This document shows positions 1 to 64,000 of a stretch of DNA of 64,000 nucleotides, one piece after another (position 1 is the stretch's first letter; each line of letters starts with the position of its first letter). The notes under the pieces were generated by a model. That model worked only from the letters and a program-made list of their open reading frames with translations, was not told the origin of the DNA and did no database searches. Both the position numbers and the translations under genes were made by a program. Source of the stretch: Fimbriimonadaceae bacterium (GTDB lineage Bacteria; Armatimonadota; Fimbriimonadia; Fimbriimonadales; Fimbriimonadaceae); NCBI GenBank assembly GCA_022843485.1, contig JALHNM010000011.1, positions 1-64,000 on the forward strand, written 5' to 3'.

Positions 1-17
1 CGGCTGACCGACCTTGT

Positions 18-50
18 CATCCGGTGGTCATCCGGTGGTCTCCCGGTGGT
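18..50. repeat. three tandem 11-bp direct repeats (NNNCCGGTGGT)
   Basis: Three head-to-tail copies of an 11-bp unit with an invariant CCGGTGGT core (21-28, 32-39, 43-50) lie about 130 bp upstream of the SIR2 gene. The 11-bp period puts the cores on nearly the same helix face, as expected of a protein-binding array, but three copies could also be chance slippage. Nothing else is recognisable in 1-177. Confidence 0.5.
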
Positions 51-177
51 CACGCGGGGTGGGGGCAGCGCCGAGCCCGAGCAGAACCCACCCTTGGCCC
101 CTCGGAACAGGGCCCAGGCCACGCACCGCCCCACCCCCGCAGCCCGTCCGTAAGAGTAAGGATCGAAACTCGTCTGT

Positions 178-1278
178 ATGTCCGGATCGTCGAAGACACC
201 CAAAGCCCCTCCCAATGGCCCTCGAACGTCAGGGCCCCCCCTGGGCGCGGGGGCGTTTCGAGAGGGGACGCCCAGCACCGAGGCAGACCCGAACGCCGCG
301 ATCCCAGGCTCGCTGAGGCCACGGATATGCCCCCCTGAACTCTTCGAAGCTAGTCTGTCCGGCAGGCTCGTCGTGTTCGCAGGGAGCGGCGTATCGCAGC
401 CGACTGAGAGGCCAGGCTGGCACGAGCTCGTGAAGGGCGTTGTTGCGGCGTGCACGAGTGAAATGGCAGACGACCCTCGGATCAGGTCTCTTAACTCCTT
501 GCTTCGTCGGAATGCAGAAGAGAGCTTAGCCGAGGAAACACTGGAATTCCTGAAGACCGGATTCGACGCGGATAAGCGAGAGCGCGTCAAAGCGCTCCTA
601 AGAACGGAGGCAGACCCGGCGCACCTGAAGGCGGTGATGGACGTGCTCAAGGAGGCCATGGGACAGGAGGCGTTCCATCGACGGATCTGTGCGGTTCTCG
701 ACCACTCGGGGTCGCAACCAACCTGCATGACTCACCAGTACCTGGTCAACTTGCGGCCCCATGCCATCGTCACCACGAACTACGACGACTGCTTCGAAGA
801 GTGCCTCACGAGTGGCAGACATCGATGGTCGACGAAAAGTGTCGCTCGGCTCGACGAGCGGGACGAGTCACACCCTCACGAACAGACAGTCTATCATTTG
901 CACGGGTGCGTCACCGAACCTGACTCCTTAGTCACGGGCACGAGGGAGTACGAGTTATGCTACCAGCCATCGGGTGCGGCGACCCGACTGCTTGACCGAA
1001 TTTTCACTCGCTACGTTGTGCTCTTTGTGGGTTTCTCCTTCCGAGACGAACAGGTCTTGGCAAGGCTCGTGGCGTACCCGGATCGTCAGAAACACCTTGC
1101 CGTCGTGGCACCCGAATCGTCTGAGCACCGGCTCTTGGAGGCCCTGGGTGTGCGGTGCCCGCCTTTGATGACTCGCTCTGATCCTAAAGAGCAAAGTCGG
1201 TTCGATCGCGCGGTTGCGACCACGTTATGCGAATGGACGAAGGAGATTTCGAACGCAGGACGGGAAGAGGCGGGCTAG
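178..1278 (+). CDS. SIR2-family (SIR2_2-like) protein, probable NAD-consuming defence effector
   Basis: A 366-residue protein. Residues 1-50 are a low-complexity Pro/Gly-rich stretch, so the ATG start is uncertain. The SIR2 fold markers follow in order: VVFAGSGVS (65-73, nucleotide-binding glycine loop), VTTNYDDCFE (198-207), YHLHG (239-243, H242 as probable catalytic His) and VGFSFRDE (284-291). This is the pattern of defence-associated SIR2_2 proteins, which usually degrade NAD+, rather than of protein deacetylases: no zinc-binding Cys quartet is seen. It ends 11 bp before the next gene, whose ribosome site GGGAGGG overlaps the stop region, so the two should be co-transcribed. A/T-ending codons are more common than in the housekeeping genes, hinting at horizontal acquisition. 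NADase activity is inferred from the family. Confidence 0.8.
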   Translation: MSGSSKTPKAPPNGPRTSGPPLGAGAFREGTPSTEADPNAAIPGSLRPRICPPELFEASLSGRLVVFAGSGVSQPTERPGWHELVKGVVAACTSEMADDPRIRSLNSLLRRNAEESLAEETLEFLKTGFDADKRERVKALLRTEADPAHLKAVMDVLKEAMGQEAFHRRICAVLDHSGSQPTCMTHQYLVNLRPHAIVTTNYDDCFEECLTSGRHRWSTKSVARLDERDESHPHEQTVYHLHGCVTEPDSLVTGTREYELCYQPSGAATRLLDRIFTRYVVLFVGFSFRDEQVLARLVAYPDRQKHLAVVAPESSEHRLLEALGVRCPPLMTRSDPKEQSRFDRAVATTLCEWTKEISNAGREEAG

Positions 1279-1289
1279 GGAGGGCGGAC

Positions 1290-4200
1290 ATGAAGAAGAA
1301 GCCACAATGGAAGAAGTACGAAGAGGCGATCTGTCGCTATTACGAGCGGAAGCCAGGGTACCGGGTCGAGAGGAACAAGTGGCTCCCCGCCGGCACGAAC
1401 TCGCAAGCTGAATTCGATGTGTACGCCGAGTTCGACCTGCCCGATGGCACGGTGGTGAAGACCGGTATCCTGGCCAAGCTTGACGAGCGAAAGGTCGATA
1501 CCCACGAGCTGCGGTTTCTTCGCACGGCCTTCGTAGACGCGGGGGTGACAGTGGGGGTCATCTTTTGCCCGGAAGGGTTGACGAAGGACGCCACTAAGTT
1601 ATGCCAGGGCTATACGAACCCCGCGATCTACGTCCGTGAGAAGTCGCTGAGCGAAGTACTGCAGGACGTATGGGGCGACGACCCCTTGAGCGCTCTGGAC
1701 AACCTAGCACAGGAGAAGGAAAGCCAAGAGCCGAACCCCGAAACGCTGGAAGACGTCCTGCGCGCTGTCGAGGACAGCCCCCTGTGCGCTCGGTTCTTCT
1801 TCGACAAGCTCACGAACCCCGCCTGGTTACCGATCCTCTTGGAGCGAGGGGTGTTCGAGCGGTGTCTTGGAGTGCTGAACGAGGTGCCTGTGCCCACGGA
1901 TGGGGACGAGCGTCGGGAAGGGCTTGTCACGATCAAGGGTGGGAACGAGGTGCCGCCGCTCATGGCGAGCGAATACGTGCGGCGGTTCGTCGAGGACGCC
2001 CCCGACAACTTCCTGGCCTTCTGCGGGCTCGTGAAGCGATCGTTCTTCTTCCTCGAGAGCGATCTCATCGAGGCCGCGCTTCGCCTACCTGAAGGGCGTC
2101 GGGCGGAGTTCGTCGGGATCGCGATGGGCTGGCCGTTCGAGGGCTATCTCGACCCGAAGCCGGTCTGTGCGTTGGTCCGAGACCTCTACGAGCGGGGCGA
2201 GGAGGATGCGGCGTTGGAGTTCCTCTCCAAGCTGACTGAGGTCAAGGCAAAGCCGAAGAAGGGATTCTTCGAGGACGAATACTTGTCGCTCGAAGCCGCC
2301 CTCCCGCACGGGTGCTACGCTGATCTCACCGTCGGCTTCCTGCCCAGTCTCGTGCAGACGAAGCCGGTGCGGGTCGCCGAACACGTGCGGGACCGCCTCG
2401 CGGAAGCCGTGACGCTATTGCAGCTTGGGGAACCCGATAAGCTTCCTCAGTACGTGCACGTCGCAGGGCTGCTCGACGAACAGGTGTACCTCGATAGCGA
2501 CGTCCTTCAGCTGCTTATCCGGACGGCCCTGGCGGTGATGCAGGCGTTCGGCGAAATCGATCCGTCCGGGCTTGCCCGGTTCGTTGTCGAAGACCTGGAG
2601 GGATCGAGGAACGGGGCCTTTGTGAGGGTCGGGCTCGTCGCGGCCGGCGAGACGGAAGGAGCGGGGGCAGAGGTGGTCGAGGCGGCCCTGGAGCAGGACT
2701 GGCTGTGGCGGGACTACGACGTCATCTACGAGCTGCACCACCTCGTGAAGGGAGCCTGGCCGTTTCTGAGTGAGGAGATGAAGGGGCGCGTGATCGACCA
2801 GGTCTTGAACCTGAAGGCCATGGAGTCCAAGTCGGGCCGAATTAGTGCGGAGGAGGCTGAGACGTACAGGCTGAGCGACGTCTGTCAGTGGCTCTTGCTG
2901 CTCGAGCCGCTCGGCTTTCCAGAGGGTAGGGGGAAGCTCGCGACCGAGGCGCTTAGGGCTTTGAAGGCTCTCACGAGGGAGACGGAGTACCGCAAACCGG
3001 AGCCCCTCAGCTATGAGTGGGACGATGGCACCCCGGACGAAGCCACCAGCTTTCCCGACATGACGGCGGAGGACGTCCTCGCCCACTGCGGGGCGTTGGG
3101 GCCGGTCCGGGACGACCCCTCCCAGCGGCTGATGCGGGAAGGGGCGGACGGCCTCCGTACGGAGGTCGGGCGGAGACCGAGCGAGTTCTTGGTCCTTCGA
3201 GATGCTCTTCTGGCTCTCCCGTACCGGGCGTACGCGGCGGCGGTCGTCGGGGGGCTGGAACAGGCCCTACGGAACGGGGTGGACGTGGATCGCCTCAGCG
3301 CTTCGGACACCGTCGCCGCGCTCTACGACCGGCCAGCAGAGGCGGAAGCCCCGGATCGGCTCGATGATGCCTTGGGGGGCGGCCACCGAGACTGGATCAG
3401 GTTGGCCGCCGCCCGGTTCGTGGAGGAGGCGGCCCAGAGCGACCCTGAGCCTCTCAAGACGCAAGGACGACTCCTCGCGCTCTGGGAGCGCCTGTGGGAG
3501 GGGGGCGACGAGGGGTCGGGGATCGTTGGCGATGCGGACGTGCCAATGGAGGTGTTGAACTCGGAGGCGGGCGTCCTCTCGCTTGCCTTGTGCAGGCTCT
3601 TTGCCCGGCTGACCAGGCCTTTGTCCAACGATGAGACCGATGACGAAGGGGCCGAGCGTCTCGAGTGGGCGACGCGACTCCTCACCCGCATCGATGAGAC
3701 ACTGCTCGCTGCGGACTCAGCGGTAATCCGAGCCCCCCTCGGGCTCTTTTTCACGGCCTTCTACGGTTTTGACCGGGACTGGGCGGAAGACCGATCGGAT
3801 CGGATCTTCGACCGGAGCAACCCCAAAAGGTGGGACGCGGCATGGGGGCTCCATTTCTGGCTGGGGTACCGCAACGTGGAGGTCTTCCGGCACCTGCGAC
3901 CCCACTACGAGCACGCCATCGAGGTGATGGCGAACGTCGAGAGGTCTCGCCGCACCTGGGATCAGGGTGTCGGCCAAGACCTCGCCTTGTTCTGGATGGA
4001 GGGCGAGCTCAAGGCCAAGAGCCGGCTCGTGCAGGACTTCTGGACGAAGGCCAACGATGAAGCCCACATCGGGGCCGCCGATGCGGTCCTCCACCTGCTC
4101 AGCAAGAGCCCGGATAGGGCGACGTGGCGTCGAGCGGTCGGTCTCTGGCGAGTCGCTCTGAAGCAGAGGGGCCGAGCTCTCGGGCGAGGGGCTGGAAGTC

Positions 4201-4577
4201 GGTTCCTTCGCTGGCTTAAGCACGCTCCGAGCGGGGTGACCGTGACCTCAATCTTGAAGCTGCTTGTCGCGACCGTCGCCGTGGAGTCCCAGCGAGTCCA
4301 CGACGACCTGTTCGACTTCCTCATGGCCCGGGTCGCGGAGGAGCCGGGTCCGTGTGCTGAGGTCGTGCTCGCGATCGCGGAGAGCCCATCTGTCCGCTCG
4401 GGCTGGACATCGATGGATCGGGTGTGGGACGTGATGGTGGCGATCATCGGGGTGGGCGACGAGGGCGCGATGGAGACGCTCGTGAAGGCGCGGACGGCGC
4501 TCGTGACGGCCGGGCACTTCCGATTCCGGGACTTGCCCTTACCCCCGAGGCCCAGGGAGAAGGACGGCGGTAAGTAG
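1290..4577 (+). CDS. large protein with Mrr/PD-(D/E)xK-like N-terminus and long helical remainder; partner of SIR2
   Basis: A 1,095-residue protein from ATG 1290, chosen because GGGAGGGCGG lies just upstream; an in-frame ATG at 1227 would overlap the SIR2 gene. Residues 1-125 resemble a restriction-endonuclease-like fold of Mrr type: a basic first helix, E41-F-D43 at the end of a strand, ILAK (60-63) where the family has (E/Q)xK, then THELRFL and a GVTVGVIFC strand followed by TKDATKLC. The acidic/Gln residue of (E/Q)xK is replaced by L61, so catalysis is doubtful. The other ~970 residues are mostly amphipathic helices without Walker A, helicase or zinc motifs visible to me, so a solenoid-type scaffold or sensor is likely. 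By analogy with two-component SIR2 systems it may sense infection and trigger the SIR2 partner; this is inference. Confidence 0.55.
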   Translation: MKKKPQWKKYEEAICRYYERKPGYRVERNKWLPAGTNSQAEFDVYAEFDLPDGTVVKTGILAKLDERKVDTHELRFLRTAFVDAGVTVGVIFCPEGLTKDATKLCQGYTNPAIYVREKSLSEVLQDVWGDDPLSALDNLAQEKESQEPNPETLEDVLRAVEDSPLCARFFFDKLTNPAWLPILLERGVFERCLGVLNEVPVPTDGDERREGLVTIKGGNEVPPLMASEYVRRFVEDAPDNFLAFCGLVKRSFFFLESDLIEAALRLPEGRRAEFVGIAMGWPFEGYLDPKPVCALVRDLYERGEEDAALEFLSKLTEVKAKPKKGFFEDEYLSLEAALPHGCYADLTVGFLPSLVQTKPVRVAEHVRDRLAEAVTLLQLGEPDKLPQYVHVAGLLDEQVYLDSDVLQLLIRTALAVMQAFGEIDPSGLARFVVEDLEGSRNGAFVRVGLVAAGETEGAGAEVVEAALEQDWLWRDYDVIYELHHLVKGAWPFLSEEMKGRVIDQVLNLKAMESKSGRISAEEAETYRLSDVCQWLLLLEPLGFPEGRGKLATEALRALKALTRETEYRKPEPLSYEWDDGTPDEATSFPDMTAEDVLAHCGALGPVRDDPSQRLMREGADGLRTEVGRRPSEFLVLRDALLALPYRAYAAAVVGGLEQALRNGVDVDRLSASDTVAALYDRPAEAEAPDRLDDALGGGHRDWIRLAAARFVEEAAQSDPEPLKTQGRLLALWERLWEGGDEGSGIVGDADVPMEVLNSEAGVLSLALCRLFARLTRPLSNDETDDEGAERLEWATRLLTRIDETLLAADSAVIRAPLGLFFTAFYGFDRDWAEDRSDRIFDRSNPKRWDAAWGLHFWLGYRNVEVFRHLRPHYEHAIEVMANVERSRRTWDQGVGQDLALFWMEGELKAKSRLVQDFWTKANDEAHIGAADAVLHLLSKSPDRATWRRAVGLWRVALKQRGRALGRGAGSRFLRWLKHAPSGVTVTSILKLLVATVAVESQRVHDDLFDFLMARVAEEPGPCAEVVLAIAESPSVRSGWTSMDRVWDVMVAIIGVGDEGAMETLVKARTALVTAGHFRFRDLPLPPRPREKDGGK

Positions 4578-4609
4578 GGCTCAGGGAAGAGGCGAACATG
4601 GCGCCATGG

Positions 4610-4660
4610 CCTATCTCCCGATAGATCTGGGGCAGAGGGCCTGGGTGGGGGTTGGGGGGT
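4610..4660 (-). repeat. PHPGPLP-type intergenic repeat fragment
   Basis: Read on the minus strand, this non-coding stretch conceptually translates to NPHPGPLPQIYREI. That string is characteristic of a dispersed intergenic repeat seen in many bacterial genomes (PHPGPLP...RE) and is not a real protein. The region 4578-4758 otherwise contains only G-rich sequence and no gene. Confidence 0.45.
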
Positions 4661-4758
4661 GTGGAAGGGGGTTGGTATGCGCTGGTGACGGCGGTGGTCT
4701 TGCGGGGGCGTTTCGCTTTGAGAAAACCGTCACGAGCCAGGGCGGGAGATACCAGACA

Positions 4759-5484
4759 GTGGCAAATATTGCTTACGGAAGCGTGGTCGAGGAAGCCAGG
4801 GGGCTGATCGGTCGCGTCGTTTTCACTCGGGCCAAGAACGGCCCCACGGCCCGGATCAAGGCGATCGTGCGGAACCCGCGGACGCTGGAGCAGCGTCAGG
4901 TGCGGAGCTATCTGAGCCGCGCCTCGAAGGCGTTCAAGAACCTCACGTCGGCGCAGGCGGCGGCTTGGAACGCCTTTGGGGCGACTCAGGTCCGCAGCAA
5001 CCCGGTGACGGGCGAGACCTACACGTTGAGCGGGATCAGTGCGTTCGTCGAGCTCGCGGCGAAGTTCTTGCAGGTCCAGCCGAACGGGACGATCCCGTTG
5101 GCGCCGCCGACCTCGGAGTTCCCCGGCGACTCGGTGACGCTCACGGCTACGGCAGGGACGGGTCAGATCCTCCTTTCGGCGAGCGGCGCCAACGCGCTGG
5201 GCGTTACGACCGAGATCCTGCTGCAGCCGCTGCCGAGTCGCAACCGGAAGCCGAACCCGAAGGGCTACGACAGCGAGGTCTTCCGCGCCTTTGCGACCGG
5301 CTCTCTCGATCAGGTCGTCACGGTGCCGGCGGGCTTCTATGCGGCGGCCTACCGGTTCGTGCGGATCGCGACGGGCCAGGCCTCGGATCTCGTGACGATT
5401 CCGGTCGTCACGGTGAACCTGAGCCTGGAGCAAGGCGACGCCCCGGCTTCGTCGGCCGGGAAGTCGCGTCGGAAGGCGGCCTAG
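4759..5484 (+). CDS. hypothetical protein, possible structural or phage-derived
   Basis: A 241-residue protein starting at GTG 4759, preceded by GGGCGGGAG at 10-bp spacing. An in-frame ATG at 4606 is rejected because 4606-4758 is repeat and G-rich intergenic sequence. I do not recognise a named family. The N-terminal half reads like small proteins that begin with a G-x-(I/V)-G-x-VVF strand, then TLEQ...R, then LTSAQAAAWNAF, then SGISAFVE, a pattern I associate with poorly characterised structural or virion-like proteins. The C-terminal half looks like beta-strands (SVTLTATAG, QILLSASG), ending in a basic KSRRKAA tail. It has no signal peptide or membrane segment. It follows the SIR2 locus by 180 bp with an intervening repeat and so need not belong to it. 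Confidence 0.6.
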   Translation: MANIAYGSVVEEARGLIGRVVFTRAKNGPTARIKAIVRNPRTLEQRQVRSYLSRASKAFKNLTSAQAAAWNAFGATQVRSNPVTGETYTLSGISAFVELAAKFLQVQPNGTIPLAPPTSEFPGDSVTLTATAGTGQILLSASGANALGVTTEILLQPLPSRNRKPNPKGYDSEVFRAFATGSLDQVVTVPAGFYAAAYRFVRIATGQASDLVTIPVVTVNLSLEQGDAPASSAGKSRRKAA

Positions 5485-5582
5485 GGGCTGTCTCCGCTCT
5501 CCGTTCGGGCGCGCGTCCGGTGACCATGGTGGCACCGGGCGTGCGTCGTTTCGGGATCGCGGGGTGGGGAATCGGACGGTCA

Positions 5583-5790
5583 GGTGGGGGCTTGTTCTGG
5601 GGCTTGGGTTGGGCAGGCCGGGTGCGGGAGCACGGCATCGGCGGCATCGTCGGGGCCTTCTTGACGGCCGTGTTCGCGACGACGGCGGTGCCGGGTTCGA
5701 CGACGGCCGGTCTCCTCGCCGGGAACGCCGGGGTGCTCGGGCGGCAGCTCATGGCCGTCCTCGCCGTTGCGGCGTACTTGCCGCCGTTGG
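5583..5790 (+). pseudogene. remnant of an ammonium transporter (Amt) C-terminus
   Basis: This frame encodes REHGIGGIVGAFLTAVFA, then GLLAGNAGVLGRQLMAVLAV, which matches the last two helices of Amt transporters (HGxGGxxGAlltGvFa ... GLxxGNxxxLxxQlxavl). The conserved His lies at 5631-5633. No full-length Amt frame precedes it, the aspartate-rich segment that normally comes before HG is missing, and the sequence after AAYLPP loses resemblance. It is therefore a truncated, decaying copy. The rest of 5485-5931 holds no convincing gene. Confidence 0.55.
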
Positions 5791-5931
5791 ACGTTTCGGG
5801 GAGCAGCGTGCGCGGTCAGCACGTCTGCGAAGGTCTGATCCGTCGCCTGGGCCTTCACCTGTTCGCTTCGCCCGGCGCTCATGCCGGGGACGGCGAAGCG
5901 GCTGTCTCGTCGGCCTGAGGGGTTCGAGCCC

Positions 5932-6603
5932 TCAGCCGACGAACTTGTAGCCGACGCCCCGGACGGTGAGGAGGTGGACGGGCTTCGAGGGGTCGTCCTC
6001 GAGGCGCTCGCGCAGCCACCGGACGTGGACGTCGACGGTGCGCGAGCTCACGTACGTCTCCTGGCCCCAGACGCGGTCAAGGAGGGCCTCTCGCGAGAAG
6101 ACCTGGCCGCTGTGGCGGGCGAGGAAGTGGAGTAGGGCGAACTCTCGCGGGGAAAGGTTGACGGGCTTGCCCTTGATCCAGGTCTCGTGGGTACGGGGGT
6201 CGATGCGTAGGTGGGCGGTCTCGATGACGCCGCTCGCGTGGTCCCCTCCGGTCCGCCGGAGCACTGACTTGATGCGGGCGACGAGTTCGGCGAGCGAGAA
6301 GGGCTTGACGACGTAGTCGTCACCCCCGAGTTCGAGGCCGTGGACCCGGTCTTCCTCGCTCGCGCGGGCGGTCAGGAAGATGACGGGGACGGTGGAGTTG
6401 CGGCGGATGGCCCGGCAGAGGTCGAAGCCAGACCTTTGCGGGAGCATGACGTCGATGAGCACGAGATCCGGCTTGACCATCCTCGCGAGGCGCATCCCTT
6501 CTTCCGCCGAGTCGGCGGTGAACGTGGTATAGCCTTCCTTGCGAAGTTTGGTCTCGACGGTCTCGAGGATGGTGGTTTCGTCGTCTACGACTAGGATCGT
6601 CAT
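5932..6603 (-). CDS. OmpR/PhoB-family response regulator (orphan)
   Basis: A 223-residue two-component regulator. The receiver domain (1-118) has the acidic pair D7/D8, phospho-acceptor D51 (LVLIDVMLP), T78 and K100 (DDYVVKPF). A winged-helix DNA-binding domain follows (about 127-223) with LSPREFALLHFLARH and the terminal VRGVGYKF hairpin. The receiver is thus competent for phosphorylation, and the protein should act as a dimeric transcription factor. Its ATG overlaps the stop of the upstream gene (ATGA at 6603-6600), so it is translationally coupled. No sensor kinase is adjacent, so the partner and regulon cannot be inferred here. Confidence 0.93.
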   Translation of the reverse strand: MTILVVDDETTILETVETKLRKEGYTTFTADSAEEGMRLARMVKPDLVLIDVMLPQRSGFDLCRAIRRNSTVPVIFLTARASEEDRVHGLELGGDDYVVKPFSLAELVARIKSVLRRTGGDHASGVIETAHLRIDPRTHETWIKGKPVNLSPREFALLHFLARHSGQVFSREALLDRVWGQETYVSSRTVDVHVRWLRERLEDDPSKPVHLLTVRGVGYKFVG

Positions 6604-7724
6604 GATAGGGCGATGATCTCGACGTTGGCTCGGGGGACCGTGACCTCCCTGCCGTCGTCGAGCCTCGCCGTCAAAACGCGGACCTCTGCGCCCGAGTCGA
6701 CGGTCTGGAGGGTGGCGGGCAGCCCCGTCACCTTTCCGAGCAGACCGAAGTACGGTTCGCGGATGATCCGGATCGGCGCGCCGATGTCGAGCGCTGCACC
6801 GCTTTGGGCCAGGTGGCCTTCGCCGGTGAGCCCTTCGATCGGTGCGATGACCTCGGGCCTTATGACGCCGGCACGGATTTGGGTCGCCCCGTTCATGCTG
6901 GCTTGTCGGCCTTCGATGGACTTCAACAGGTCAAACGTCCGGCTGGCCATGCTGAGCTTCCCGAACCCTTCGGTGGCGACGACGGTGACGTCGATCGCTT
7001 CGGTGCCGGTGATCGCGACGCCGATATCGTAGCCGAGGAACTTGGTGAGGTCGACGTCGCGGACGGCTCCTACGAGGAGCCCGACGACGCCGAGTTGGTT
7101 CGCCTTGACGAGCGCGTCGAAGCTGACGCCGGAGCCGCCCACGAGGATCTTGCCCTTGTCGGAGTCCTGGATGTGCTGGACGTCGAGGAGCTCGTCGGGG
7201 CCTTGGACGGCGACTCGGACGTGTCCGTTCCGCTCGCCTCCGACGCCGAAGATGCCTTGGACCATCGCGCCTCTGGTCTCGACGACCGCGCCTTCGTCTT
7301 CAACGACGTCGATCACCTTCCCATCGACGTAGGCGGAGATGTCGATGGGTATCGCCGGTTCCCGGACGAGCACGTGCCCGGTGACCTCGGAGATGGTCTC
7401 GACGACGCCCGCGAAGTCGGACTCGACCTTCTGACGGAAGAGCCCGAAGAACCCTTTCGACTCGGCGACCATCTGGCCTCGTTCGATCGGGTCTCCAACT
7501 TTGAGCCCGAAGTACTCGGGAGCTTCCCGGGCGTCCACGCCGAGGCGTTCGGCGAGACGGATGGTCTGGAGGATGCCGGGCAGCATCGCCCGGGCGATGA
7601 CGGAGTCGTGCTTGACGGTATCGCCTGGCTTGACCAGGACCTCGCCTTTGATCGGCAACCTTCGCACGCGTTGGACGACGGCGTCGCGACTGACGGTGAG
7701 ACCTGGTGTGTATGCGCTACCCAA
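6600..7724 (-). CDS. conserved protein with barrel-sandwich (lipoyl-like) and KOW-like segments
   Basis: A 374-residue protein. The start is TTG at 7724, supported by GGAGGAA seven bases upstream. The N-terminal region (LPIKGEVLVKPGDTV, then DFAGVVETISEVTGHVLVREP) has the repeating beta pattern of a barrel-sandwich hybrid as in RnfC or biotinyl domains, but no biotin/lipoyl lysine motif. A central region contains GIFGVGGERNGHVRV and GKILVGGSGV. The C-terminus (REPYFGLLGKVTGLP ... GREVTVPRANVEII) looks like a KOW/SH3-type barrel. It appears to be one of the uncharacterised conserved proteins of deep-branching bacteria; I assign no function. It is coupled to the response regulator by ATGA, so the two may work in one process. 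Confidence 0.6.
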   Translation of the reverse strand: MGSAYTPGLTVSRDAVVQRVRRLPIKGEVLVKPGDTVKHDSVIARAMLPGILQTIRLAERLGVDAREAPEYFGLKVGDPIERGQMVAESKGFFGLFRQKVESDFAGVVETISEVTGHVLVREPAIPIDISAYVDGKVIDVVEDEGAVVETRGAMVQGIFGVGGERNGHVRVAVQGPDELLDVQHIQDSDKGKILVGGSGVSFDALVKANQLGVVGLLVGAVRDVDLTKFLGYDIGVAITGTEAIDVTVVATEGFGKLSMASRTFDLLKSIEGRQASMNGATQIRAGVIRPEVIAPIEGLTGEGHLAQSGAALDIGAPIRIIREPYFGLLGKVTGLPATLQTVDSGAEVRVLTARLDDGREVTVPRANVEIIALS

Positions 7725-7915
7725 GCGGTGTTCCTCCGGAAACAGGGCCGAAGCCCCTGGTCGGGGAGTTTAGCATGGCCGTACCGGGTTTTCAATCTGC
7801 CAAAGCCCTCTCGGGCCTGTCGGCGATTCTGCGGCGGGAATGTTAAGGCCGGATTAAGTGCCCCTGGTCGTTCTGACAGTCCGAGCGAGGGCGGGCGCGC
7901 CGGTATGCTGGGGGT

Positions 7916-8941
7916 GTGAAGGCGATCGCAAAGGTGCGGGCCGAACGGGGTCTAGAGCTCATTGACGTCGTCGAGCCGTCGGTTCGTCCGGGCCACGTCA
8001 AGCTGCGGGTCGAGCACGGTTCGGTGTGCGGGACGGACTTGCACATCTACCAGTGGGACGGGTGGGCGTCGGGTCGGATCAAGCCTCCGCGGGTGATCGG
8101 GCACGAGTTCTGCGGGACGGTCGTCGAAGTGGGCGAAGGGGTCGAGCGGGTGCGGGTGGGCGACTTCGTGGCGAGCGAGTCGCACATCGTCGACCCGTGC
8201 GACCCGGACTACTTGGCGGGGCTCGGGCACGTGGCAGCCTCGACGGTGATCCTGGGGGTCGACGTGGACGGGGGGTTCGCGCCGTACGCAGTCGTGCCCG
8301 AGCTGAACGCCCGGCCTACGCCCTCGGTGGTGCCGAAGAACGTGGCGAGCATGCAGGACGCGCTCGGCAACGCGGTGCACACGGTCATGGACGGGCCGGT
8401 CGAGGGGCGGCGGATCTTGGTGACGGGCATGGGGCCGATCGGGCTCTTTGCGGTCGCGATCTGTAAGTGCCTCGGCGCGGAGAAGGTCTATGCGACGGAG
8501 GTGTCGCCCTACCGGATCGAGTTGGCGGAGCGGCTCGGGGCGGACCTGGTTCTGAACCCGGCGAAGGAGGACGTGTACGCCGTGCTGGAGCGGCTCGAGC
8601 CCAAGGGCGTCGATGGGACGCTGGAGATGAGCGGGAAGCCGAGCGCGCTCGACCTGGCGATCGAGGCGACACGGCCGGGCGGTCGGATCTCGCTGCTCGG
8701 GCTGTTCGCGGATGTATTGAAGTCGGTGGACTTCAACCGGATCGTGTTCAAGGGGCTGCGAGTGCAGGGGATCGTGGGTCGGAAGATGTGGGAGACGTGG
8801 GATCAGATGGCGTGGCTGTTGACGGAGAAGGGTCTCGACGTCACGCCGGTGGTGACGCACGAAATGCCCTATACCGAGTTCGGCCACGCGATGGAGACGT
8901 TAGAGAGAGGGGAGGCAGGGAAGATCGTATTGAGTTTCTGA
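7916..8941 (+). CDS. tdh: L-threonine 3-dehydrogenase (zinc alcohol dehydrogenase family)
   Basis: A 341-residue medium-chain dehydrogenase, predicted to oxidise L-threonine to 2-amino-3-ketobutyrate with NAD+. Catalytic zinc ligands are C38 (GSVCGTDLHIY), H63 and E64 (GHEFCG). The Rossmann domain has TGMGPIG and an acidic residue in ATEVSPYR that favours NAD+. Unusually, the four-cysteine structural zinc loop following the GHE region in the family is reduced to a single Cys (DPCDPDYLAGLGH), so the structural zinc is probably lost; a related polyol dehydrogenase is therefore possible. GTG 7916 follows a TATGCT hexamer by 6 bases with no separate ribosome site, suggesting a leaderless message. 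No glycine C-acetyltransferase (kbl) is adjacent. Confidence 0.82.
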   Translation: MKAIAKVRAERGLELIDVVEPSVRPGHVKLRVEHGSVCGTDLHIYQWDGWASGRIKPPRVIGHEFCGTVVEVGEGVERVRVGDFVASESHIVDPCDPDYLAGLGHVAASTVILGVDVDGGFAPYAVVPELNARPTPSVVPKNVASMQDALGNAVHTVMDGPVEGRRILVTGMGPIGLFAVAICKCLGAEKVYATEVSPYRIELAERLGADLVLNPAKEDVYAVLERLEPKGVDGTLEMSGKPSALDLAIEATRPGGRISLLGLFADVLKSVDFNRIVFKGLRVQGIVGRKMWETWDQMAWLLTEKGLDVTPVVTHEMPYTEFGHAMETLERGEAGKIVLSF

Positions 8942-8950
8942 GTTGGGGGG

Positions 8951-8995
8951 CTTTATAGGTCTTATAGGCCCTATAAGTCCTATAGGTCTTATAGT
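8951..8995. repeat. AT-rich TATAGG/CCTATA palindromic repeat block
   Basis: A block of about 10-bp units built from CTTATAGG and its complement, inside otherwise GC-rich DNA. It includes a perfect inverted repeat CTTATAGG-C-CCTATAAG (8961-8977). It may be a terminator-like or extragenic repeat after tdh. The last unit creates TATAGT (8990-8995), a possible -10 box for the MFS gene 32 bp downstream. Confidence 0.75.
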
Positions 8996-9027
8996 GTCTC
9001 GCCTCGTCTTCCGTTGCGGTCGTTCCA

Positions 9028-10314
9028 ATGTTCCCTGGCGTCAGAGCGCTTCGACACCGGCCGTTCCGTAACCTCTGGATCGGCCAGACCGTCTCGCAGT
9101 TCGGCGATGCGGCCTATGGGCTTGTCTTCATCTTCATGGCAGACCGGATTACGAAGGATCCGGTCTTCGTCGGCCTCGTAGCTGCGCTCCAAGTCTTGCC
9201 GTTCCTGATCGTCAGCCCGTTGGCGGGCGTGTTGGCCGACCGGCTCGACCGGAAGGCGATCATGGTCGTGTCCGACTTCGGCAGCGTCGTGGTGCTTGGT
9301 GCGTTCCTGGCCCTGCTCAAAGTCACGGGAGAGGCCCCGCGGTGGGCGCTCTTGCTCGTGCCGTGCCTGCTTTCAAGTCTGAACGCGCTTTTCTACCCGG
9401 CCCGCGGGGCGTCGATCCCGAGGCTTGTCCCTCCTGAGGACCTCTTGGACGCGAACTCCTTCGCGGCGGCGACGATGAGCCTCATGCACACGATCGGCCT
9501 GGCCCTCAGCGCGTTCGTCCTTGCCCAGGTCGAGCGGGTTAACCCACAAGGGTTCTTCGAGACGGCCGTACTCATCAACGCCGCGACCTTCGTCGTCTCG
9601 GCTGGGTTCCTTATGACTTTACCGAGTATCCGTCCGAAGCGTGAGGAGCACGCCGGCACGGGGATGGTCCACGAGATGATGGAAGGGGTCGCTGTCGTGT
9701 TCCGCGATCGGGTCCTTTCTCGGTTCCTTGTAGTGTTGCTCATCGTGAACCTGTTCATCGCTGGGTTCATGGTGGTCTACACGGCCACGAACCGGGCTTG
9801 GTTCGGCGGGAGCTTCCAAACGCTAGCGGGGATCGAGATCGGGTTCATGGTGAGCATGGTCGTCGGATCGCTGCTCGTGGCAAAGGCGAACGTCCAGCGC
9901 GTCGGCATGGCCTACTCGGTCGCGACGGCCCTCGTCGGCCTCGCCGTCGCCGCGATGGCCGTCCCCTCGTACGGGCTCTACGTCGCGTTCAACGTCGTTT
10001 GCGGCCTCTTGGTCCCGTTCATCAACATCCCGATGGCGACCTACATGAACCTTGTGGTCTCGGACGACGTAAGGGGGCGGGTGAACTCGGTCGCGGCGAT
10101 GGTCTCGGCCGGGACGCAACCTTTGGGGGCGGCTGTGGCTGGGGGCCTCTTGCCGTTGCTCGGGCTGGTCGGCATGTACCTCTTCATGGGGTTCGGCATG
10201 TTCGGGGCCGGGTTGTTCGGGCTTGCAGACCGCTCGACCCGGCAGGCCCTGATGCCCGGGCCGGAACCCGCCACGGAGGACCCTGCGTGCCAAGATAGGG
10301 CCGATGGTGCCTGA
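9028..10314 (+). CDS. MFS transporter, MFS_3/EntS-like exporter
   Basis: A 428-residue integral membrane protein with about 12 hydrophobic helices. It begins RPFRNLWIGQTVSQFGDAAY, a hallmark of the EntS/MFS_3 (DHA3) group, followed by PLAGVLADRLDRK, the loop 2-3 MFS motif. These carriers usually export small molecules, siderophores or drugs using the proton gradient; the substrate cannot be read here. It overlaps the rhodanese gene by 11 bp, so the two are probably co-transcribed. The C-terminal 20 residues are hydrophilic. Confidence 0.88.
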   Translation: MFPGVRALRHRPFRNLWIGQTVSQFGDAAYGLVFIFMADRITKDPVFVGLVAALQVLPFLIVSPLAGVLADRLDRKAIMVVSDFGSVVVLGAFLALLKVTGEAPRWALLLVPCLLSSLNALFYPARGASIPRLVPPEDLLDANSFAAATMSLMHTIGLALSAFVLAQVERVNPQGFFETAVLINAATFVVSAGFLMTLPSIRPKREEHAGTGMVHEMMEGVAVVFRDRVLSRFLVVLLIVNLFIAGFMVVYTATNRAWFGGSFQTLAGIEIGFMVSMVVGSLLVAKANVQRVGMAYSVATALVGLAVAAMAVPSYGLYVAFNVVCGLLVPFINIPMATYMNLVVSDDVRGRVNSVAAMVSAGTQPLGAAVAGGLLPLLGLVGMYLFMGFGMFGAGLFGLADRSTRQALMPGPEPATEDPACQDRADGA

Positions 10315-10624
10315 GGTCGACGCGGTGGGGCTCGCCACTGAGTTGAAGGGGCCGAACCCGCCCCGGTTGCTCGACGTGCGCGAGGCGGACGAGTTGGAAG
10401 TGAGTCAGCTAGACGGGATCGTGCACATCCCGATGGGCGAGTTGGCAGAGCGCCTGTCCGAACTGGACCGGGACTCCGACTGGGTCGTCGTCTGCCGCAC
10501 CGGCGGCCGGAGCGGGCGGGTCACCGAGGCCCTCCTCGCGAACGGGTTCACCCGGGTGCGCAACCTGGCAGGCGGGATGAACGGCTGGGCCCGGGCGGTC
10601 GATCCCTCGGTAGCGGTGTACTGA
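10304..10624 (+). CDS. rhodanese-like sulfurtransferase domain protein
   Basis: A 106-residue single-domain rhodanese. LLDVREADELE is the family entry motif, and VVVCRTGGRSGRV carries the catalytic Cys in a six-residue active-site loop (CRTGGR) typical of thiosulfate sulfurtransferases and persulfide carriers. GGMNGW is the C-terminal family motif. There is no signal peptide, so it is cytosolic. The ATG lies inside the 3' end of the MFS gene, indicating coupled translation. It could also serve in persulfide delivery to a biosynthetic partner not seen nearby. Confidence 0.9.
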   Translation: MVPEVDAVGLATELKGPNPPRLLDVREADELEVSQLDGIVHIPMGELAERLSELDRDSDWVVVCRTGGRSGRVTEALLANGFTRVRNLAGGMNGWARAVDPSVAVY

Positions 10625-10626
10625 CC

Positions 10627-11055
10627 ATGTCCGAGCCAGTGACCCTGCCCACGCCCTCTCCGCGCGAGCAGCACGCGATCGGGTGGCTCGCCGTCGGGGT
10701 GCTGGTCGTCCTGGGGCTCCTCGTGTTCGCGACCCGTCCCTATTCGGTGCGGGGGGCGAGCCTCATCCTCACGGTGGCGGAGGTCGCGGAGTCGATCCGG
10801 CTGGCGATGAAGTACAAGCCGCGGCTGTCCGACGGGACCCCGGATTGGCCGGTGGGCTGGGGGGACGAAGGGCTGGCGCCGCACCCGCGGGCGCGACGAC
10901 TCCAGAACCCGCCCCCTCTCAAGCTCGTCGGGACGAACCGGACGCCGGACAAAGACCTTGCGACCTACGAGGTCTTCATCAAGGGCGTCACGAGGACGAT
11001 CCGGGTCTCCATGCCACGCCTGCGGCAAGGGGTCAGGACTTCTTCTTCCGCGTGA
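10627..11055 (+). CDS. small single-pass membrane protein, function unknown
   Basis: A 142-residue protein starting at ATG 10627, two bases after the rhodanese stop. A short cytosolic N-terminus is followed by one transmembrane helix (about 18-36, WLAVGVLVVLGLLVFA) and a soluble domain containing DWPVGWGDEGL and TYEVFIKGVTRTIRVSM. I recognise no family. The last 23 bp overlap the convergent end of topA, so its final residues (RTSSSA) may be non-conserved readthrough. Confidence 0.6.
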   Translation: MSEPVTLPTPSPREQHAIGWLAVGVLVVLGLLVFATRPYSVRGASLILTVAEVAESIRLAMKYKPRLSDGTPDWPVGWGDEGLAPHPRARRLQNPPPLKLVGTNRTPDKDLATYEVFIKGVTRTIRVSMPRLRQGVRTSSSA

Positions 11056-13663
11056 ACCGTCGCTTCTTGGTGGGCCCGGCCTCGGCCTTGGCCTTGAGGA
11101 GGGCGGCGGCGGCTTGGGGGCTCAGGGTCGCCGGGTCCGTGCCTTTCGGTACGGTCGCGTTCAGCTCCCCGTTCGTGACGTAGGGGCCGTAGCGGCCGCT
11201 GAGCACCTTGATCTCCCCGGGAAAGCCGGGCACGTCGGTGAGGACGAGGATCGGGGTGGCGGGTTGGCGGGCAGCCCCCCACGGCTTCTTGCCCTCAGCG
11301 AGGGCGGCCACGGCCTGGTCGAGGGTCATGGCGGCGGCGGCCCGCCAGTCGCCGACGTTGGCTCGCTTGTCCCCGGCCGTGAGGTACGCCCCATATCGAC
11401 CGACGGCGAGGACGACCTCGGCTCCGGTCTCTGGGTACGTTCCGAGCGTAATGGGGAAACGGAGGAGGGCCTGGACGTCGTCGTCGCCGAGCGAAGCGGG
11501 CGAGACCCCGGGGGGAAGGGTCACCCGCTTGGGCGTGGCGCCGGCGCTCTCCTCCTCTTCGCTGAGCCCGACTTCGAGGTAGGCGCCGAACCGGCCCTTC
11601 TTCACGAAGACGCAGGCGCCGGAAGAGGGGTCGACGGCGATGGCCTCGGGGCCTCGGGCGCGTTCGTCCAAGAGGCGGCGGGCCGTCTCGGGGGTCAAGT
11701 CGGCGGGGGGCAGGTCCTCGGGGATCGAGGCGGTCGTGCCCTTCCCAGCTTCGCCCATTTGGAGGAACGCCCCGTTGCGCCCGATCCGGACCACGATCTC
11801 GTCGTCGATCCGCATAGCCGGGAATGGGATGTCCTTGCCCTTCTCCTCGACCTGTTGGGCGATCCCCATCTCTTCGCCCGCGCCTTTGTAGAACTCGCGT
11901 AGGTGGGCGACGGGGTCGCGCTTGCCCTCGGAGACTTCGTCCAGCTGGGTCTCCATGGCGGCGGTGAAGCCCGTATCGACCAGGCGCATGAAGTTCTGTT
12001 CGAGGAGTTCGGTGACGGCGAAGGCTGTCCATGTGGGGACGAGTTCCTTGCCCTTCTTGAACACGTACCCGCGGTCTTGGACCGTGCCGATGATGGTCGC
12101 GTAGGTGCTGGGCCGGCCGACGCCCTCGGCCTCGAGCTTCTGGACGAGCGAGGCTTCGTTGTAGCGTGCGGGGGGGCGGGTTTGGTGCTCAGTGGCGTTG
12201 ACTTCAGTGGGGGTGAGGGCGTCTCCCTCGTTCATCCCGGGCAGGATCGTCTCCTTGTCCCCGAGCTCGGAGTCCGGGTCGTCTGAGCCCTCGACGTAGG
12301 CACGGAGGAAGCCGGGGAAGACGATGCGCTTCCCGCTGGCGGCGAAGACGAGGTCGCGCGCCAGGTCTTCGACGGTGACTTCGACCCGGGTCCGTTCGAC
12401 CTCGGCGCGCACCATCTGGCAGGCCAGAGTCCGCTTCCAGATGAGCTCGTAGAGCTTGAACTGGTCGCTCTCGAGGTAGGGCTTCACGTCCTGGGGGCGG
12501 CGGCTGAGGTCGGTGGGCCGGATCGCTTCGTGGGCCTCTTGGGCGTTCTTGGCCTTACTCTTGAACTGACGGGCCTCTTTCGGGAGGTAGTTGCGGCCGT
12601 AGAGGTCAGCGACCACCTCGCGGGCCTGGGCCAGGGCGCGCTCGGAGAGCGTGAGGCTGTCCGTGCGCATATAGGTAATGAGACCGACGCGCTCGCCGCT
12701 TCCGAGGTCGATCCCTTCGTACAGCTGCTGGGCGATCTGCATCGTCCGGCGGGCGGGGAGGCCGAGCTTGCGGTTGGCGTCCTGCTGGAGGGTGGACGTC
12801 ATGAACGGTTCCGGCGGGTTCTCGAACCCCGGCTTCGTCTCGAGCTTCGTGACGGTCCACGGGCGGGCTTCGAGGAGCCGCTCGGCGATCGGCCCGGCCT
12901 CGGCGGCCTTGAGCCAGTACGTGCCCTTGTCGGTGAGTTCGCCTTGATCCGTGAAGCTGCCCCCTTCTGCCACCCGTGCAGGTCCGATCCGGGCGAGCCG
13001 ACCGGTGAACGCCCCTTCAGCGGCTTCCAGTCGCGCCTCGACCCCGGCATAGTCGATGACGACGAACGCCATCCGCTCCCGCTCGCGCAGGACGATCAGG
13101 CGAACGGCGACGCTCTGGACCCGCCCGGCGCTGAGTCCGACGGCGACCTTCTTCCAAAGGAGCGGCGAGAGCGTGTAGCCGAAGAGGCGGTCGAGAATGC
13201 GACGCGTCTCTTGGGCCCTCACCAGCCGCTCGTCGACGCTCCGGGGGGTGAGGAGGGCGGCTTGGATGGCCTCCGGCGTGATCTCGTGGAAGACGATGCG
13301 CGAGACGTCGACGGCCTTCTTGGGCTTGAGGACCTGGAGCACGTGCCAGCTGATGCTCTCCCCTTCGCGGTCTTCATCGGTCGCGAGGAGGAGGCGGTCG
13401 GCGTCCTTCATGGCCCGCTTGAGGTCGTCGACGCGCCGCTTCTTATCCGACGGCACGACGTAGAGGGGCTCGAAGTCGGCATCGACGTTGACCCCGAGCT
13501 TCGCCCACTTGAGCTTTCGGAGCTCGGCGGGGATGTCGTCTTTGGTCTCGGGCAGGTCTCGGACGTGACCGTAGCTCGCCAACACCTCGTAGTCTTTGCC
13601 GAGGAAGGCGCCGATGGTCTTCGCCTTGGCGGGCGACTCCACGATCACGAGGGTCTTTGGCAT
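11033..13663 (-). CDS. topA: DNA topoisomerase I (type IA)
   Basis: An 876-residue type IA topoisomerase that relaxes negative supercoils. The N-terminal Toprim domain (TLVIVESPAKAKTI) carries the metal-binding acidic cluster DEDREGE; the active-site tyrosine lies in RVGLITYMRTDS. The C-terminus has no zinc-finger cysteine quartets but several topoisomerase C-terminal repeats (GRFGAYLEVG, GRYGAYLTAG, GRYGPYVTNG) and a lysine/arginine-rich tail, as in actinobacterial enzymes. It reads away from the transglutaminase gene, with 175 bp of G-rich intergenic sequence containing TTTTACC on the + strand (GGTAAAA as a possible -10 for topA). Confidence 0.97.
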   Translation of the reverse strand: MPKTLVIVESPAKAKTIGAFLGKDYEVLASYGHVRDLPETKDDIPAELRKLKWAKLGVNVDADFEPLYVVPSDKKRRVDDLKRAMKDADRLLLATDEDREGESISWHVLQVLKPKKAVDVSRIVFHEITPEAIQAALLTPRSVDERLVRAQETRRILDRLFGYTLSPLLWKKVAVGLSAGRVQSVAVRLIVLRERERMAFVVIDYAGVEARLEAAEGAFTGRLARIGPARVAEGGSFTDQGELTDKGTYWLKAAEAGPIAERLLEARPWTVTKLETKPGFENPPEPFMTSTLQQDANRKLGLPARRTMQIAQQLYEGIDLGSGERVGLITYMRTDSLTLSERALAQAREVVADLYGRNYLPKEARQFKSKAKNAQEAHEAIRPTDLSRRPQDVKPYLESDQFKLYELIWKRTLACQMVRAEVERTRVEVTVEDLARDLVFAASGKRIVFPGFLRAYVEGSDDPDSELGDKETILPGMNEGDALTPTEVNATEHQTRPPARYNEASLVQKLEAEGVGRPSTYATIIGTVQDRGYVFKKGKELVPTWTAFAVTELLEQNFMRLVDTGFTAAMETQLDEVSEGKRDPVAHLREFYKGAGEEMGIAQQVEEKGKDIPFPAMRIDDEIVVRIGRNGAFLQMGEAGKGTTASIPEDLPPADLTPETARRLLDERARGPEAIAVDPSSGACVFVKKGRFGAYLEVGLSEEEESAGATPKRVTLPPGVSPASLGDDDVQALLRFPITLGTYPETGAEVVLAVGRYGAYLTAGDKRANVGDWRAAAAMTLDQAVAALAEGKKPWGAARQPATPILVLTDVPGFPGEIKVLSGRYGPYVTNGELNATVPKGTDPATLSPQAAAALLKAKAEAGPTKKRRFTRKKKS

Positions 13664-13838
13664 GGGCGGCGGGGGGGTTTTACCGTGCAGGCGGCCGGGG
13701 CCCGGGGGTCGTTCCCGCTGGGCCCCGGCAACTCAGGACGCTCTTTCGACCGTTTCTGAATCTATGGACAGCCGAACGGCCCAGGATGTTCGACAGGCTC
13801 GCCCGAAGCCGGTTCGGCTACACTCGCCGCACCTTTCG

Positions 13839-15212
13839 ATGGTCCGCTGGCTTGCGATCCTTGCATTGACTTTGGCCGCCGCGCTGGCTTCGGCTCAGCG
13901 CACGTGGCTGGGGATCTACCTCCGAGAGGAGAAGATCGGCTACTCGTCCCTCAACGAATCGGTCGTGGACGGGAAGCGTGTGAGCGAGTCGCTCACGGTG
14001 ATCGACGGGACGATGCTAGGCCAGAAGCTGGAGCTCCGGGCGACCGGCCGGACGGTGTACGGGGTGGACGGAGCTCCGGTGCGCATGGAGTTCGAGAACT
14101 CGAGCGGGGGCCGTACGCTGCGAGTGGACTCGGAGGTCGTCGGGGGTGTGCTCCGGGCCAAGTCGACCTTCCAAGGCACGACGACCACGCGCGACGTCCC
14201 GCTGCCGACCGACGCTCCGATCAAGGACGATGCCCTTGGGCTCGTGCTGGCAGGGGATGCGGCAGGCACGGTCCGTGCCTTCTACCTTTTCGACCCGAAC
14301 ACCCTGTCGTTCGTGAAGTGCGAGGCGGTGTTGAAGGGGCCGGCGAAGGTGACGGTCGGAGGGAAAGAGTTCGACGCGACCCATATCGAGCTTCGGGACC
14401 CGCGGTCGCCTATGCAGGTCTACGTGTCGGCCAAGGGGGACCTGATCAAGGCCGTCGGGCCGTTCGGGATGGAGCTACGGCCAGAGGATGAGGAGAGGGC
14501 GAAGCAGATCGACGGGTCCGCCGACTTGGCCGAAGCGAGCCGGATCGTTCCGGACCGGCCGATCGCCGACTATGAACGCACCACGCGGCTGACCCTTCGG
14601 GTGACGGGGGCGGACTTATCGCGGCTGCCGTCCGACGAGCACCAGACCGTGCGACAGGAGGGGGACGCGTGGGTCGTCGAAGTCCACCCGCCTGCGCCGC
14701 TGACGGGGGAAGCCCGGGTCGCGAGCGACGACGTCAAGTGGACGACGAGCGACACACGGATGCCCGTGGGCTCGGCCCGGTTCCTTGAGATCGTGCGCGA
14801 GGCGACGGAAGGGGCGGCGGACCTCCCGGAGAAGGTGGAGCGACTTAGGCGTTTGGTCCTGACACGGGTTCGGGCGAACGCCGGGATCGGGGTCCTGCGT
14901 GAGGCCGACGAGGTTTACGACTCAGCGGAAGGAGTGTGCCGGGACCATGCCGTTCTCCTCGGGACGCTGTTGAGGACGGCTGGTATCCCTACGCGACTAG
15001 TCAGCGGGCTTGTTTACGGCGACGGGGCGTTCTATTACCACGCGTGGGTCGAGGTCCGGCTCGACGGGGAGTGGTACGGGGTGGACTCGACCCGAAGCCC
15101 TCGCCGGATCGATGCGACCCATGTCAAGGTCGGGCAAGGCACGATCGGCCAAGCCTTTACGTCCTTCCTCCTAGACGGGGCTCGGATTCAAGTGCTCCGG
15201 TCGGAACGATAG
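13839..15212 (+). CDS. secreted transglutaminase-like protein
   Basis: A 457-residue protein. Start ATG 13839 is chosen because it gives a clear signal peptide (RWLAILALTLAAALASAQ). The first ~270 residues are beta-rich (EEKIGYSSLNESVVDGKRV; GPFGMELRPE). The C-terminal transglutaminase-core domain has C367 (EGVCRDHA), H401 (YYHAWVE) and D416 (GVDSTRSP), a complete triad. Such exported proteins often act as proteases or cross-linking enzymes on cell-surface material; the substrate is unknown. The next gene begins 7 bp after its stop, suggesting an operon with the PIN/TRAM gene. Confidence 0.85.
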   Translation: MVRWLAILALTLAAALASAQRTWLGIYLREEKIGYSSLNESVVDGKRVSESLTVIDGTMLGQKLELRATGRTVYGVDGAPVRMEFENSSGGRTLRVDSEVVGGVLRAKSTFQGTTTTRDVPLPTDAPIKDDALGLVLAGDAAGTVRAFYLFDPNTLSFVKCEAVLKGPAKVTVGGKEFDATHIELRDPRSPMQVYVSAKGDLIKAVGPFGMELRPEDEERAKQIDGSADLAEASRIVPDRPIADYERTTRLTLRVTGADLSRLPSDEHQTVRQEGDAWVVEVHPPAPLTGEARVASDDVKWTTSDTRMPVGSARFLEIVREATEGAADLPEKVERLRRLVLTRVRANAGIGVLREADEVYDSAEGVCRDHAVLLGTLLRTAGIPTRLVSGLVYGDGAFYYHAWVEVRLDGEWYGVDSTRSPRRIDATHVKVGQGTIGQAFTSFLLDGARIQVLRSER

Positions 15213-15219
15213 GCGTCTG

Positions 15220-16713
15220 ATGGCAAGTGCTCGGTTTTGGGTGATCGTGGCTTTCGCGCTGGCGGGGGCGGTCGCGTCGGTCGTGGGGATGCCGTCCGTT
15301 CTGGATTGGGTGTTCGACACGGTCCAGGAGATGAGCGGCGCGTCTCGCGTCGCTCCGGTAAGCGAAGCCGCGCCACGGCCCACCTACCGCTTCTACCGGT
15401 TGGTCTTCGGCGAACCCGGGACGTCGCGCGAGCAGCGGCGGGAGGAAGCAGAGCGGACGGCGGCCTCGATCCGGCGCGGTGAGACGACCTTGGGCGCGAT
15501 CGTTCAGGCCCGGGCTGGAGTTTCGGAGGCTCCGGTGGTCTCATACACAGAGGGGAAGCTGACGGATCGGAACGAGCTGAGGCCGCTTTTGTCCGTGCGC
15601 CGACCCGGGCAGTTGAGTCCGGTGCTGACCGACCCGGAGACCAAAAGCCCGGTGCTCTACGAGTTCCTGGATCAGCGGGAGGCCCTCGACCCGGCGGCCG
15701 AACCCCCAGCGAGGGGGTACCCGGGGGCGCGCCAGACCCACGTGTTGGCGGCGTTGGCCGTCCTCGGGGCGGTGATCGGAGCGGGCCTGGGTGCGCTGAT
15801 GGTGCGAGGTTTCGACCGGAGTTCGGAGGCCTGGCAGCGGATGGACACCGGGGACAAGGTGACCTTGTTCATCGGCGTGTTCGCGGGGATCGTGGGGTCG
15901 CTGCCGTTCCTGATCGCGTTCGGGAACTTGGGGCCGGTCGTCGCCCCGCTGCTGACGATGGGTCTCACGATCGGGTTCAGTGCCCTCGCCGTGCAGGCGC
16001 TGCGGTCGATGGAGGACGTCTTGCCCTGGGCCCAGAAGGGCCGGGTGGGCAAGCGAAGCGGCATCAAGGTGTTCGACACGAACGTCCTCATCGACGGTCG
16101 CATCTTCGACCTGGCTCGTACCGGATTTCTGGAGGGCGAGTTCTATGTGCCGAAGTTCGTCCTTGCCGAGCTTCAACACATCGCGGACTCGTCGGACGCG
16201 TTGCGGCGGCAGCGCGGGCGGCGGGGCTTGGACGTGCTGCGGTTGTTGCAGGACGACTTTACGGTGGAGGTCGGGACGCACGATAAGTTCGCCGGCGACG
16301 ACCGAGAGCCGGTGGACGCCCGCTTGGTGAAGCTCGCCCAGGCCCTCGGAGCGGACCTCGTGAGCAACGATTACAACCTGAACAAGGTGGCGAGCATCCA
16401 GAAGGTACGGGTGCTGAACGTGAACGACCTGGCGCTGGCCCTCCGGCCGAACCTGCTGCCGGGTGAGACGATCGACCTGTTGATCATCCGCGAAGGGAGC
16501 CAGGCCGGGCAAGGGGTCGGGTACCTGGACGATGGCACGATGGTCGTCGTCGAGGGGGCGAAGCCGTTCGTGGGCGAGACGATCCACGTGTCGGTGACCC
16601 AGGTGATCCAAACCGAGCGGGGGAAGCTGATCTTCGGCGAGGTCGAGGGTCTGGAGACCGAGCCGGAGCCGCCGAAGCCTCGGCGGTCGACCCCGCGCAC
16701 AGGACGGCCGTGA
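15220..16713 (+). CDS. membrane-anchored PIN-TRAM protein with parvulin-like insert
   Basis: A 497-residue protein. Helix 1 is at 6-28, followed by an extracytoplasmic segment (about 55-155), then helices near 174-196, 213-233 and 238-260, a PIN domain (282-405: D286 in FDTNVLIDG, E317, D366, D384) and a TRAM domain (412-478). The last three parts match the YacL group of PIN/TRAM ATP-independent ribonucleases, and all four acidic residues are present. The 55-155 segment (RFYRLVFGEPGTSREQRREE ... GETTLGAIVQA ... PGQLSPVLTDPE) resembles a parvulin PPIase fold, not usual in YacL; this is inference. Its stop overlaps the ispDF start (GTGA). Confidence 0.82.
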   Translation: MASARFWVIVAFALAGAVASVVGMPSVLDWVFDTVQEMSGASRVAPVSEAAPRPTYRFYRLVFGEPGTSREQRREEAERTAASIRRGETTLGAIVQARAGVSEAPVVSYTEGKLTDRNELRPLLSVRRPGQLSPVLTDPETKSPVLYEFLDQREALDPAAEPPARGYPGARQTHVLAALAVLGAVIGAGLGALMVRGFDRSSEAWQRMDTGDKVTLFIGVFAGIVGSLPFLIAFGNLGPVVAPLLTMGLTIGFSALAVQALRSMEDVLPWAQKGRVGKRSGIKVFDTNVLIDGRIFDLARTGFLEGEFYVPKFVLAELQHIADSSDALRRQRGRRGLDVLRLLQDDFTVEVGTHDKFAGDDREPVDARLVKLAQALGADLVSNDYNLNKVASIQKVRVLNVNDLALALRPNLLPGETIDLLIIREGSQAGQGVGYLDDGTMVVVEGAKPFVGETIHVSVTQVIQTERGKLIFGEVEGLETEPEPPKPRRSTPRTGRP

Positions 16714-17837
16714 GGGTCGCCGCGATCCTGGTGGCGGCGGGCCGGTCTGAACGGTTCGGCCAGGACAAGCTGTGGCTTCCGTTCCGGAGCGGGCCGTTGT
16801 GGGCTTCGTCGTACTCGGTGTTGTCTCGGTGCCCCGGGGTCGAGGGGGTCGGGCTCGTCGTGGCCGCGGGTCGGGAGGCGGAGTTCAGTGCCCTCGCGGC
16901 CGGTGCCCTGTTCGTCGTTCCAGGTGGGGCGTCGAGACAGGAGAGCGTGGCTCGGGGGCTCGCGGCAGTGCCGGAAGGGTTCGACGCGGTCCTCATCCAC
17001 GATGCGGCCCGGCCGTTCCTGACGCCGGACGTGGTGGACCGGGTTCTGGCGGGGGTTCGACGCTCGGGGGCGGCGTATCCCGCGGTTCCGGTGACGGACA
17101 CCGTGCGCCAGGTGGGCTCCAACGGGGTCGCGACTTTGGACCGCTCGACGCTCCTGGCGGTCCAGACCCCGCAGGGGGCTCGGCTCGAGCTCTTGCGAGA
17201 GGCCCATGAGCTGGCGACAGGCGAGTCGACCGACGACATCGCCTTGATCGAGGCGATCGGGCACCCGGCAGAGGCGGTGGAGGGCGATCCGGCCAACGTG
17301 AAGGTCACCGATCCAGCGGACCTGTCGCGTATCCTCGGGGCGGTGGAGACCAGGACAGGGCTCGGTTACGACATCCACGCCTTCTCGGCGGACCCGGACC
17401 GGCCAATGTGGCTTGGGGGGGTCGAATTCGACGACCGCCCGGGTCTCGATGGGCATTCAGACGCCGACGCCTTGCTCCATGCGGTCGTCGACGCCCTGCT
17501 CGGAGCGGCCGGGCTCGGGGACATCGGGGTTCACTTCCCGAACTCGGACGAGCGGTGGCGGGGCCGGGAGTCGGGGCACTTCGTTCGGGAGGCGGGGCGA
17601 ATGGTCGGGGAGGCGGGCTGGGAGATCGTCCACGTCGATGCGAGCGTGATGGCGGAGCGGCCCCGGGTGATGGGGCGTCGCCATGAGATCTGTGAAAGGA
17701 TCGCTGGCCTTCTCGGCATCGATCCGTCTCGGGTGAGCGTCAAGGCTACGACGAACGAGGGGCTCGGGGCGATCGGTCGGGGAGAAGGGGTGGCCTGTCT
17801 CGCTGTGGCAACGCTCGCCCGTCGTATGGAAAAGTAG
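16710..17837 (+). CDS. ispDF: bifunctional IspD/IspF, MEP isoprenoid pathway
   Basis: A 375-residue fusion. Residues 1-220 are the 2-C-methyl-D-erythritol 4-phosphate cytidylyltransferase (AAILVAAGRSERFG; HDAARPFL; TPQGARLELL). Residues 221-375 are the 2,4-cyclodiphosphate synthase (GLGYDIHAF with the metal-binding Asp/His; DGHSDADALLHA; KATTNEGLG). It therefore catalyses non-consecutive MEP-pathway steps. The fusion is known in several phyla. The GTG start overlaps the upstream stop by 4 bp (16710-16713), so it is coupled to the PIN/TRAM gene; the hpf gene follows after 4 bp. Confidence 0.96.
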   Translation: MRVAAILVAAGRSERFGQDKLWLPFRSGPLWASSYSVLSRCPGVEGVGLVVAAGREAEFSALAAGALFVVPGGASRQESVARGLAAVPEGFDAVLIHDAARPFLTPDVVDRVLAGVRRSGAAYPAVPVTDTVRQVGSNGVATLDRSTLLAVQTPQGARLELLREAHELATGESTDDIALIEAIGHPAEAVEGDPANVKVTDPADLSRILGAVETRTGLGYDIHAFSADPDRPMWLGGVEFDDRPGLDGHSDADALLHAVVDALLGAAGLGDIGVHFPNSDERWRGRESGHFVREAGRMVGEAGWEIVHVDASVMAERPRVMGRRHEICERIAGLLGIDPSRVSVKATTNEGLGAIGRGEGVACLAVATLARRMEK

Positions 17838-17841
17838 AGCC

Positions 17842-19756
<1,915 letters not shown>

Positions 19757-19771
19757 ACGCCCCGGTGGCGC

Positions 19772-20734
19772 TCAGATGGGGCGGAGGGCACCGGCCACGC
19801 GGTCGACGGTTGTGAACGCGAGGCAGGTGACTGTGTCCGCCCCGCCGTAGTAGACGGCGATCCGGCCGGTCGGACCGCAGGTGAGGGCGGCGCAGGGGAA
19901 GACGACGTTCGGGACGTCGCCGACCTGCTCGTACAGGGCCTGCGGGGACATGAGGTACTGGGGCGTCCGGGATCGCACACGCCAGGGCTCGTCGAGGTCC
20001 AGGAGGGCTGCCCCCCAGTGGTAGACGAAACCGTTGCAGCTCGTTAGGACGCCGTGGTGGAAGAGGAGCCACCCTTCGTCGGTCTCGATCGGCACTGGTC
20101 CGGCACCGATCTTGGTGCTCTCCCACGGCTGTTCGCCTCTCATGACCCACCGGTGCCGACCCCAGTGGACGAGGTCGTCGCTCTGGCTCAGGAAGATCTC
20201 GCCGAACGGAGTGTGGCCCGTGTCGCTCGGGCGGCTGAGGAGCAGGTAGCGACCCCCGACGGGCCGGGGGAACAAGACCCCGTTGCGGTTGTAGGGGAGG
20301 AGCGCGTTCTCGACCATCGTGAACTCGGCGAAGTCACGGGTGTGGCCGAGCCCGATGGTCGGGCCGTGCCAGCCGTTGCACCAGGTGACGTAGAACCGGT
20401 CCTCGAGCCACACGACCCGAGGGTCGTAGCCGTACTCCGGGGGCTCGACGCCGGGCGGGACGTTCCAGGAGATCGGCTCCTGGTCGATACGCCAGTCGAC
20501 TCCGTCCTCGCTGAAGCCAGCATGGAGCCGCATCTCACGCCGCCGGTCGTCGCACCGGAAGACGCCTGCGAAACGGCCGTCGAATGGGACGACGGCGCTG
20601 TTGAAGACGCTGTTGCTCGTCGGGGTGGCGTCGCGGGGGATGATCGGGTTGCGCCGGCTCCGCCACACCGTGGCGTCGGCGTCGGGGGCCTCCTCCCAGG
20701 GCAGGTTCGGCAAGGCAGGGCTCACAAGTCGCAC
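19772..20734 (-). CDS. glycoside hydrolase family 130 (beta-mannoside phosphorylase-like)
   Basis: A 320-residue five-bladed beta-propeller enzyme. VWRSRRNPII, SVFNSAVVPFDGRF, YGYDPRVVWLEDRFYVTW (D104 as general acid), GRYLLLSRPSD, ESTKIGAGPVPIETDEGWLLFHHG and IAVYYGGADTVTCLA follow the GH130 pattern in order. Characterised members phosphorolyse beta-1,4-, beta-1,2- or N-glycan-linked mannosides, or hydrolyse mannobiose; the substrate is not decidable here. It is convergent with eno (15-bp gap) and divergent from scpA. GTG 20734 is preceded by CATACT at 5 bases, consistent with a leaderless message. No mannan-utilisation genes are adjacent. Confidence 0.9.
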   Translation of the reverse strand: MRLVSPALPNLPWEEAPDADATVWRSRRNPIIPRDATPTSNSVFNSAVVPFDGRFAGVFRCDDRRREMRLHAGFSEDGVDWRIDQEPISWNVPPGVEPPEYGYDPRVVWLEDRFYVTWCNGWHGPTIGLGHTRDFAEFTMVENALLPYNRNGVLFPRPVGGRYLLLSRPSDTGHTPFGEIFLSQSDDLVHWGRHRWVMRGEQPWESTKIGAGPVPIETDEGWLLFHHGVLTSCNGFVYHWGAALLDLDEPWRVRSRTPQYLMSPQALYEQVGDVPNVVFPCAALTCGPTGRIAVYYGGADTVTCLAFTTVDRVAGALRPI

Positions 20735-20823
20735 GGCCGAGTATGGTCGGACGGTGGGTTCTTGTGTTGGCAGGGACGAGCCTGTTGTGCGGATGGGACC
20801 CGTCGGTGACGTAGACTAGGGCC

Positions 20824-21576
20824 GTGGCGGAGGGGAAGGAGGTCGTCCGGGGGGATGGGGTGTCGGCGTTGGGGGTGGTGGCGCCGGTCGAGATCCTGAT
20901 CGAGTGCGGGGCGTTCTCGGGGTCGTTGGGGGCGTTGTTCCACCTGGTTCGGGAGCACAAGGTCGACCTCCTTGGCGTCCCGCTCGCGCCGGTGTGCGAG
21001 GCGTACCTTCGGTACCTGCTGGAGAGCGCCGATGTCGATATGGACCGTGCGGGGGCGGCGCTGGCGGCGCTGGCCTACCTCTTGGAGCGGAAGGCCTGGA
21101 ACTTGCTCCCTTCGCAGGAGGGGGAGGAGCCGGAGGTGGAGGACCTCCTCGAGACCACCGAGCCGTGGGTCCACGAGTTCGCCCCGGCCATCGAAGCTCT
21201 CTCGCAGTTGGCGGAGGAGCGCTCGCTGGTGTTCTTCCGATCGACCGACGCGTCCCCGTACGAACTGCCGTACGAACCGGACGGCGTCTCCGCCGACGAC
21301 TTGGCGAAGGCTCTCAACCGTTTGCTGGAAAAGGCGGCTCCTGACCCACCGGCGGCACAAAGACGACCGAGCCGTTCGCTGAGCGACCAAATGGTTGAGG
21401 TGATGGGCCGCTTGGGGGTGGACTTCCTTGGGTTCGAGGAGTTGATCGGCGCGCCGTTCACACGGTCGGACGTCGTCTGGTGGTTCTTGGCCCTGCTCGA
21501 GCTCATCCGGTTGGGGCAGGCACGGGTACGACTCGAGGACGGCGAGGTTGCGTTCGCCCGGGCCGTGGCTGCCTAG
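20824..21576 (+). CDS. scpA: segregation and condensation protein A (kleisin)
   Basis: A 250-residue kleisin of the SMC-ScpAB condensin. It has the ScpA N-terminal pattern (F-SGSLGALFHLVREHKVDLLGVPLAPVCEAYLRYL), a helical middle (ALAYLLERKAWNLLP) and a C-terminal winged helix (VVWWFLALLELIRLGQARV). GTG 20824 lies 6 bases after TAGACT without a ribosome site. The N-terminus is somewhat divergent (SGSLG for the usual GPLDLLL). scpB follows, confirming the call. Confidence 0.93.
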   Translation: MAEGKEVVRGDGVSALGVVAPVEILIECGAFSGSLGALFHLVREHKVDLLGVPLAPVCEAYLRYLLESADVDMDRAGAALAALAYLLERKAWNLLPSQEGEEPEVEDLLETTEPWVHEFAPAIEALSQLAEERSLVFFRSTDASPYELPYEPDGVSADDLAKALNRLLEKAAPDPPAAQRRPSRSLSDQMVEVMGRLGVDFLGFEELIGAPFTRSDVVWWFLALLELIRLGQARVRLEDGEVAFARAVAA

Positions 21577-21632
21577 GGTCGAGGGCCCTGGGTGGCGGGG
21601 TGGGTGGCATAATGCGGGCTTAGGTCGGGACG

Positions 21633-22187
21633 ATGAACCTGATGCGCGCGCTCGAGGCCTTGCTGTTCGTGGCCGATTCTCCGGTGACGCCGAACGATTT
21701 GGCGTCCGCACTTGTGGTGCCCGTGTACGCGGTGGAGGAGGCATTGGAGAAGCTCGGGGCGCGGATGCACCACGAGTCAGGGCTGCAGCTCGTCCGGATC
21801 GCGGGCGGATACCAGGTCGCGACGAAGCCGGAGTACGCCGACGCGGTGGCGCGGTTCACGACCCCCCAGCGGGCGCGTATGTCGCGGAGTCTCCTCGAGG
21901 TGCTCGCGATCGTGGCCTACCAGCAGCCGGTGACCGCGGCGGAGATCGATTCCGTTCGGGGTGTGGATAGTTCGTACGCCTTGCGGCAGTTGTCGGAGCG
22001 GCGCTTGGTGACAGAGGTGGGCCGCAAGTCGACGCCTGGTCGGCCGATGCTCTACGGCACCACTCAGCACTTCCTCCACAGCTTCAAGCTGGACGCGCTC
22101 ACCGAGTTACCGCCGCTGCACCGAGCCCTCCCGGAGACGGTGGGTGAAGGCTCGGAGGCGGACCAAGGCCGTCTCGAACTCGACTGA
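21633..22187 (+). CDS. scpB: segregation and condensation protein B
   Basis: A 184-residue partner of ScpA. Two winged-helix modules are visible: ALEALLFVADSPVTPNDLA, and LLEVLAIVAYQQPVTAAEID-SVRGVDSSYALRQLSERRLV followed by GRPMLYGTT, the best-conserved ScpB stretch. It binds the kleisin and is needed for condensin loading and chromosome segregation. It starts 56 bp after scpA, with CATAAT (21608-21613) upstream as a possible extra promoter. Confidence 0.95.
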   Translation: MNLMRALEALLFVADSPVTPNDLASALVVPVYAVEEALEKLGARMHHESGLQLVRIAGGYQVATKPEYADAVARFTTPQRARMSRSLLEVLAIVAYQQPVTAAEIDSVRGVDSSYALRQLSERRLVTEVGRKSTPGRPMLYGTTQHFLHSFKLDALTELPPLHRALPETVGEGSEADQGRLELD

Positions 22188-22205
22188 CGCGGTAGATTGG
22201 AGCCG

Positions 22206-23267
22206 ATGCGCCCAGCCCTGACTCTTTGCGTCGCCTTGCTGGGGGCGTCGGCGCAGGCGCAGGCACCGCCAAGGGTCACCGCCGCCAGCGCGGTCGTGAT
22301 CGACGAGGAGACCGGGGCTGTCCTCTGGGCAAAGGCGGCGGACACGCTTCGCGAACCGGCGAGCACGACAAAGGTGATGACCGCGCTTCTCTTCGTCGAG
22401 GCGGTCCCGTCTTGGACGATCGTGCGGGCGCCGAAAGATGTGGCCGGGGCAGGCGGGTCTTCGATCCGGCTCAAAGCGGGCGAAGAAATGAAGGCGGAGG
22501 ATCTATTAGCAGCCCTCATGGTACGCAGTGCGAACGATGCGGCCCGCACGATCGCTGTTCGCGTGTCGGGTTCGGAAAGGGCCTTCGCGACACTTATGAA
22601 CGAGCGCGCAGCGCTCCTGGGTGCGACGCGGACGACGTTTCGGAACCCTCACGGAATGCCTCAGCCTGGGCACCGGACCACTGCCCGGGACCTCGCCCGT
22701 ATCGGCCGTGCTGCCCTGAAGTACCCGGCGGTTCTGGAGGTCGGTCAACTGCGCTCCCGTCGTCTCGAGCGCAGCATGCGGCTTCAGGGGACTTGGGTGA
22801 ACCGCTACAACCCCTTCATGGACGCCGATCCGAGCGCCGTCGGCCTGAAGACGGGGTTGACTCGCGGCGCGGGTCAGTGCTTCGTCGGAGGGGTGCGGCG
22901 ACAGGGGTTCGGCATCGTGACGGTCGTGCTCAAATCGCGGGACTGGGTGGGCGACACGCAGCGCCTCGTCGAGTGGGCTTACGCGAGCCACTCCCGAGTC
23001 CGGGTGGCGCAGCGGGGGGTGCCGTTGACGCGGGCCACGGTGCCGGGCGGCTCGGACCCACTCGACCTTCTCGCGACCAGGGACGTTTGGATCCCGGTGC
23101 GCAACGGCCAAGTCCCACCGAGTTGGACGTTGCCTGCCGTCCCGAGTCCGCCGATCGCCAGACTGGCAAGTCTCGGCCGGGCCACAATGACGCTCGCCGA
23201 CGGCACGACGGTCTTGCTCGACGTCACCGCCGGGCAAGGTATAGAGAACAAGGGCGCCGAACGATGA
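22206..23267 (+). CDS. D-alanyl-D-alanine carboxypeptidase (PBP5-like, S11)
   Basis: A 353-residue secreted penicillin-binding protein trimming the terminal D-Ala of peptidoglycan stem peptides. The signal peptide (ALTLCVALLGASAQAQA) precedes the serine-peptidase motifs STTK (catalytic Ser and Lys), SAN and KTG in order. A small beta domain follows (RVAQRGVPLTRATVPGG). I place the start at ATG 22206, 7 bases after TAGATT; a TTG at 22197 would overlap that box. It lacks an obvious C-terminal amphipathic anchor. Its stop overlaps the next start (ATGA). Confidence 0.92.
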   Translation: MRPALTLCVALLGASAQAQAPPRVTAASAVVIDEETGAVLWAKAADTLREPASTTKVMTALLFVEAVPSWTIVRAPKDVAGAGGSSIRLKAGEEMKAEDLLAALMVRSANDAARTIAVRVSGSERAFATLMNERAALLGATRTTFRNPHGMPQPGHRTTARDLARIGRAALKYPAVLEVGQLRSRRLERSMRLQGTWVNRYNPFMDADPSAVGLKTGLTRGAGQCFVGGVRRQGFGIVTVVLKSRDWVGDTQRLVEWAYASHSRVRVAQRGVPLTRATVPGGSDPLDLLATRDVWIPVRNGQVPPSWTLPAVPSPPIARLASLGRATMTLADGTTVLLDVTAGQGIENKGAER

Positions 23268-24019
23268 GGTTACACAAGTATATCGCCCACTCCGGAGTCT
23301 GCTCCCGACGGAAGGCAGAGGAGTTGATCGCGGCGGGGCGGGTCACGGTGAACGGGCAGCCCGTCGTCGAGATGGGCGTCAAGGTCGAGGCGACTGACGT
23401 GGTGGCCGTCGACGGCAAAAGGGTCGAGCCCGCGGCGCACCAGTACCTTGTGCTGAACAAGCCGCGCGGGGTCGTCACGACGCTCTCGGACCCGCAGAGG
23501 CGGCCGACGGTGGCGGACTACCTCCCTACGTCTGCGCGCGGGGTCAAGCCGGTCGGGCGACTCGACATGGACACGGACGGGCTTCTCATCCTTACCAACG
23601 ACGGCGATTTCGCCATGCGTCTCGCTCACCCCCGGTACGAGGTGGACAAGGAGTACGAGGCCCTGGTGGAGGGCGTGCCTTCGGAGGAGGCTCTCGAGCG
23701 ACTGCGTCGTGGAGTGACCATCGACGGGGAGCGGACGGCCCCGGCGCAGGTGCGGGTGCTGGGTGTCGGTCGGGACGGGGCTCGGCTATCGATCATCATC
23801 CACGAAGGCAAGAACCGCCAGATCCGGCGCATGGCCGAGGCCGTCGGACACGCGGTGCTCGAGCTCCGCCGGATCCGGATCGGACCCCTCCGGCTCAAGG
23901 GCATGCGCCCGGGCGAGGCACGGCTGATCGGAGTCCAGCAGGTGGCGGAACTCAAGCGCCTTGTGGGCTTGACCGAGAGCCCGGCGGCGGCCCCGAAGAG
24001 GCGCGTCAAGCCACAATAG
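23264..24019 (+). CDS. 23S rRNA pseudouridine synthase, RluB/RsuA family
   Basis: A 251-residue RNA-modifying enzyme. An S4 RNA-binding domain (1-60; RLHKYIAHSGVCSRRKAEELI) precedes the RsuA/RluB catalytic domain with VLNKPRGVVTT, GRLDMDTDGLLILTNDG (catalytic Asp in GRLDMDT) and HEGKNRQIRRM. Which uridine is modified (23S in RluB/E/F or 16S in RsuA) cannot be fixed; the architecture favours RluB. The start overlaps the carboxypeptidase stop by 4 bp. A basic PKRRVKPQ tail ends the protein. Confidence 0.93.
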   Translation: MRLHKYIAHSGVCSRRKAEELIAAGRVTVNGQPVVEMGVKVEATDVVAVDGKRVEPAAHQYLVLNKPRGVVTTLSDPQRRPTVADYLPTSARGVKPVGRLDMDTDGLLILTNDGDFAMRLAHPRYEVDKEYEALVEGVPSEEALERLRRGVTIDGERTAPAQVRVLGVGRDGARLSIIIHEGKNRQIRRMAEAVGHAVLELRRIRIGPLRLKGMRPGEARLIGVQQVAELKRLVGLTESPAAAPKRRVKPQ

Positions 24020-24023
24020 GTCG

Positions 24024-26168
24024 ATGGCGAACCGACTCGCGGAGTGTTCCTCGCCGTACCTGCAACAGCACAAGGACAACCCGATCGACTGGTACCCCTG
24101 GGGGGACGAGGTATGGGATCGAGCTCGCGCGGAACAGAAGCCGGTCTTCCTGAGCGTCGGCTACTCCAGCTGTCACTGGTGCCATGTGATGGCCCACGAA
24201 TCGTTCGAAGACCCTGAGGTCGCGGAGGCGCTGAACCGGGACTTCGTCTCAATCAAGCTGGATCGCGAGGAGCGGCCGGACGTGGACGACGTCTACATGA
24301 CCGCCGTCCAGATGGCGACCGGCCACGGAGGATGGCCGATGTCGGTCTTTCTGACCCCCGACAAGGAGCCCTTCTTCGCCGGGACGTACTTTCCCAAGGA
24401 CGGTCGGTCGGGCGTCCCCGGCTTCCTCACGATCGTGGGGAGCCTTGCGCAGGCCTGGCGGAACCAGAGGGACGAGGTGCGCAAGACGGCCGCCGAGTTC
24501 GCATCCGCGCTGGCTCAGAGTCGAGAGCGCGCGCTCTTCGCCGACGAGTCAGCGTTCTCCGTAGAGACGGTCGATCAAGCGGTCGAAGCGCTCCACGAGT
24601 CGTTCGACTTCGAGCACGGGGGCTTCGGAGACCGTCCGAAGTTCCCGCCGCACTCCGCGCTTCGGTTCCTGATCGACTATGCGGTGCTCCGGGGACGGCT
24701 GCCCGGGGACGGCGCGGGGCTGGTCGAGACGGCGCGGACGATGGTCGCGTTGACGCTTGACCAGTTGGTTAGGGGGGGCATCCACGACCACGTCGGAGGG
24801 GGGTTCCATCGTTACGCCACCGACGATCGATGGCACCTGCCGCACTTCGAGAAGATGCTCTACGACAACGCCCAACTGCTCGGGGCGTTGGCGCATGCGC
24901 GTCGGGAAGGCTTCTCCGATCCCTCGGGGCTCTGCCGCCGGGCGGAAGAGGGGATCGTCGACTGGCTCCATCGGGAGATGACCGCGCCGGACGGCACGCT
25001 CTACTCGGCCCTCGACGCCGACACGGGCGGGGAGGAGGGGGCGACCTACCTTTGGTCCGAGGAGGAGGTCCGGGCCGCACTTGGTGCCGGGGCTGACGCG
25101 TTCCTTGAGGCGTTCCAGTGCGCGCCGGAGGGGAACTACTTGGACGAAGGGTCGAAGGTTCGGACGGGCCTGAACGTGCTCCACCGGCGACGCGAGGACA
25201 CGGGCTTGTTCGAAGGAGAGCTCGCGCTCTTGCGGGAGACGCGGGCTGGACGCGCCCAACCAGGGCTCGACGACAAGGCGTTGGCAGCATGGAACGGGCT
25301 CGCGATCGGGGCGCTTGCGGAGGCGGGTTACGTGTCTGAGGCGATCGCGGCGGCCCAGGCGTGGGCGTCGTACGGCTCCGATCTGCCTCACATGGTGACT
25401 CGGGGTCGGGCAGAAGGGGACGCGTTCTTGGACGACTTTGCCTTCTTGGCGGACGGATTCCTGGCGATCGCCGGCGGGGGTGGAGGTAGTGAATGGACCG
25501 AGCAGGCAGAGGCGCTCGTAGACCGTATGGTGGAACTCTTCGGAGAACCGGAGGGATCCTTCCGCTTCGTGCGTTTGGGCGGTGAGGTCCTGTTCGGGAC
25601 GAGTAAGCCGTTCATGGACAACGCGACCCCGAGTCCAAATGGCGTGGCTGCCCGGGCGCTGCGGCGAGCTGGACGGGTGCAAGCGGCCGCGCAGGTGGTC
25701 GTGGCCGGTCTCGGATGGGTGATCCGGGTACCCAGGGCCACCGAGACGCTCCTTCGAGAGATGGTCCACCTTTTGGTCGATTCCTCGGTTCGGACTACCG
25801 TACTCGTTGGGAGCCGCACCAGCGTCGAGGTACGACTAGAACCTGGCGAGCCGGTCATCGATCAGACTGGATGGGGGTACTCCGAGTTGGTGCTCGACGT
25901 ACCGTCTGGCCTTCACATCAACTCCGACCAACCTCCCGCCACTTGGTTGGTGCCGACCGTGGTGCGCGTCTCGGGTGTGCTCGGGGAGGCCGGGTTCGAG
26001 GAGGCTCCGGACGGTCGGTACGAGGGCGTCGTGCGCATCCCTCTTCGATTGCGGCCGGCCGGCGAGTCCCGAGACTTCGAGGTGAGGGTGACCTTCCAGG
26101 CGTGTACGGAGCGAGAGTGCTTCGCTCCCGAGGAGCGCGTCCTCCTGGGCAGGCTGGTCGGCGATTGA
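24024..26168 (+). CDS. YyaL/SPATA20-type thioredoxin-domain protein with DsbD-N-like C-terminus
   Basis: A 714-residue protein. The N-terminal thioredoxin-like domain (1-160) has SSCHWCHVMAHESFED, the DUF255 CxxC signature. A glycosidase-like (alpha/alpha)6 region follows (HDHVGGGFHRYATDDRWHLPHFEKMLYDN, in the family sequence). The last ~120 residues (LDVPSGLHINSD ... VRVTFQACTERECFAP) resemble the DsbD N-terminal domain, including a Cys pair spaced like its active site; most YyaL homologues end before this. There is no signal peptide, which is odd for a DsbD-alpha-type domain. ATG 24024 is 6 bases after CACAAT. Confidence 0.85.
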   Translation: MANRLAECSSPYLQQHKDNPIDWYPWGDEVWDRARAEQKPVFLSVGYSSCHWCHVMAHESFEDPEVAEALNRDFVSIKLDREERPDVDDVYMTAVQMATGHGGWPMSVFLTPDKEPFFAGTYFPKDGRSGVPGFLTIVGSLAQAWRNQRDEVRKTAAEFASALAQSRERALFADESAFSVETVDQAVEALHESFDFEHGGFGDRPKFPPHSALRFLIDYAVLRGRLPGDGAGLVETARTMVALTLDQLVRGGIHDHVGGGFHRYATDDRWHLPHFEKMLYDNAQLLGALAHARREGFSDPSGLCRRAEEGIVDWLHREMTAPDGTLYSALDADTGGEEGATYLWSEEEVRAALGAGADAFLEAFQCAPEGNYLDEGSKVRTGLNVLHRRREDTGLFEGELALLRETRAGRAQPGLDDKALAAWNGLAIGALAEAGYVSEAIAAAQAWASYGSDLPHMVTRGRAEGDAFLDDFAFLADGFLAIAGGGGGSEWTEQAEALVDRMVELFGEPEGSFRFVRLGGEVLFGTSKPFMDNATPSPNGVAARALRRAGRVQAAAQVVVAGLGWVIRVPRATETLLREMVHLLVDSSVRTTVLVGSRTSVEVRLEPGEPVIDQTGWGYSELVLDVPSGLHINSDQPPATWLVPTVVRVSGVLGEAGFEEAPDGRYEGVVRIPLRLRPAGESRDFEVRVTFQACTERECFAPEERVLLGRLVGD

Positions 26169-26185
26169 AGTAGAATCCGGCCGAG

Positions 26186-27394
26186 ATGAAGGTTCTCGTC
26201 GCGGACAAGTTCGAAAAGTCGGGCCTGGACGGCCTCCGAGCCCTTGGGTGTGAGGTGGTGTCGAACCCCGACCTCGCCGGGGACACTCTTGCCGAGGCGA
26301 TCCTCGCGGAACAACCAGAAATCCTGATCGTTCGGAGTACGAAAGTCGAGGCGCGCCATCTGGAGGGGAACAGTCTGTCGCTCGTGATCCGGGCGGGCGC
26401 GGGCTACAACACGATCGACGTCGCCGCGGCGAGTGCGAACGGGGTGTACGTGGCGAACTGTCCGGGGAAGAACTCGCTGGCGGTCGCCGAGCTCGCGTTC
26501 GGGCTGATCTTGACCCTTGACCGCCGTATACCCGATAACGTCGCTGAGTTCCGCGCGGGCCAGTGGAACAAGAAGGCTTACAGTAAGGCAAAGGGTATCT
26601 ACGGTTCAACCTTGGGCCTTGTGGGGATGGGTCAGATCGGACAAGAAATGGTACCCAGGGCGAAGGCCTTCGGCATGACTGTCGTCGCCTACAGCCGTTG
26701 GATGACGCCGGACATCGCTGCAGCGCTTGGCATCGGGCAGGCCCATAGCCTCCTGGAAGTCGCCCAGCAAGCCGACTACGTTTCCGTCCATACCTCCCTC
26801 CGCGAGGACACGCGGGGGTTGATCGACAAGGCCTTCTTCGACGCGATGAAGCCTGGGGCAGGGTTTATCAACACGAGCCGGGCCGAGGTCGTCGATGAGG
26901 ACGCGATGGTCGGCGCCCTTCGATCAGGCAAGATCCGGGCGGGGCTAGACGTTATGGTCGGAGAGCCTTCAGGTGGAGAGGGAGTCTATGAAGGGCCCTT
27001 GAAGGATCTAGCGAACGTGTACTGTACCCATCACATCGGGGCGAGTACGGATCAAGCTCAAGAGGCGGTCTCGGCGGAAACGGTGCGCATCGTGAAAGAG
27101 TACAAGACGACCGGCACGGTGCCGAACGTCGTGAACTTGGGTAAAGGTGAGATCGCGACGCACCTCCTAGTCGTGAGGCACCGGGATCGAGTCGGTGTGC
27201 TCGCGGGAGTCCTTGGACATCTGAAGGACGATGGAGTCAACGTACAGGAAATGGAGAACATCGTTCTTGGTGGGGCGCACGCGGCTATCGCACAAATCGC
27301 GGTGAACAAGGCGCCGGGAGACGCCGTCCTCTCGGCGATTCGGCTGCTCCCCGACGTATTCTCGTCCAACCTGTTCCCGATCGCAAAGCCTTAG
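26186..27394 (+). CDS. serA: D-3-phosphoglycerate dehydrogenase, ACT-domain type
   Basis: A 402-residue NAD-dependent 2-hydroxyacid dehydrogenase, the entry step of serine synthesis. IRAGAGYNTID, the Rossmann motif GLVGMGQIGQEM, NTSRAEVVDE (catalytic Arg), GLDV and HHIGAST (catalytic His) are present. A C-terminal ACT domain (about 325-402; VVRHRDRVGVLAGVLGHLKDDGVNVQEMEN) suggests allosteric control, probably by serine. Another 2-hydroxyacid dehydrogenase is possible, but the ACT domain favours SerA. TAGAAT ends 9 bases before the ATG; there is no clear ribosome site. It is convergent with alr with a 6-bp gap. Confidence 0.9.
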   Translation: MKVLVADKFEKSGLDGLRALGCEVVSNPDLAGDTLAEAILAEQPEILIVRSTKVEARHLEGNSLSLVIRAGAGYNTIDVAAASANGVYVANCPGKNSLAVAELAFGLILTLDRRIPDNVAEFRAGQWNKKAYSKAKGIYGSTLGLVGMGQIGQEMVPRAKAFGMTVVAYSRWMTPDIAAALGIGQAHSLLEVAQQADYVSVHTSLREDTRGLIDKAFFDAMKPGAGFINTSRAEVVDEDAMVGALRSGKIRAGLDVMVGEPSGGEGVYEGPLKDLANVYCTHHIGASTDQAQEAVSAETVRIVKEYKTTGTVPNVVNLGKGEIATHLLVVRHRDRVGVLAGVLGHLKDDGVNVQEMENIVLGGAHAAIAQIAVNKAPGDAVLSAIRLLPDVFSSNLFPIAKP

Positions 27395-27400
27395 GCCGCG

Positions 27401-28528
27401 CTAGAAGTGGAACCGGCGGGAGACCCGCGACATGATCCTTGTCACGATCTCGTGAGAGTTTGTGTTCGCGAGTTCGGCCAGACGCGCGGCCGTGACCGAG
27501 TCCCCGATCAGTGTGACTTCATCGCCGATCACAGTGTCAGGCACCTCAGTGACGTCTAGGAGAAGTTGATCCATGCAGACAAGCCCGATCACCGGCGCCT
27601 CTTGCCCTCGAACCAGCGCGATACCCTTGTTGCTTAACGAGCGGGGATAGCCGTCGCCGTACCCCGCACCGACCGTGGCGATCCGGGTCGGTCGTGACGT
27701 AACGTAAGTGCCCGAGTATCCGACCGGCTCCCCGGCCGGCACGTCCCGCATGGCCGTCACACGCGAGGTCAAGCGCATGACCGGCCGCGCCTCGCCTTCG
27801 AGCAATCCATAGGGATCCACCCCATACCCGACGATTCCGATCCGAACGAGGTTGCCTCGACTCTCGGGATAGCGTATGGCACCCGCACTGTTAGCAGCCT
27901 GAACGACCTGAAAGGACACGTTCGCCGACTCGAACGCGGCGAGGACCTCCTTCCAACGATCGATCTGCAGCAGTGTGTATGCCCCGTCTCGGGAAGAGTC
28001 CGCGAAGTGCTGAGCGATCCCAACCAACTCGACACCGGGTAAGTCCCGGATTCGACCCCCCACTTCGACCGCTTCTTCAGCCGAACACCCGAAACGATGA
28101 AGACCGGTGTCCACCTTAAGGTGAATCCGGGCGGGTAGCCCGTTCGATACGGCCGCGTCTGAAAGGCCCCGTGCCGACTCCACGGCCTCGACCAGCACGT
28201 CGAGCCGGTAGAACACAGCCTGCTCCGCCTCGATCGGGAGGATTGGGGACAGCACCATGATCGGCGCGTCGATCCCGGAATCTCGCAGCGCGATCCCTTC
28301 TTGAACGGTAGCGACCGCCGCCCAGTCCGCCCCGTTCCTCAGGGCGTACCGACTCACGGAGACGAGCCCGTGGCCGTAAGCATCGGCCTTCACGACCAGA
28401 GCCACGGCCACTGAGGGATCGCCGAGGCGGCGACGCACCGCGCCAAGGTTGTGCCCAAGCGCCTTCAGGTCGATATCCGCCCACGTCCGTGGGTAAGGCT
28501 GCACCCGGCCATGTAACCCGGAGACCAC
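27401..28528 (-). CDS. alr: alanine racemase
   Basis: A 375-residue PLP enzyme interconverting L- and D-alanine for peptidoglycan. VALVVKADAYGHG carries the PLP lysine (K47). HLKVDTGLHRFGC and the C-terminal-domain sequence VGYSGTY (catalytic Tyr region) are present, with GDGYPRSLSNKG and VCMDQLLLDVT further on. The start is GTG 28528, giving a short extra N-terminus before the conserved TWADIDLKAL. It is divergent from the TetR gene; the 63-bp gap holds the latter's promoter. Confidence 0.96.
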   Translation of the reverse strand: MVSGLHGRVQPYPRTWADIDLKALGHNLGAVRRRLGDPSVAVALVVKADAYGHGLVSVSRYALRNGADWAAVATVQEGIALRDSGIDAPIMVLSPILPIEAEQAVFYRLDVLVEAVESARGLSDAAVSNGLPARIHLKVDTGLHRFGCSAEEAVEVGGRIRDLPGVELVGIAQHFADSSRDGAYTLLQIDRWKEVLAAFESANVSFQVVQAANSAGAIRYPESRGNLVRIGIVGYGVDPYGLLEGEARPVMRLTSRVTAMRDVPAGEPVGYSGTYVTSRPTRIATVGAGYGDGYPRSLSNKGIALVRGQEAPVIGLVCMDQLLLDVTEVPDTVIGDEVTLIGDSVTAARLAELANTNSHEIVTRIMSRVSRRFHF

Positions 28529-28555
28529 GGATCACACTAGGACGTCACCATCAGG

Positions 28556-28585
28556 TTGACACCGCATATCCAGACGGTGCACAAT
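28556..28585 (+). promoter_or_regulatory. sigma-70 promoter of the TetR gene (leaderless)
   Basis: A perfect -35 box TTGACA (28556-28561), an 18-bp spacer and -10 box CACAAT (28580-28585) end 6 bases before GTG 28592. Transcription would begin at or next to the start codon. The TTG of the -35 box is in frame with the gene and could be misread as its start. Confidence 0.8.
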
Positions 28586-28591
28586 AGCCAA

Positions 28592-29149
28592 GTGAAACAG
28601 AGGCGCGACCAGATCCTCGTTGCGGCCTACGGACTGATGGGCACCCGTGGCCTAGAGGCCGTCCATGCAAGGACAGTCGCCGCCGAGGTCGGTGTCAACC
28701 ATGCGACCGTCCATTACTATTTCCCCCGACGGTCCGACCTGCTGAATGGAGTCGCCGAGTACGCGCTGCGGATCCTCCAAGAGGATCGCTCTCGGTTCCA
28801 AGAAGGCACCATCGACCCGCGCGAAAAGGTCGTCGCCGAGCTGCAGCTTGCCGAGGCCTACTGCAAGCGTGGCAGCCGCTTCGTCAAGGTCCTCGCGAGC
28901 CTCTACGTCGCGTCTATCGAGGACCCCGCGTTGCGGAAGAAGCTCAAGGGCATCTGGTCGGCGTGGGGCGACGTCGTCCGGGCCCACCTGCAGCTGGCGA
29001 AACCCGCGAAGGCCTCGCCGTTCTCAGACCCGGAACTGCTCATGGCGACGCTCTTCGGGATCGGCCTCTCCAGTCACCTCCTCGACGGGACGAACCTCCC
29101 GAGGGAGCGGGTCAGCCGCGTCGAAGAGTCGCTCTTCCGGGCGCGCTAA
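28592..29149 (+). CDS. TetR/AcrR-family transcriptional regulator
   Basis: A 185-residue regulator. An N-terminal helix-turn-helix (QILVAAYGLMGTRGLEAVHA, then VAAEVGVNHATVHYYFPRRSDLL) is the TetR signature; the remaining helices form the ligand and dimer domain (LQLAEAYCKRGSRFVKVLASLYV). I start it at GTG 28592 rather than TTG 28556, because 28556-28585 is a near-consensus promoter. No ribosome site precedes the GTG, fitting a leaderless transcript. Its stop codon overlaps that of the convergent PA14 gene. The ligand is unknown. Confidence 0.92.
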   Translation: MKQRRDQILVAAYGLMGTRGLEAVHARTVAAEVGVNHATVHYYFPRRSDLLNGVAEYALRILQEDRSRFQEGTIDPREKVVAELQLAEAYCKRGSRFVKVLASLYVASIEDPALRKKLKGIWSAWGDVVRAHLQLAKPAKASPFSDPELLMATLFGIGLSSHLLDGTNLPRERVSRVEESLFRAR

Positions 29150-29964
29150 CCACCCGTCCGACGCCCCCGCGGCACGCGCTGCAAGCTCGCCGAAGGGATC
29201 GGGGCGAAATCGCCGCCATAGAGCGTGAACAGCACCCGCAGGTCTGCCGAATCCGGCTTGCCGACCCATTCCAACCGGATCGAGTGCAGCCCCTTGCCGA
29301 GCGGGGCCCAACCGGTCAGCTCTCCGGGCTTCGACCCGTCGTCGTCGTCGACCACAAGCTGCCCCCCGACCCAAAGCCGCACCCCGAGCGGGGCACGGAC
29401 CTGGAATCCGTACAGGCCGTCCTCATCGACTCGGATGAAACCCTCGTACATCCGACCCACCGGCGCCTCGACCGGCCCTTCCACGAGGAACGCCGTCGCC
29501 GTCGCGGTGGAATCCGCCCGCTTGCCGTACATCGACCGCACCGTGGGCCACTCGCCCTTAAACTCGCTCATCGTCAACCCCGGCTCAATCCGCCGCGGCG
29601 TCATCGGCGCCCAAGCCTCGACCTTCTCGAGTCGAAGCCGAACCGGAGCCGACGGCTGGGCCCCGCGACGAAAGGCACGGACGGTCACGACCGTGGTCTC
29701 GCTCACTTCGAAGGGAACGGTGTATCTCGTCGAGTTCGGTCCGGGCGTGCGGCCGTCAAGGGTGTAGCGCACGTCGGCGCCCGGCTGCCAGCCCGAAACG
29801 GTCACCTTCATCGAGTCCACGAACACGGTCGAAGGGGCCGAGACCACGAGCGCTTGCGTGCCCTGGGAGAGGGCCGGCACCATCGCCGAGGCCACCAAGG
29901 CCGCGAGCGCGAGGCGAAGGGCATGGGCGGGAGTACGGAAGTCCTGCGGCATCCTGGCCGTCAT
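29146..29964 (-). CDS. secreted protein with chitobiase-C-like and PA14 domains
   Basis: A 272-residue exported protein. After a signal peptide (about 12-36) comes a CHB_HEX_C/Fn3-like module (VSAPSTVFVDSMKVTVSGW ... VRYTLDGRTPGPNSTRYTVPF), as in proteins with pseudo beta-N-acetylhexosaminidase modules. A PA14-type domain follows (YEGFIRVDEDGLYGFQVRAP, GVRLWVGGQLVVDDDDG, GLHSIRLEWVG), a carbohydrate-binding beta-barrel. It probably binds extracellular polysaccharide; no catalytic domain is visible. It ends tail-to-tail with the TetR gene (4-bp overlap). Confidence 0.8.
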   Translation of the reverse strand: MTARMPQDFRTPAHALRLALAALVASAMVPALSQGTQALVVSAPSTVFVDSMKVTVSGWQPGADVRYTLDGRTPGPNSTRYTVPFEVSETTVVTVRAFRRGAQPSAPVRLRLEKVEAWAPMTPRRIEPGLTMSEFKGEWPTVRSMYGKRADSTATATAFLVEGPVEAPVGRMYEGFIRVDEDGLYGFQVRAPLGVRLWVGGQLVVDDDDGSKPGELTGWAPLGKGLHSIRLEWVGKPDSADLRVLFTLYGGDFAPIPSASLQRVPRGRRTGG

Positions 29965-30078
29965 ACCCCGATTCGAACCCCCAAGGTTTCACACTACTGC
30001 CCCCGGCCCGTAGTTATCCCTAAAGAAATGACAAGCGGGTCACAAAGCGGACTGCCGAAGTGAATAGCCCCATAGGCT

Positions 30079-30225
30079 TCATCGCTCCAAGCGGGGGGCC
30101 CGGACATCGAACATGGCAATGGCGTGCTCTTGCTCGGCCACCGTGCTGGGCCCTGCCTCGTCGAACGACCCGTCTCTGGCCGGGCTCGGGACGACGATCC
30201 TCACCTGCGCGGGCGAAGGGAACAT
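30079..30225 (-). CDS. possible small ORF or gene remnant
   Basis: A 48-codon frame from ATG 30225 (MFPSPAQVRIVV ...). The open frame extends further 5' into the end of the diguanylate cyclase gene. Its wobble positions are GC-rich (about 84% by eye) while the rival minus-strand frame is near 50%, which favours real or formerly real coding. I recognise no family and no ribosome site. It could be the tail of a lost gene. The rest of 29965-30256 shows nothing else. Confidence 0.2.
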   Translation of the reverse strand: MFPSPAQVRIVVPSPARDGSFDEAGPSTVAEQEHAIAMFDVRAPRLER

Positions 30226-30256
30226 CCCGATCGAATAGACCGGCTCCCAAACCCAC

Positions 30257-31888
30257 TTACGCGGCCGCACTGGCGCCGTCGGCGACGACGACCCGGTTGC
30301 GGCCATTCTCCTTTCCCGCATACAGCGCGGCGTCCGCCCGCCTCAAGAGGTCGTCTGGAGACCGGTCCCTGGGCGAGATTTCGGCGACTCCGAGCGTGGC
30401 GGTGACCGGTCGGAACGGCCAGTCCGCCTCTTCGAGCGCCGACCGAACCTTCTCGGCCCACTGGCGAGCCCCGTCCATCCCTGTTCCCGGGAGCAGGGCG
30501 ACGAACTCCTCGCCACCGTGACGGGCCACCCTCACTCCCCCATCCGCGAAACCGGCCAAGAGTTCACCGGTCGCCTTCAAGGCCCGGTCTCCCGCGAGGT
30601 GGCCGAACGTGTCGTTCAGCGACTTGAACCGGTCCAGATCCAGGAGAACTACCGACAACGGGCTTCCGAGTCGAGTCGCGGATTCAAACTCCGCACTGAG
30701 CCAGCCGGCGAGTGCACGGGCGTTGGGGAGCCCGGTCAGACCGTCACTCGTGGCGAGTTCGGACAGCGTCTCGTTGGCCAGTTGCAGGGAGACGGCTTGG
30801 GACTCGATGTGCAGCATCAGCATCTCCACCTGCTCGGCGTGTTCGCGAGCCTGGACCTCGCTCTCGACCATCAGTGTCACGTCGACGATGCTGACGACGG
30901 TCGAGTAGGTCGGGTCGTCCCCAGGTATCGCCGTGGCCTCGGGTGCGACCCAACGTGAGCCCCCCTCTTCGGTCTCGATCCGGACCGGTCTCGCGCCGGG
31001 AGCGGTGCCCGCGATGAGTCTGGCCAAGGCCTCTGGCGGGAACTCCCCCCGCTCCTGGAGAGACGTGGCCTCCGACGTCAGTCCCATAAGCCGCCCTGCC
31101 TCTCCGTTCCACGAAACGACCGAGCCGGTGCGGTCTAGGATGACCACGCCGCAGGGGAGGGAACCGATCAGCGTCCTGAACCGACGCTCGCTTTCCTCGA
31201 GCTGCCTTCGCTCGTTCACCTCGGCCGTCCGATCCACCGTGGTCACGACTACCCCGGTCACCGTGCCACCCGCTGACCTAAGGGGATAGAGGTTGCTCTC
31301 GACCTGCAGGACGCTGTTCAGACGGGTCTTGGACTCCCAGGCCAGGCGCTCGACCCGTTCGCCCCGACCCACCGCCTCAAGGGCCCCACGGAGTGTCGCG
31401 TGCTCCGACCGGTCTGCAAGCAACTCGGCGAAATCCTGGAGGTAGGCCCGTTCGCCCTGCACCTTCCAGAGGTCGGAGGCCGCGCGGTTCCACTCGAACA
31501 CCCGGCCGTCAAGGTCGCAGGTGAGGCAGGCGACGGGCATGGCCGAGAAGAAGTCCTGGAACCTGGACGTCAGGTATCGAAGGATCTCGTTCGAGGACTG
31601 AGCGGATTCTTCGGCCTCGATAGCCCGGGACAGGTTGTGGTCGACTCCGATCACGAGCTCCTTGACCTCAGCGTCCCGCTCGCGGAGAAGACACACTAAG
31701 TGGCGGATTCGCGTCGTCAGCCGTCGTCGCTCGAGCCCGAGCGCGACACCCCAGGTCGCCAGGCCGAACACGATTGCCCACGGCACCAGGGCCCAGAGCA
31801 CCTGGATCGCACCGATCGACCTGACGAGCGTCAGACCGGCGAGTCCAAAGTGTTCCGCGGGCAACCCCAGAACGAGAATCGAAGCCAT
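30257..31888 (-). CDS. membrane-anchored PAS-PAS-GGDEF diguanylate cyclase
   Basis: A 543-residue signalling protein. One or two N-terminal membrane helices (about 3-53) are followed by a helical linker, PAS 1 (about 111-230; ACLTCDLDGRVFEWNRAASDLW), PAS 2 (about 235-345; CGVVILDRTGSVVSWNGEAGRLMG), a coiled-coil and a GGDEF domain (about 381-540). The active-site motif is intact (RHGGEEF, 456-462), with DLDRFKSLNDTFGH upstream, so it should make cyclic di-GMP. The RxxD inhibitory site expected five residues before GGEEF is absent, so product inhibition is unlikely. No EAL or HD-GYP gene is adjacent. Confidence 0.93.
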   Translation of the reverse strand: MASILVLGLPAEHFGLAGLTLVRSIGAIQVLWALVPWAIVFGLATWGVALGLERRRLTTRIRHLVCLLRERDAEVKELVIGVDHNLSRAIEAEESAQSSNEILRYLTSRFQDFFSAMPVACLTCDLDGRVFEWNRAASDLWKVQGERAYLQDFAELLADRSEHATLRGALEAVGRGERVERLAWESKTRLNSVLQVESNLYPLRSAGGTVTGVVVTTVDRTAEVNERRQLEESERRFRTLIGSLPCGVVILDRTGSVVSWNGEAGRLMGLTSEATSLQERGEFPPEALARLIAGTAPGARPVRIETEEGGSRWVAPEATAIPGDDPTYSTVVSIVDVTLMVESEVQAREHAEQVEMLMLHIESQAVSLQLANETLSELATSDGLTGLPNARALAGWLSAEFESATRLGSPLSVVLLDLDRFKSLNDTFGHLAGDRALKATGELLAGFADGGVRVARHGGEEFVALLPGTGMDGARQWAEKVRSALEEADWPFRPVTATLGVAEISPRDRSPDDLLRRADAALYAGKENGRNRVVVADGASAAA

Positions 31889-31922
31889 GTTCCCGGATTC
31901 TCGGTAACTAACAATTCAGTCG

Positions 31923-32483
31923 TCAGTACGGATTTCTGGGACGACCTATCATCGAGTCGAGGTCGGTCTCGCTCGCGGACTGAAGCTCTCGTCGGGCCGC
32001 CTCAAGGTCGGCGATCAGCCGTTCTCGAAGTTCGCGGCGCACCCTCGCCGTCAAGTATCGGCGCTTGTCCTCGACCGTCCGGAAGACGAGCTCAGGCACC
32101 ATAGTGGGCCGGCCTTCCTTGAGGGCCACCATCGTCACCCGAGCCGTGTTCGTATGGCGGGTGGAGCCTGTGACCAGGTTCGTCGCGGAAACGTCGATCG
32201 TCACCTCGAGGCTCGTCCGGCCCGTGTGGGTGACCGTCCCTTCTAGGGTCACCAACTCCCCGACCTCGATCGGCTCATGGAAATCGACCCGGTCGAACGA
32301 CGCGGTGACACAGATGTGCCCGCTGAACTTCTGGGCCGTCGCCGAGGCGCACAGGTCGATGAGCGAGAGGATCGCCCCACCGAAGACTTTTCCAAGGACG
32401 TTGGCCTCGGACGGCGTCATGATCTGAGCGAGCCGAGTGATCGACTCCTCGACCGTACGTTGGGGACGCGGCTCCTCGGGCAT
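31923..32483 (-). CDS. acyl-CoA thioesterase, YciA-like hotdog fold
   Basis: A 186-residue hotdog thioesterase. TPSEANVLGKVFGGAILSLID carries the family helix, followed by ASFDRVDFHEPIEVGELV and the strand VTMVALKEGRP. These match the cytosolic acyl-CoA hydrolases (YciA/BACH) that release free fatty acids and CoA. A helical, charged C-terminal extension (DKRRYLTARVRRELRERLI) follows. The start is ATG 32483, overlapping the tpiA stop (TGATG); GTG 32486 is equally possible. Coupling to tpiA is evident, a functional link is not. Confidence 0.88.
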   Translation of the reverse strand: MPEEPRPQRTVEESITRLAQIMTPSEANVLGKVFGGAILSLIDLCASATAQKFSGHICVTASFDRVDFHEPIEVGELVTLEGTVTHTGRTSLEVTIDVSATNLVTGSTRHTNTARVTMVALKEGRPTMVPELVFRTVEDKRRYLTARVRRELRERLIADLEAARRELQSASETDLDSMIGRPRNPY

Positions 32484-33277
32484 CACTGTGCGCTCAGGAC
32501 GATCTGGGCGAAGCCGACCGGGTCGAGCGAAGCCCCTCCGACCAGGCCCCCGTCGATGTTGAGCTGGGCGAAGAGTTCAGAGGCGTTGTCCGCCTTCACA
32601 CTTCCCCCGTACAGGATCCGGGTCGATTCCGCCTGCTGCGTGCCCGCCAGCGAGCCGAGGACGCCACGGATCGCTCCGCACACCCTCTCCGCTTCGGCGG
32701 CGTCACAGGTCCGGCCCGTGCCGATCGCCCAGACCGGCTCGTAGGCGACGATCAGTGAACCGACTGACTCAGGGGACAGACCCCCGAGGGCACCGCGGAT
32801 CTGCCCCTCGATCACCGAGTCCGTCTGCCCTGCCTCTCGCTCAACGATCGTCTCGCCGACGCACACGACCGGGGTCAACCCGACGGCCAGAAGCGAACGC
32901 ACCTTGAGGCCGACCGTCTCGTCGGTCTCCGCGAAAAAGCCCAGGCTCGTGTCCAGGACTTCGAGCTTTCCGAACCGCCCCCTGGTCTCGGAGTGGCCGA
33001 CGATGCATGCCCCGACCCCGGCCTCTTTCAGCATCGCCGGGCTCGTCTGGCCGGTGAAGGCCCCCTTCTCAGCCCAGAACACGTCTTGCGCCCCGAGTCG
33101 GACTGGCCCGTCGCCCAGTAGCGAGCCGACCGTCGTCAACCAGACCGTCGGCGGGCAGACCCAGACTTCGGCCGTCGGCGCGCCGTCGAGTGCGGCGAGC
33201 AGGCCGCGGACGATGGCCGTCGCTTCGGCCACCGTCCCGTTCATCTTCCAGTTGCCCGCGACGACCGGCCGGCGCAA
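32483..33277 (-). CDS. tpiA: triosephosphate isomerase
   Basis: A 264-residue TIM-barrel enzyme interconverting dihydroxyacetone phosphate and glyceraldehyde 3-phosphate. GNWKMNG holds the substrate-binding lysine (K11), IVGHSETR the electrophilic His, and AYEPVWAIGTG the catalytic Glu; LYGGSVKADNA and DGGLVGGASLDP form the phosphate-binding loops. The start is TTG 33277, just downstream of the OsmC stop. All active-site residues are intact. Confidence 0.97.
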   Translation of the reverse strand: MRRPVVAGNWKMNGTVAEATAIVRGLLAALDGAPTAEVWVCPPTVWLTTVGSLLGDGPVRLGAQDVFWAEKGAFTGQTSPAMLKEAGVGACIVGHSETRGRFGKLEVLDTSLGFFAETDETVGLKVRSLLAVGLTPVVCVGETIVEREAGQTDSVIEGQIRGALGGLSPESVGSLIVAYEPVWAIGTGRTCDAAEAERVCGAIRGVLGSLAGTQQAESTRILYGGSVKADNASELFAQLNIDGGLVGGASLDPVGFAQIVLSAQ

Positions 33278-33280
33278 CGC

Positions 33281-33739
33281 TCAGGCCCTCGCGACCGTCG
33301 GTTCGACGACGATCTCGACCTTGTCCCGGACCGCGTTCGTAATGATGCAGTACCCGTCCGCCTTGTGGGCCATCTCCTCGGCCATCTTCACGTGCTCGTC
33401 GGTGGCGTCGGGGGTGAGCCGCACGTTCGGGTGGATCGTGACCTTGCGGTACACGATGTTCGGGCCCTGCTCTTCGACCAGCCCGACGGCCTTGACGTCG
33501 AGCCCGGCGAGCGGGAGCTTCCGGTTCGCGGCGATGATCCCGAAGGTGATGCTGTAGCAGGCGGCGACTGCTGAGGCGAGGAGTTCCTCGGGGTTGGTGC
33601 CGGCCGGGTCTTGGCCGCCGAACTCCGGCGGCACGCGCAACTCGTTCCGGATCCCCGTGCGGTCGGCAGTGACGCTCCCGGCGCCCTCGCGCCCACCGTT
33701 CCATTGGACGCTGACCGGGTATTCGTGAAGCTTGGACAT
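33281..33739 (-). CDS. OsmC/Ohr-family peroxiredoxin-like protein
   Basis: A 152-residue OsmC-family protein. GTNPEELLASAVAACYSITF and KADGYCIITNAV carry the two redox-active cysteines used to reduce organic hydroperoxides. ATG 33739 is chosen over TTG 33742 because TAGACT (minus strand, 33752-33747) ends 7 bases before it, indicating a leaderless transcript. It heads the run OsmC-tpiA-thioesterase. OsmC versus Ohr subgroup is not decided. Confidence 0.92.
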   Translation of the reverse strand: MSKLHEYPVSVQWNGGREGAGSVTADRTGIRNELRVPPEFGGQDPAGTNPEELLASAVAACYSITFGIIAANRKLPLAGLDVKAVGLVEEQGPNIVYRKVTIHPNVRLTPDATDEHVKMAEEMAHKADGYCIITNAVRDKVEIVVEPTVARA

Positions 33740-33838
33740 CAAGTGGAGTCTACTCGCCGAGCCCTGGTCGAGTTGGCGTGGACCCCGGCCTCAAGGGCCG
33801 GGCCGAACCGGGCGCCGCGGGTATAGTCGAAGGCCCTC

Positions 33839-33914
33839 GGCGCCGTACCCAAGTGGTTAAGGGAAGGGTCTGCAAAACCCTCATCCGGCGGTTCGAATCC
33901 GCCCGGCGCCTCCA
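33839..33914 (+). tRNA. tRNA-Cys (GCA)
   Basis: A 76-nt cloverleaf with encoded CCA. The acceptor stem is GGCGCCG/CGGCGCC (33839-33845 with 33904-33910), the discriminator is U (33911) as expected for tRNA-Cys, and CCA is at 33912-33914. The anticodon stem AGGGT/ACCCT encloses CT-GCA-AA, with the anticodon at 33872-33874. The T-arm is GGCGG-TTCGAAT-CCGCC. A TATAGT box (33822-33827) lies 11 bp upstream. Confidence 0.97.
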
Positions 33915-33921
33915 CCTTCCC

Positions 33922-34755
33922 TTACGGCGAGAACGTCTGCGTCGGCTTCGTCACCTTGAAGACGTACAGGTCGTTCTGTCGCACCTGCTGCCAGGTCCGC
34001 GTCTCAACGTGGCCGTCGCCGAAGATGTAGTGCGACCGCCCGCCGTGCCCCGGGGTAGGCCGCGCCCGGAACCGGGTCGTGCAGCCGGTGATCGGCATGT
34101 CCGCCGGGCCCTTCGGGGGGAGGTTCCGACCGGCAAGCTTCCACGTGTCGCAGTTAATGAAGCCCGAGCCGTCCACGACGCCCATCCACTGGTCGCGGAG
34201 CCCGTCCGGCCACTGCTCGACCCAAGCCACGGTCTCCGACGGGCGCTCGACCGTCGACTCGGGCCGGCCGACTACGTCGTTCACCGAGCGGTCGAAGTAG
34301 TACATGCCCGTGTTGTCGTCTAGTCCCCGCTTCTCGTTCGTATTGATCGTCCCCACATAGGCGTACGATCGCAGCAACCCTTTCGTCCGGTAGTTGCCGT
34401 CCCAGAACGCGAAGCCGTTGCGGTCCGACCGGGCAAGGTTGTCGCTCGGGCACTTGAAGACCTGGTCGCTCTTCATGTAGGGCATCAACTGGAGGTCCGG
34501 CGGGATCTCGCGCCCCGTGCCCCCGTTGATCGGAGGCACGCTCGCCGCCCAGGTCGGGTAGACGTCCGAGTGGTCGCCCATGTAGAGCGTCATCCCAAGA
34601 CCGATCTGCTTGAGGTTGTTGAGGCACCCCGTCTTCCTCGCGGACTCCTTCGCCTGGGCGAAAACCGGGAAGAGGATCGCGGCAAGGATGGCGATGATGG
34701 CGATGACGACCAGGAGTTCGATCAGCGTGAAGGCCCGACTTCGGCGCATTCTCAC
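33922..34755 (-). CDS. type IV prepilin-like protein with N-terminal methylation motif
   Basis: A 277-residue pseudopilin-like protein. The N-terminus [20 protein letters not shown] is a textbook prepilin peptidase site followed by a hydrophobic helix, then [21 protein letters not shown], characteristic of the large prepilin-like families abundant in Planctomycetes and Armatimonadota. The C-terminal [15 protein letters not shown] is the 'H-x9-DGH' signature. It is probably exported and assembled or anchored by a type IV/II machinery encoded elsewhere. Start: GTG 34755 (TAGGGT 6 bases upstream) or ATG 34749 (AGGAACG upstream). It is transcribed divergently from the next gene. Confidence 0.93.
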
Positions 34756-34821
34756 GTTCCTACCCTACGGACGTTAACGTTTCGTCAACGTCCCCCAAAG
34801 ACCGGCGAGTATCCTGGGCCG

Positions 34822-35508
34822 GTGAGCGCCCTTGCCCTCGCCCTCGTGGCGGCCCTTGCGGCTCCAAAACACTCCGACTACACCGTCGAGCGCATCGACG
34901 GCTGGGAGGTGAAAGTCGAGACCGTCCTCCTAACCGAGGCCCCGGAGCTGTGGGCCGCCGCCCGCCGCGAACTCGGGAGCCAGCTCTTCCAGATCACGCG
35001 TGCCGTGCCTGACCCCCCGTTGACCCGCCTGCGAGAGGTCACCGTCTGGGTGCACCGCAAGAGCCCCTGGACCAAGTGCATGGCCTACCACCCGAGCGCC
35101 GAGTGGCTCCGCGACAACGGCCTGAACCCCGACATGGCGAAGGGGATCGAGATCGGCGACCCGGCGACCTTCCTGGCCTGGACGCGGCAGCAACCCTGGA
35201 TGGTCCTCCACGAGCTTGCCCACGCCTACCACGACCGCGTCCTCGAAGGGGGCTTTGAGAACACCCCCGTAGCCGCCGCCTTCGAGGCTGCCAAGCAAGG
35301 GGGGCGCTACGAGTCCGTCCTGCGCTACAGCGGCCGCACCGAGCGGCACTACGCCCTGACGAACCCGATGGAGTACTTCGCCGAGGCGACCGAGGCGTAC
35401 TTCGGCGTGAACGACTTTTTCCCGTTCGTAAGGGCCGAACTTCGCGACCACGACCCGGGGGCCGACGCGCTCATGGTCGAAGTCTGGGGCGAGCCGAAGA
35501 ACGGTTGA
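34822..35508 (+). CDS. secreted HExxH zinc metallopeptidase-like protein
   Basis: A 228-residue protein. GTG 34822 opens a short signal peptide (SALALALVAALAAP) and lies 6 bases after TATCCT. WMVLHELAHAYHD has the HExxH zinc site (H130, E131, H134), and NPMEYFAEATEAYFG downstream offers the third (Glu) ligand, an arrangement like gluzincin peptidases of the anthrax-lethal-factor/ATLF type. A proteolytic role outside the cytoplasm is likely; the substrate is unknown. Confidence 0.75.
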   Translation: MSALALALVAALAAPKHSDYTVERIDGWEVKVETVLLTEAPELWAAARRELGSQLFQITRAVPDPPLTRLREVTVWVHRKSPWTKCMAYHPSAEWLRDNGLNPDMAKGIEIGDPATFLAWTRQQPWMVLHELAHAYHDRVLEGGFENTPVAAAFEAAKQGGRYESVLRYSGRTERHYALTNPMEYFAEATEAYFGVNDFFPFVRAELRDHDPGADALMVEVWGEPKNG

Positions 35509-35570
35509 CCTCTTTTCGGGCGGTCGTGACGGAACTCGCGGAAGACACCTTCCGTAATCGACGGTAGCTT

Positions 35571-37283
35571 ATGACCCTCGTCGCCTTCGCCCTCGCCCTC
35601 GCCCTCGACAAGGAGCCTTTCGGAGTGACCAGGCCAGAGCTCGAGGAGGTCGTCCGCCACCTCGCGTCTCCGGCCCTGGAAGGACGGCTCACCTTGGCGC
35701 CCGGTGAGCACAAGGCCGCAGAGTGGCTCGTCGCGGAGTTCCGCCGCATCGGGCTCGAAGAAGGCCCGAACCCGGGCTACGTCCACGAGTTCGACGTCAC
35801 AGTGAACGCCCGCCCCGTCGGCCCGCAAGAGGTCGAGCTGAGGCACGACGACGGCCGCGTCTGGACGCTTAGGGTCGGCCGCGACTTCGTCCCGCTGAAC
35901 GGCACCGCCCCCGCGACCGACCGCGCGGCCCGGGTCGTGTTCGTCGGGTACGGGATCCAGAGCGAGACCTGGGACGACTACGCCGGGGTCGACGTCACCG
36001 GTGACTACGTTGTCCTCCTGCGAGGCACTCCGAACGGCCACGCCCCGGTCAGGATGCGCGACAGAGCCGCTCTTGCCAAAGAGAAGGGGGCGATCGGGGT
36101 GGTCACGCTGGGGCCCCAGAGTGGGACGGGGACGGCCCTCCCCCGACCGACTCGCGGCGCCGGGTTCGCGACAGACCTGGAACTGATCGGCATTGGGCTC
36201 CACGCAGACCTCACCGACGAGATCAAGGGCCAGGACTGGGCCGACGTGAGGTCACTCACCCGCCCCGCTAGCCGCGAACTCCCCATGACGCTCGAGGTGA
36301 CGACCGCCATGGAGCCGAACAAGGGCCGTGGTCGCAACGTCATCGGCTACCTCCCCGGCAACGACCCGGCGGTCCGGGACGAGATCGTCGTGATCGGTGC
36401 CCACTACGACCACCTCGGGTTCGGCGAGGTCGGCTCGCGAACCGGGGCTGAGATCCTTCACCCGGGGGCGGACGACAACGCCAGCGGAGTCGCCGCGGTC
36501 ATCGAACTCGCCGAGCACTTCGCCGAGACCCGGAGCAACCGCCGGACGCTCGTGTTCCAGCTCTACAGTGGCGAGGAAGTCGGACTCATCGGCGCCGCGG
36601 CCTGGGTGCGAGACAACCCGGAGAAGATCGCCCGGACCAGCGCGATGGTCAACATGGACATGATCGGTCGCCTGCGGAATGGGACGGTCACCGTGTTCGG
36701 TACCAGCAGCTCCAACGACTGGCCCAGTGTGATCGAGGGCGTCGAAGAGCCAGGGCTCAAGCTCAACCCGGTCGCGACCATCTCCGCGAGCAGCGACCAC
36801 GCGCCGTTCGCCCGGGCCAAGGTACCCGTCGTGTTCTTCCACACGGGCCTGACCGACGAGTACCACACCGAACGGGACACGTTCGAGACGCTCAACTTCG
36901 ACGGGATGGTCGCGGTGACCCGGGCCGTCGGGCGCACGATCGAACGCCTCGACCAGCGTCCGTCGCGCCTCGTTTGGAACCCCACGGCGCAGATCGCCCA
37001 GCGAGGGGCGGGCCGCTCGGTCCGACTCGGCCTTGTGCCCGACATGGGCGACTCGACTGGCCCCGGGGTCCGGCTCCAGGGCGTCCAGCCGGACAGCCCG
37101 GCGTCCAGGGCGGGGCTGAGGGCTGGTGACCGGATCGTCCAGATCGGCGATCGGACGATCGACGGGCCAGAGGCTCTCCAGGCGGCGTTCGGGCAGATGC
37201 GCGCGGGGCAAGCAACCCCCGTGACCGTCATCCGTGACGGCGAGAGGGTCACGGTGAGCGTGACCCCCGTCGCATCAACCTGA
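35571..37283 (+). CDS. secreted M28 aminopeptidase with PDZ domain
   Basis: A 570-residue exopeptidase. It starts at a short signal-like sequence (MTLVAFALALALDK). A PA-type insert (about 110-225) is followed by the M28 core with zinc ligands H278 (GAHYDH), D301 (DDNASG), E336 (SGEEVG; E335 as base), D363 (NMDMIG) and H432 (DEYHTERDT). A C-terminal PDZ domain (about 480-568; VQPDSPASRAGLRAGDRIVQIGD) may recruit substrate. It probably removes N-terminal residues from peptides in the envelope. Confidence 0.92.
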   Translation: MTLVAFALALALDKEPFGVTRPELEEVVRHLASPALEGRLTLAPGEHKAAEWLVAEFRRIGLEEGPNPGYVHEFDVTVNARPVGPQEVELRHDDGRVWTLRVGRDFVPLNGTAPATDRAARVVFVGYGIQSETWDDYAGVDVTGDYVVLLRGTPNGHAPVRMRDRAALAKEKGAIGVVTLGPQSGTGTALPRPTRGAGFATDLELIGIGLHADLTDEIKGQDWADVRSLTRPASRELPMTLEVTTAMEPNKGRGRNVIGYLPGNDPAVRDEIVVIGAHYDHLGFGEVGSRTGAEILHPGADDNASGVAAVIELAEHFAETRSNRRTLVFQLYSGEEVGLIGAAAWVRDNPEKIARTSAMVNMDMIGRLRNGTVTVFGTSSSNDWPSVIEGVEEPGLKLNPVATISASSDHAPFARAKVPVVFFHTGLTDEYHTERDTFETLNFDGMVAVTRAVGRTIERLDQRPSRLVWNPTAQIAQRGAGRSVRLGLVPDMGDSTGPGVRLQGVQPDSPASRAGLRAGDRIVQIGDRTIDGPEALQAAFGQMRAGQATPVTVIRDGERVTVSVTPVAST

Positions 37284-37490
37284 AAGGGTCGCACCGGTTC
37301 GGAGGCCCTTGGGCCCAGGGCCAAGGTGAGGTCGGTGCGAACCGGAGTCAGAGGACGTAGGCGACCGGCCCTCGAGCGGCGGGCCGGGTCGCACGGCCAG
37401 GTCTCGGCCACCGGGTAAGCTAAGCGCAATAAATGGCGTGTGCCCGGAGTCGCCCGGGGCCGTAGCACCGTTTCGCTTACGAGGAATCTT

Positions 37491-38141
37491 ATGGAAACTG
37501 GGAACAAGGACCGCGCGGAAGGCGGGTCGGAACGACGGCTCTCGGGGCGCGAGGGCACGATTTTGCGAATGGCGGCAGAGGGTTGTACCGACCGCCAGAT
37601 CTCGACGGACCTCGAGTTGAGCATCGGCACGGTACGGACCTACTGGAGCCGCATCCGGGTGAAGCTTGCGGCCCTTACGCGGGCCCAAGCGGTCGGGATT
37701 TATGTCCGCATGTTGGGGGGCGATGGGGTAAGGAAGGAGCGACCCACAGTCGAACCGGGTCGGTGCGACGTTCAAAGCCTGGCGTGCTGTCTCGGAGCCG
37801 TGGCGTGGATCGTCCGGCGACCTTCGAACGAGGTCACCTTCGTGACCGAAGACTGCGACCGCTACCTCGGCGGGGACGCGGGCACCGTCTCGCAGCAGCC
37901 TGGTGGCTGGCGCTCGGGGCTCTGCAAAGAACTCAGCGCCCGGCTTCAAGAGGCCGAACTCGAGCTCGAGTCGAACTCGAAGGCCACCGTCTGCACGGGC
38001 GTCACCTGGAGTCTTGGGCGAGGCCGTTGCGCGCCCGTCTTGCTGTCCCGGCTCGAGTACGGCTCGAACGACTATGCCGTGCTTATCCTGCCCCAGGCCG
38101 TCTCGGTGAGGGCGCCCCGGACCCGCGCGGCGATCCTCTAG
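37491..38141 (+). CDS. LuxR-type HTH regulator with unrecognised C-terminal domain
   Basis: A 216-residue protein from ATG 37491, preceded by GAGGAA. Near the N-terminus (about residues 17-75) is a GerE/LuxR helix-turn-helix (LSGREGTILRMAAEGCTDRQIS, LELSIGTVRTYWSRIRVKL), the reverse of the usual order. The rest (about 95-216) has EVTFVTEDCDRYLGG and two Cys-rich spots and may be a PAS-like sensor; I do not recognise it. No receiver domain is present, so regulation is not by phosphorelay on this polypeptide. It ends 4 bp into the convergent pxpC gene. The 207-bp upstream gap has GC-rich inverted repeats (GGCCCT...AGGGCC). Confidence 0.8.
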   Translation: METGNKDRAEGGSERRLSGREGTILRMAAEGCTDRQISTDLELSIGTVRTYWSRIRVKLAALTRAQAVGIYVRMLGGDGVRKERPTVEPGRCDVQSLACCLGAVAWIVRRPSNEVTFVTEDCDRYLGGDAGTVSQQPGGWRSGLCKELSARLQEAELELESNSKATVCTGVTWSLGRGRCAPVLLSRLEYGSNDYAVLILPQAVSVRAPRTRAAIL

Positions 38142-38977
38142 CGGCCGGAACGCACCAAGGCCAACGCCCGCTCCGCCCGCTCGAACCGTGCCTCGCGCTC
38201 GGCGGCCTGGGCCCGGGCCTGCTCGAGGGTCGTCGGGACGAACCGAACCCGGTCGCCAGGCCCCAATTGGGCGAGCCGGTCGAGCGCGGTCCGCGTGCAG
38301 AACCCGAGCACCGGGTAGCCCGTGAGGGTCGGCCCGTCGGGCCCATGGACGATCAACCCCCCGTCCGGTGTGAGTTGGAGGGCGCCGGGCAGGCTTGGCC
38401 GAGTGGCTGACTCGACGAACGCGGGCAACGGGCCCTCGACCCCCTCGAACCGTACGCCCACGCGGTCTAACCACGGCGAGACACGAGCCTCGACCTCGCT
38501 CCCTACACCCGGGCCGACGACCCAGAGCTCCGTCGGCGACGATAGCGCTTCGAGGGCCAGGCGGCCCGGCCCAATGGCCCGACCGAGGCCGTTCGCGCGG
38601 TAGGCGCCGCCCTCCTCGCTCCACCCTTCCGGGGCGACGACGGTCAACCGTAGGCCGGGGCGGGTCGGGAGAACTTCCAGCCGCTCCCCTGCCGGGACCT
38701 CAACAGCCGCCCCGAGCAGCACAGGCCCCGCTGCCCCTGAGACCGTGTGTCCGGCCCCGGTGAGGGCCAGGACGCCCGCTTCTTCGACCACGAGTACGGC
38801 CCTGGCCGCCGCGAGTTCGATCACGGCCCCGGGGTCGCGCTCGCCAAGGAGCAAGGCTCCGCCCCGGGCGGCCCCGTCGTCGAACGGTCCTCCGGGTGGC
38901 ACCCCGAGTCCCCGCAGGCTGGGCCGAACCCGGACGAGGCCCGCCCACCCCGCCTCCAGTTCCAGCCGCAGCCTCAA
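38138..38977 (-). CDS. pxpC: 5-oxoprolinase subunit C (biotin-dependent carboxyltransferase family)
   Basis: A 279-residue subunit of the ATP-dependent 5-oxoprolinase that converts 5-oxoproline to glutamate. LVRVRPSLRGLGVPPGGPFD, RPGLRLTVVAPEGW and GLIVHGPDGPTLTGYPVLG match the KipA/AHS2 fold. The start is TTG 38977, giving a TTGA overlap with the pxpA stop; the frame continues open 5' but is Gly/Arg nonsense. The C-terminus carries a coiled segment (QARAQAAEREARFERAERAL). It is last in the pxpB-pxpA-pxpC operon. Confidence 0.93.
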   Translation of the reverse strand: MRLRLELEAGWAGLVRVRPSLRGLGVPPGGPFDDGAARGGALLLGERDPGAVIELAAARAVLVVEEAGVLALTGAGHTVSGAAGPVLLGAAVEVPAGERLEVLPTRPGLRLTVVAPEGWSEEGGAYRANGLGRAIGPGRLALEALSSPTELWVVGPGVGSEVEARVSPWLDRVGVRFEGVEGPLPAFVESATRPSLPGALQLTPDGGLIVHGPDGPTLTGYPVLGFCTRTALDRLAQLGPGDRVRFVPTTLEQARAQAAEREARFERAERALALVRSGR

Positions 38978-39654
38978 GCGCCGACCCCGTAGCCCGCCGC
39001 CTCGACCGCCTCCCGGACCGCGCGCAGGACGTCGACGCAACCAGGGGTGTCCCCGTGGACGCAGATCGAGTCCACCCGGCCGAGGAGCGAGACGGCCTGG
39101 GCGGCGGCCTCGGCCGGGTCCGTGAGCACGGCGCCAGGGTGGGACCGGGGCAAGAGCCGCCCGTCCGGCCCCACGGCCCGGTCGGCGAATCCCTCCGCGA
39201 TGAAGGCGACCCCATTCCGGCGTGCGGCCCGTTCGTGCTCGCTCCCCGCCGTTCCGAGCAACGCCAGCCCGGTCTCCCGCAGCGCCTCTTCGAGCCAGCC
39301 CAACTCAAGGCACGGCTGGGTCGTCTCGTTGTAGAACGCGCCGTGTGGCTTGAGGTAGGTCGCACCCAGCGACTGGGCGGCGACGGCCTGCGCCAGGAGC
39401 GACCCCCGGGTCATCTTCTCGCTGAGCCCCGCCTCGGACCAAGGTCGTCGCCCCATCCCGTCGCGATCCGGGTAGCCCGGGTGTGCCCCCCACCGGAGCC
39501 CGCGCTCGATCGCCTCCGCGACGGCGTCGCCGGTTAGGCCCGGACTCCCCGCGTGGGCCCCCATGCAAACGTTGACCGAACTCGCGAGCTTCATCAGCGC
39601 CCCGTCGAACGGATAGCCCTCCGCCAGATCGACGTTGAGGTCGACCCGACTCAC
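38974..39654 (-). CDS. pxpA: 5-oxoprolinase subunit A (LamB/YcsF family)
   Basis: A 226-residue subunit that hydrolyses the phosphorylated 5-oxoproline intermediate. DLNVDLAEGYPFDG, SVNVCMGAHAGSP, GAHPGYPDRDGMGRR, LKPHGAFYN and SICVHGDTPG are the LamB/YcsF signatures with metal-binding Asp/His. GTG 39654 overlaps the pxpB stop (GTGA) and matches the conserved N-terminus. At 226 residues it is slightly shorter than the usual ~245-250. Confidence 0.96.
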   Translation of the reverse strand: MSRVDLNVDLAEGYPFDGALMKLASSVNVCMGAHAGSPGLTGDAVAEAIERGLRWGAHPGYPDRDGMGRRPWSEAGLSEKMTRGSLLAQAVAAQSLGATYLKPHGAFYNETTQPCLELGWLEEALRETGLALLGTAGSEHERAARRNGVAFIAEGFADRAVGPDGRLLPRSHPGAVLTDPAEAAAQAVSLLGRVDSICVHGDTPGCVDVLRAVREAVEAAGYGVGA

Positions 39655-40307
39655 AGCCGTTCCCCTTGGCGGGCGTGGAACTCCGGCTCGTCGATCGCTA
39701 CGACCCGGACCGTGTCGCCCGCCCGGATCGGGAAGTAGCCCTCGGCCGCGTCGACCAGGCAGACCGGTGTGCGGCCGACCACCCACCAGCCGCCCGGGCT
39801 TGCCGAGGGGTAGACGCCGGTTCGAGCCCCGGCGATCGCCACCGAGCCGGGCTCAACCCGCACGCGGGGCGTCGGTCGCCGCTCAAGACCCTGGAGGCGG
39901 GCGTCCAGCGTCCCGAGGTAGGGAAACCCGGGCTGGAACCCCACCGCCTCGCAGCGGTACGTGCGGGCGTGGAGGGCAGTGAACTCGTCTACCTTCAAGT
40001 CTAGACGCCGGCACGCTTCGGGGAGGTCCTCGCCGAGCGCATAGCACACGGGGACGGTCAGTTCGCGCCCGGTCCGATCCTTCTCGTGTGGGAGCGAGAC
40101 GTCGGCCAGCGCCTCAGAGAGCGCCTCCAACGTCGCTCCAGGGGCGAGGACCACGCCGACCTGGTCGAACGCCGCCCATGCTTCGCGGGCGAGGTGGGGC
40201 CTCTGGTCGAGCTCCCGAGCGAGGGCGGGGGCAGACTCCCGACGGGTGAGTGTCACGAGCGCCCCCGACTCGCCCATCGCCTCGACCCGGAACTCGCCCT
40301 GACGCAT
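39651..40307 (-). CDS. pxpB: 5-oxoprolinase subunit B (KipI family)
   Basis: A 218-residue subunit. [32 protein letters not shown] and [29 protein letters not shown] are the AHS1/KipI signatures. It is first in the B-A-C operon, which has 4-bp overlaps throughout and presumably 1:1:1 synthesis. Its -10 candidate TACAAT (minus strand, 40325-40320) overlaps that of dut. No kipR-like regulator is present. Confidence 0.95.
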
Positions 40308-40319
40308 CGCCGTCCAGAG

Positions 40320-40329
40320 ATTGTATCCT
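40320..40329. promoter_or_regulatory. overlapping divergent -10 boxes of pxpB and dut
   Basis: The 29-bp gap between pxpB and dut contains ATTGTATCCT. Read rightward it gives TATCCT (40324-40329), 7 bases before the dut ATG, with CTGACG 19 bp further up. Read leftward it gives TACAAT (40325-40320), 12 bases before the pxpB ATG. The boxes share two base pairs, so simultaneous opening is unlikely. Confidence 0.5.
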
Positions 40330-40336
40330 TGGCGCC

Positions 40337-40774
40337 ATGCACGACTTTGTGGACGTCCGCGTCGTGGTCGGGGAGGGCGGTGCGCTGCCCGAGTACCAGA
40401 CCGAAGGGGCGGCAGGTCTCGACCTGCGCCTCTCGGCCCCGGTCGTGCTCGGCCCGCTCGAGCGGACGTTGGCGCCGACAGGGCTCCGGGTGGCGATCCC
40501 GGAGGGCTATGAGGGGCAGGTGCGCCCCCGGTCGGGGCTGGCCTTGCGCCACGGCCTCGCGATGGTCAACTCGCCGGGAACGATCGACTCGGACTACCGA
40601 GGGGAGATCGGGCTGATCCTGATTAACCTGGGCTCCGAGCCGGTGACTCTCCAGGCGGGCGAACGGGTGGCCCAGCTCGTGGTAGTGCCTGTGGCCAGGG
40701 CGCGCCCCATCGCGGTCGAAGGCCTCGAGGAGACTGTCCGCGGAGCGTCCGGCTTCGGGAGCACAGGAACCTAG
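40337..40774 (+). CDS. dut: dUTP diphosphatase
   Basis: A 145-residue trimeric dUTPase that removes dUTP and supplies dUMP. All five motifs are visible: [45 protein letters not shown] and the C-terminal [12 protein letters not shown] 40337 gives the family length; an upstream in-frame start would read into pxpB. The next gene begins immediately (TAGATG). Confidence 0.97.
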
Positions 40775-41803
40775 ATGGCGACCTCCGCCTGTCCTCTCTG
40801 CTTCGAAGCGAACCCAGCGGGGTCCGATTTTTGCGAGGCCTGTGGCGCCCCTCTGCGCGAGGGTGCGGTGAGCGACGACGCCGTCTACCGGGAGATCGCG
40901 GAGGCGAACCTCCTCCGTGTGCGACAGGACTTCAAGGGGGCGGCGGACCGGTGCCTAGCCGTCCTTCGCCGGTACCCCAACAACGCGACCGTCCACGTGC
41001 TCCTGGCCGACGTCTACGCCGAGCAAGGGGCTTGGACGGACGCGGCCCAGTGGTACGAGATGGCGCTCGACCTGCAGGACGACGACGCCGTCCGGCGCAA
41101 GCTCGACGACGTCCGGAACCGGGTCGCCTCTGCTGAGACGAGCGAGACCCTCGCCAAGATCGGCGTGCCCGAGCGCAAGCCGATGGTCTGGGGTTACGTC
41201 CTGGCGGTAGGGCTCCTGGTGGTCGCGGTCGCCGGGGGCGCCTTCCTTGCGGGCCAGGGGTCGCGCGGGGGGCAGCGGGCGATGACCTCGATGGGCGACC
41301 CGATCGACGTTTCCGGCGTTGCACCGCGGCTCCTGAACCCGCCCGAGCCGACCACCGAGACGCCGGTGCCGGCCGGGCCCGCACCGGCTCGAGATTCGCT
41401 GCTCCAGGCGATAGAGTCGGAGACGAGGGGGGCACCGGTCGTACTCCGGGCGGTCTTCAATCCCCGGGAGCGGGTCGTCACCGTTGTCGCCCAGGCCGAG
41501 ACGGCGGTTCAGCCCCGGGTCACGGCGGCGAAGGCGGCCCTCGCCGCCCTCGCCGCGAGCGCTGAGGCTGTCACCGCCACGGTCTTGGTCGAGGGCGAGG
41601 GCGGAAGGGTCGTGTTCGCGGCGGACCTCTCGGCCGAGGCCGCCCGGACGGCCCGTGCCGCGCTCGCTGGTGGCGACACCGTCGAGAGCCAGGCGGAGGT
41701 GATCCTCAGCGGGGTCTGGGTCCCCGGGTCGGTCCCGAGCGAGGGGACCGCCCCGCAAACCTCACCCCCGGGCGAAGAGCCCAACCCCCCGTCCCCTGGC
41801 TAA
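40775..41803 (+). CDS. zinc-ribbon/TPR membrane protein, function unknown
   Basis: A 342-residue protein. The N-terminal zinc ribbon has CPLCFEANPAGSDFCEACG (two CxxC pairs). TPR-like helices follow (about 35-125; AEANLLRVRQDFKGAADRCLAVLRRYP, VHVLLADVYAEQGAWTDAAQWYEMAL), then one transmembrane helix (about 137-158) and an extracytoplasmic part rich in Ala/Pro with RERVVTVVAQAETAV. It is a likely scaffold or envelope-associated protein. It directly abuts dut and overlaps the purA end by 4 bp. Confidence 0.78.
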   Translation: MATSACPLCFEANPAGSDFCEACGAPLREGAVSDDAVYREIAEANLLRVRQDFKGAADRCLAVLRRYPNNATVHVLLADVYAEQGAWTDAAQWYEMALDLQDDDAVRRKLDDVRNRVASAETSETLAKIGVPERKPMVWGYVLAVGLLVVAVAGGAFLAGQGSRGGQRAMTSMGDPIDVSGVAPRLLNPPEPTTETPVPAGPAPARDSLLQAIESETRGAPVVLRAVFNPRERVVTVVAQAETAVQPRVTAAKAALAALAASAEAVTATVLVEGEGGRVVFAADLSAEAARTARAALAGGDTVESQAEVILSGVWVPGSVPSEGTAPQTSPPGEEPNPPSPG

Positions 41804-43089
41804 CCCCAGAACGCGTCCGGTCGGAGAACGATCGTCTCCTCCCGGTCGGGTCCAATGCTGAGGACGACGATCGGTGTCCCCGCCGCTTCCTCGACGAGTC
41901 GCACGTAGCGCTGGGCGGCGGCGGGGAGGTCGGAGAGGGCCTTCGCGGACCGGATGTCCCCCTCCCACCCCTCGACCTCATCGTAGACGGGCTCGACACG
42001 CTCCCAGTCGCGGGCGAGGACGGGGAGGCCCCGGAGTTCGGCACCGTCGAGCCGGTACCCGGTCGCCACCTTGAGCCGGGGAAGGCCGCTGAGGACGTCG
42101 AGCCGGGTGAGCGCGAGGCCGCTCAGCGAGTTCACCCGAGCCGAGTAGCGGAGGGCGTGAAGGTCGAGCCAGCCGCAGCGGCGGGGTCGGCCGGTGGTCG
42201 TCCCGTACTCATGGCCCTGGCGCCGGATGGTCTCGCCCGTCTCGTCGTGGAGCTCGGTCGGGAACGGACCCGAGCCGACTCGGGTCGTGTACGCCTTGCA
42301 GACTCCGATGGCGGCGTCGATGGCCCGCGGGCCTACGCCGGTACCGAGACACGCTCCGCCGGCTGTAGGGTGGCTGCTGGTTACGTACGGGTAGGTCCCG
42401 TGGTCGAGGTCGAGGAACGTACCCTGGGCCCCTTCGAACATGACCCTCTCTCCGGCGACGATGGCGTCTTGGAGGAGGGCGTCCGTGTCGGTGACGAACG
42501 GGGCGAGGCGGGCGGCATAGGCCGCGTACTCGTCGTGGAGGTCCTTCGCGGAGAGCGGCGAGCCCCCGAACAGTTCCAACAGTCGGTTCTTGACCTGTAC
42601 GACGGCCTCGAGGCGGCGCGGGAACACGGTGGGGTCGACGAACTCGCCCATCCGAATCCCGGTGCGTTGGACCTTGTCGGTATAGGCCGGGCCGATCCCC
42701 CGGCTCGTCGTGCCGATCTTGTCGTCGCCCCGGGCTTCCTCCTCGAGTTGGTCGAGGAGCCGGTGATACGGGAAGACGACGTGGGCGGCCGGGCTGATGG
42801 CGAGGCGGCCGAGCTCGGACCGGGCCGCTCGAGTGCGGTCGAGCTCTTCGAGGAGGCTCTTCGGGCACACGACCATGCCGCCGCCCAGCACCGCCGTGAC
42901 CTCCGGGTGCAGGATCCCCGCGGGGAGGAGGTGGAACTTGAAGGTCTCCTGCCCGACGATGACCGTGTGGCCCGCGTTGTTCCCGCCACTGTAGCGGACG
43001 ACGTACTGGGCTTGGGACCCAAGTACATCTACGAGTTTTCCTTTCGCCTCGTCGCCCCACTGGGCTCCGACGATGATGAGTGTCGCCAT
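41800..43089 (-). CDS. purA: adenylosuccinate synthetase
   Basis: A 429-residue GTP-dependent enzyme joining IMP and aspartate in AMP synthesis. VGAQWGDEAKGKLVD (P-loop-like GTP site), GGNNAGHTV, GTTSRGIGPAYTDK, GAQGTFLDLDHGTYPYVTS and TTGRPRRCGW are the family signatures. ATG 43089 is preceded on the minus strand by GAGGAAG. Length and motifs are standard. Confidence 0.98.
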   Translation of the reverse strand: MATLIIVGAQWGDEAKGKLVDVLGSQAQYVVRYSGGNNAGHTVIVGQETFKFHLLPAGILHPEVTAVLGGGMVVCPKSLLEELDRTRAARSELGRLAISPAAHVVFPYHRLLDQLEEEARGDDKIGTTSRGIGPAYTDKVQRTGIRMGEFVDPTVFPRRLEAVVQVKNRLLELFGGSPLSAKDLHDEYAAYAARLAPFVTDTDALLQDAIVAGERVMFEGAQGTFLDLDHGTYPYVTSSHPTAGGACLGTGVGPRAIDAAIGVCKAYTTRVGSGPFPTELHDETGETIRRQGHEYGTTTGRPRRCGWLDLHALRYSARVNSLSGLALTRLDVLSGLPRLKVATGYRLDGAELRGLPVLARDWERVEPVYDEVEGWEGDIRSAKALSDLPAAAQRYVRLVEEAAGTPIVVLSIGPDREETIVLRPDAFWG

Positions 43090-43395
43090 AGGTTTCTTCC
43101 TCGTGGGTGGCCGCCCTACTGACGCGAAAAGGGCCGACGAACCCGATCGACTCGAGGATCCGCCGGCCCTCCGGGCACCGCTCCGCCTTCTCTCGAAGGG
43201 CCAAGGTTACCAGAGCCTCGAAAAAAACAGGGGGACGGGCGTACAGAGTCAGTGATCTTCCGCTATAATCCTATCGTCCTTGCACTGCAAGGTGTCTCAA
43301 GGCAGGTTCGATTTACGGTAGAACGTAGATATGAACTGTCTAGTACGCCCCAGTGCCCATTCGGCTCTGCCGATGCTTGATCGAGAGAAACGAAG

Positions 43396-43485
43396 ATGAC
43401 GAAGCTCTGGCTACAATTCGCGACCGCCATTGGCCTCCTGGTCTCAGCGACGTCGCTGATCCATGTGAGTGCCCTCGAAGACTGA
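43396..43485 (+). CDS. micro-ORF 1 (29 aa), hydrophobic peptide
   Basis: A 29-codon ORF, ATG 43396 to TGA 43485, preceded by GAGAGAAACGAAG. It encodes MTKLWLQF, a hydrophobic stretch (ATAIGLLVSATSLI) and ends VSALED, so it could be a single membrane-spanning or leader peptide. A TATAAT box (43264-43269) lies 126 bp upstream. It shares an MT start and a LED-stop with micro-ORF 2, 153 bp downstream. The function and even translation are unproven. The surrounding 43090-43733 has no larger gene that I accept. Confidence 0.4.
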   Translation: MTKLWLQFATAIGLLVSATSLIHVSALED

Positions 43486-43506
43486 CTCCTGGATGCCTCC
43501 CCCTCT

Positions 43507-43539
43507 GGGCGGCCCGCCGTGCGACCGGTTGGGCCGCCC
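43507..43539 (+). terminator. GC-rich hairpin after micro-ORF 1
   Basis: A perfect 9-bp stem GGGCGGCCC/GGGCCGCCC with a 15-nt loop, followed by TGTCAATTTCT. The downstream T-run is weak, so it may be a poor intrinsic terminator or an attenuator between the two micro-ORFs. Confidence 0.55.
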
Positions 43540-43638
43540 TGTCAATTTCTCGAGGGGCCGTCACAAACAAGCCCGCTAGTCCTAAAGGGATTGTACAGCG
43601 GCACGCTCGCCGCTGAGAGAGACACCAGAGAGACGACC

Positions 43639-43716
43639 ATGACGACCATTCAGCTCAGCTCAAGCCTGATCCGGCGAACGTTGCGACTCTTGTTCGACCG
43701 CTGCCTCGAGGACTGA
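43639..43716 (+). CDS. micro-ORF 2 (25 aa), basic amphipathic peptide
   Basis: A 25-codon ORF from ATG 43639, preceded by GAGAGAC. The peptide begins MTTIQLSSSLIRRTL and ends FDRCLED: amphipathic, Arg-rich in the middle, one Cys. Its 3' end (CCTCGAGGACTGA) closely matches that of micro-ORF 1 (CCTCGAAGACTGA). The pairing suggests duplicated small-protein genes or leader peptides. It is convergent with ribBA, whose stop is 18 bp away. Confidence 0.4.
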   Translation: MTTIQLSSSLIRRTLRLLFDRCLED

Positions 43717-43733
43717 ACTCGAACCCGGCTCGG

Positions 43734-44948
43734 CTAGACGCCCTCGCTTGTGGGGAGCGTATGGCCGAGCTTCTCCCGTTTCGTCTCCAGATAGCGTTCA
43801 CTGTACGGCGTTGGCTCGGTGACGATCGGCACGTGCTCGACGATCTCGAGCCCGTACCCTTGGAGCCCCGCACGTTTCGAGGGGTTGTTCGTCATGAGCC
43901 GCATCTTCTTCACGCCGAGGTCGAGCAGGACCTGAGACCCTAGCCCGTAGTCGCGCAGGTCGGGCTTGAACCCTAGGGCCTCGTTCGCTTGGACGGTGTC
44001 CATCCCGCCGTCCTGAAGCTCGTACGCGCGAAGCTTGTTGAGGATTCCGATCCCCCGGCCCTCTTGCGCGATGTAGAGCACCACGCCCAGACCTTCGTCC
44101 TCGATCGTGCGGAGTGCGAGGGCGAGCTGGTCGCCACAGTCGCACCGGAGCGATCCCATGATGTCGCCTGTGAGGCACGAGGAGTGCACCCGGACAAGGG
44201 TGGGGACGTCCGGGCTCGGCTCGCCCTTCACGATGGCGAGGAACGGGTGCGGCTCCACTTCGGTCTCGTAAGCGAACAGCCGGAAGCGCCCGTAGCGGGT
44301 GGGGAAGTCGATCGGTCCGGCGACGCGGCGGACGAGCTTCTCGGTACGGCGGCGGTACTCGATGAGGTCGGCGATCGTGATCACCTTGAGCCCGTGCTTG
44401 TGGGCGTAGGGGATGAGGGAGTCGAGCCGCATCATCTCGCCGTCGTCGCCTACGATCTCGACCCCGACGGCTACCGGCTGGAGCCCGGCGAGGACGCACA
44501 GGTCGACCGACGCCTCGGTGTGCCCGGCCCGGCGGAGCACCCCGCCCTTCTCGGCGCGGAGCGGGATCATGTGACCCGGGCGCATAAGGTCGTCGGGGGT
44601 GGCCTTCGGGTCGCAAAAGACAGCCACGGTGCGGGCCCGGTCCGGCGCGCTCACCCCCGTGGTGGTGTCGTGGCGGGCGTCGACCGTCTCCGCCATCGCC
44701 GTCCCGAGGCGAGCGGTGTTCTGCTTCGTCATCATCGGGATGCGGAGATCGCGCAGGCGCTCTTCGGTCGTCGGGATGAACGGCACGCCCCGACCGTGCA
44801 TGATCATGAAGTTCATGTCCTCAGGCCGGCACCGTTCGCCCGCCATGATGAGGTCCCCTTCGTTCTCGCGGTCGGGGTCGTCGACCACGATCACCATCCG
44901 CCCCGCTCGGATGTCCTCGACCGCTTCAGGGATCGTCGCAAAACTCAT
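43734..44948 (-). CDS. ribBA: bifunctional DHBP synthase / GTP cyclohydrolase II
   Basis: A 404-residue enzyme supplying both precursors of riboflavin. The N-terminal RibB domain (IRAGRMVIVVDDPDRENEGDLIMA; RAGHTEASVDLC) makes 3,4-dihydroxy-2-butanone 4-phosphate. The C-terminal RibA domain (VRVHSSCLTGDIMGSLRCDCG, zinc Cys triad; EGRGIGILNKL; LTNNP-like MTNNPSKRAGL) opens GTP. I start at ATG 44948, because ATG 44960 lies within a TAGAAT box (minus strand). No FMN riboswitch fits in the short gap to the divergent lipoprotein gene. Confidence 0.96.
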   Translation of the reverse strand: MSFATIPEAVEDIRAGRMVIVVDDPDRENEGDLIMAGERCRPEDMNFMIMHGRGVPFIPTTEERLRDLRIPMMTKQNTARLGTAMAETVDARHDTTTGVSAPDRARTVAVFCDPKATPDDLMRPGHMIPLRAEKGGVLRRAGHTEASVDLCVLAGLQPVAVGVEIVGDDGEMMRLDSLIPYAHKHGLKVITIADLIEYRRRTEKLVRRVAGPIDFPTRYGRFRLFAYETEVEPHPFLAIVKGEPSPDVPTLVRVHSSCLTGDIMGSLRCDCGDQLALALRTIEDEGLGVVLYIAQEGRGIGILNKLRAYELQDGGMDTVQANEALGFKPDLRDYGLGSQVLLDLGVKKMRLMTNNPSKRAGLQGYGLEIVEHVPIVTEPTPYSERYLETKREKLGHTLPTSEGV

Positions 44949-45033
44949 CGTGCCCTTCATTCTACGCAGGCCAAGCTGACGTTCTGGGCGCAAGGCGTGC
45001 CGCAGGCCCCAGGAAAGCGGATACAATGAGGCT

Positions 45034-45753
45034 ATGCGGGTTCTCCTTGCTCTTGCCTCCATCGTCGTGTTGGTCGGTCTTCACGGGTGCGCCCCCGCTG
45101 AAGTGAGTCGGTTGGAGGCTCGCGCCGCGCCGCCCGCGCCCGTCCCCGCCGACTGGCGGCGGCAGGAGAGCCCGGGGATCAAGGCCACTCTCGCGACCCC
45201 TCGCGATTGGCGTACCCGAGCGCAGGCCGAGGAAGAGGAGCGCCAAGCCATGGCCCAGCTCGGCGAGAGCATGCGCCAGGGCGGAGAGGCCCCGGACTTG
45301 AGCGGAATGCCGATGGACCTTGGCGGGGGCGGAGGCGGAGCGGGCGTGCACGGCACGGTGACGCAGCCCAAGACCTCCCTCGAGCCGACCGGCGAGAACA
45401 GCCTCGTCATGAATAAGGCGAGGATGGTGGGGGAGACGTCGTTCCCGACCCGCGTGGTCGTGACCTACGAGAAGGTCGGGGGCGGGACCTCGCTGAAGGC
45501 CCAGCGGGCGAAGGCCAAGGAGGCCTACCCGGGTCTCCAGACGGACGAGGACGTCAAGCTTGCCATCGGGACGGTCGCCAAGCTCACCCACCGAGTCAAG
45601 AGCCGCGACGGGGAGAACGGCACCATCGTCACGTACGTCGTGGTCGACGGCGAGGACTTCTGGACGGTGCGGTTCCAGACCGAGCAGGACGCGAGCGTCG
45701 TGACCGGGGTCAGCGACCAGGTGATGGCCACGTTCCGCCCGGCGAAGGGCTGA
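45034..45753 (+). CDS. putative lipoprotein, function unknown
   Basis: A 239-residue protein with a lipoprotein signal peptide (VLLALASIVVLVGLHGC, lipidated C19). The mature part has a helical Glu-rich patch (AQAEEEERQAMAQLGESM), a Gly-run linker and a C-terminal alpha/beta region (VVVTYEKVGGGTSLKAQRAK, GEDFWTVRFQTE) reminiscent of PsbP/DcrB-like domains, which I cannot assign firmly. TACAAT ends 6 bases before the ATG. It is divergent from ribBA. Confidence 0.75.
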   Translation: MRVLLALASIVVLVGLHGCAPAEVSRLEARAAPPAPVPADWRRQESPGIKATLATPRDWRTRAQAEEEERQAMAQLGESMRQGGEAPDLSGMPMDLGGGGGGAGVHGTVTQPKTSLEPTGENSLVMNKARMVGETSFPTRVVVTYEKVGGGTSLKAQRAKAKEAYPGLQTDEDVKLAIGTVAKLTHRVKSRDGENGTIVTYVVVDGEDFWTVRFQTEQDASVVTGVSDQVMATFRPAKG

Positions 45754-45801
45754 CCCGCCCCTTCACGTTCGCTTAACAATTCTGGGACACAACGCACGGC
45801 G

Positions 45802-47655
45802 ATGGCTCGTCTCGCCCTTGCCGCGCTCCTGACGCTCGTTTCCGCCCTGTGCTGGGCCCACGACGGCCCCGACCCGGTCGCCCATTGGGAGCTGATGCCT
45901 CGTCGGGCGGTCGATGGGGTGCTGAAGGCGCGGATCGGGCCGGACGCCCGGATCGAGGGGGCACCGGCTGCCGCGAAGACCTCTCTGGGCGAGGCCCTGC
46001 TCTTCGACGGGGTGGACGACGCGCTCGTCGTCGCGCCGGACCTCGCCTCGGTGCGCGCGAGCCTCCCGAAGGAAAAGTTCACCGTCGAGGCCTGGGCCTC
46101 GGTCGACACCCCCGTCGGATACGGCGGGCTGCTTGGGGTCTTCCAAGACAACGGCAACGCGGAGAAGGGGTGGGTGCTCGGCTACAACGATCGGACCTTC
46201 ACGTTCGGGCTCGCGAGCCAGGGCGGGGACGACGGCGACGGCCGGATGACCTACCTCAAAGCCAAGACCGAGTTCGAGCTGGGACGCATCTACCACGTCG
46301 TGGGCACCTACGACGGGAAGCTGATGCGGATCTATGTGAACGGGAAGCTCGAAGGGGAGTCGGCCCAGCAGTCCGGCCCGCTCCTCTACCCGGATCAAGC
46401 CCCCGTCGTGGTCGGCGCCTACCGCGACCGGGACGAGAACAACTTCCACCACGGCCGCATCGTCTCCGTCGCGCTGTACGACCTCGTCGCGACGGGCGAG
46501 GGCGTCGCCCACCTCTTCGGCCACCGAAAGGAACTGACGACCGCCGCGCCTGTGATCCAGGAAGACCCGAACTTCCGGATGGTCGTCGAACCGTACCTGC
46601 AGTACCCGACCGCGACTGAGATCACGGTCATGTGGGAGACGAGTCGGAACTCGACCTCGGTCGTCTATGTCGGGCCCTCGAAGGCCCAACTCCAACCGGT
46701 CCAGGGCGACCCTGCCCTCATCCACCGGGTGCGCTTGACGGGCCTGAAGCCGGAAGGGCACTATGTGTACCGGGTCGAGTCGGTGGACGACCAGGGGCGG
46801 AAGGTCGAGAGCCCACTCCTGACCTTCCGCACCGCCCCGGCGGGCCCGGCCGCGATCCGGTTCTCGATCCTCGGAGACACGCAGGACCAGCCGCACATCA
46901 ACAAGCGCGTCGCCGAGCACATGTGGAACGAGCGCCCGGACTTCTTCGTGATCCTCGGCGACCTCGTCGGCACCGGGGCGAACAAGCGGCATTGGACCGA
47001 GCACTTCTTCGGGTCGATGCGTCCGCTCCTGAGCCGCGTGCCGCTCATCCCGGTCATCGGCAACCACGAGGGCGACGCCCGGCTCTACTACGATTACATG
47101 AGCGTCCCCGAGCCCGAGTACTGGTATAGCTTCACCTACGGCGACATGGAGTTCTTCGTCGTGGACTCGAACCGGGAGGTCGCGCCGGGCAGCGAGCAGT
47201 GGAAGTGGCTCGACGCCGCCCTCGGCCGGAGCAAGGCGAAGTGGAAGTTCGTCGGGCACCACCACCCGCCCTATAGCAGCGACGAGGACGACTTCGGCAA
47301 CCTGTGGGAGGGCCAGTCGACGCGCGGCGACGTCCGCATCAAGCCGCTCGCCGACCTCTACGAGAAGCACAAGGTCGATATCGTCTGGGCCGGCCATATC
47401 CATAGCTATGAGCGCACCTGGCCGATGCTGGCGGGGCGGGCCAGTCCGAACGGGCCGGTCTACATCGTCTGCGGCGGTGGGGGCGGCGGGCTAGAGACCC
47501 ACGGCCCGACCCGTCCCGAGTTCAGCGCGCGAGTTCGCCACGGCCACCATTACTGCATCGTCTCGATCAGCGGCGACGTGTTCGAGATGCGGGCCTTCGA
47601 CATCGAGGGCAGGCAGTTCGACTCGCTCGTCATCGACAAGCGCCTCCCCCGGTGA
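45802..47655 (+). CDS. secreted metallophosphoesterase with LamG and Fn3-like domains
   Basis: A 617-residue exported enzyme. The signal peptide (RLALAALLTLVSALCWA) is followed by a LamG/concanavalin-like domain (about 45-245; EALLFDGVDDALVV, RIYVNGKLEG), a purple-acid-phosphatase-type Fn3 domain (about 262-345; ATEITVMWETSRNSTSVVYVG) and a dinuclear-metal phosphoesterase (GDTQDQPH, LGDLVG, GNHEGD, VGHHHPPY, AGHIHSYERT). All metal-ligand motifs are intact. It probably liberates phosphate from organic phosphates outside the cell. Confidence 0.92.
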   Translation: MARLALAALLTLVSALCWAHDGPDPVAHWELMPRRAVDGVLKARIGPDARIEGAPAAAKTSLGEALLFDGVDDALVVAPDLASVRASLPKEKFTVEAWASVDTPVGYGGLLGVFQDNGNAEKGWVLGYNDRTFTFGLASQGGDDGDGRMTYLKAKTEFELGRIYHVVGTYDGKLMRIYVNGKLEGESAQQSGPLLYPDQAPVVVGAYRDRDENNFHHGRIVSVALYDLVATGEGVAHLFGHRKELTTAAPVIQEDPNFRMVVEPYLQYPTATEITVMWETSRNSTSVVYVGPSKAQLQPVQGDPALIHRVRLTGLKPEGHYVYRVESVDDQGRKVESPLLTFRTAPAGPAAIRFSILGDTQDQPHINKRVAEHMWNERPDFFVILGDLVGTGANKRHWTEHFFGSMRPLLSRVPLIPVIGNHEGDARLYYDYMSVPEPEYWYSFTYGDMEFFVVDSNREVAPGSEQWKWLDAALGRSKAKWKFVGHHHPPYSSDEDDFGNLWEGQSTRGDVRIKPLADLYEKHKVDIVWAGHIHSYERTWPMLAGRASPNGPVYIVCGGGGGGLETHGPTRPEFSARVRHGHHYCIVSISGDVFEMRAFDIEGRQFDSLVIDKRLPR

Positions 47656-47684
47656 CCCGCCGCCGGCCCCAGGCGAACTGGCGT

Positions 47685-49375
<1,691 letters not shown>

Positions 49376-49380
49376 TCTGA

Positions 49381-49414
49381 CGCGGTTTTGCATGCGATCG
49401 CATGCAAAACCGCG
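49381..49414. repeat. 34-bp perfect palindrome with GCGATCGC centre
   Basis: Starting five bases after the pyrG stop codon, this palindrome has 17-bp arms (CGCGGTTTTGCATGCGA and its complement) and no loop. A degenerate copy begins at about 49446 (TTTTGCATACGC ... ATCAAAA). No T-run follows, so it is not a canonical terminator. The remainder of 49415-49660 has no gene; the stretch near 49509-49538 resembles a dispersed repeat (CATTTCGATGCGCCC ... ACGAAAGGG). Confidence 0.85.
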
Positions 49415-49660
49415 GTTAGGAGGCCCGTAGACGGGTCTTACTAGCTGTTTTGCATACGCTCGTAATCAAAATGGCCTACGAAGGCGTGCATCCGGGCTCG
49501 GTCGCACCATTTCGATGCGCCCAAGGACGAAAGGGCACCTCAAGAGCGAGTCCCCCGCGGACGCAGTGGAGGGGCGCTTGGCCCGCTTCTCGGCGGTGTC
49601 GAGAGCCTGAACGGGACGCACCGGGGGCATGGGGCTCGGGGCCGCCATAATGCAGGGCCC

Positions 49661-50266
49661 ATGTCCCGCTTTGAAGACTCCCGGCGATCCATCGAGTTCG
49701 ACGCCTTCCGGCGCGAGCTTCTTCTCGACTCGCGTCCGGCGGCGGGCGAGGAGCGCGAAGCGTTCTTCGAGAAGCTCAAAGCCCTGTGCGAGGCGATGTT
49801 CCCCGAGGCCAAGAGGCTGGAGCGCAAGCCGGGCCTGGCCACGCGGATGTTCAGCATCGAAGTCGAGATGCCGGACCGGGACAAGCTCCAACTGCTGAGC
49901 CTGGCGGAGGAACTCGACGACAACTGGCGGGTCGAGGTGAAGCCGCTCGTCAAGGCGGGGTCGAGTTGCACCTACCTTGACCGGCTGGACGCGATCTGGG
50001 AGTGGGCGGTCGACCTCGGGGGCCGGTTCGTGACCGGCCACGTCAAGCTCCGCAACTTCAGCTTGGAGCGCCCGGCGTACGACCGGACGCAGTCGTCTTT
50101 CGATAGGTCGAAGCCGCCATCTCGCGGATTTCACAAGTCAGGCCCGCCCGACCGGCGTCCACCGTTCCGCGGAAGGCCACAAGGAGACGACCGTGGAGCA
50201 CGGCCGCCATTTCGGAAAGGAGGTCGGCCGGGCGGCCCTCCAGGACGCAGACCGTCAGGTGGATGA
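49661..50266 (+). CDS. hypothetical protein with Arg/Gly/Pro-rich tail
   Basis: A 201-residue protein. The core (1-148; RRELLLDSRPAAGEEREAFFEKL, TRMFSIEVEMPDRDKLQLLSLAEEL) is alpha/beta, has strongly GC-biased wobble positions and no family known to me. From about residue 149 (QSSFDRSKPPSRGF) to the end it is Arg/Gly/Pro-rich, resembling RNA-binding tails, but this part lies antisense to the isomerase gene and its wobble positions are only about 55% GC. CATAAT ends 9 bases before the ATG. Confidence 0.65.
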   Translation: MSRFEDSRRSIEFDAFRRELLLDSRPAAGEEREAFFEKLKALCEAMFPEAKRLERKPGLATRMFSIEVEMPDRDKLQLLSLAEELDDNWRVEVKPLVKAGSSCTYLDRLDAIWEWAVDLGGRFVTGHVKLRNFSLERPAYDRTQSSFDRSKPPSRGFHKSGPPDRRPPFRGRPQGDDRGARPPFRKGGRPGGPPGRRPSGG

Positions 50267-50444
50267 ACCCAGGAGGGTGGCCCCTTCCTACCGACCAGGT
50301 CTCGGCGACCCTTACGTAGGCCTTGATCGAGGCCGGATCGACCGTCGGGATTGTCGCGAAGGCCTCGATGAGGTCGGCAAGGCAGGCCCCAAGATCGGTG
50401 TCGCCGGCCACGTCACGGCTGAGTTCCAGTTGGAGGTGGGGCAT
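50058..50444 (-). CDS. 5-carboxymethyl-2-hydroxymuconate isomerase-like tautomerase
   Basis: A 128-residue protein. MPHLQLELSRDV gives the N-terminal Pro used as catalytic base in the tautomerase superfamily; IKAYVRVAETWSVG and FIHLTVCVLEGRP match the CHMI (HpaF) pattern, and its length fits the ~126-residue norm. CHMI acts in homoprotocatechuate breakdown, but no hpa genes are nearby, so a generic tautomerase is equally possible. Its 3' 209 bp overlap the convergent hypothetical gene; this strand has the GC-rich wobble positions there, so this reading is the older one. Confidence 0.75.
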   Translation of the reverse strand: MPHLQLELSRDVAGDTDLGACLADLIEAFATIPTVDPASIKAYVRVAETWSVGRGHPPGFIHLTVCVLEGRPADLLSEMAAVLHGRLLVAFRGTVDAGRAGLTCEIREMAASTYRKTTASGRTPGAPS

Positions 50445-50526
50445 GGGGCAGTATGGCGGAGGGCCGAGGCCCCCTGCAAGAGCACCGGGGATCGACCGAT
50501 CATCTTCCTTGCGCAGGGCGGGAAGC

Positions 50527-51741
50527 ATGAACACGCGACGATTGGGCGAACACCTGATGAACCGAGGGAAGCTGTCGGAAGCGGATCTCGAGCGGGCCTT
50601 GAAGCGGCGCCGTGCCTCGCAGAGCCGGCTCGGGGAACTCCTCGTCTCGGAGGGTCTGGTCACCGAGGCCGACGTGACCGAGTGCCTTGCTGAGCAGTAC
50701 GACCTCCCGGTCTGGGAGCAGTCCCTGGTCGTCGACGAATTCTTACTGAGCCGCCTTGACCCTGGCACCGTGTTGAGCAGGAGCGTGTTGCCGATCCGTG
50801 TACCGGGAGACGCGCCGACCATCGCGATCTCGGACGCCTTAGACTATGACTTGACCGATGAAGTGGGACGTATCATCGGGCGTGCCCCGAGAATCGTGAT
50901 CGCCCCGGCGTCGCGCATTCGGGAGGCGCTCATCGGGCACCTGTACGGCGACCTCGCCAAGACACTGAGCAAGGCCCCGGGCGACACGAAGGGCCGGTTC
51001 CGGATCGATGGCCTCATCGAACCGGTGCCCTGTGGAGGTCGGTTCGCGGCCTTCGACACGGTGCTCAAGCGCCCGGTGACTCTCGTCACCTTCAACTCTG
51101 ATGATCCGGACCTGATCGACACCTTCGCTCAGGCGAGCCGGATCGACCATATGCGGATGCCGGACCTTCTCGATCTTCGGCTCGGAGCCAAGGGTGGGTT
51201 CGCCGTGTTCCGCGAGTTCACGGGGCACTCCCTCCAGACTCTGGGCAGGCTCCGAAAGGCCTGGACGGAGCACGAAACGGTCGAACTCGCGGCATCGCTC
51301 GTCGCCACGCTGAGGACCATGGAGCACCAGGGGTTGACGTGTGGGTACGTGTCTGCATCGAGCGTCCTGATGCACGGCGACCAGTGGTCCCTGCTACCCC
51401 TCGTTCAGCCAGAGGGCCGCACGGACGATGCCGCGGCCGTGGTCACGCTCATGCGGTTTATGCTGTTCGGAGACCGTGAACCCGACGATAACGCGGTGAA
51501 CGGATCGCGCCAACTCGCGAGCCTCTTCGAAGATTGCCTGCCAGAGTCCGGCGCTTACCCTCGCCCGAACTTGGAGTCGCTCGGGAACCGACTCGCGGAG
51601 ATGCGCCTGACTGGCGCCTACCAGACCGCCGCCCAGATCGAGCCGGGGGGCACGGACGTGCTCGAGCTCCGGACACTGACCGAGCGGGAGGACACCTCCT
51701 TCTTTGGGTTCGTGGCGAGGCTGTTCAAGCGGGCCGCCTGA
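50527..51741 (+). CDS. GspE/PilB N-terminal domain fused to a pseudokinase-like domain
   Basis: A 404-residue protein. Residues 1-145 match the GspE-II N-terminal domain of type II/IV secretion ATPases (RLGEHLMNRGKLSEADLERAL, LGELLVSEGLVTEADVTECLAEQYDLP). No ATPase domain follows. Residues 155-300 read like a degenerate Ser/Thr kinase lobe order (VPCGGRFAAFDTVLKRPVTLVTFN; ASRIDHMRMPDLLDLRLG; FREFTGHSLQTLGRL; LRTMEHQGLTCGYVSASSVL) lacking the Lys-HRD-DFG catalytic residues. It would be a signalling adaptor for a pilus or motility machine. ATG 50527 follows GGGCGGGAAG. The MinD/FlhG-like gene follows after 13 bp. Confidence 0.65.
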   Translation: MNTRRLGEHLMNRGKLSEADLERALKRRRASQSRLGELLVSEGLVTEADVTECLAEQYDLPVWEQSLVVDEFLLSRLDPGTVLSRSVLPIRVPGDAPTIAISDALDYDLTDEVGRIIGRAPRIVIAPASRIREALIGHLYGDLAKTLSKAPGDTKGRFRIDGLIEPVPCGGRFAAFDTVLKRPVTLVTFNSDDPDLIDTFAQASRIDHMRMPDLLDLRLGAKGGFAVFREFTGHSLQTLGRLRKAWTEHETVELAASLVATLRTMEHQGLTCGYVSASSVLMHGDQWSLLPLVQPEGRTDDAAAVVTLMRFMLFGDREPDDNAVNGSRQLASLFEDCLPESGAYPRPNLESLGNRLAEMRLTGAYQTAAQIEPGGTDVLELRTLTEREDTSFFGFVARLFKRAA

Positions 51742-51754
51742 TCGGAGGGTCACC

Positions 51755-52558
51755 ATGAGGACAACGGTCGTCACCAGCGGGAAGGGTGGGGTCGGCAAGA
51801 CCAACACGAGCGTCAACCTAGCGGTCTGCGCGGCTCAGGCGGGGTCGCGGGTCTTGTTGCTCGACGGCGACGTCGGCATGGGCAACGCTGACATGATCCT
51901 CGGGATCAAGCCCAAGGCCGACCTTTCGTCCCTGGCGCGCCCCGGCGTCACGGTCGACGATTTGATCGTCCGCCACGAATCCGGACTTGACTTGATCGCC
52001 GGGGGGAACGGGGTGGAGTCGCTCCTGGCCCTTGAGGCGACCGGGCTCGAGCGGTTCCTGAGCGAGATCGCGGCGCTGGACGGCCGGTACGACGAGGTGT
52101 TCGTCGACACCGGGGCTGGCATCGGGCACCATGTGGTGCGTATGCTCGCGGTGGCCGAGCGGGTGTTCTTGGTCTGCACCCCGGATCCGACGAGCATTAT
52201 GGACGCGTACGTGACCTGTAAGGTGCACTTCTCCGTCCCGGGAGCGGCGCCGGTCTGGGTCATCGTGAACTCCGCAAAGTCGGCGTCGGAAGGCGAGGCG
52301 GTGTTCCGGAACCTCGACACAGTCTGTACGAAGTTCCTGAGTCGAAGCTTGTCGTTAGCCGGGATCGTCCGGTTCGACGAGCGGCTCCGTGAGAGCGTGG
52401 TCAAGCGTTGCCCGGTGGTCCTCTCGGCCCCCAACTCGGACGCGGCGAGGGATTTCCGAGCGATCTTGCCTGCGATCGAGTCCGGGCGGCCGTCCAAGCC
52501 CCGGGGCGGGTTCGCCGACCTCCTCGCGAGCGCGTTCGGGTTGCGGAAGGCCAGCTAG
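51755..52558 (+). CDS. MinD/FlhG-family P-loop ATPase
   Basis: A 267-residue ATPase. SGKGGVGKTNTSVNLA (8-23) is the deviant Walker A with two lysines; LLLDGDVGMGNADMILGI and VFVDTGAGIG are the further family motifs, and VFLVCTPDPTSIMDAY is typical of FlhG/MinD2 proteins that set the number and place of flagella or pili. A ribosome site GGAGGGT lies 5 bases before ATG 51755. No C-terminal amphipathic membrane helix is evident (AFGLRKAS). Pairing with the GspE-N protein suggests spatial control of a secretion or pilus system. Confidence 0.88.
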   Translation: MRTTVVTSGKGGVGKTNTSVNLAVCAAQAGSRVLLLDGDVGMGNADMILGIKPKADLSSLARPGVTVDDLIVRHESGLDLIAGGNGVESLLALEATGLERFLSEIAALDGRYDEVFVDTGAGIGHHVVRMLAVAERVFLVCTPDPTSIMDAYVTCKVHFSVPGAAPVWVIVNSAKSASEGEAVFRNLDTVCTKFLSRSLSLAGIVRFDERLRESVVKRCPVVLSAPNSDAARDFRAILPAIESGRPSKPRGGFADLLASAFGLRKAS

Positions 52559-53637
52559 CCCGCCGGTGCGGGGGTGCCGCCTTGCTCGCCTTCCCGGCGC
52601 ACCTCTCGGATCACGTCCGTGAGGCCGATCGCGAGCGCGACCAGCATGGGCCCGGCCATCACGCCGATCGCCCCGAAGAGCAACACCCCTCCGAGCAAGC
52701 TGAAGAACACCGTGAGGTAGTGCATCTTCGTTTGGATGCCGATGACCAAGGGCCGAAGGAGGTTATCGACCTGCGACACGATCCCGAACCCTACACCGAG
52801 CAGGATCAAAGCTGGGATCGTCTGGCCCTCGAGGAACAGCTTCCCCGCAAGCGGGATGTAGATGATCGGTGCCCCGAGTAGCGGGATTGTGCAGAGCACA
52901 ATAGTCAGGACTGTCCAAATCAGTGCGCCGGGAATCCCTAACGCGAAGTAGGTGGCGCCCGCGATCGCGCCTTGGAGGATCGCGACGAGCAGCACTCCGA
53001 CGAACACCGACCGAACGGTGTTGGCGATTCGCTGAAGGATCGCCAGAGTCTTCTCCCGCGGGAGGGGGATCATCTCGCACACGGGGTCTAGGAGTTGGGG
53101 GCCATCACGCAGCATGAAGAACATGGTGAAGATGGCGATGGCGAGGCTGACGACGGTGACGACGAGCTGCTGGGCGCCCCGGCTGAGGGCGCTGACGACC
53201 GAGCGTCCGACTTCGTCGCCGTTGTTCGTGAGCCAGGCCTTGATGTCGAAGTTCCCGGCACCGACACTTTGGAGGATCGGCTTCGACGCCCGTTCGAGGT
53301 AGTCGATCAGCCCGCTTGTCGTGACTTGGCCGCCGCCTGGTGAGCCCTCCCGCATGACCTCTTGGGCGACGGCGGACACCTGGAGACCCGCGATCGTGCC
53401 CACGGCGGCGAAGGGGATAATGATGAGGAATGTGACTAGAGAGGTTGCTAAAATCGCGCCGACGGTCGGGTTGGTGCGGTCTCGCCATCGGGCGAAGAGC
53501 GGATAGACCAGGATGCTGAGCGAGGTCGCCCAGAGCAAGGCGCTGAGGAACGGTGCCATCAAGAGCGTTACGCCGGTGCCGACGACCACGACCAGGATCC
53601 AAAAGGCGACGCGGACGTAGGTGGTGCTGCTCGTCAT
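52555..53637 (-). CDS. AI-2E/UPF0118 (PerM-like) membrane permease
   Basis: A 360-residue membrane protein with eight or so helices. RVAFWILVVVVGTGVTLLMAPFLSALLWA, FFMLRDGPQLLDPV, IANTVRSVFVGVLLVAILQGAIAGA and YIPLAGKLFLEGQTIPALIL follow the family pattern. Members export AI-2, sodium/protons or small molecules; the substrate is not decidable. Its stop overlaps the MinD-like gene's stop by 4 bp, and its start overlaps the cca stop (ATGA), so it is second in an operon with cca. Confidence 0.9.
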   Translation of the reverse strand: MTSSTTYVRVAFWILVVVVGTGVTLLMAPFLSALLWATSLSILVYPLFARWRDRTNPTVGAILATSLVTFLIIIPFAAVGTIAGLQVSAVAQEVMREGSPGGGQVTTSGLIDYLERASKPILQSVGAGNFDIKAWLTNNGDEVGRSVVSALSRGAQQLVVTVVSLAIAIFTMFFMLRDGPQLLDPVCEMIPLPREKTLAILQRIANTVRSVFVGVLLVAILQGAIAGATYFALGIPGALIWTVLTIVLCTIPLLGAPIIYIPLAGKLFLEGQTIPALILLGVGFGIVSQVDNLLRPLVIGIQTKMHYLTVFFSLLGGVLLFGAIGVMAGPMLVALAIGLTDVIREVRREGEQGGTPAPAG

Positions 53638-55031
53638 GAGTCCTCTTGATTGCCGGACGTCTGTGGGTCTAGGGGCGTTGCAGCGGCCAGAGTTCTCAGG
53701 ACAAAGGCCCGGGCCCCCTCCGCGTCTCCGGGCGCAAGGCGGCCCTCGAGGACCTCTTCGAGCAGGAGTGCCTTGATCCGGCCGACCTCTGCGCCTGGGG
53801 GTAGGTCGGTGAGCGCCATGATCTCGTCGCCCGACAACGGGCTCGCCAGACGCGAGGCGGGGGTTTGGGCAGCGATCTCGGCCAGTTTTCGGCGGACGGC
53901 AGCCAGGTCAAGGCGACGGACTCCCGGTCGAAGTGCGCTCGCGTCCGCTTCCACCATATCCAGGAAGTGAGGGACGAGGCTGTCCAAATCTCGGATCAGA
54001 CGGCGGGCTCCGGAGTCCGTGAGCGTCGGTGCCGAGGAAAGTCGCATGTGGTTGCGGACTAGCTTGGCTACCGCCTCCGTGTCGTCGTTGGCGAACCGGA
54101 GCCGATCCAACACTCGAGTCGCGATCTCCGCCCCCACCCGTTCGTGGCCAAAGAACCGAGTCCGACCGTCCGCCTCGACCGTGCGAGTGGCCGGCTTCCC
54201 GACGTCGTGGAAGACCACGGCCAACCGCGTCAGTAGGTCGGGGGAGGTCGTGTTGTGGAGCGCCAGAAGCGTGTGGTCCCACACATCGAGGTGGTGATCG
54301 CTGCCCTGCTCGACCCCGACCATGTCGAGGAGTTCGGGGGCGAACTCCGCAAGCAGGCCGAGCTCTTTCTGGTCGGCCATCGCTCGGTCCGGCGCAGGGT
54401 TCAGCAGTGTCTTGACCCACTCGTCCCGGATCCGCTCCGCACTGATCACCCGGAGCCGGTTCGCTTGGGACTGGATGGCTTCGGCGAGCCCAGGGGCGAA
54501 CTCGAACCCGAGCTGCCAGCGGAACCGGACGGCCCGCAGCATGCGCAACGGGTCGTCGCGGAAGGTCGTCTCTGCGTCCAGGGGCGTCCGGAGAATCCGG
54601 GCCTTCAGGTCCGCAAGCCCTTGGCCCAGCGGGTCTGCGAGGTCCCCGTCCGAGACCGAGCGGAGCAGGGCGTTCACCGTGAAGTCACGGCGAAGGGCGT
54701 CCTCGAGCAGGCTGGCGGGCTCGACCTGAGGCTTCCGCGAGTCGGGTTCGTAGGCCTCCTTCCGAGCCGTGACAAAGTCGACCGGGACTCCGCCGACCCG
54801 TAACATCGCCGTTCCGAACCGGGGGAAGAGAACGGGAGGGCCATCCGCGACCCCGCTATGCACGAGGAACTGGACGGCCTCTCCGGCGTCCCCTTCGACG
54901 ACTATGTCTAAGTCTGGGCCCGCCTTCAGACCCAACAGGCCGTCCCGGACGGCACCCCCGACCAGCCAGAGCCGGCCCTGCCAAGGCGAGCCGAGAACCG
55001 CCTCCCGCAGGCGTTCGAGGATCCGATCCAT
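53634..55031 (-). CDS. CCA-adding-type tRNA nucleotidyltransferase with HD domain
   Basis: A 465-residue class II nucleotidyltransferase. LVGGAVRDGLLG and PDLDIVVEGD hold the metal-binding acids; RRDFTVNALL and RDDPLRMLRAVRF follow; a C-terminal HD region has VVFHDVGKPATRT. It repairs or completes tRNA 3' CCA, though poly(A) polymerase or A-adding enzymes share these motifs. Both tRNAs in this window already encode CCA, so a repair role is likely. It is divergent from tRNA-Ala. Confidence 0.9.
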   Translation of the reverse strand: MDRILERLREAVLGSPWQGRLWLVGGAVRDGLLGLKAGPDLDIVVEGDAGEAVQFLVHSGVADGPPVLFPRFGTAMLRVGGVPVDFVTARKEAYEPDSRKPQVEPASLLEDALRRDFTVNALLRSVSDGDLADPLGQGLADLKARILRTPLDAETTFRDDPLRMLRAVRFRWQLGFEFAPGLAEAIQSQANRLRVISAERIRDEWVKTLLNPAPDRAMADQKELGLLAEFAPELLDMVGVEQGSDHHLDVWDHTLLALHNTTSPDLLTRLAVVFHDVGKPATRTVEADGRTRFFGHERVGAEIATRVLDRLRFANDDTEAVAKLVRNHMRLSSAPTLTDSGARRLIRDLDSLVPHFLDMVEADASALRPGVRRLDLAAVRRKLAEIAAQTPASRLASPLSGDEIMALTDLPPGAEVGRIKALLLEEVLEGRLAPGDAEGARAFVLRTLAAATPLDPQTSGNQEDS

Positions 55032-55074
55032 GAGCCAACGATACTCCGATGGTCCCCTTGGTCCGCCCTCTCGC

Positions 55075-55104
55075 TTGACCGTCCATCGACCGATCTGGTT
55101 TAAT
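55075..55104 (+). promoter_or_regulatory. sigma-70 promoter of tRNA-Ala
   Basis: TTGACC (55075-55080), an 18-bp spacer and TTTAAT (55099-55104), each one mismatch from consensus. It ends 13 bp before the mature tRNA, giving a very short 5' leader. Confidence 0.75.
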
Positions 55105-55117
55105 ACTGAGTCCGCGT

Positions 55118-55193
<76 letters not shown>

Positions 55194-55310
55194 CCGTTCC
55201 GCTCGTGGCAGTTTCTTCGCCCCGGATGGCACTTTGGGATCCCGCTTCGGGCTAGAATCGTTGTTCGACACGGCGCCCCTTGACGACGGGCGGCCCTGGG
55301 GCGTCCCTTC

Positions 55311-57884
55311 ATGCAGCCGAGTGTCCTGACCGAAGTCTTCCTCCCGCTCGCCCTCGCCTTCATCATGCTGGGGATGGGTCTGACCCTGACCGTCGAGGAC
55401 TTCCGGCGGGTCGTCGTCTACCCGAAGGCGGTCGCGATCGGTCTGGTCGCCCAAGTCGTCCTCCTCCCCCTGCTCGGGTGGGTGCTGCTCCATGCGCTCG
55501 GTTTGCCCTTCGGGCTTGGCGCGGGGCTCATGATCCTGGCCCTCTGTCCCGGCGGTCCGACGGCGAGCCTGATCACGTTCCTGGCCAAAGGCGACGCGGC
55601 GCTCTCGGTGACCTTGACCGCGACGTCCAGCGTCATCACCTTGGCCACGACCCCGATTGGGCTGTCGCTCGCGCTCGCGGCTTTGGGGGGCACCTCAAGT
55701 GCGGTGACCTTGCCAGTCGGCCAGACCTTCGCCTTCCTCCTCCTCATCACGATCGTCCCCGTCCTACTCGGCATGGCCGTACGCGCGAGGAAGCCCGCGA
55801 TCGCGGCCGCGTCGGAGACCCCGTTCAAGATCTTCGGCCTCGTGTTCTTGCTCCTGATCATCGCAGCGGCGATGATCAAGGAGAAGGACAACCTGGCGGG
55901 CTATTTCGCCCAGGCGGGGATCGCCGCGCTGCTCCTGAACGTCCTGGCGCTGGCGATGGGGGCGGGCCTTGCGCTGCTGTTCCGGCTCAGTAAGCCCCAG
56001 GCGGCCTGTATCGCGATCGACACAGGGAACTGCAACGGCACTCTCTCGGTCGCCATCGCGGCGACCATTCTGCGGCAGCCCGAGATGGCAGTGCTTCCAG
56101 CGGTCTACAGCTTGATCATGCTCGTCCTGGGGGCGGCGGCGGTGTTCGTCGTGCCGCGGATGGGGCGCCGGTTGGTGCCGAGCCGGTCGCTGGGCGCCCG
56201 GTCGGTGGGCGACCTGCTCCGGCGGGCGGCGAAGGAGTTCGGACCGCAAACGGCGATGATGGTGCCGGTCGGGCGGGAGTACCGAGCCGTGACCTACACC
56301 GAGCTTCTGGACGAGGCGCACGCGTACGCCTCGGCGCTGCGCTCGCTCGGGCTCAAGCGGGGCGACCGGTTCGCCATCCTGGCCGAGAACAGCGGGGCCT
56401 GGGGCATGGCCGACTGGGGTGCCCAGACGCTCGGGCTCGTCACCGTCCCGATCTTCCCGACGCTCACCTCGGACGTCGTGGAGCACACGATCCGCGACTC
56501 GGAGGCATCGCTCGTCCTCACGGGCTCGGCCGAGCTCGAGCGCAAAGTCGCCGGGCTGGATGGCGTCCGCGTCCTGCGACTCGCGGGGCCCGACTCACTC
56601 GAGTCCCTCGCCGCTTCGACACCGAGGATCCCGCTGGCCGAATGGCACGCGGGGATGGACGAGGCGGAACCGGAAGACCTCTCGACCCTCATCTACACCA
56701 GCGGCACGACGGGGATGCCGAAGGGCGTGATGCTCCCGAACCGGGTGTTCACCCACGTCTGCGACGCGGTCCGGCGGCACCTGCAGCTCGACCGGAACGA
56801 GGTGTTCCTCTCCTTCCTGCCGATGTCGCACGTCTACGAGAGGGTGGCGGGACAGGTCCTGCCGGTCTCGCTCGGGGCGACCATCGTCTACAGCAGGGGG
56901 CTGGCCTCGCTCGCCGGCGAGATGCGCGACCACAAGCCGACGATCATGTTGTGCGTGCCGAGGTTCCTCGAGGCCACCATGGAGCGCATCGTCGACAACG
57001 CCCACAAGCTGCCGCGGTTCGACCGGTGGCTGTTCGAGAAAGCGGTCGAACAGGGTAAGCGCAAGGCCCACGGCCAGTTCGCCCCATGGTTCGGAATCCT
57101 GGACGTGCTCGTGCTGAGTACGGTGCGCGACCGGTTGGGCGGGAACTTCCGGTTCTTCGTCAGCGGCGGCGCCGCGCTCCCCCCGCACGTCGGCGAGTTC
57201 TACTCGGCGATCGGACTGATGGTGCTCCAAGGGTACGGGCTGACCGAGACCGGGGGCGCCACGGCCGTCAACCTGCCCCAGACGAACAAGTATTGGACGG
57301 TGGGCGAACCGATCGACGCCGAGGTCAAGCTCGCAGCGGACGGCGAGATCCTCGTGCGAGGCCCATCGCTCATGCAGGGCTACTACAAGCTGGCCGAAGC
57401 CACGGGACAGGCCATCGACTCGGACGGGTGGTTCCACACAGGGGACATCGGCGAGTGGGAAGGGAAGAGCCTCAAGATCACCGACCGCAAGAAAGACCTG
57501 TTCAAGCTCTCGAACGGGAAGTACGTCGCTCCGCAGCCCCTAGAGAACAAGCTCAAGGAGTGCAGCCTGGTCATGGAGGCAGTGGTCTTCGGGGATGGGC
57601 AAGACATGGTGACGGCGCTCATCGTGCCGGACTGGGAAGAGGTCCGCGAGCGGCTCCACGTGAACGGGACGGCGGAGGCCGATCTCGTGAGCCGGGACGA
57701 CGTCCGGGCCCTGGTGAAGTCTGAGGTCGATCAGGTCAACCGCACGCTCCCGCCGCACGAGATCGTGAAGAAGTTCGTGCTCCTCGAGCGAGCGTTCTCG
57801 ATCGAGGCCGGCGAGTTGACGCCCACGCTGAAGGTCAAGCGGAAGGCCGTCGCCGAAAAGTACGGCCCGTTGCTCCTGCGGTAA
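55311..57884 (+). CDS. fusion of BASS-family sodium symporter and long-chain acyl-CoA synthetase
   Basis: An 857-residue protein in one uninterrupted frame. Residues 1-285 are a bile-acid:sodium symporter with about nine helices (LALAFIMLGMGLTLTVEDF; CPGGPTASLITFLAKGDAAL; TGNCNGTLSVAIA). After a short basic linker (RMGRRLVPSRS, 283-293), residues 298-857 are an AMP-forming acyl-CoA ligase: IYTSGTTGMPKG (461-472), GYGLTETGG, GWFHTGDIGEWEGKSLKITDRKKDLFKLSNGKYV and the catalytic Lys near the C-terminus (TPTLKVKRK). It could import a carboxylic acid and trap it as the CoA ester (vectorial acylation); this is inference. TAGAAT (55253-55258) is a candidate -10. Confidence 0.85.
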   Translation: MQPSVLTEVFLPLALAFIMLGMGLTLTVEDFRRVVVYPKAVAIGLVAQVVLLPLLGWVLLHALGLPFGLGAGLMILALCPGGPTASLITFLAKGDAALSVTLTATSSVITLATTPIGLSLALAALGGTSSAVTLPVGQTFAFLLLITIVPVLLGMAVRARKPAIAAASETPFKIFGLVFLLLIIAAAMIKEKDNLAGYFAQAGIAALLLNVLALAMGAGLALLFRLSKPQAACIAIDTGNCNGTLSVAIAATILRQPEMAVLPAVYSLIMLVLGAAAVFVVPRMGRRLVPSRSLGARSVGDLLRRAAKEFGPQTAMMVPVGREYRAVTYTELLDEAHAYASALRSLGLKRGDRFAILAENSGAWGMADWGAQTLGLVTVPIFPTLTSDVVEHTIRDSEASLVLTGSAELERKVAGLDGVRVLRLAGPDSLESLAASTPRIPLAEWHAGMDEAEPEDLSTLIYTSGTTGMPKGVMLPNRVFTHVCDAVRRHLQLDRNEVFLSFLPMSHVYERVAGQVLPVSLGATIVYSRGLASLAGEMRDHKPTIMLCVPRFLEATMERIVDNAHKLPRFDRWLFEKAVEQGKRKAHGQFAPWFGILDVLVLSTVRDRLGGNFRFFVSGGAALPPHVGEFYSAIGLMVLQGYGLTETGGATAVNLPQTNKYWTVGEPIDAEVKLAADGEILVRGPSLMQGYYKLAEATGQAIDSDGWFHTGDIGEWEGKSLKITDRKKDLFKLSNGKYVAPQPLENKLKECSLVMEAVVFGDGQDMVTALIVPDWEEVRERLHVNGTAEADLVSRDDVRALVKSEVDQVNRTLPPHEIVKKFVLLERAFSIEAGELTPTLKVKRKAVAEKYGPLLLR

Positions 57885-57904
57885 GGCCCGAGGCCTTGCG
57901 GGCC
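57885..57904 (+). terminator. weak hairpin after the BASS-ligase gene
   Basis: GGCCCG/CGGGCC stem (6 bp, 8-nt loop) immediately after the stop, without a T-run. Between it and 58197 I see no gene. Confidence 0.3.
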
Positions 57905-58197
57905 GGTCTCCACGGCCGGACTCGTTGTACTCACTATCGGTCAGCCCACGTCCTGGTGGCGTAGCGGTGCGGCCGCTGCCTGGAGAGCGCCCGCGGTCCG
58001 TCTTGGTCGAGCGGTGGGTGGGGCTAAGCGAGCAGCGGGGCGAAGAAACCCAGTGGCGGTTCGTCGACGCCGACCGGTCGGTGTGGGCCTCCCGCCCACG
58101 GCCCTTCTAAGCGAAGCACGGAGGGTGCCGCTCCGTCTGCGCCTTCCCGAGCTTGAAGCCGGCGTACGTGCTCGGTTGCGTCCCTTGGGTGGTGTTT

Positions 58198-58296
58198 GGG
58201 TGCCAAGGGACTGGCACCCTCCGAGCCAGCGGAGTGTTTGGGTGCCAAGGGACTGGCACCCTCCGTGCCCGCGGAGGGTGCCAGTCCCTTGGCACC
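58198..58296. repeat. three copies of a 26-bp palindromic element
   Basis: Copies at 58198-58223 (+), 58240-58265 (+) and 58272-58296 (-). Each contains GGTGCCA-AGGGAC-TGGCACC, a 7-bp stem with a 6-nt loop, followed by CTCCG. Copies 1 and 2 share upstream GTGTTTG and are 42 bp apart; copies 2 and 3 are head-to-head and could form a long hairpin. Two more copies lie at 58835 and 60759. It is a REP-like extragenic element. Confidence 0.85.
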
Positions 58297-58353
58297 GAAT
58301 CGAGCGCCGTCGGGCTTGAATGGTGGCCGGAGCTTTGTGGAGGCAGGCCGTGA

Positions 58354-58855
58354 GTGCCAAAAGCGGTCTTCTGGGGTACCTAAGGCTGCCGTTTCGGTGC
58401 CAACAACGGCCGCTTGCGTGCCAAAGACGGCCGTTTGCGTGCCAAAAACGGCCGCTTGGGTGCCAAAGTCGGCCGTTAAAGTGCTAAAGTCGGCCGTTGA
58501 GGTGCTTCAGACAACCGGTTGGGTGCCAAATCAACCGTTTGCGTGCCAAAGACAGCCGTTGGCGTGCCAAAGACAGCCGTTGGCGTGCCAAAGACAGCCG
58601 TTGGGGTGACCATGGCGGTCTCTGGGGTGCAATGGGCGGCCGTTGGGGTCAAAAGGGCGGCTACTGGGGCGCAAAGGGCGGTCTATGGTGTGCAACGGGC
58701 GGTCTTTGGGACGCCAACGGCGGCCGATGGGATGCAAACGGCAGCCTTTGGGGTGCAAAGTGCGGTCCTTGGGATGCAATGGGCAGCCTTTGGGGCGCGA
58801 CAGGCGGGCGTTAAGGTACCAGGGGCGGTCGTTGGGGTGCCAAGGGACTGGCACC
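58354..58855 (+). repeat. 21-bp minisatellite, about 23 degenerate copies
   Basis: Near-perfect 21-bp periodicity (one unit is 20 bp, the first step 22). The unit begins GTGCCAAAG and contains CGGCCGTT. Three consecutive units near 58551-58613 are almost identical (GTGCCAAAGACAGCCGTTGG), while units after about 58620 drift toward GGGCGG cores. The last unit merges into palindromic copy 4. Because 21 is a multiple of 3 and stops are rare, both strands have spurious open frames encoding heptad repeats (VPKTAVG); I reject them as genes. Confidence 0.9.
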
Positions 58856-58860
58856 CTCCG
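58835..58860 (+). repeat. palindromic element copy 4, left flank of ABC gene
   Basis: Same 26-bp element (GGTGCCA...TGGCACC, then CTCCG) as at 58198, ending 100 bp before the ABC exporter start. Direct orientation relative to copy 5. Confidence 0.9.
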
Positions 58861-58960
58861 GGGAGAGCGCGTACGGTGTTGGCGATGCGTGGGAGTGGAG
58901 ATCGGTGGGCGCGGGGGGTCGCTTCGCGGCTGACCGCGGGGGCGGTGTTGGGGGTATTTT

Positions 58961-60754
58961 GTGGGGGTGAGGGAGGTTACACGGCCTGGCGGTGGGCTTC
59001 GGCGGTTGTGGGTGGTGGCGGGGCCGCATCGGGGGCGGGTTGTGGCGGCGACAGTCTACAGTACGCTCGGCAAGGTGATGGACGTCGTCCCCGAGGTGCT
59101 GATTGGGGCGGTCATCGACGTGGTCGTCCGGGGAGAGGCGTCGTTCGTCTCGACCGCCTTCGGGATCGCCGACCGCTGGCAGCAGCTTCTCGCCCTCGCC
59201 GTGGTGAACCTCGTGGTCTGGGTGCTCGAATCGCTCTTCGGCTACCTCGCCGCCGTCACCTGGCGCAACCTTGCGCAGACCGTGCAGCACGATGTGCGCA
59301 CCGACCTTTACCGGCACGTCCAGGGCTTGGAACTTTCGTGGTTCGAGGACCGGACGAGCGGAGGGCTGGCGTCGGTTATCAACGACGACGTCAACCAGCT
59401 TGAGCGGTTCCTCGACGGTGGGGCGCACGCGATCATCGTTGTATTCTGGAACGTGCTCCTCGTGGGTGCCGTCTTTGCGGCGAGCTCGTGGACGCTCACG
59501 CTGCTTGCGTTCCTCCCGATCCCGCTCATCGTGGCCGGCTCGGTTTGGTACCAGAAGCGCCTCGAGCCGCTCTATGTCCGGGTCCGTGAGCAGGTCGCCG
59601 AGCTGGGTGCGACCCTGACCGCGAACCTTGGGGGGATCGCCACGATCAAGGCGTTCGCCGCCGAGGCCCGGGAGGCGGCCCGGGTCGCGCAGGTCAGCGA
59701 CGACTACCGGGTTGCGAACCGCGAGGCGATCCGTTTCTCTTCCGCCTTCGTCCCTCTCATCCGCATGGTCATCCTTTCTGGGTTCACGTGTACGCTGGTG
59801 CTGGGCGGATGGATGGTGCTCCAGGGCACGATGCAGGTTGGGATCTACTCCGTGCTGGTTTTCATGACCCAGCGCCTGCTTTGGCCGCTGACCTCGCTGG
59901 GCGAGACCCTCGACCTCTACCGGAGGGCGATGGCTTCGACCGATCGCATCTTCGGGATGCTCGATATCCAACCGGCCATGGTGGAAGGGGGCCGTCAACT
60001 CCCGAATCCCGTGCGTGGCGAGGTGGCGTTCGAGGGGGTGTCGTTCGCTTATGGCGACGGGCCGGAGGTTCTCAGCGCCATCGACCTCCGGATGCCGGCG
60101 GGGGAGACCCACGGCGTGGTCGGGGCGACGGGATCCGGGAAGTCGACGCTGCTGCGGCTGCTCCTGCGCTTCCACGACCCGGCCGGGGGGCGGGTGACGC
60201 TCGACGGGATCGACCTGCGCGACGTCGACTACGCGAGTTTGAGGGGGGCCTTCGGGTTTGTGAGCCAGGACGTGTTCCTTTTCCACGGCAGTGTGCGCGA
60301 CAACATCGCCTACGGGCGGCCCGACTCGACTCTGGAGGAGGTCGAGGCGGCGGCGCGGGCGGCGGAGGCCCACGATTTTGTCCTTTCGCTCCCCCAAGGC
60401 TACGATACGGTGGTCGGGGAGCGGGGGCAGAAGCTCTCGGGCGGGCAGCGGCAGCGGCTCTCGCTGGCCCGGGCGATCCTGCGCGACCCGGCGGTGCTCG
60501 TGCTGGACGAGGCGACGAGCGCGGTGGACAACGAGACCGAGGCGGCGATCCAGCGCTCGCTCGCCCGGGTGACGAAGGGCCGCACGTCGATCGTGGTGGC
60601 CCACCGGCTCAGCACAGTGCGGGACGCCGACCGGATCTGGGTGCTCGAGCGCGGCCGGGTCGCCGAGTCGGGGACGCACGAGGAGCTGGTCTCGACCGGG
60701 GGCCTCTACGCCGCCCTCTGGCGCGTCCAGACCGGCGAGCGGACCCGGGTGTGA
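58961..60754 (+). CDS. ABC exporter (MsbA-like, fused TMD-NBD)
   Basis: A 597-residue half-transporter acting as a dimer. The six-helix membrane domain (about 20-310; NVLLVGAVFAASSWTLTLLAF) is followed by the ATPase domain with Walker A GATGSGKST, Q-loop VSQDVFLF, signature LSGGQRQR, Walker B VLVLDEATS and the switch His in VAHRLST. All catalytic residues are intact. Substrate (lipid, peptide or drug) is unknown. GTG 58961 abuts TATTTT (58955-58960); the in-frame GTG 58967 sits 6 bases after it and may be the real leaderless start. The gene is bracketed by identical 26-bp palindromic repeats. Confidence 0.92.
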   Translation: MGVREVTRPGGGLRRLWVVAGPHRGRVVAATVYSTLGKVMDVVPEVLIGAVIDVVVRGEASFVSTAFGIADRWQQLLALAVVNLVVWVLESLFGYLAAVTWRNLAQTVQHDVRTDLYRHVQGLELSWFEDRTSGGLASVINDDVNQLERFLDGGAHAIIVVFWNVLLVGAVFAASSWTLTLLAFLPIPLIVAGSVWYQKRLEPLYVRVREQVAELGATLTANLGGIATIKAFAAEAREAARVAQVSDDYRVANREAIRFSSAFVPLIRMVILSGFTCTLVLGGWMVLQGTMQVGIYSVLVFMTQRLLWPLTSLGETLDLYRRAMASTDRIFGMLDIQPAMVEGGRQLPNPVRGEVAFEGVSFAYGDGPEVLSAIDLRMPAGETHGVVGATGSGKSTLLRLLLRFHDPAGGRVTLDGIDLRDVDYASLRGAFGFVSQDVFLFHGSVRDNIAYGRPDSTLEEVEAAARAAEAHDFVLSLPQGYDTVVGERGQKLSGGQRQRLSLARAILRDPAVLVLDEATSAVDNETEAAIQRSLARVTKGRTSIVVAHRLSTVRDADRIWVLERGRVAESGTHEELVSTGGLYAALWRVQTGERTRV

Positions 60755-60758
60755 GAGG

Positions 60759-60784
60759 GGGTGCCAAGGGACTGGCACCCTCCG
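60759..60784 (+). repeat. palindromic element copy 5, right flank of ABC gene
   Basis: Same 26-bp element, 4 bp after the ABC stop and just before the end of the convergent PEP-CTERM gene; its stem-loop could terminate both transcripts. Confidence 0.9.
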
Positions 60785-60791
60785 GGGGGAC

Positions 60792-61886
60792 TTACGTGCG
60801 GCGTCGGCGACGCGTGAGGGTGGCGAGGCCGGCGGCGAGGGCGAGGAGGCTGGCGGGTTCGGGGATCGGGTTGAGGAGGAAGCCCCGGTTGATGCCGTTC
60901 AAGGCACCGAACCCGACGATCTGACCGCGGTCGTTGATGCCGGTGGCGACCTCAAGGGTCCAGCCAGCCCCGCTGCCGTCGAGCACGGTGTTGAGGTCGA
61001 CGCCCTGGTTCGGGGTGAACCAGACCGAGGCTTTCTCGAACTCACCGCCGCGCTTGGAGTACCCGACGACGTGGCCGAGGCCGTTGGCCGCGTACCCCGC
61101 GCTGCCAATGAAGCCCGCAGCCGGGGCCAGCTCGACCAGGCCGCCTTCGCGAGTCCAGGTCACTCCCGCCGTCGGGCGGATGAGTCCGTCCATCCGTCCG
61201 ACGGCCATGCCGTTCTGGTTGACCCCGAGGAACTGGCCGTCGGTGAAGGTCGGCAGGAGGTCGACGCCCACCATCCCGCCCGCCTCGGTGTAGACGAAAG
61301 GAAGGATCGCGTTGCCGTCCCAGCTCGTCCCGACGACCTCGCCCCGGTCGTTCATGCCGAAGACGTTGACTCGGTTCTCCTGGTTGAGCCCGGGGATCTG
61401 GCGGAACCCGCCGTCGGCGGACCAGACGAACGCGCGTTGCTCGAAGTTCGGCCCCCGATAGTTCCCGCTCACCAGCCGGTGCCGGTTCACGCCGACTGCG
61501 ATGGTGTACGCACCTGGCTGAAACCGTCCCACTTCATGGATTTGGCCGGCCGGATCCCAGAGAACCGCGACGTCAGGCTCGCCGAAGTTGCGGCCACTGC
61601 CCCCCGCGATCCAGCCGTCGGACGAGACCCCGAGGGCCGTACTGACGTCGTCTCCTGGGAGCGTGCCCAGATCTCGAACACGACCACCCCCGTCCCACAG
61701 GTTGGCCTTCCGGAAGGACTCGCCGACCGCGAGTCCGTCCTGAGTGATGGCTGCGACCCGTGTTTCTCTCGCGCCGCTTAGGGGCTCAAGAGGGACAACG
61801 GAATAGACGAGGGAGGCTGCCGCTCGACCCCCGAGCAGAGCGCTGACGGAAAGGAGCGTCACCGATCGAAGCCAGTCACGGGTCAT
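60792..61886 (-). CDS. HAF-repeat protein with PEP-CTERM sorting signal
   Basis: A 364-residue secreted protein. It has a signal peptide (WLRSVTLLSVSALLGGRAAA) and a series of HAF-type beta repeats (ITQDGLAVGES, NDRGEVVGTSWDG, NQNGMAVGRMDG, NDRGQIVGFGALNG). It ends in PIPEPASLLALAAGLATL and RRRRR, a PEP-CTERM signal recognised by exosortase, which must be encoded elsewhere. ATG 61886 overlaps the upstream gene's stop (ATGA), so the two paralogous-looking proteins form an operon. Such proteins commonly belong to the matrix or surface. Confidence 0.88.
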   Translation of the reverse strand: MTRDWLRSVTLLSVSALLGGRAAASLVYSVVPLEPLSGARETRVAAITQDGLAVGESFRKANLWDGGGRVRDLGTLPGDDVSTALGVSSDGWIAGGSGRNFGEPDVAVLWDPAGQIHEVGRFQPGAYTIAVGVNRHRLVSGNYRGPNFEQRAFVWSADGGFRQIPGLNQENRVNVFGMNDRGEVVGTSWDGNAILPFVYTEAGGMVGVDLLPTFTDGQFLGVNQNGMAVGRMDGLIRPTAGVTWTREGGLVELAPAAGFIGSAGYAANGLGHVVGYSKRGGEFEKASVWFTPNQGVDLNTVLDGSGAGWTLEVATGINDRGQIVGFGALNGINRGFLLNPIPEPASLLALAAGLATLTRRRRRT

Positions 61887-63421
61887 GGCCGGTAGATCCA
61901 CTCGACTTGGTCGTGCTGGAGCTGCCAGGAAGCCGCCACGGGGCCGGTGACGAAAACGCTGACCCGGGCCCGGACGCGGTTCCCAAGGACGGTGTCAATG
62001 AACCGGGCGGACCCTCCCGCCGGCAGCGCGAAGTCTTGGGCGGCGAACGTGGTCGTCAATGACCTTTGGTTCTGAGTCGGGGTCGTTAGCTGAACGTAGT
62101 CACCCAACGTCCAGTCGTAAAGGTCCACGACCTCGGAGAAAGCACCGGAGACTGTCGATCGGGCCGTGCTGCGCACGAACAGCTCCGCCACGGTCGAGAC
62201 ATTCAAGTTACCGGTCAGGGTCATCCTAACCCTGGGAGCACTCTGGTTGGGCACGACGAACTCGGAGGTCACGAGGTTCTGAAAGTCGGGCTCTGCGGCC
62301 TCGGAAATGCCACCTCCATCGACCTTACCGATGTCGATCGAAAGATGGTTCGCTTGAACCCGGCGGAACGTGCTGGGCTTAAGCACATAGCCACGATCGC
62401 CCGGCAAGTTCGCCCTCCCTGTGATCCAGCCGGACGCGTTGACACCGGCGACGTCGATCAAGGTGGCGACGACCCCCGGGTCGAGGAGCGACTGGAGACG
62501 GTACATCCCATCTCCCGTACGCCACACGAAGGGGCCCTGTGACGCTGTGAACCCGACGACTTGGACCGGACTACTCTCTTGGGCCTGGGGCGACAACGCT
62601 CGGGCGAACCCGCCGGTCAGGGTAGGAGGGTTGAGAAGTTGGAGTTGGCTGCTCGGGAGCTTGAGGAACGGCCCGCTTGACGAACCCGCCGAACTCACGC
62701 CGCCGACGAACGTGCCCACGTCGTTCACCGCGAAGATTCGGCCCTGCCATCCGGCGCCCCACCCGTCGGAGGAGTCAAGGAAGCGAGGAACGAAGGCTGA
62801 GCCCGATGACCTCCAGAGGGTCGGCTGTTCGCCCAACGCCCCTCCGAGGGAGTACCCTACGATGGATGCGCTCGCATTGATGCCTGATGCTTCCGCGAGG
62901 TCGTAGCCAGGCACCTCCGGGAGAATCGTCACGTTGGTCCCACTCTGGCCGTCCCAGTAGAAGGCGTCGTTGACTCCGGTGGCGTAACGGACTCCGGCGA
63001 CGAGACCGTTCGAACTGACGGCCTTCGCTTCGCGGAACCCTGAGATCCTGGCGGGGACGATCGGCGTCCCGTAGGTCGGAGCCACCCATTTGCAGGCGGC
63101 ACGCTCGCTGAACCCGTCGAGAACCCACCCCACGATATCCCCGTTTGCACTGACCTCGAAGGCCGCGCTATCGACGGTCGAAAGGCCAGTGAGTGTGCCG
63201 CTGGAAGGGTCGAATCGGAACGCCCGGGGCTCGGACGTGTTGGGGAAGTTGGCCTGGACTGTGGTCAGACCGCTAGGGCTAATCGACGTCCCCCCAGAGA
63301 CCTTCCCCGTACCTGGGTTCCCGGTGTCGATCAGTTGGTAGGTGTAGTCGATCTGTGCGCGCACCCCCCCCCCCCCAAGGAGGGCGGTGGCGCAAACGAT
63401 GAGCGCTCTCGTAGATTTCAT
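61883..63421 (-). CDS. HAF-repeat secreted protein with G13 tract in signal peptide
   Basis: A 512-residue protein from ATG 63421 (MKSTRALIVCATALLGGGGVRAQ, a signal peptide). The first ~330 residues carry HAF-like repeats (SANGDIVGWVLDG, SSNGLVAGVRYATG, NASASIVGYSLGG, NDVGTFVGGVSSAG); the remainder is beta-rich and ends without a PEP-CTERM motif, unlike its neighbour. A 13-base G tract encodes the Gly run at residues 16-19. One-base slippage would shift the frame near residue 20 and abolish the protein, so expression may be phase-variable. It is first in the operon with the PEP-CTERM gene. Confidence 0.85.
   Translation of the reverse strand: MKSTRALIVCATALLGGGGVRAQIDYTYQLIDTGNPGTGKVSGGTSISPSGLTTVQANFPNTSEPRAFRFDPSSGTLTGLSTVDSAAFEVSANGDIVGWVLDGFSERAACKWVAPTYGTPIVPARISGFREAKAVSSNGLVAGVRYATGVNDAFYWDGQSGTNVTILPEVPGYDLAEASGINASASIVGYSLGGALGEQPTLWRSSGSAFVPRFLDSSDGWGAGWQGRIFAVNDVGTFVGGVSSAGSSSGPFLKLPSSQLQLLNPPTLTGGFARALSPQAQESSPVQVVGFTASQGPFVWRTGDGMYRLQSLLDPGVVATLIDVAGVNASGWITGRANLPGDRGYVLKPSTFRRVQANHLSIDIGKVDGGGISEAAEPDFQNLVTSEFVVPNQSAPRVRMTLTGNLNVSTVAELFVRSTARSTVSGAFSEVVDLYDWTLGDYVQLTTPTQNQRSLTTTFAAQDFALPAGGSARFIDTVLGNRVRARVSVFVTGPVAASWQLQHDQVEWIYRP
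63364..63376. repeat. C13/G13 homopolymer tract
   Basis: Thirteen consecutive C on the + strand (G on the coding strand) inside the signal peptide of the gene above. The current length is in frame. It is the longest homopolymer I see in the window. Confidence 0.9.
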
Positions 63422-63638
63422 GGCAATCGTTTCCACGCCCCGGTTGAGTTGGGAGTTCCCTTGCCGCTTCGTTTGCGCAGAATCGGGCAAGCCACCCTGG
63501 CCTCCGAGGGGCGCTCGCTAGGGGCACCGGCTGCGAGGTCGCCGTCGATGGCCTGGCGGTGTAGGGTCACGGACCCCACGGTCCGGGGAGCGGGTCGCGG
63601 ACCCGCGCTCCGGTGGGTTCCTGCCAGAATAGACCCTC

Positions 63639-64000
63639 ATGGCGAGCGACTTGGGGATCACTCCGCGGGCGGAGAACTATGCCGAGTGGTACAACGACTT
63701 GGTCAAACGGGCGGGGCTGGCGGACAACTCGGTCGTGCGGGGGTGCATGGTCATCAAGCCGCACGGCTACGCGATCTGGGAGCTCATGCGCGACGCCCTG
63801 GACGGGATGTTCAAGGCCACCGGGCACCAGAACGCCTACTTCCCGCTCCTCATCCCGAAGAGCTTCCTGAGCCGCGAGGCCGAGCACGTCGACGGGTTCG
63901 CCAAGGAGTGCGCCGTCGTCACCCACCACCGGCTCATGGACTCGCCCGAGGGCGTGATCGTCGACCCCGACGCTAAGCTGGAGGAGGAGCTGATCATCCG
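63639..64000 (+). CDS. proS: prolyl-tRNA synthetase, N-terminal part (cut by window end)
   Basis: The first 120 codons of a class II synthetase. [36 protein letters not shown] and [30 protein letters not shown] match the short (archaeal/eukaryotic-type) ProS, motif 1 region included, rather than the long bacterial form with an editing insertion. ATG 63639 is 8 bases after CAGAAT. The 217-bp region upstream contains GC-rich inverted repeats (GGAGCGGGTC...GACCCGCGCTCC, 63594-63612) but no T-box sequence that I can recognise. Confidence 0.93.

Follow-up and report, generated by a model that had tools for sequence, protein, structure and literature searches.

A run of 13 guanines at the end of the signal-peptide code of a secreted protein gene (gene 1) in Fimbriimonadaceae is, on the pattern of sequence across its relatives and with a probability that we put at about 0.8, a slipped-strand contingency switch belonging to a multi-copy family of secreted proteins. 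The window that we analysed is a stretch of DNA of 64,000 nucleotides in which gene 1 is followed by a second secreted protein gene (gene 2) on the same strand, with the following features.

61883 to 63421, minus strand: gene 1 (the tract gene), encoding a secreted protein of 512 amino acids, with its ATG at 63421 and its TGA at 61885-61883
63356 to 63421, minus strand: signal peptide of gene 1, MKSTRALIVCATALLGGGGVRA, followed by Q, with the cleavage site placed by inspection of the sequence
63364 to 63376, minus strand: G13 mononucleotide tract (C13 on the plus strand), in codons 16-20 of gene 1
62372 to 63352, minus strand: N-terminal all-beta part of gene 1, a probable beta-propeller with degenerate HAF-like repeats
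61889 to 62368, minus strand: C-terminal domain of gene 1, ~155 amino acids, a carbohydrate-binding-module-like jelly roll
61883 to 61886, minus strand: ATGA overlap of the gene 1 stop codon and the gene 2 start codon
60792 to 61886, minus strand: gene 2, encoding a secreted HAF-repeat protein of 364 amino acids with a PEP-CTERM sorting motif, without a tract

An earlier note on this DNA had described a 13-base run at the end of the signal peptide, and the G13 indeed lies exactly at 63364-63376 on the minus strand, in frame within MKSTRALIVCATALL-GGGG-VRA and followed by Q at the cleavage site; the signal peptides of homologues end in [VA]xAQ at the equivalent position. The reading frame is kept at 7, 10, 13 or 16 G, and the truncation that had been claimed for a one-base change is what the predicted products give, namely, 512 amino acids at 13 G versus 29 at 12 G and 47 at 14 G. 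Lying inside an open reading frame, the tract also exceeds the published threshold for a homopolymer locus (an intragenic G/C run of 7 or more; PMC6321876).

Runs of this kind are rare, with 0.02 expected in the window from dinucleotide shuffles of the window itself. By pattern searches and inspection of sequence stretches, we found 22 G runs of at least 9 bases in the whole genome, 3 of them of at least 13. Extrapolation from short runs, with a continuation chance of ~0.26 per base taken from a 155-kb sample of the genome, predicted ~22 and ~0.1, respectively, and this excess of runs beyond 10 bases is the pattern that slippage would give. The majority of the 10 runs of at least 11 bases were intergenic according to automatic gene calls, and the G13 alone would have been weak evidence for a switch.

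What supports the slipped-strand switch claimed in the earlier note is the recurrence of tracts across the family, made of other bases and at other positions, set against 30 other secreted genes that lack them. We compared the source genome (G000) with a genome of the same genus (G001) and one from another genus of the same family (G008), and a signal-peptide G or C run of 9-13 nt was present in 3/3 full-length members in G000, 4/5 in G001 and 2/2 in G008. The G000 loci C1:565660 (G11) and C6:80112 (C11) have signal-peptide tracts that are out of frame as assembled; the bodies that follow, of 482 and 522 codons, respectively, are intact. Signal-peptide runs in G001 were located at 275656 (G12), 664506 and 758538 (both G9), 1414833 (G9), 1687191 (C13) and 1937958 (G10). 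Gene 1, two other G000 genes and the G001 genes at 275656, 664506, 758538 and 1414833 are homologous over their full length.

The first 10 members assembled included 7 found through their own tracts, which biases the resulting count of 9/10, and a Fisher test of 9/10 against 0/31 is inflated by the same route of discovery (30 controls were actually checked). We therefore relied on the members recovered by homology, irrespective of tracts, as the fair test. Through a family HMM, we recovered five tract-bearing members (G008 1353938, C9, and 1214591, G9; one on contig C4 of G068, C9; and two on C15 of G065, G12) along with eight tractless ones, comprising the close paralogue G001 1428305 and seven more divergent genes. 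With a chance expectation of ~0.001 per gene, 5/13 corresponds to a P value of ~6e-10, or ~9e-5 if local tract density is taken to be 20 times higher; the fraction becomes 4/12 if the two G065 genes, which share a cassette, are counted once. No tract was found in any of 20 further secreted proteins that share the gene 1 C-terminal domain or in any of 10 downstream partner genes. Family tracts occur in genera g1, g8, g16 and g42, in both frame states (in and out). Across three genomes, ~13 of ~53 internal runs of at least 9 bases fell in signal peptides as judged by eye; by-eye curation replaced an automatic signal-peptide filter that let through 18-22% of control G4-G5 runs as well. Many matches to an ATG...G10 pattern in 85 family genomes were chance or contig-end artefacts.

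Neither the base nor the position of the tract is constant within the family. G tracts lie just before the cleavage site in gene 1, C1:565660, 275656, 664506/758538, G008 1214591 and G065, and G008 1353938 has a C tract at this site; the tracts of G000 C6:80112 (C) and G001 1414833 (G) lie in the n-region, and that of G068 (C) lies just after the cleavage site. On the family tree these types are interleaved, and in the closest pair, 1414833 (with a tract) and 1428305 (without), the 5' ends are unrelated. Because base and position differ, we take the tracts to have arisen repeatedly, and such repeated gain within one family argues for selection. Some 5' ends are nevertheless shared. Two diverged G065 genes (C15:57706 and C15:99769; L256 and L257) have in common a near-identical segment of ~112 bp comprising the ribosome site, signal peptide and G12, although the ATG of the latter has changed to AAG. 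Similarly, two G001 genes 94 kb apart (664506 and 758538; L212 and L213) are identical in the ~1.1 kb that surround the start and tract, and divergent in their C-terminal halves, an identity that reflects recent gene conversion or assembly collapse. Tracts may spread by recombination between loci, and the shared 5' parts in G065 and G001 may instead be assembly errors.

With the best start codon for each gene, the assembled tract lengths put gene 1 and an unrelated secreted gene of G008 in the ON state and leave most of the rest a single base away from it (OFF), but these lengths are MAG consensus values from one assembly per species, such that OFF counts are unreliable and homopolymer assembly error is possible. 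No length polymorphism was seen among these assemblies, and the equal tracts (G9) of the near-identical G001 pair weigh against the switch reading, as does the lack of a tract in the divergent members and in the paralogue G001 1428305. In nearly all of the OFF genes, bodies of 387-649 codons stay open. The near-identical genes at 664506 and 758538, both G9, each offer two overlapping ATGs whose frames differ and which both give a plausible signal peptide, and as a consequence two of three tract lengths could be ON. G000, G001 and G008 all encode MutS and MutL, implying that the tracts are not mutator debris.

Three other explanations have to be weighed against a selected switch. The tracts might be a neutral by-product, in that signal peptides tolerate stretches of Gly or Pro and GC-rich DNA drifts into slipping runs. 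The predominance of intergenic sites among runs of at least 11 bases in the genomes examined fits this account, as does the excess over geometric expectation beyond ~10 bases, which slippage alone would produce. However, a frameshift in the signal peptide is as damaging as one in the body, yet runs in bodies are rare, and tracts recur in one family, with bases and positions differing, and occur in 0/30 other secreted genes; we consider this account very unlikely. Programmed slippage of RNA polymerase or the ribosome would yield a fixed in-frame fraction whatever the DNA length and would not be heritable. It could explain why bodies stay open even though the tracts, at their assembled lengths, mostly put them out of frame. 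Transcriptional slippage, where established, favours A/T runs, though, and neither base nor position is conserved here, and gene 1 is in frame, which makes this account a shade less credible still.

The explanation to which we give the least credence is that the family is degenerating or that the tract lengths are sequencing errors. An in-frame TAG in G001 275671 and the loss of the ATG in G065 C15:99769 are lesions of the kind expected of decaying genes and count against the switch reading, and the many single-base frame offsets at long homopolymers could be errors. Against this, gene 1 itself is undamaged, with its tract in frame, and the bodies are open in nearly all members. Furthermore, errors alter the length of a tract but cannot place tracts in the signal peptides of one family, so assembly error, which may account for some OFF states, cannot account for the presence of the tracts.

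Under the contingency-switch reading, the G run would gain or lose one base at replication. At 13 (or 10 or 16) G, the signal peptide and the propeller-plus-lectin-like body would share one reading frame, giving an exported protein (ON), whereas at other lengths translation would stop 29-47 codons in and no protein would be exported (OFF). With several tract genes per cell, a population would then display many surface combinations. The start codon of gene 2 overlaps the end of gene 1, and translation of the two is probably coupled, so that the OFF state may also lower gene 2. We infer the high rate of length change, the surface location of the proteins and the coupling of the two genes.

The ATGA overlap noted earlier was located at 61886-61883, and such proximity recurs: in 8 of 12 family members examined, a same-strand secreted gene starts -1 to +13 nt from the stop codon. 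These downstream partners are often HAF-like, with a PEP-CTERM motif or the jelly-roll domain at the end. Because this short overlap or gap recurs, an effect of the gene 1 switch on gene 2 through translational coupling is plausible. The downstream protein is a PEP-CTERM protein, as proposed, its motif scoring above the cut-off (TIGR02595/PF07589). By contrast, the description of the tract gene itself as a HAF-repeat protein did not hold, since gene 1 scored 9.7 bits against the HAF repeat family TIGR02913 (cut-off, 22.65); the label suits gene 2, which scored 38.4 bits. Gene 1 is probably a propeller related to HAF-repeat proteins. At the equivalent position, G001 and four genomes of the family have proS but neither gene 1 nor gene 2. 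Nearby, the near-palindrome GTGCCAAGGGACTGGCAC has five exact copies, at 58200-58295, 58837-58854 and 60761-60778 (0.01 expected), and four of these lie in the 0.7 kb preceding the ABC transporter gene; the copies look like a REP-type element.

Structure prediction suggests that the gene 1 family, previously undescribed, likely combines a beta-propeller with, at the C terminus, a carbohydrate-binding-like jelly roll. The resemblance of the N-terminal part to beta-propellers is of moderate confidence because the full-length fold was modelled from just 3 sequences with a mean pLDDT of 65. Residues 352-511 form a domain that recurs in ~20 further secreted proteins of this genome, almost always at their extreme C termini; AlphaFold2 confidently folds it as a jelly roll (pLDDT, 85), nearest to carbohydrate-binding modules. 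Its Foldseek matches include CBM4, CBM6, CBM32 and CBM61, with TM-scores of only ~0.4-0.55, and it has no Pfam match; nor does Pfam match any of five family proteins. A contig scan with the whole of gene 1 as the query returned no relative, and one with the C-terminal domain returned relatives in Fimbriimonadaceae and other Armatimonadota MAGs. The jelly-roll domain ends secreted Armatimonadota proteins with open frames of 247-1366 amino acids and has two near-invariant Cys residues, a possible disulfide, both of which are absent from gene 1.

Random on/off switches of this kind are known mainly from pathogens, and the slipped-strand mechanism itself is already known. In the account given in PMC5354566 (citing Jonsson et al. 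1991), pilC1 and pilC2 of Neisseria gonorrhoeae carry a homo-guanine run in the signal-peptide region and are turned on and off by frameshifting. The likeness to gene 1 extends to the duplication of a surface protein gene, while the protein, phylum and lifestyle differ, and pilC has two copies, whereas the gene 1 family is larger and arranged in two-gene modules; variation has been shown experimentally for pilC, and we infer it for the gene 1 family. The Neisseria opa genes form a multi-copy surface protein family with a CTCTT repeat in the leader-peptide code of each copy (PMC3745409). The gene 1 family likewise has several copies, each with its own repeat in signal-peptide code, but uses G or C runs of separate origins and positions rather than pentamers. 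The Campylobacter phasome comprises many poly-G/C loci per genome, mostly of 9-10 bases, in ON and OFF states (PMC6321876). The present genomes similarly have many such loci in both states, but Campylobacter is low-GC and host associated, whereas the lineage studied here is environmental and high-GC, and its genic tracts are concentrated in signal peptides of a single secreted family. Among the HAF-repeat/PEP-CTERM proteins (TIGR02913, TIGR02595), gene 2 is a member; gene 1 has similar degenerate repeats but scores too low for HAF and carries a terminal jelly-roll domain absent from Pfam.

In the literature searched, we found no record of this protein family, of such switches in this phylum or of their use at multiple loci by an environmental lineage rather than a pathogen, and no paper there linked phase variation to Fimbriimonas or the term "phase-variable" to Armatimonadota. 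A broader scheme, which we advance tentatively and consider rather doubtful, is that environmental Armatimonadota vary their surfaces at several two-gene propeller/lectin modules, each with a tract, their 5' cassettes recombining between loci, such that switching and reassortment would occur outside any known host. Fimbriimonadaceae are known from metagenomes, and finding a putatively tract-switched family in them by sequence alone makes the question testable at defined loci, lengths and frames. If confirmed, the switch would imply that on/off variation of the surface is selected for even where no animal host is involved; phage or competition in biofilms are candidate drivers.

Runs of 9-13 nt G or C also occur within or just before the signal peptides of unrelated secreted genes in G001 (L215 and L216), G008 (L272 and L275) and G000 (L219, C8:81471), and the variable set may thus be wider than the gene 1 family. 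In two species, orthologous lipoproteins (L144, G011 C35; L176, G080 C36) have C11 or C10+ACCC just after the lipobox Cys, both in frame. A secreted TPR protein adjoining gatB in G000 (L049, C12:53455) carries an in-frame C12 and is a candidate variable gene.
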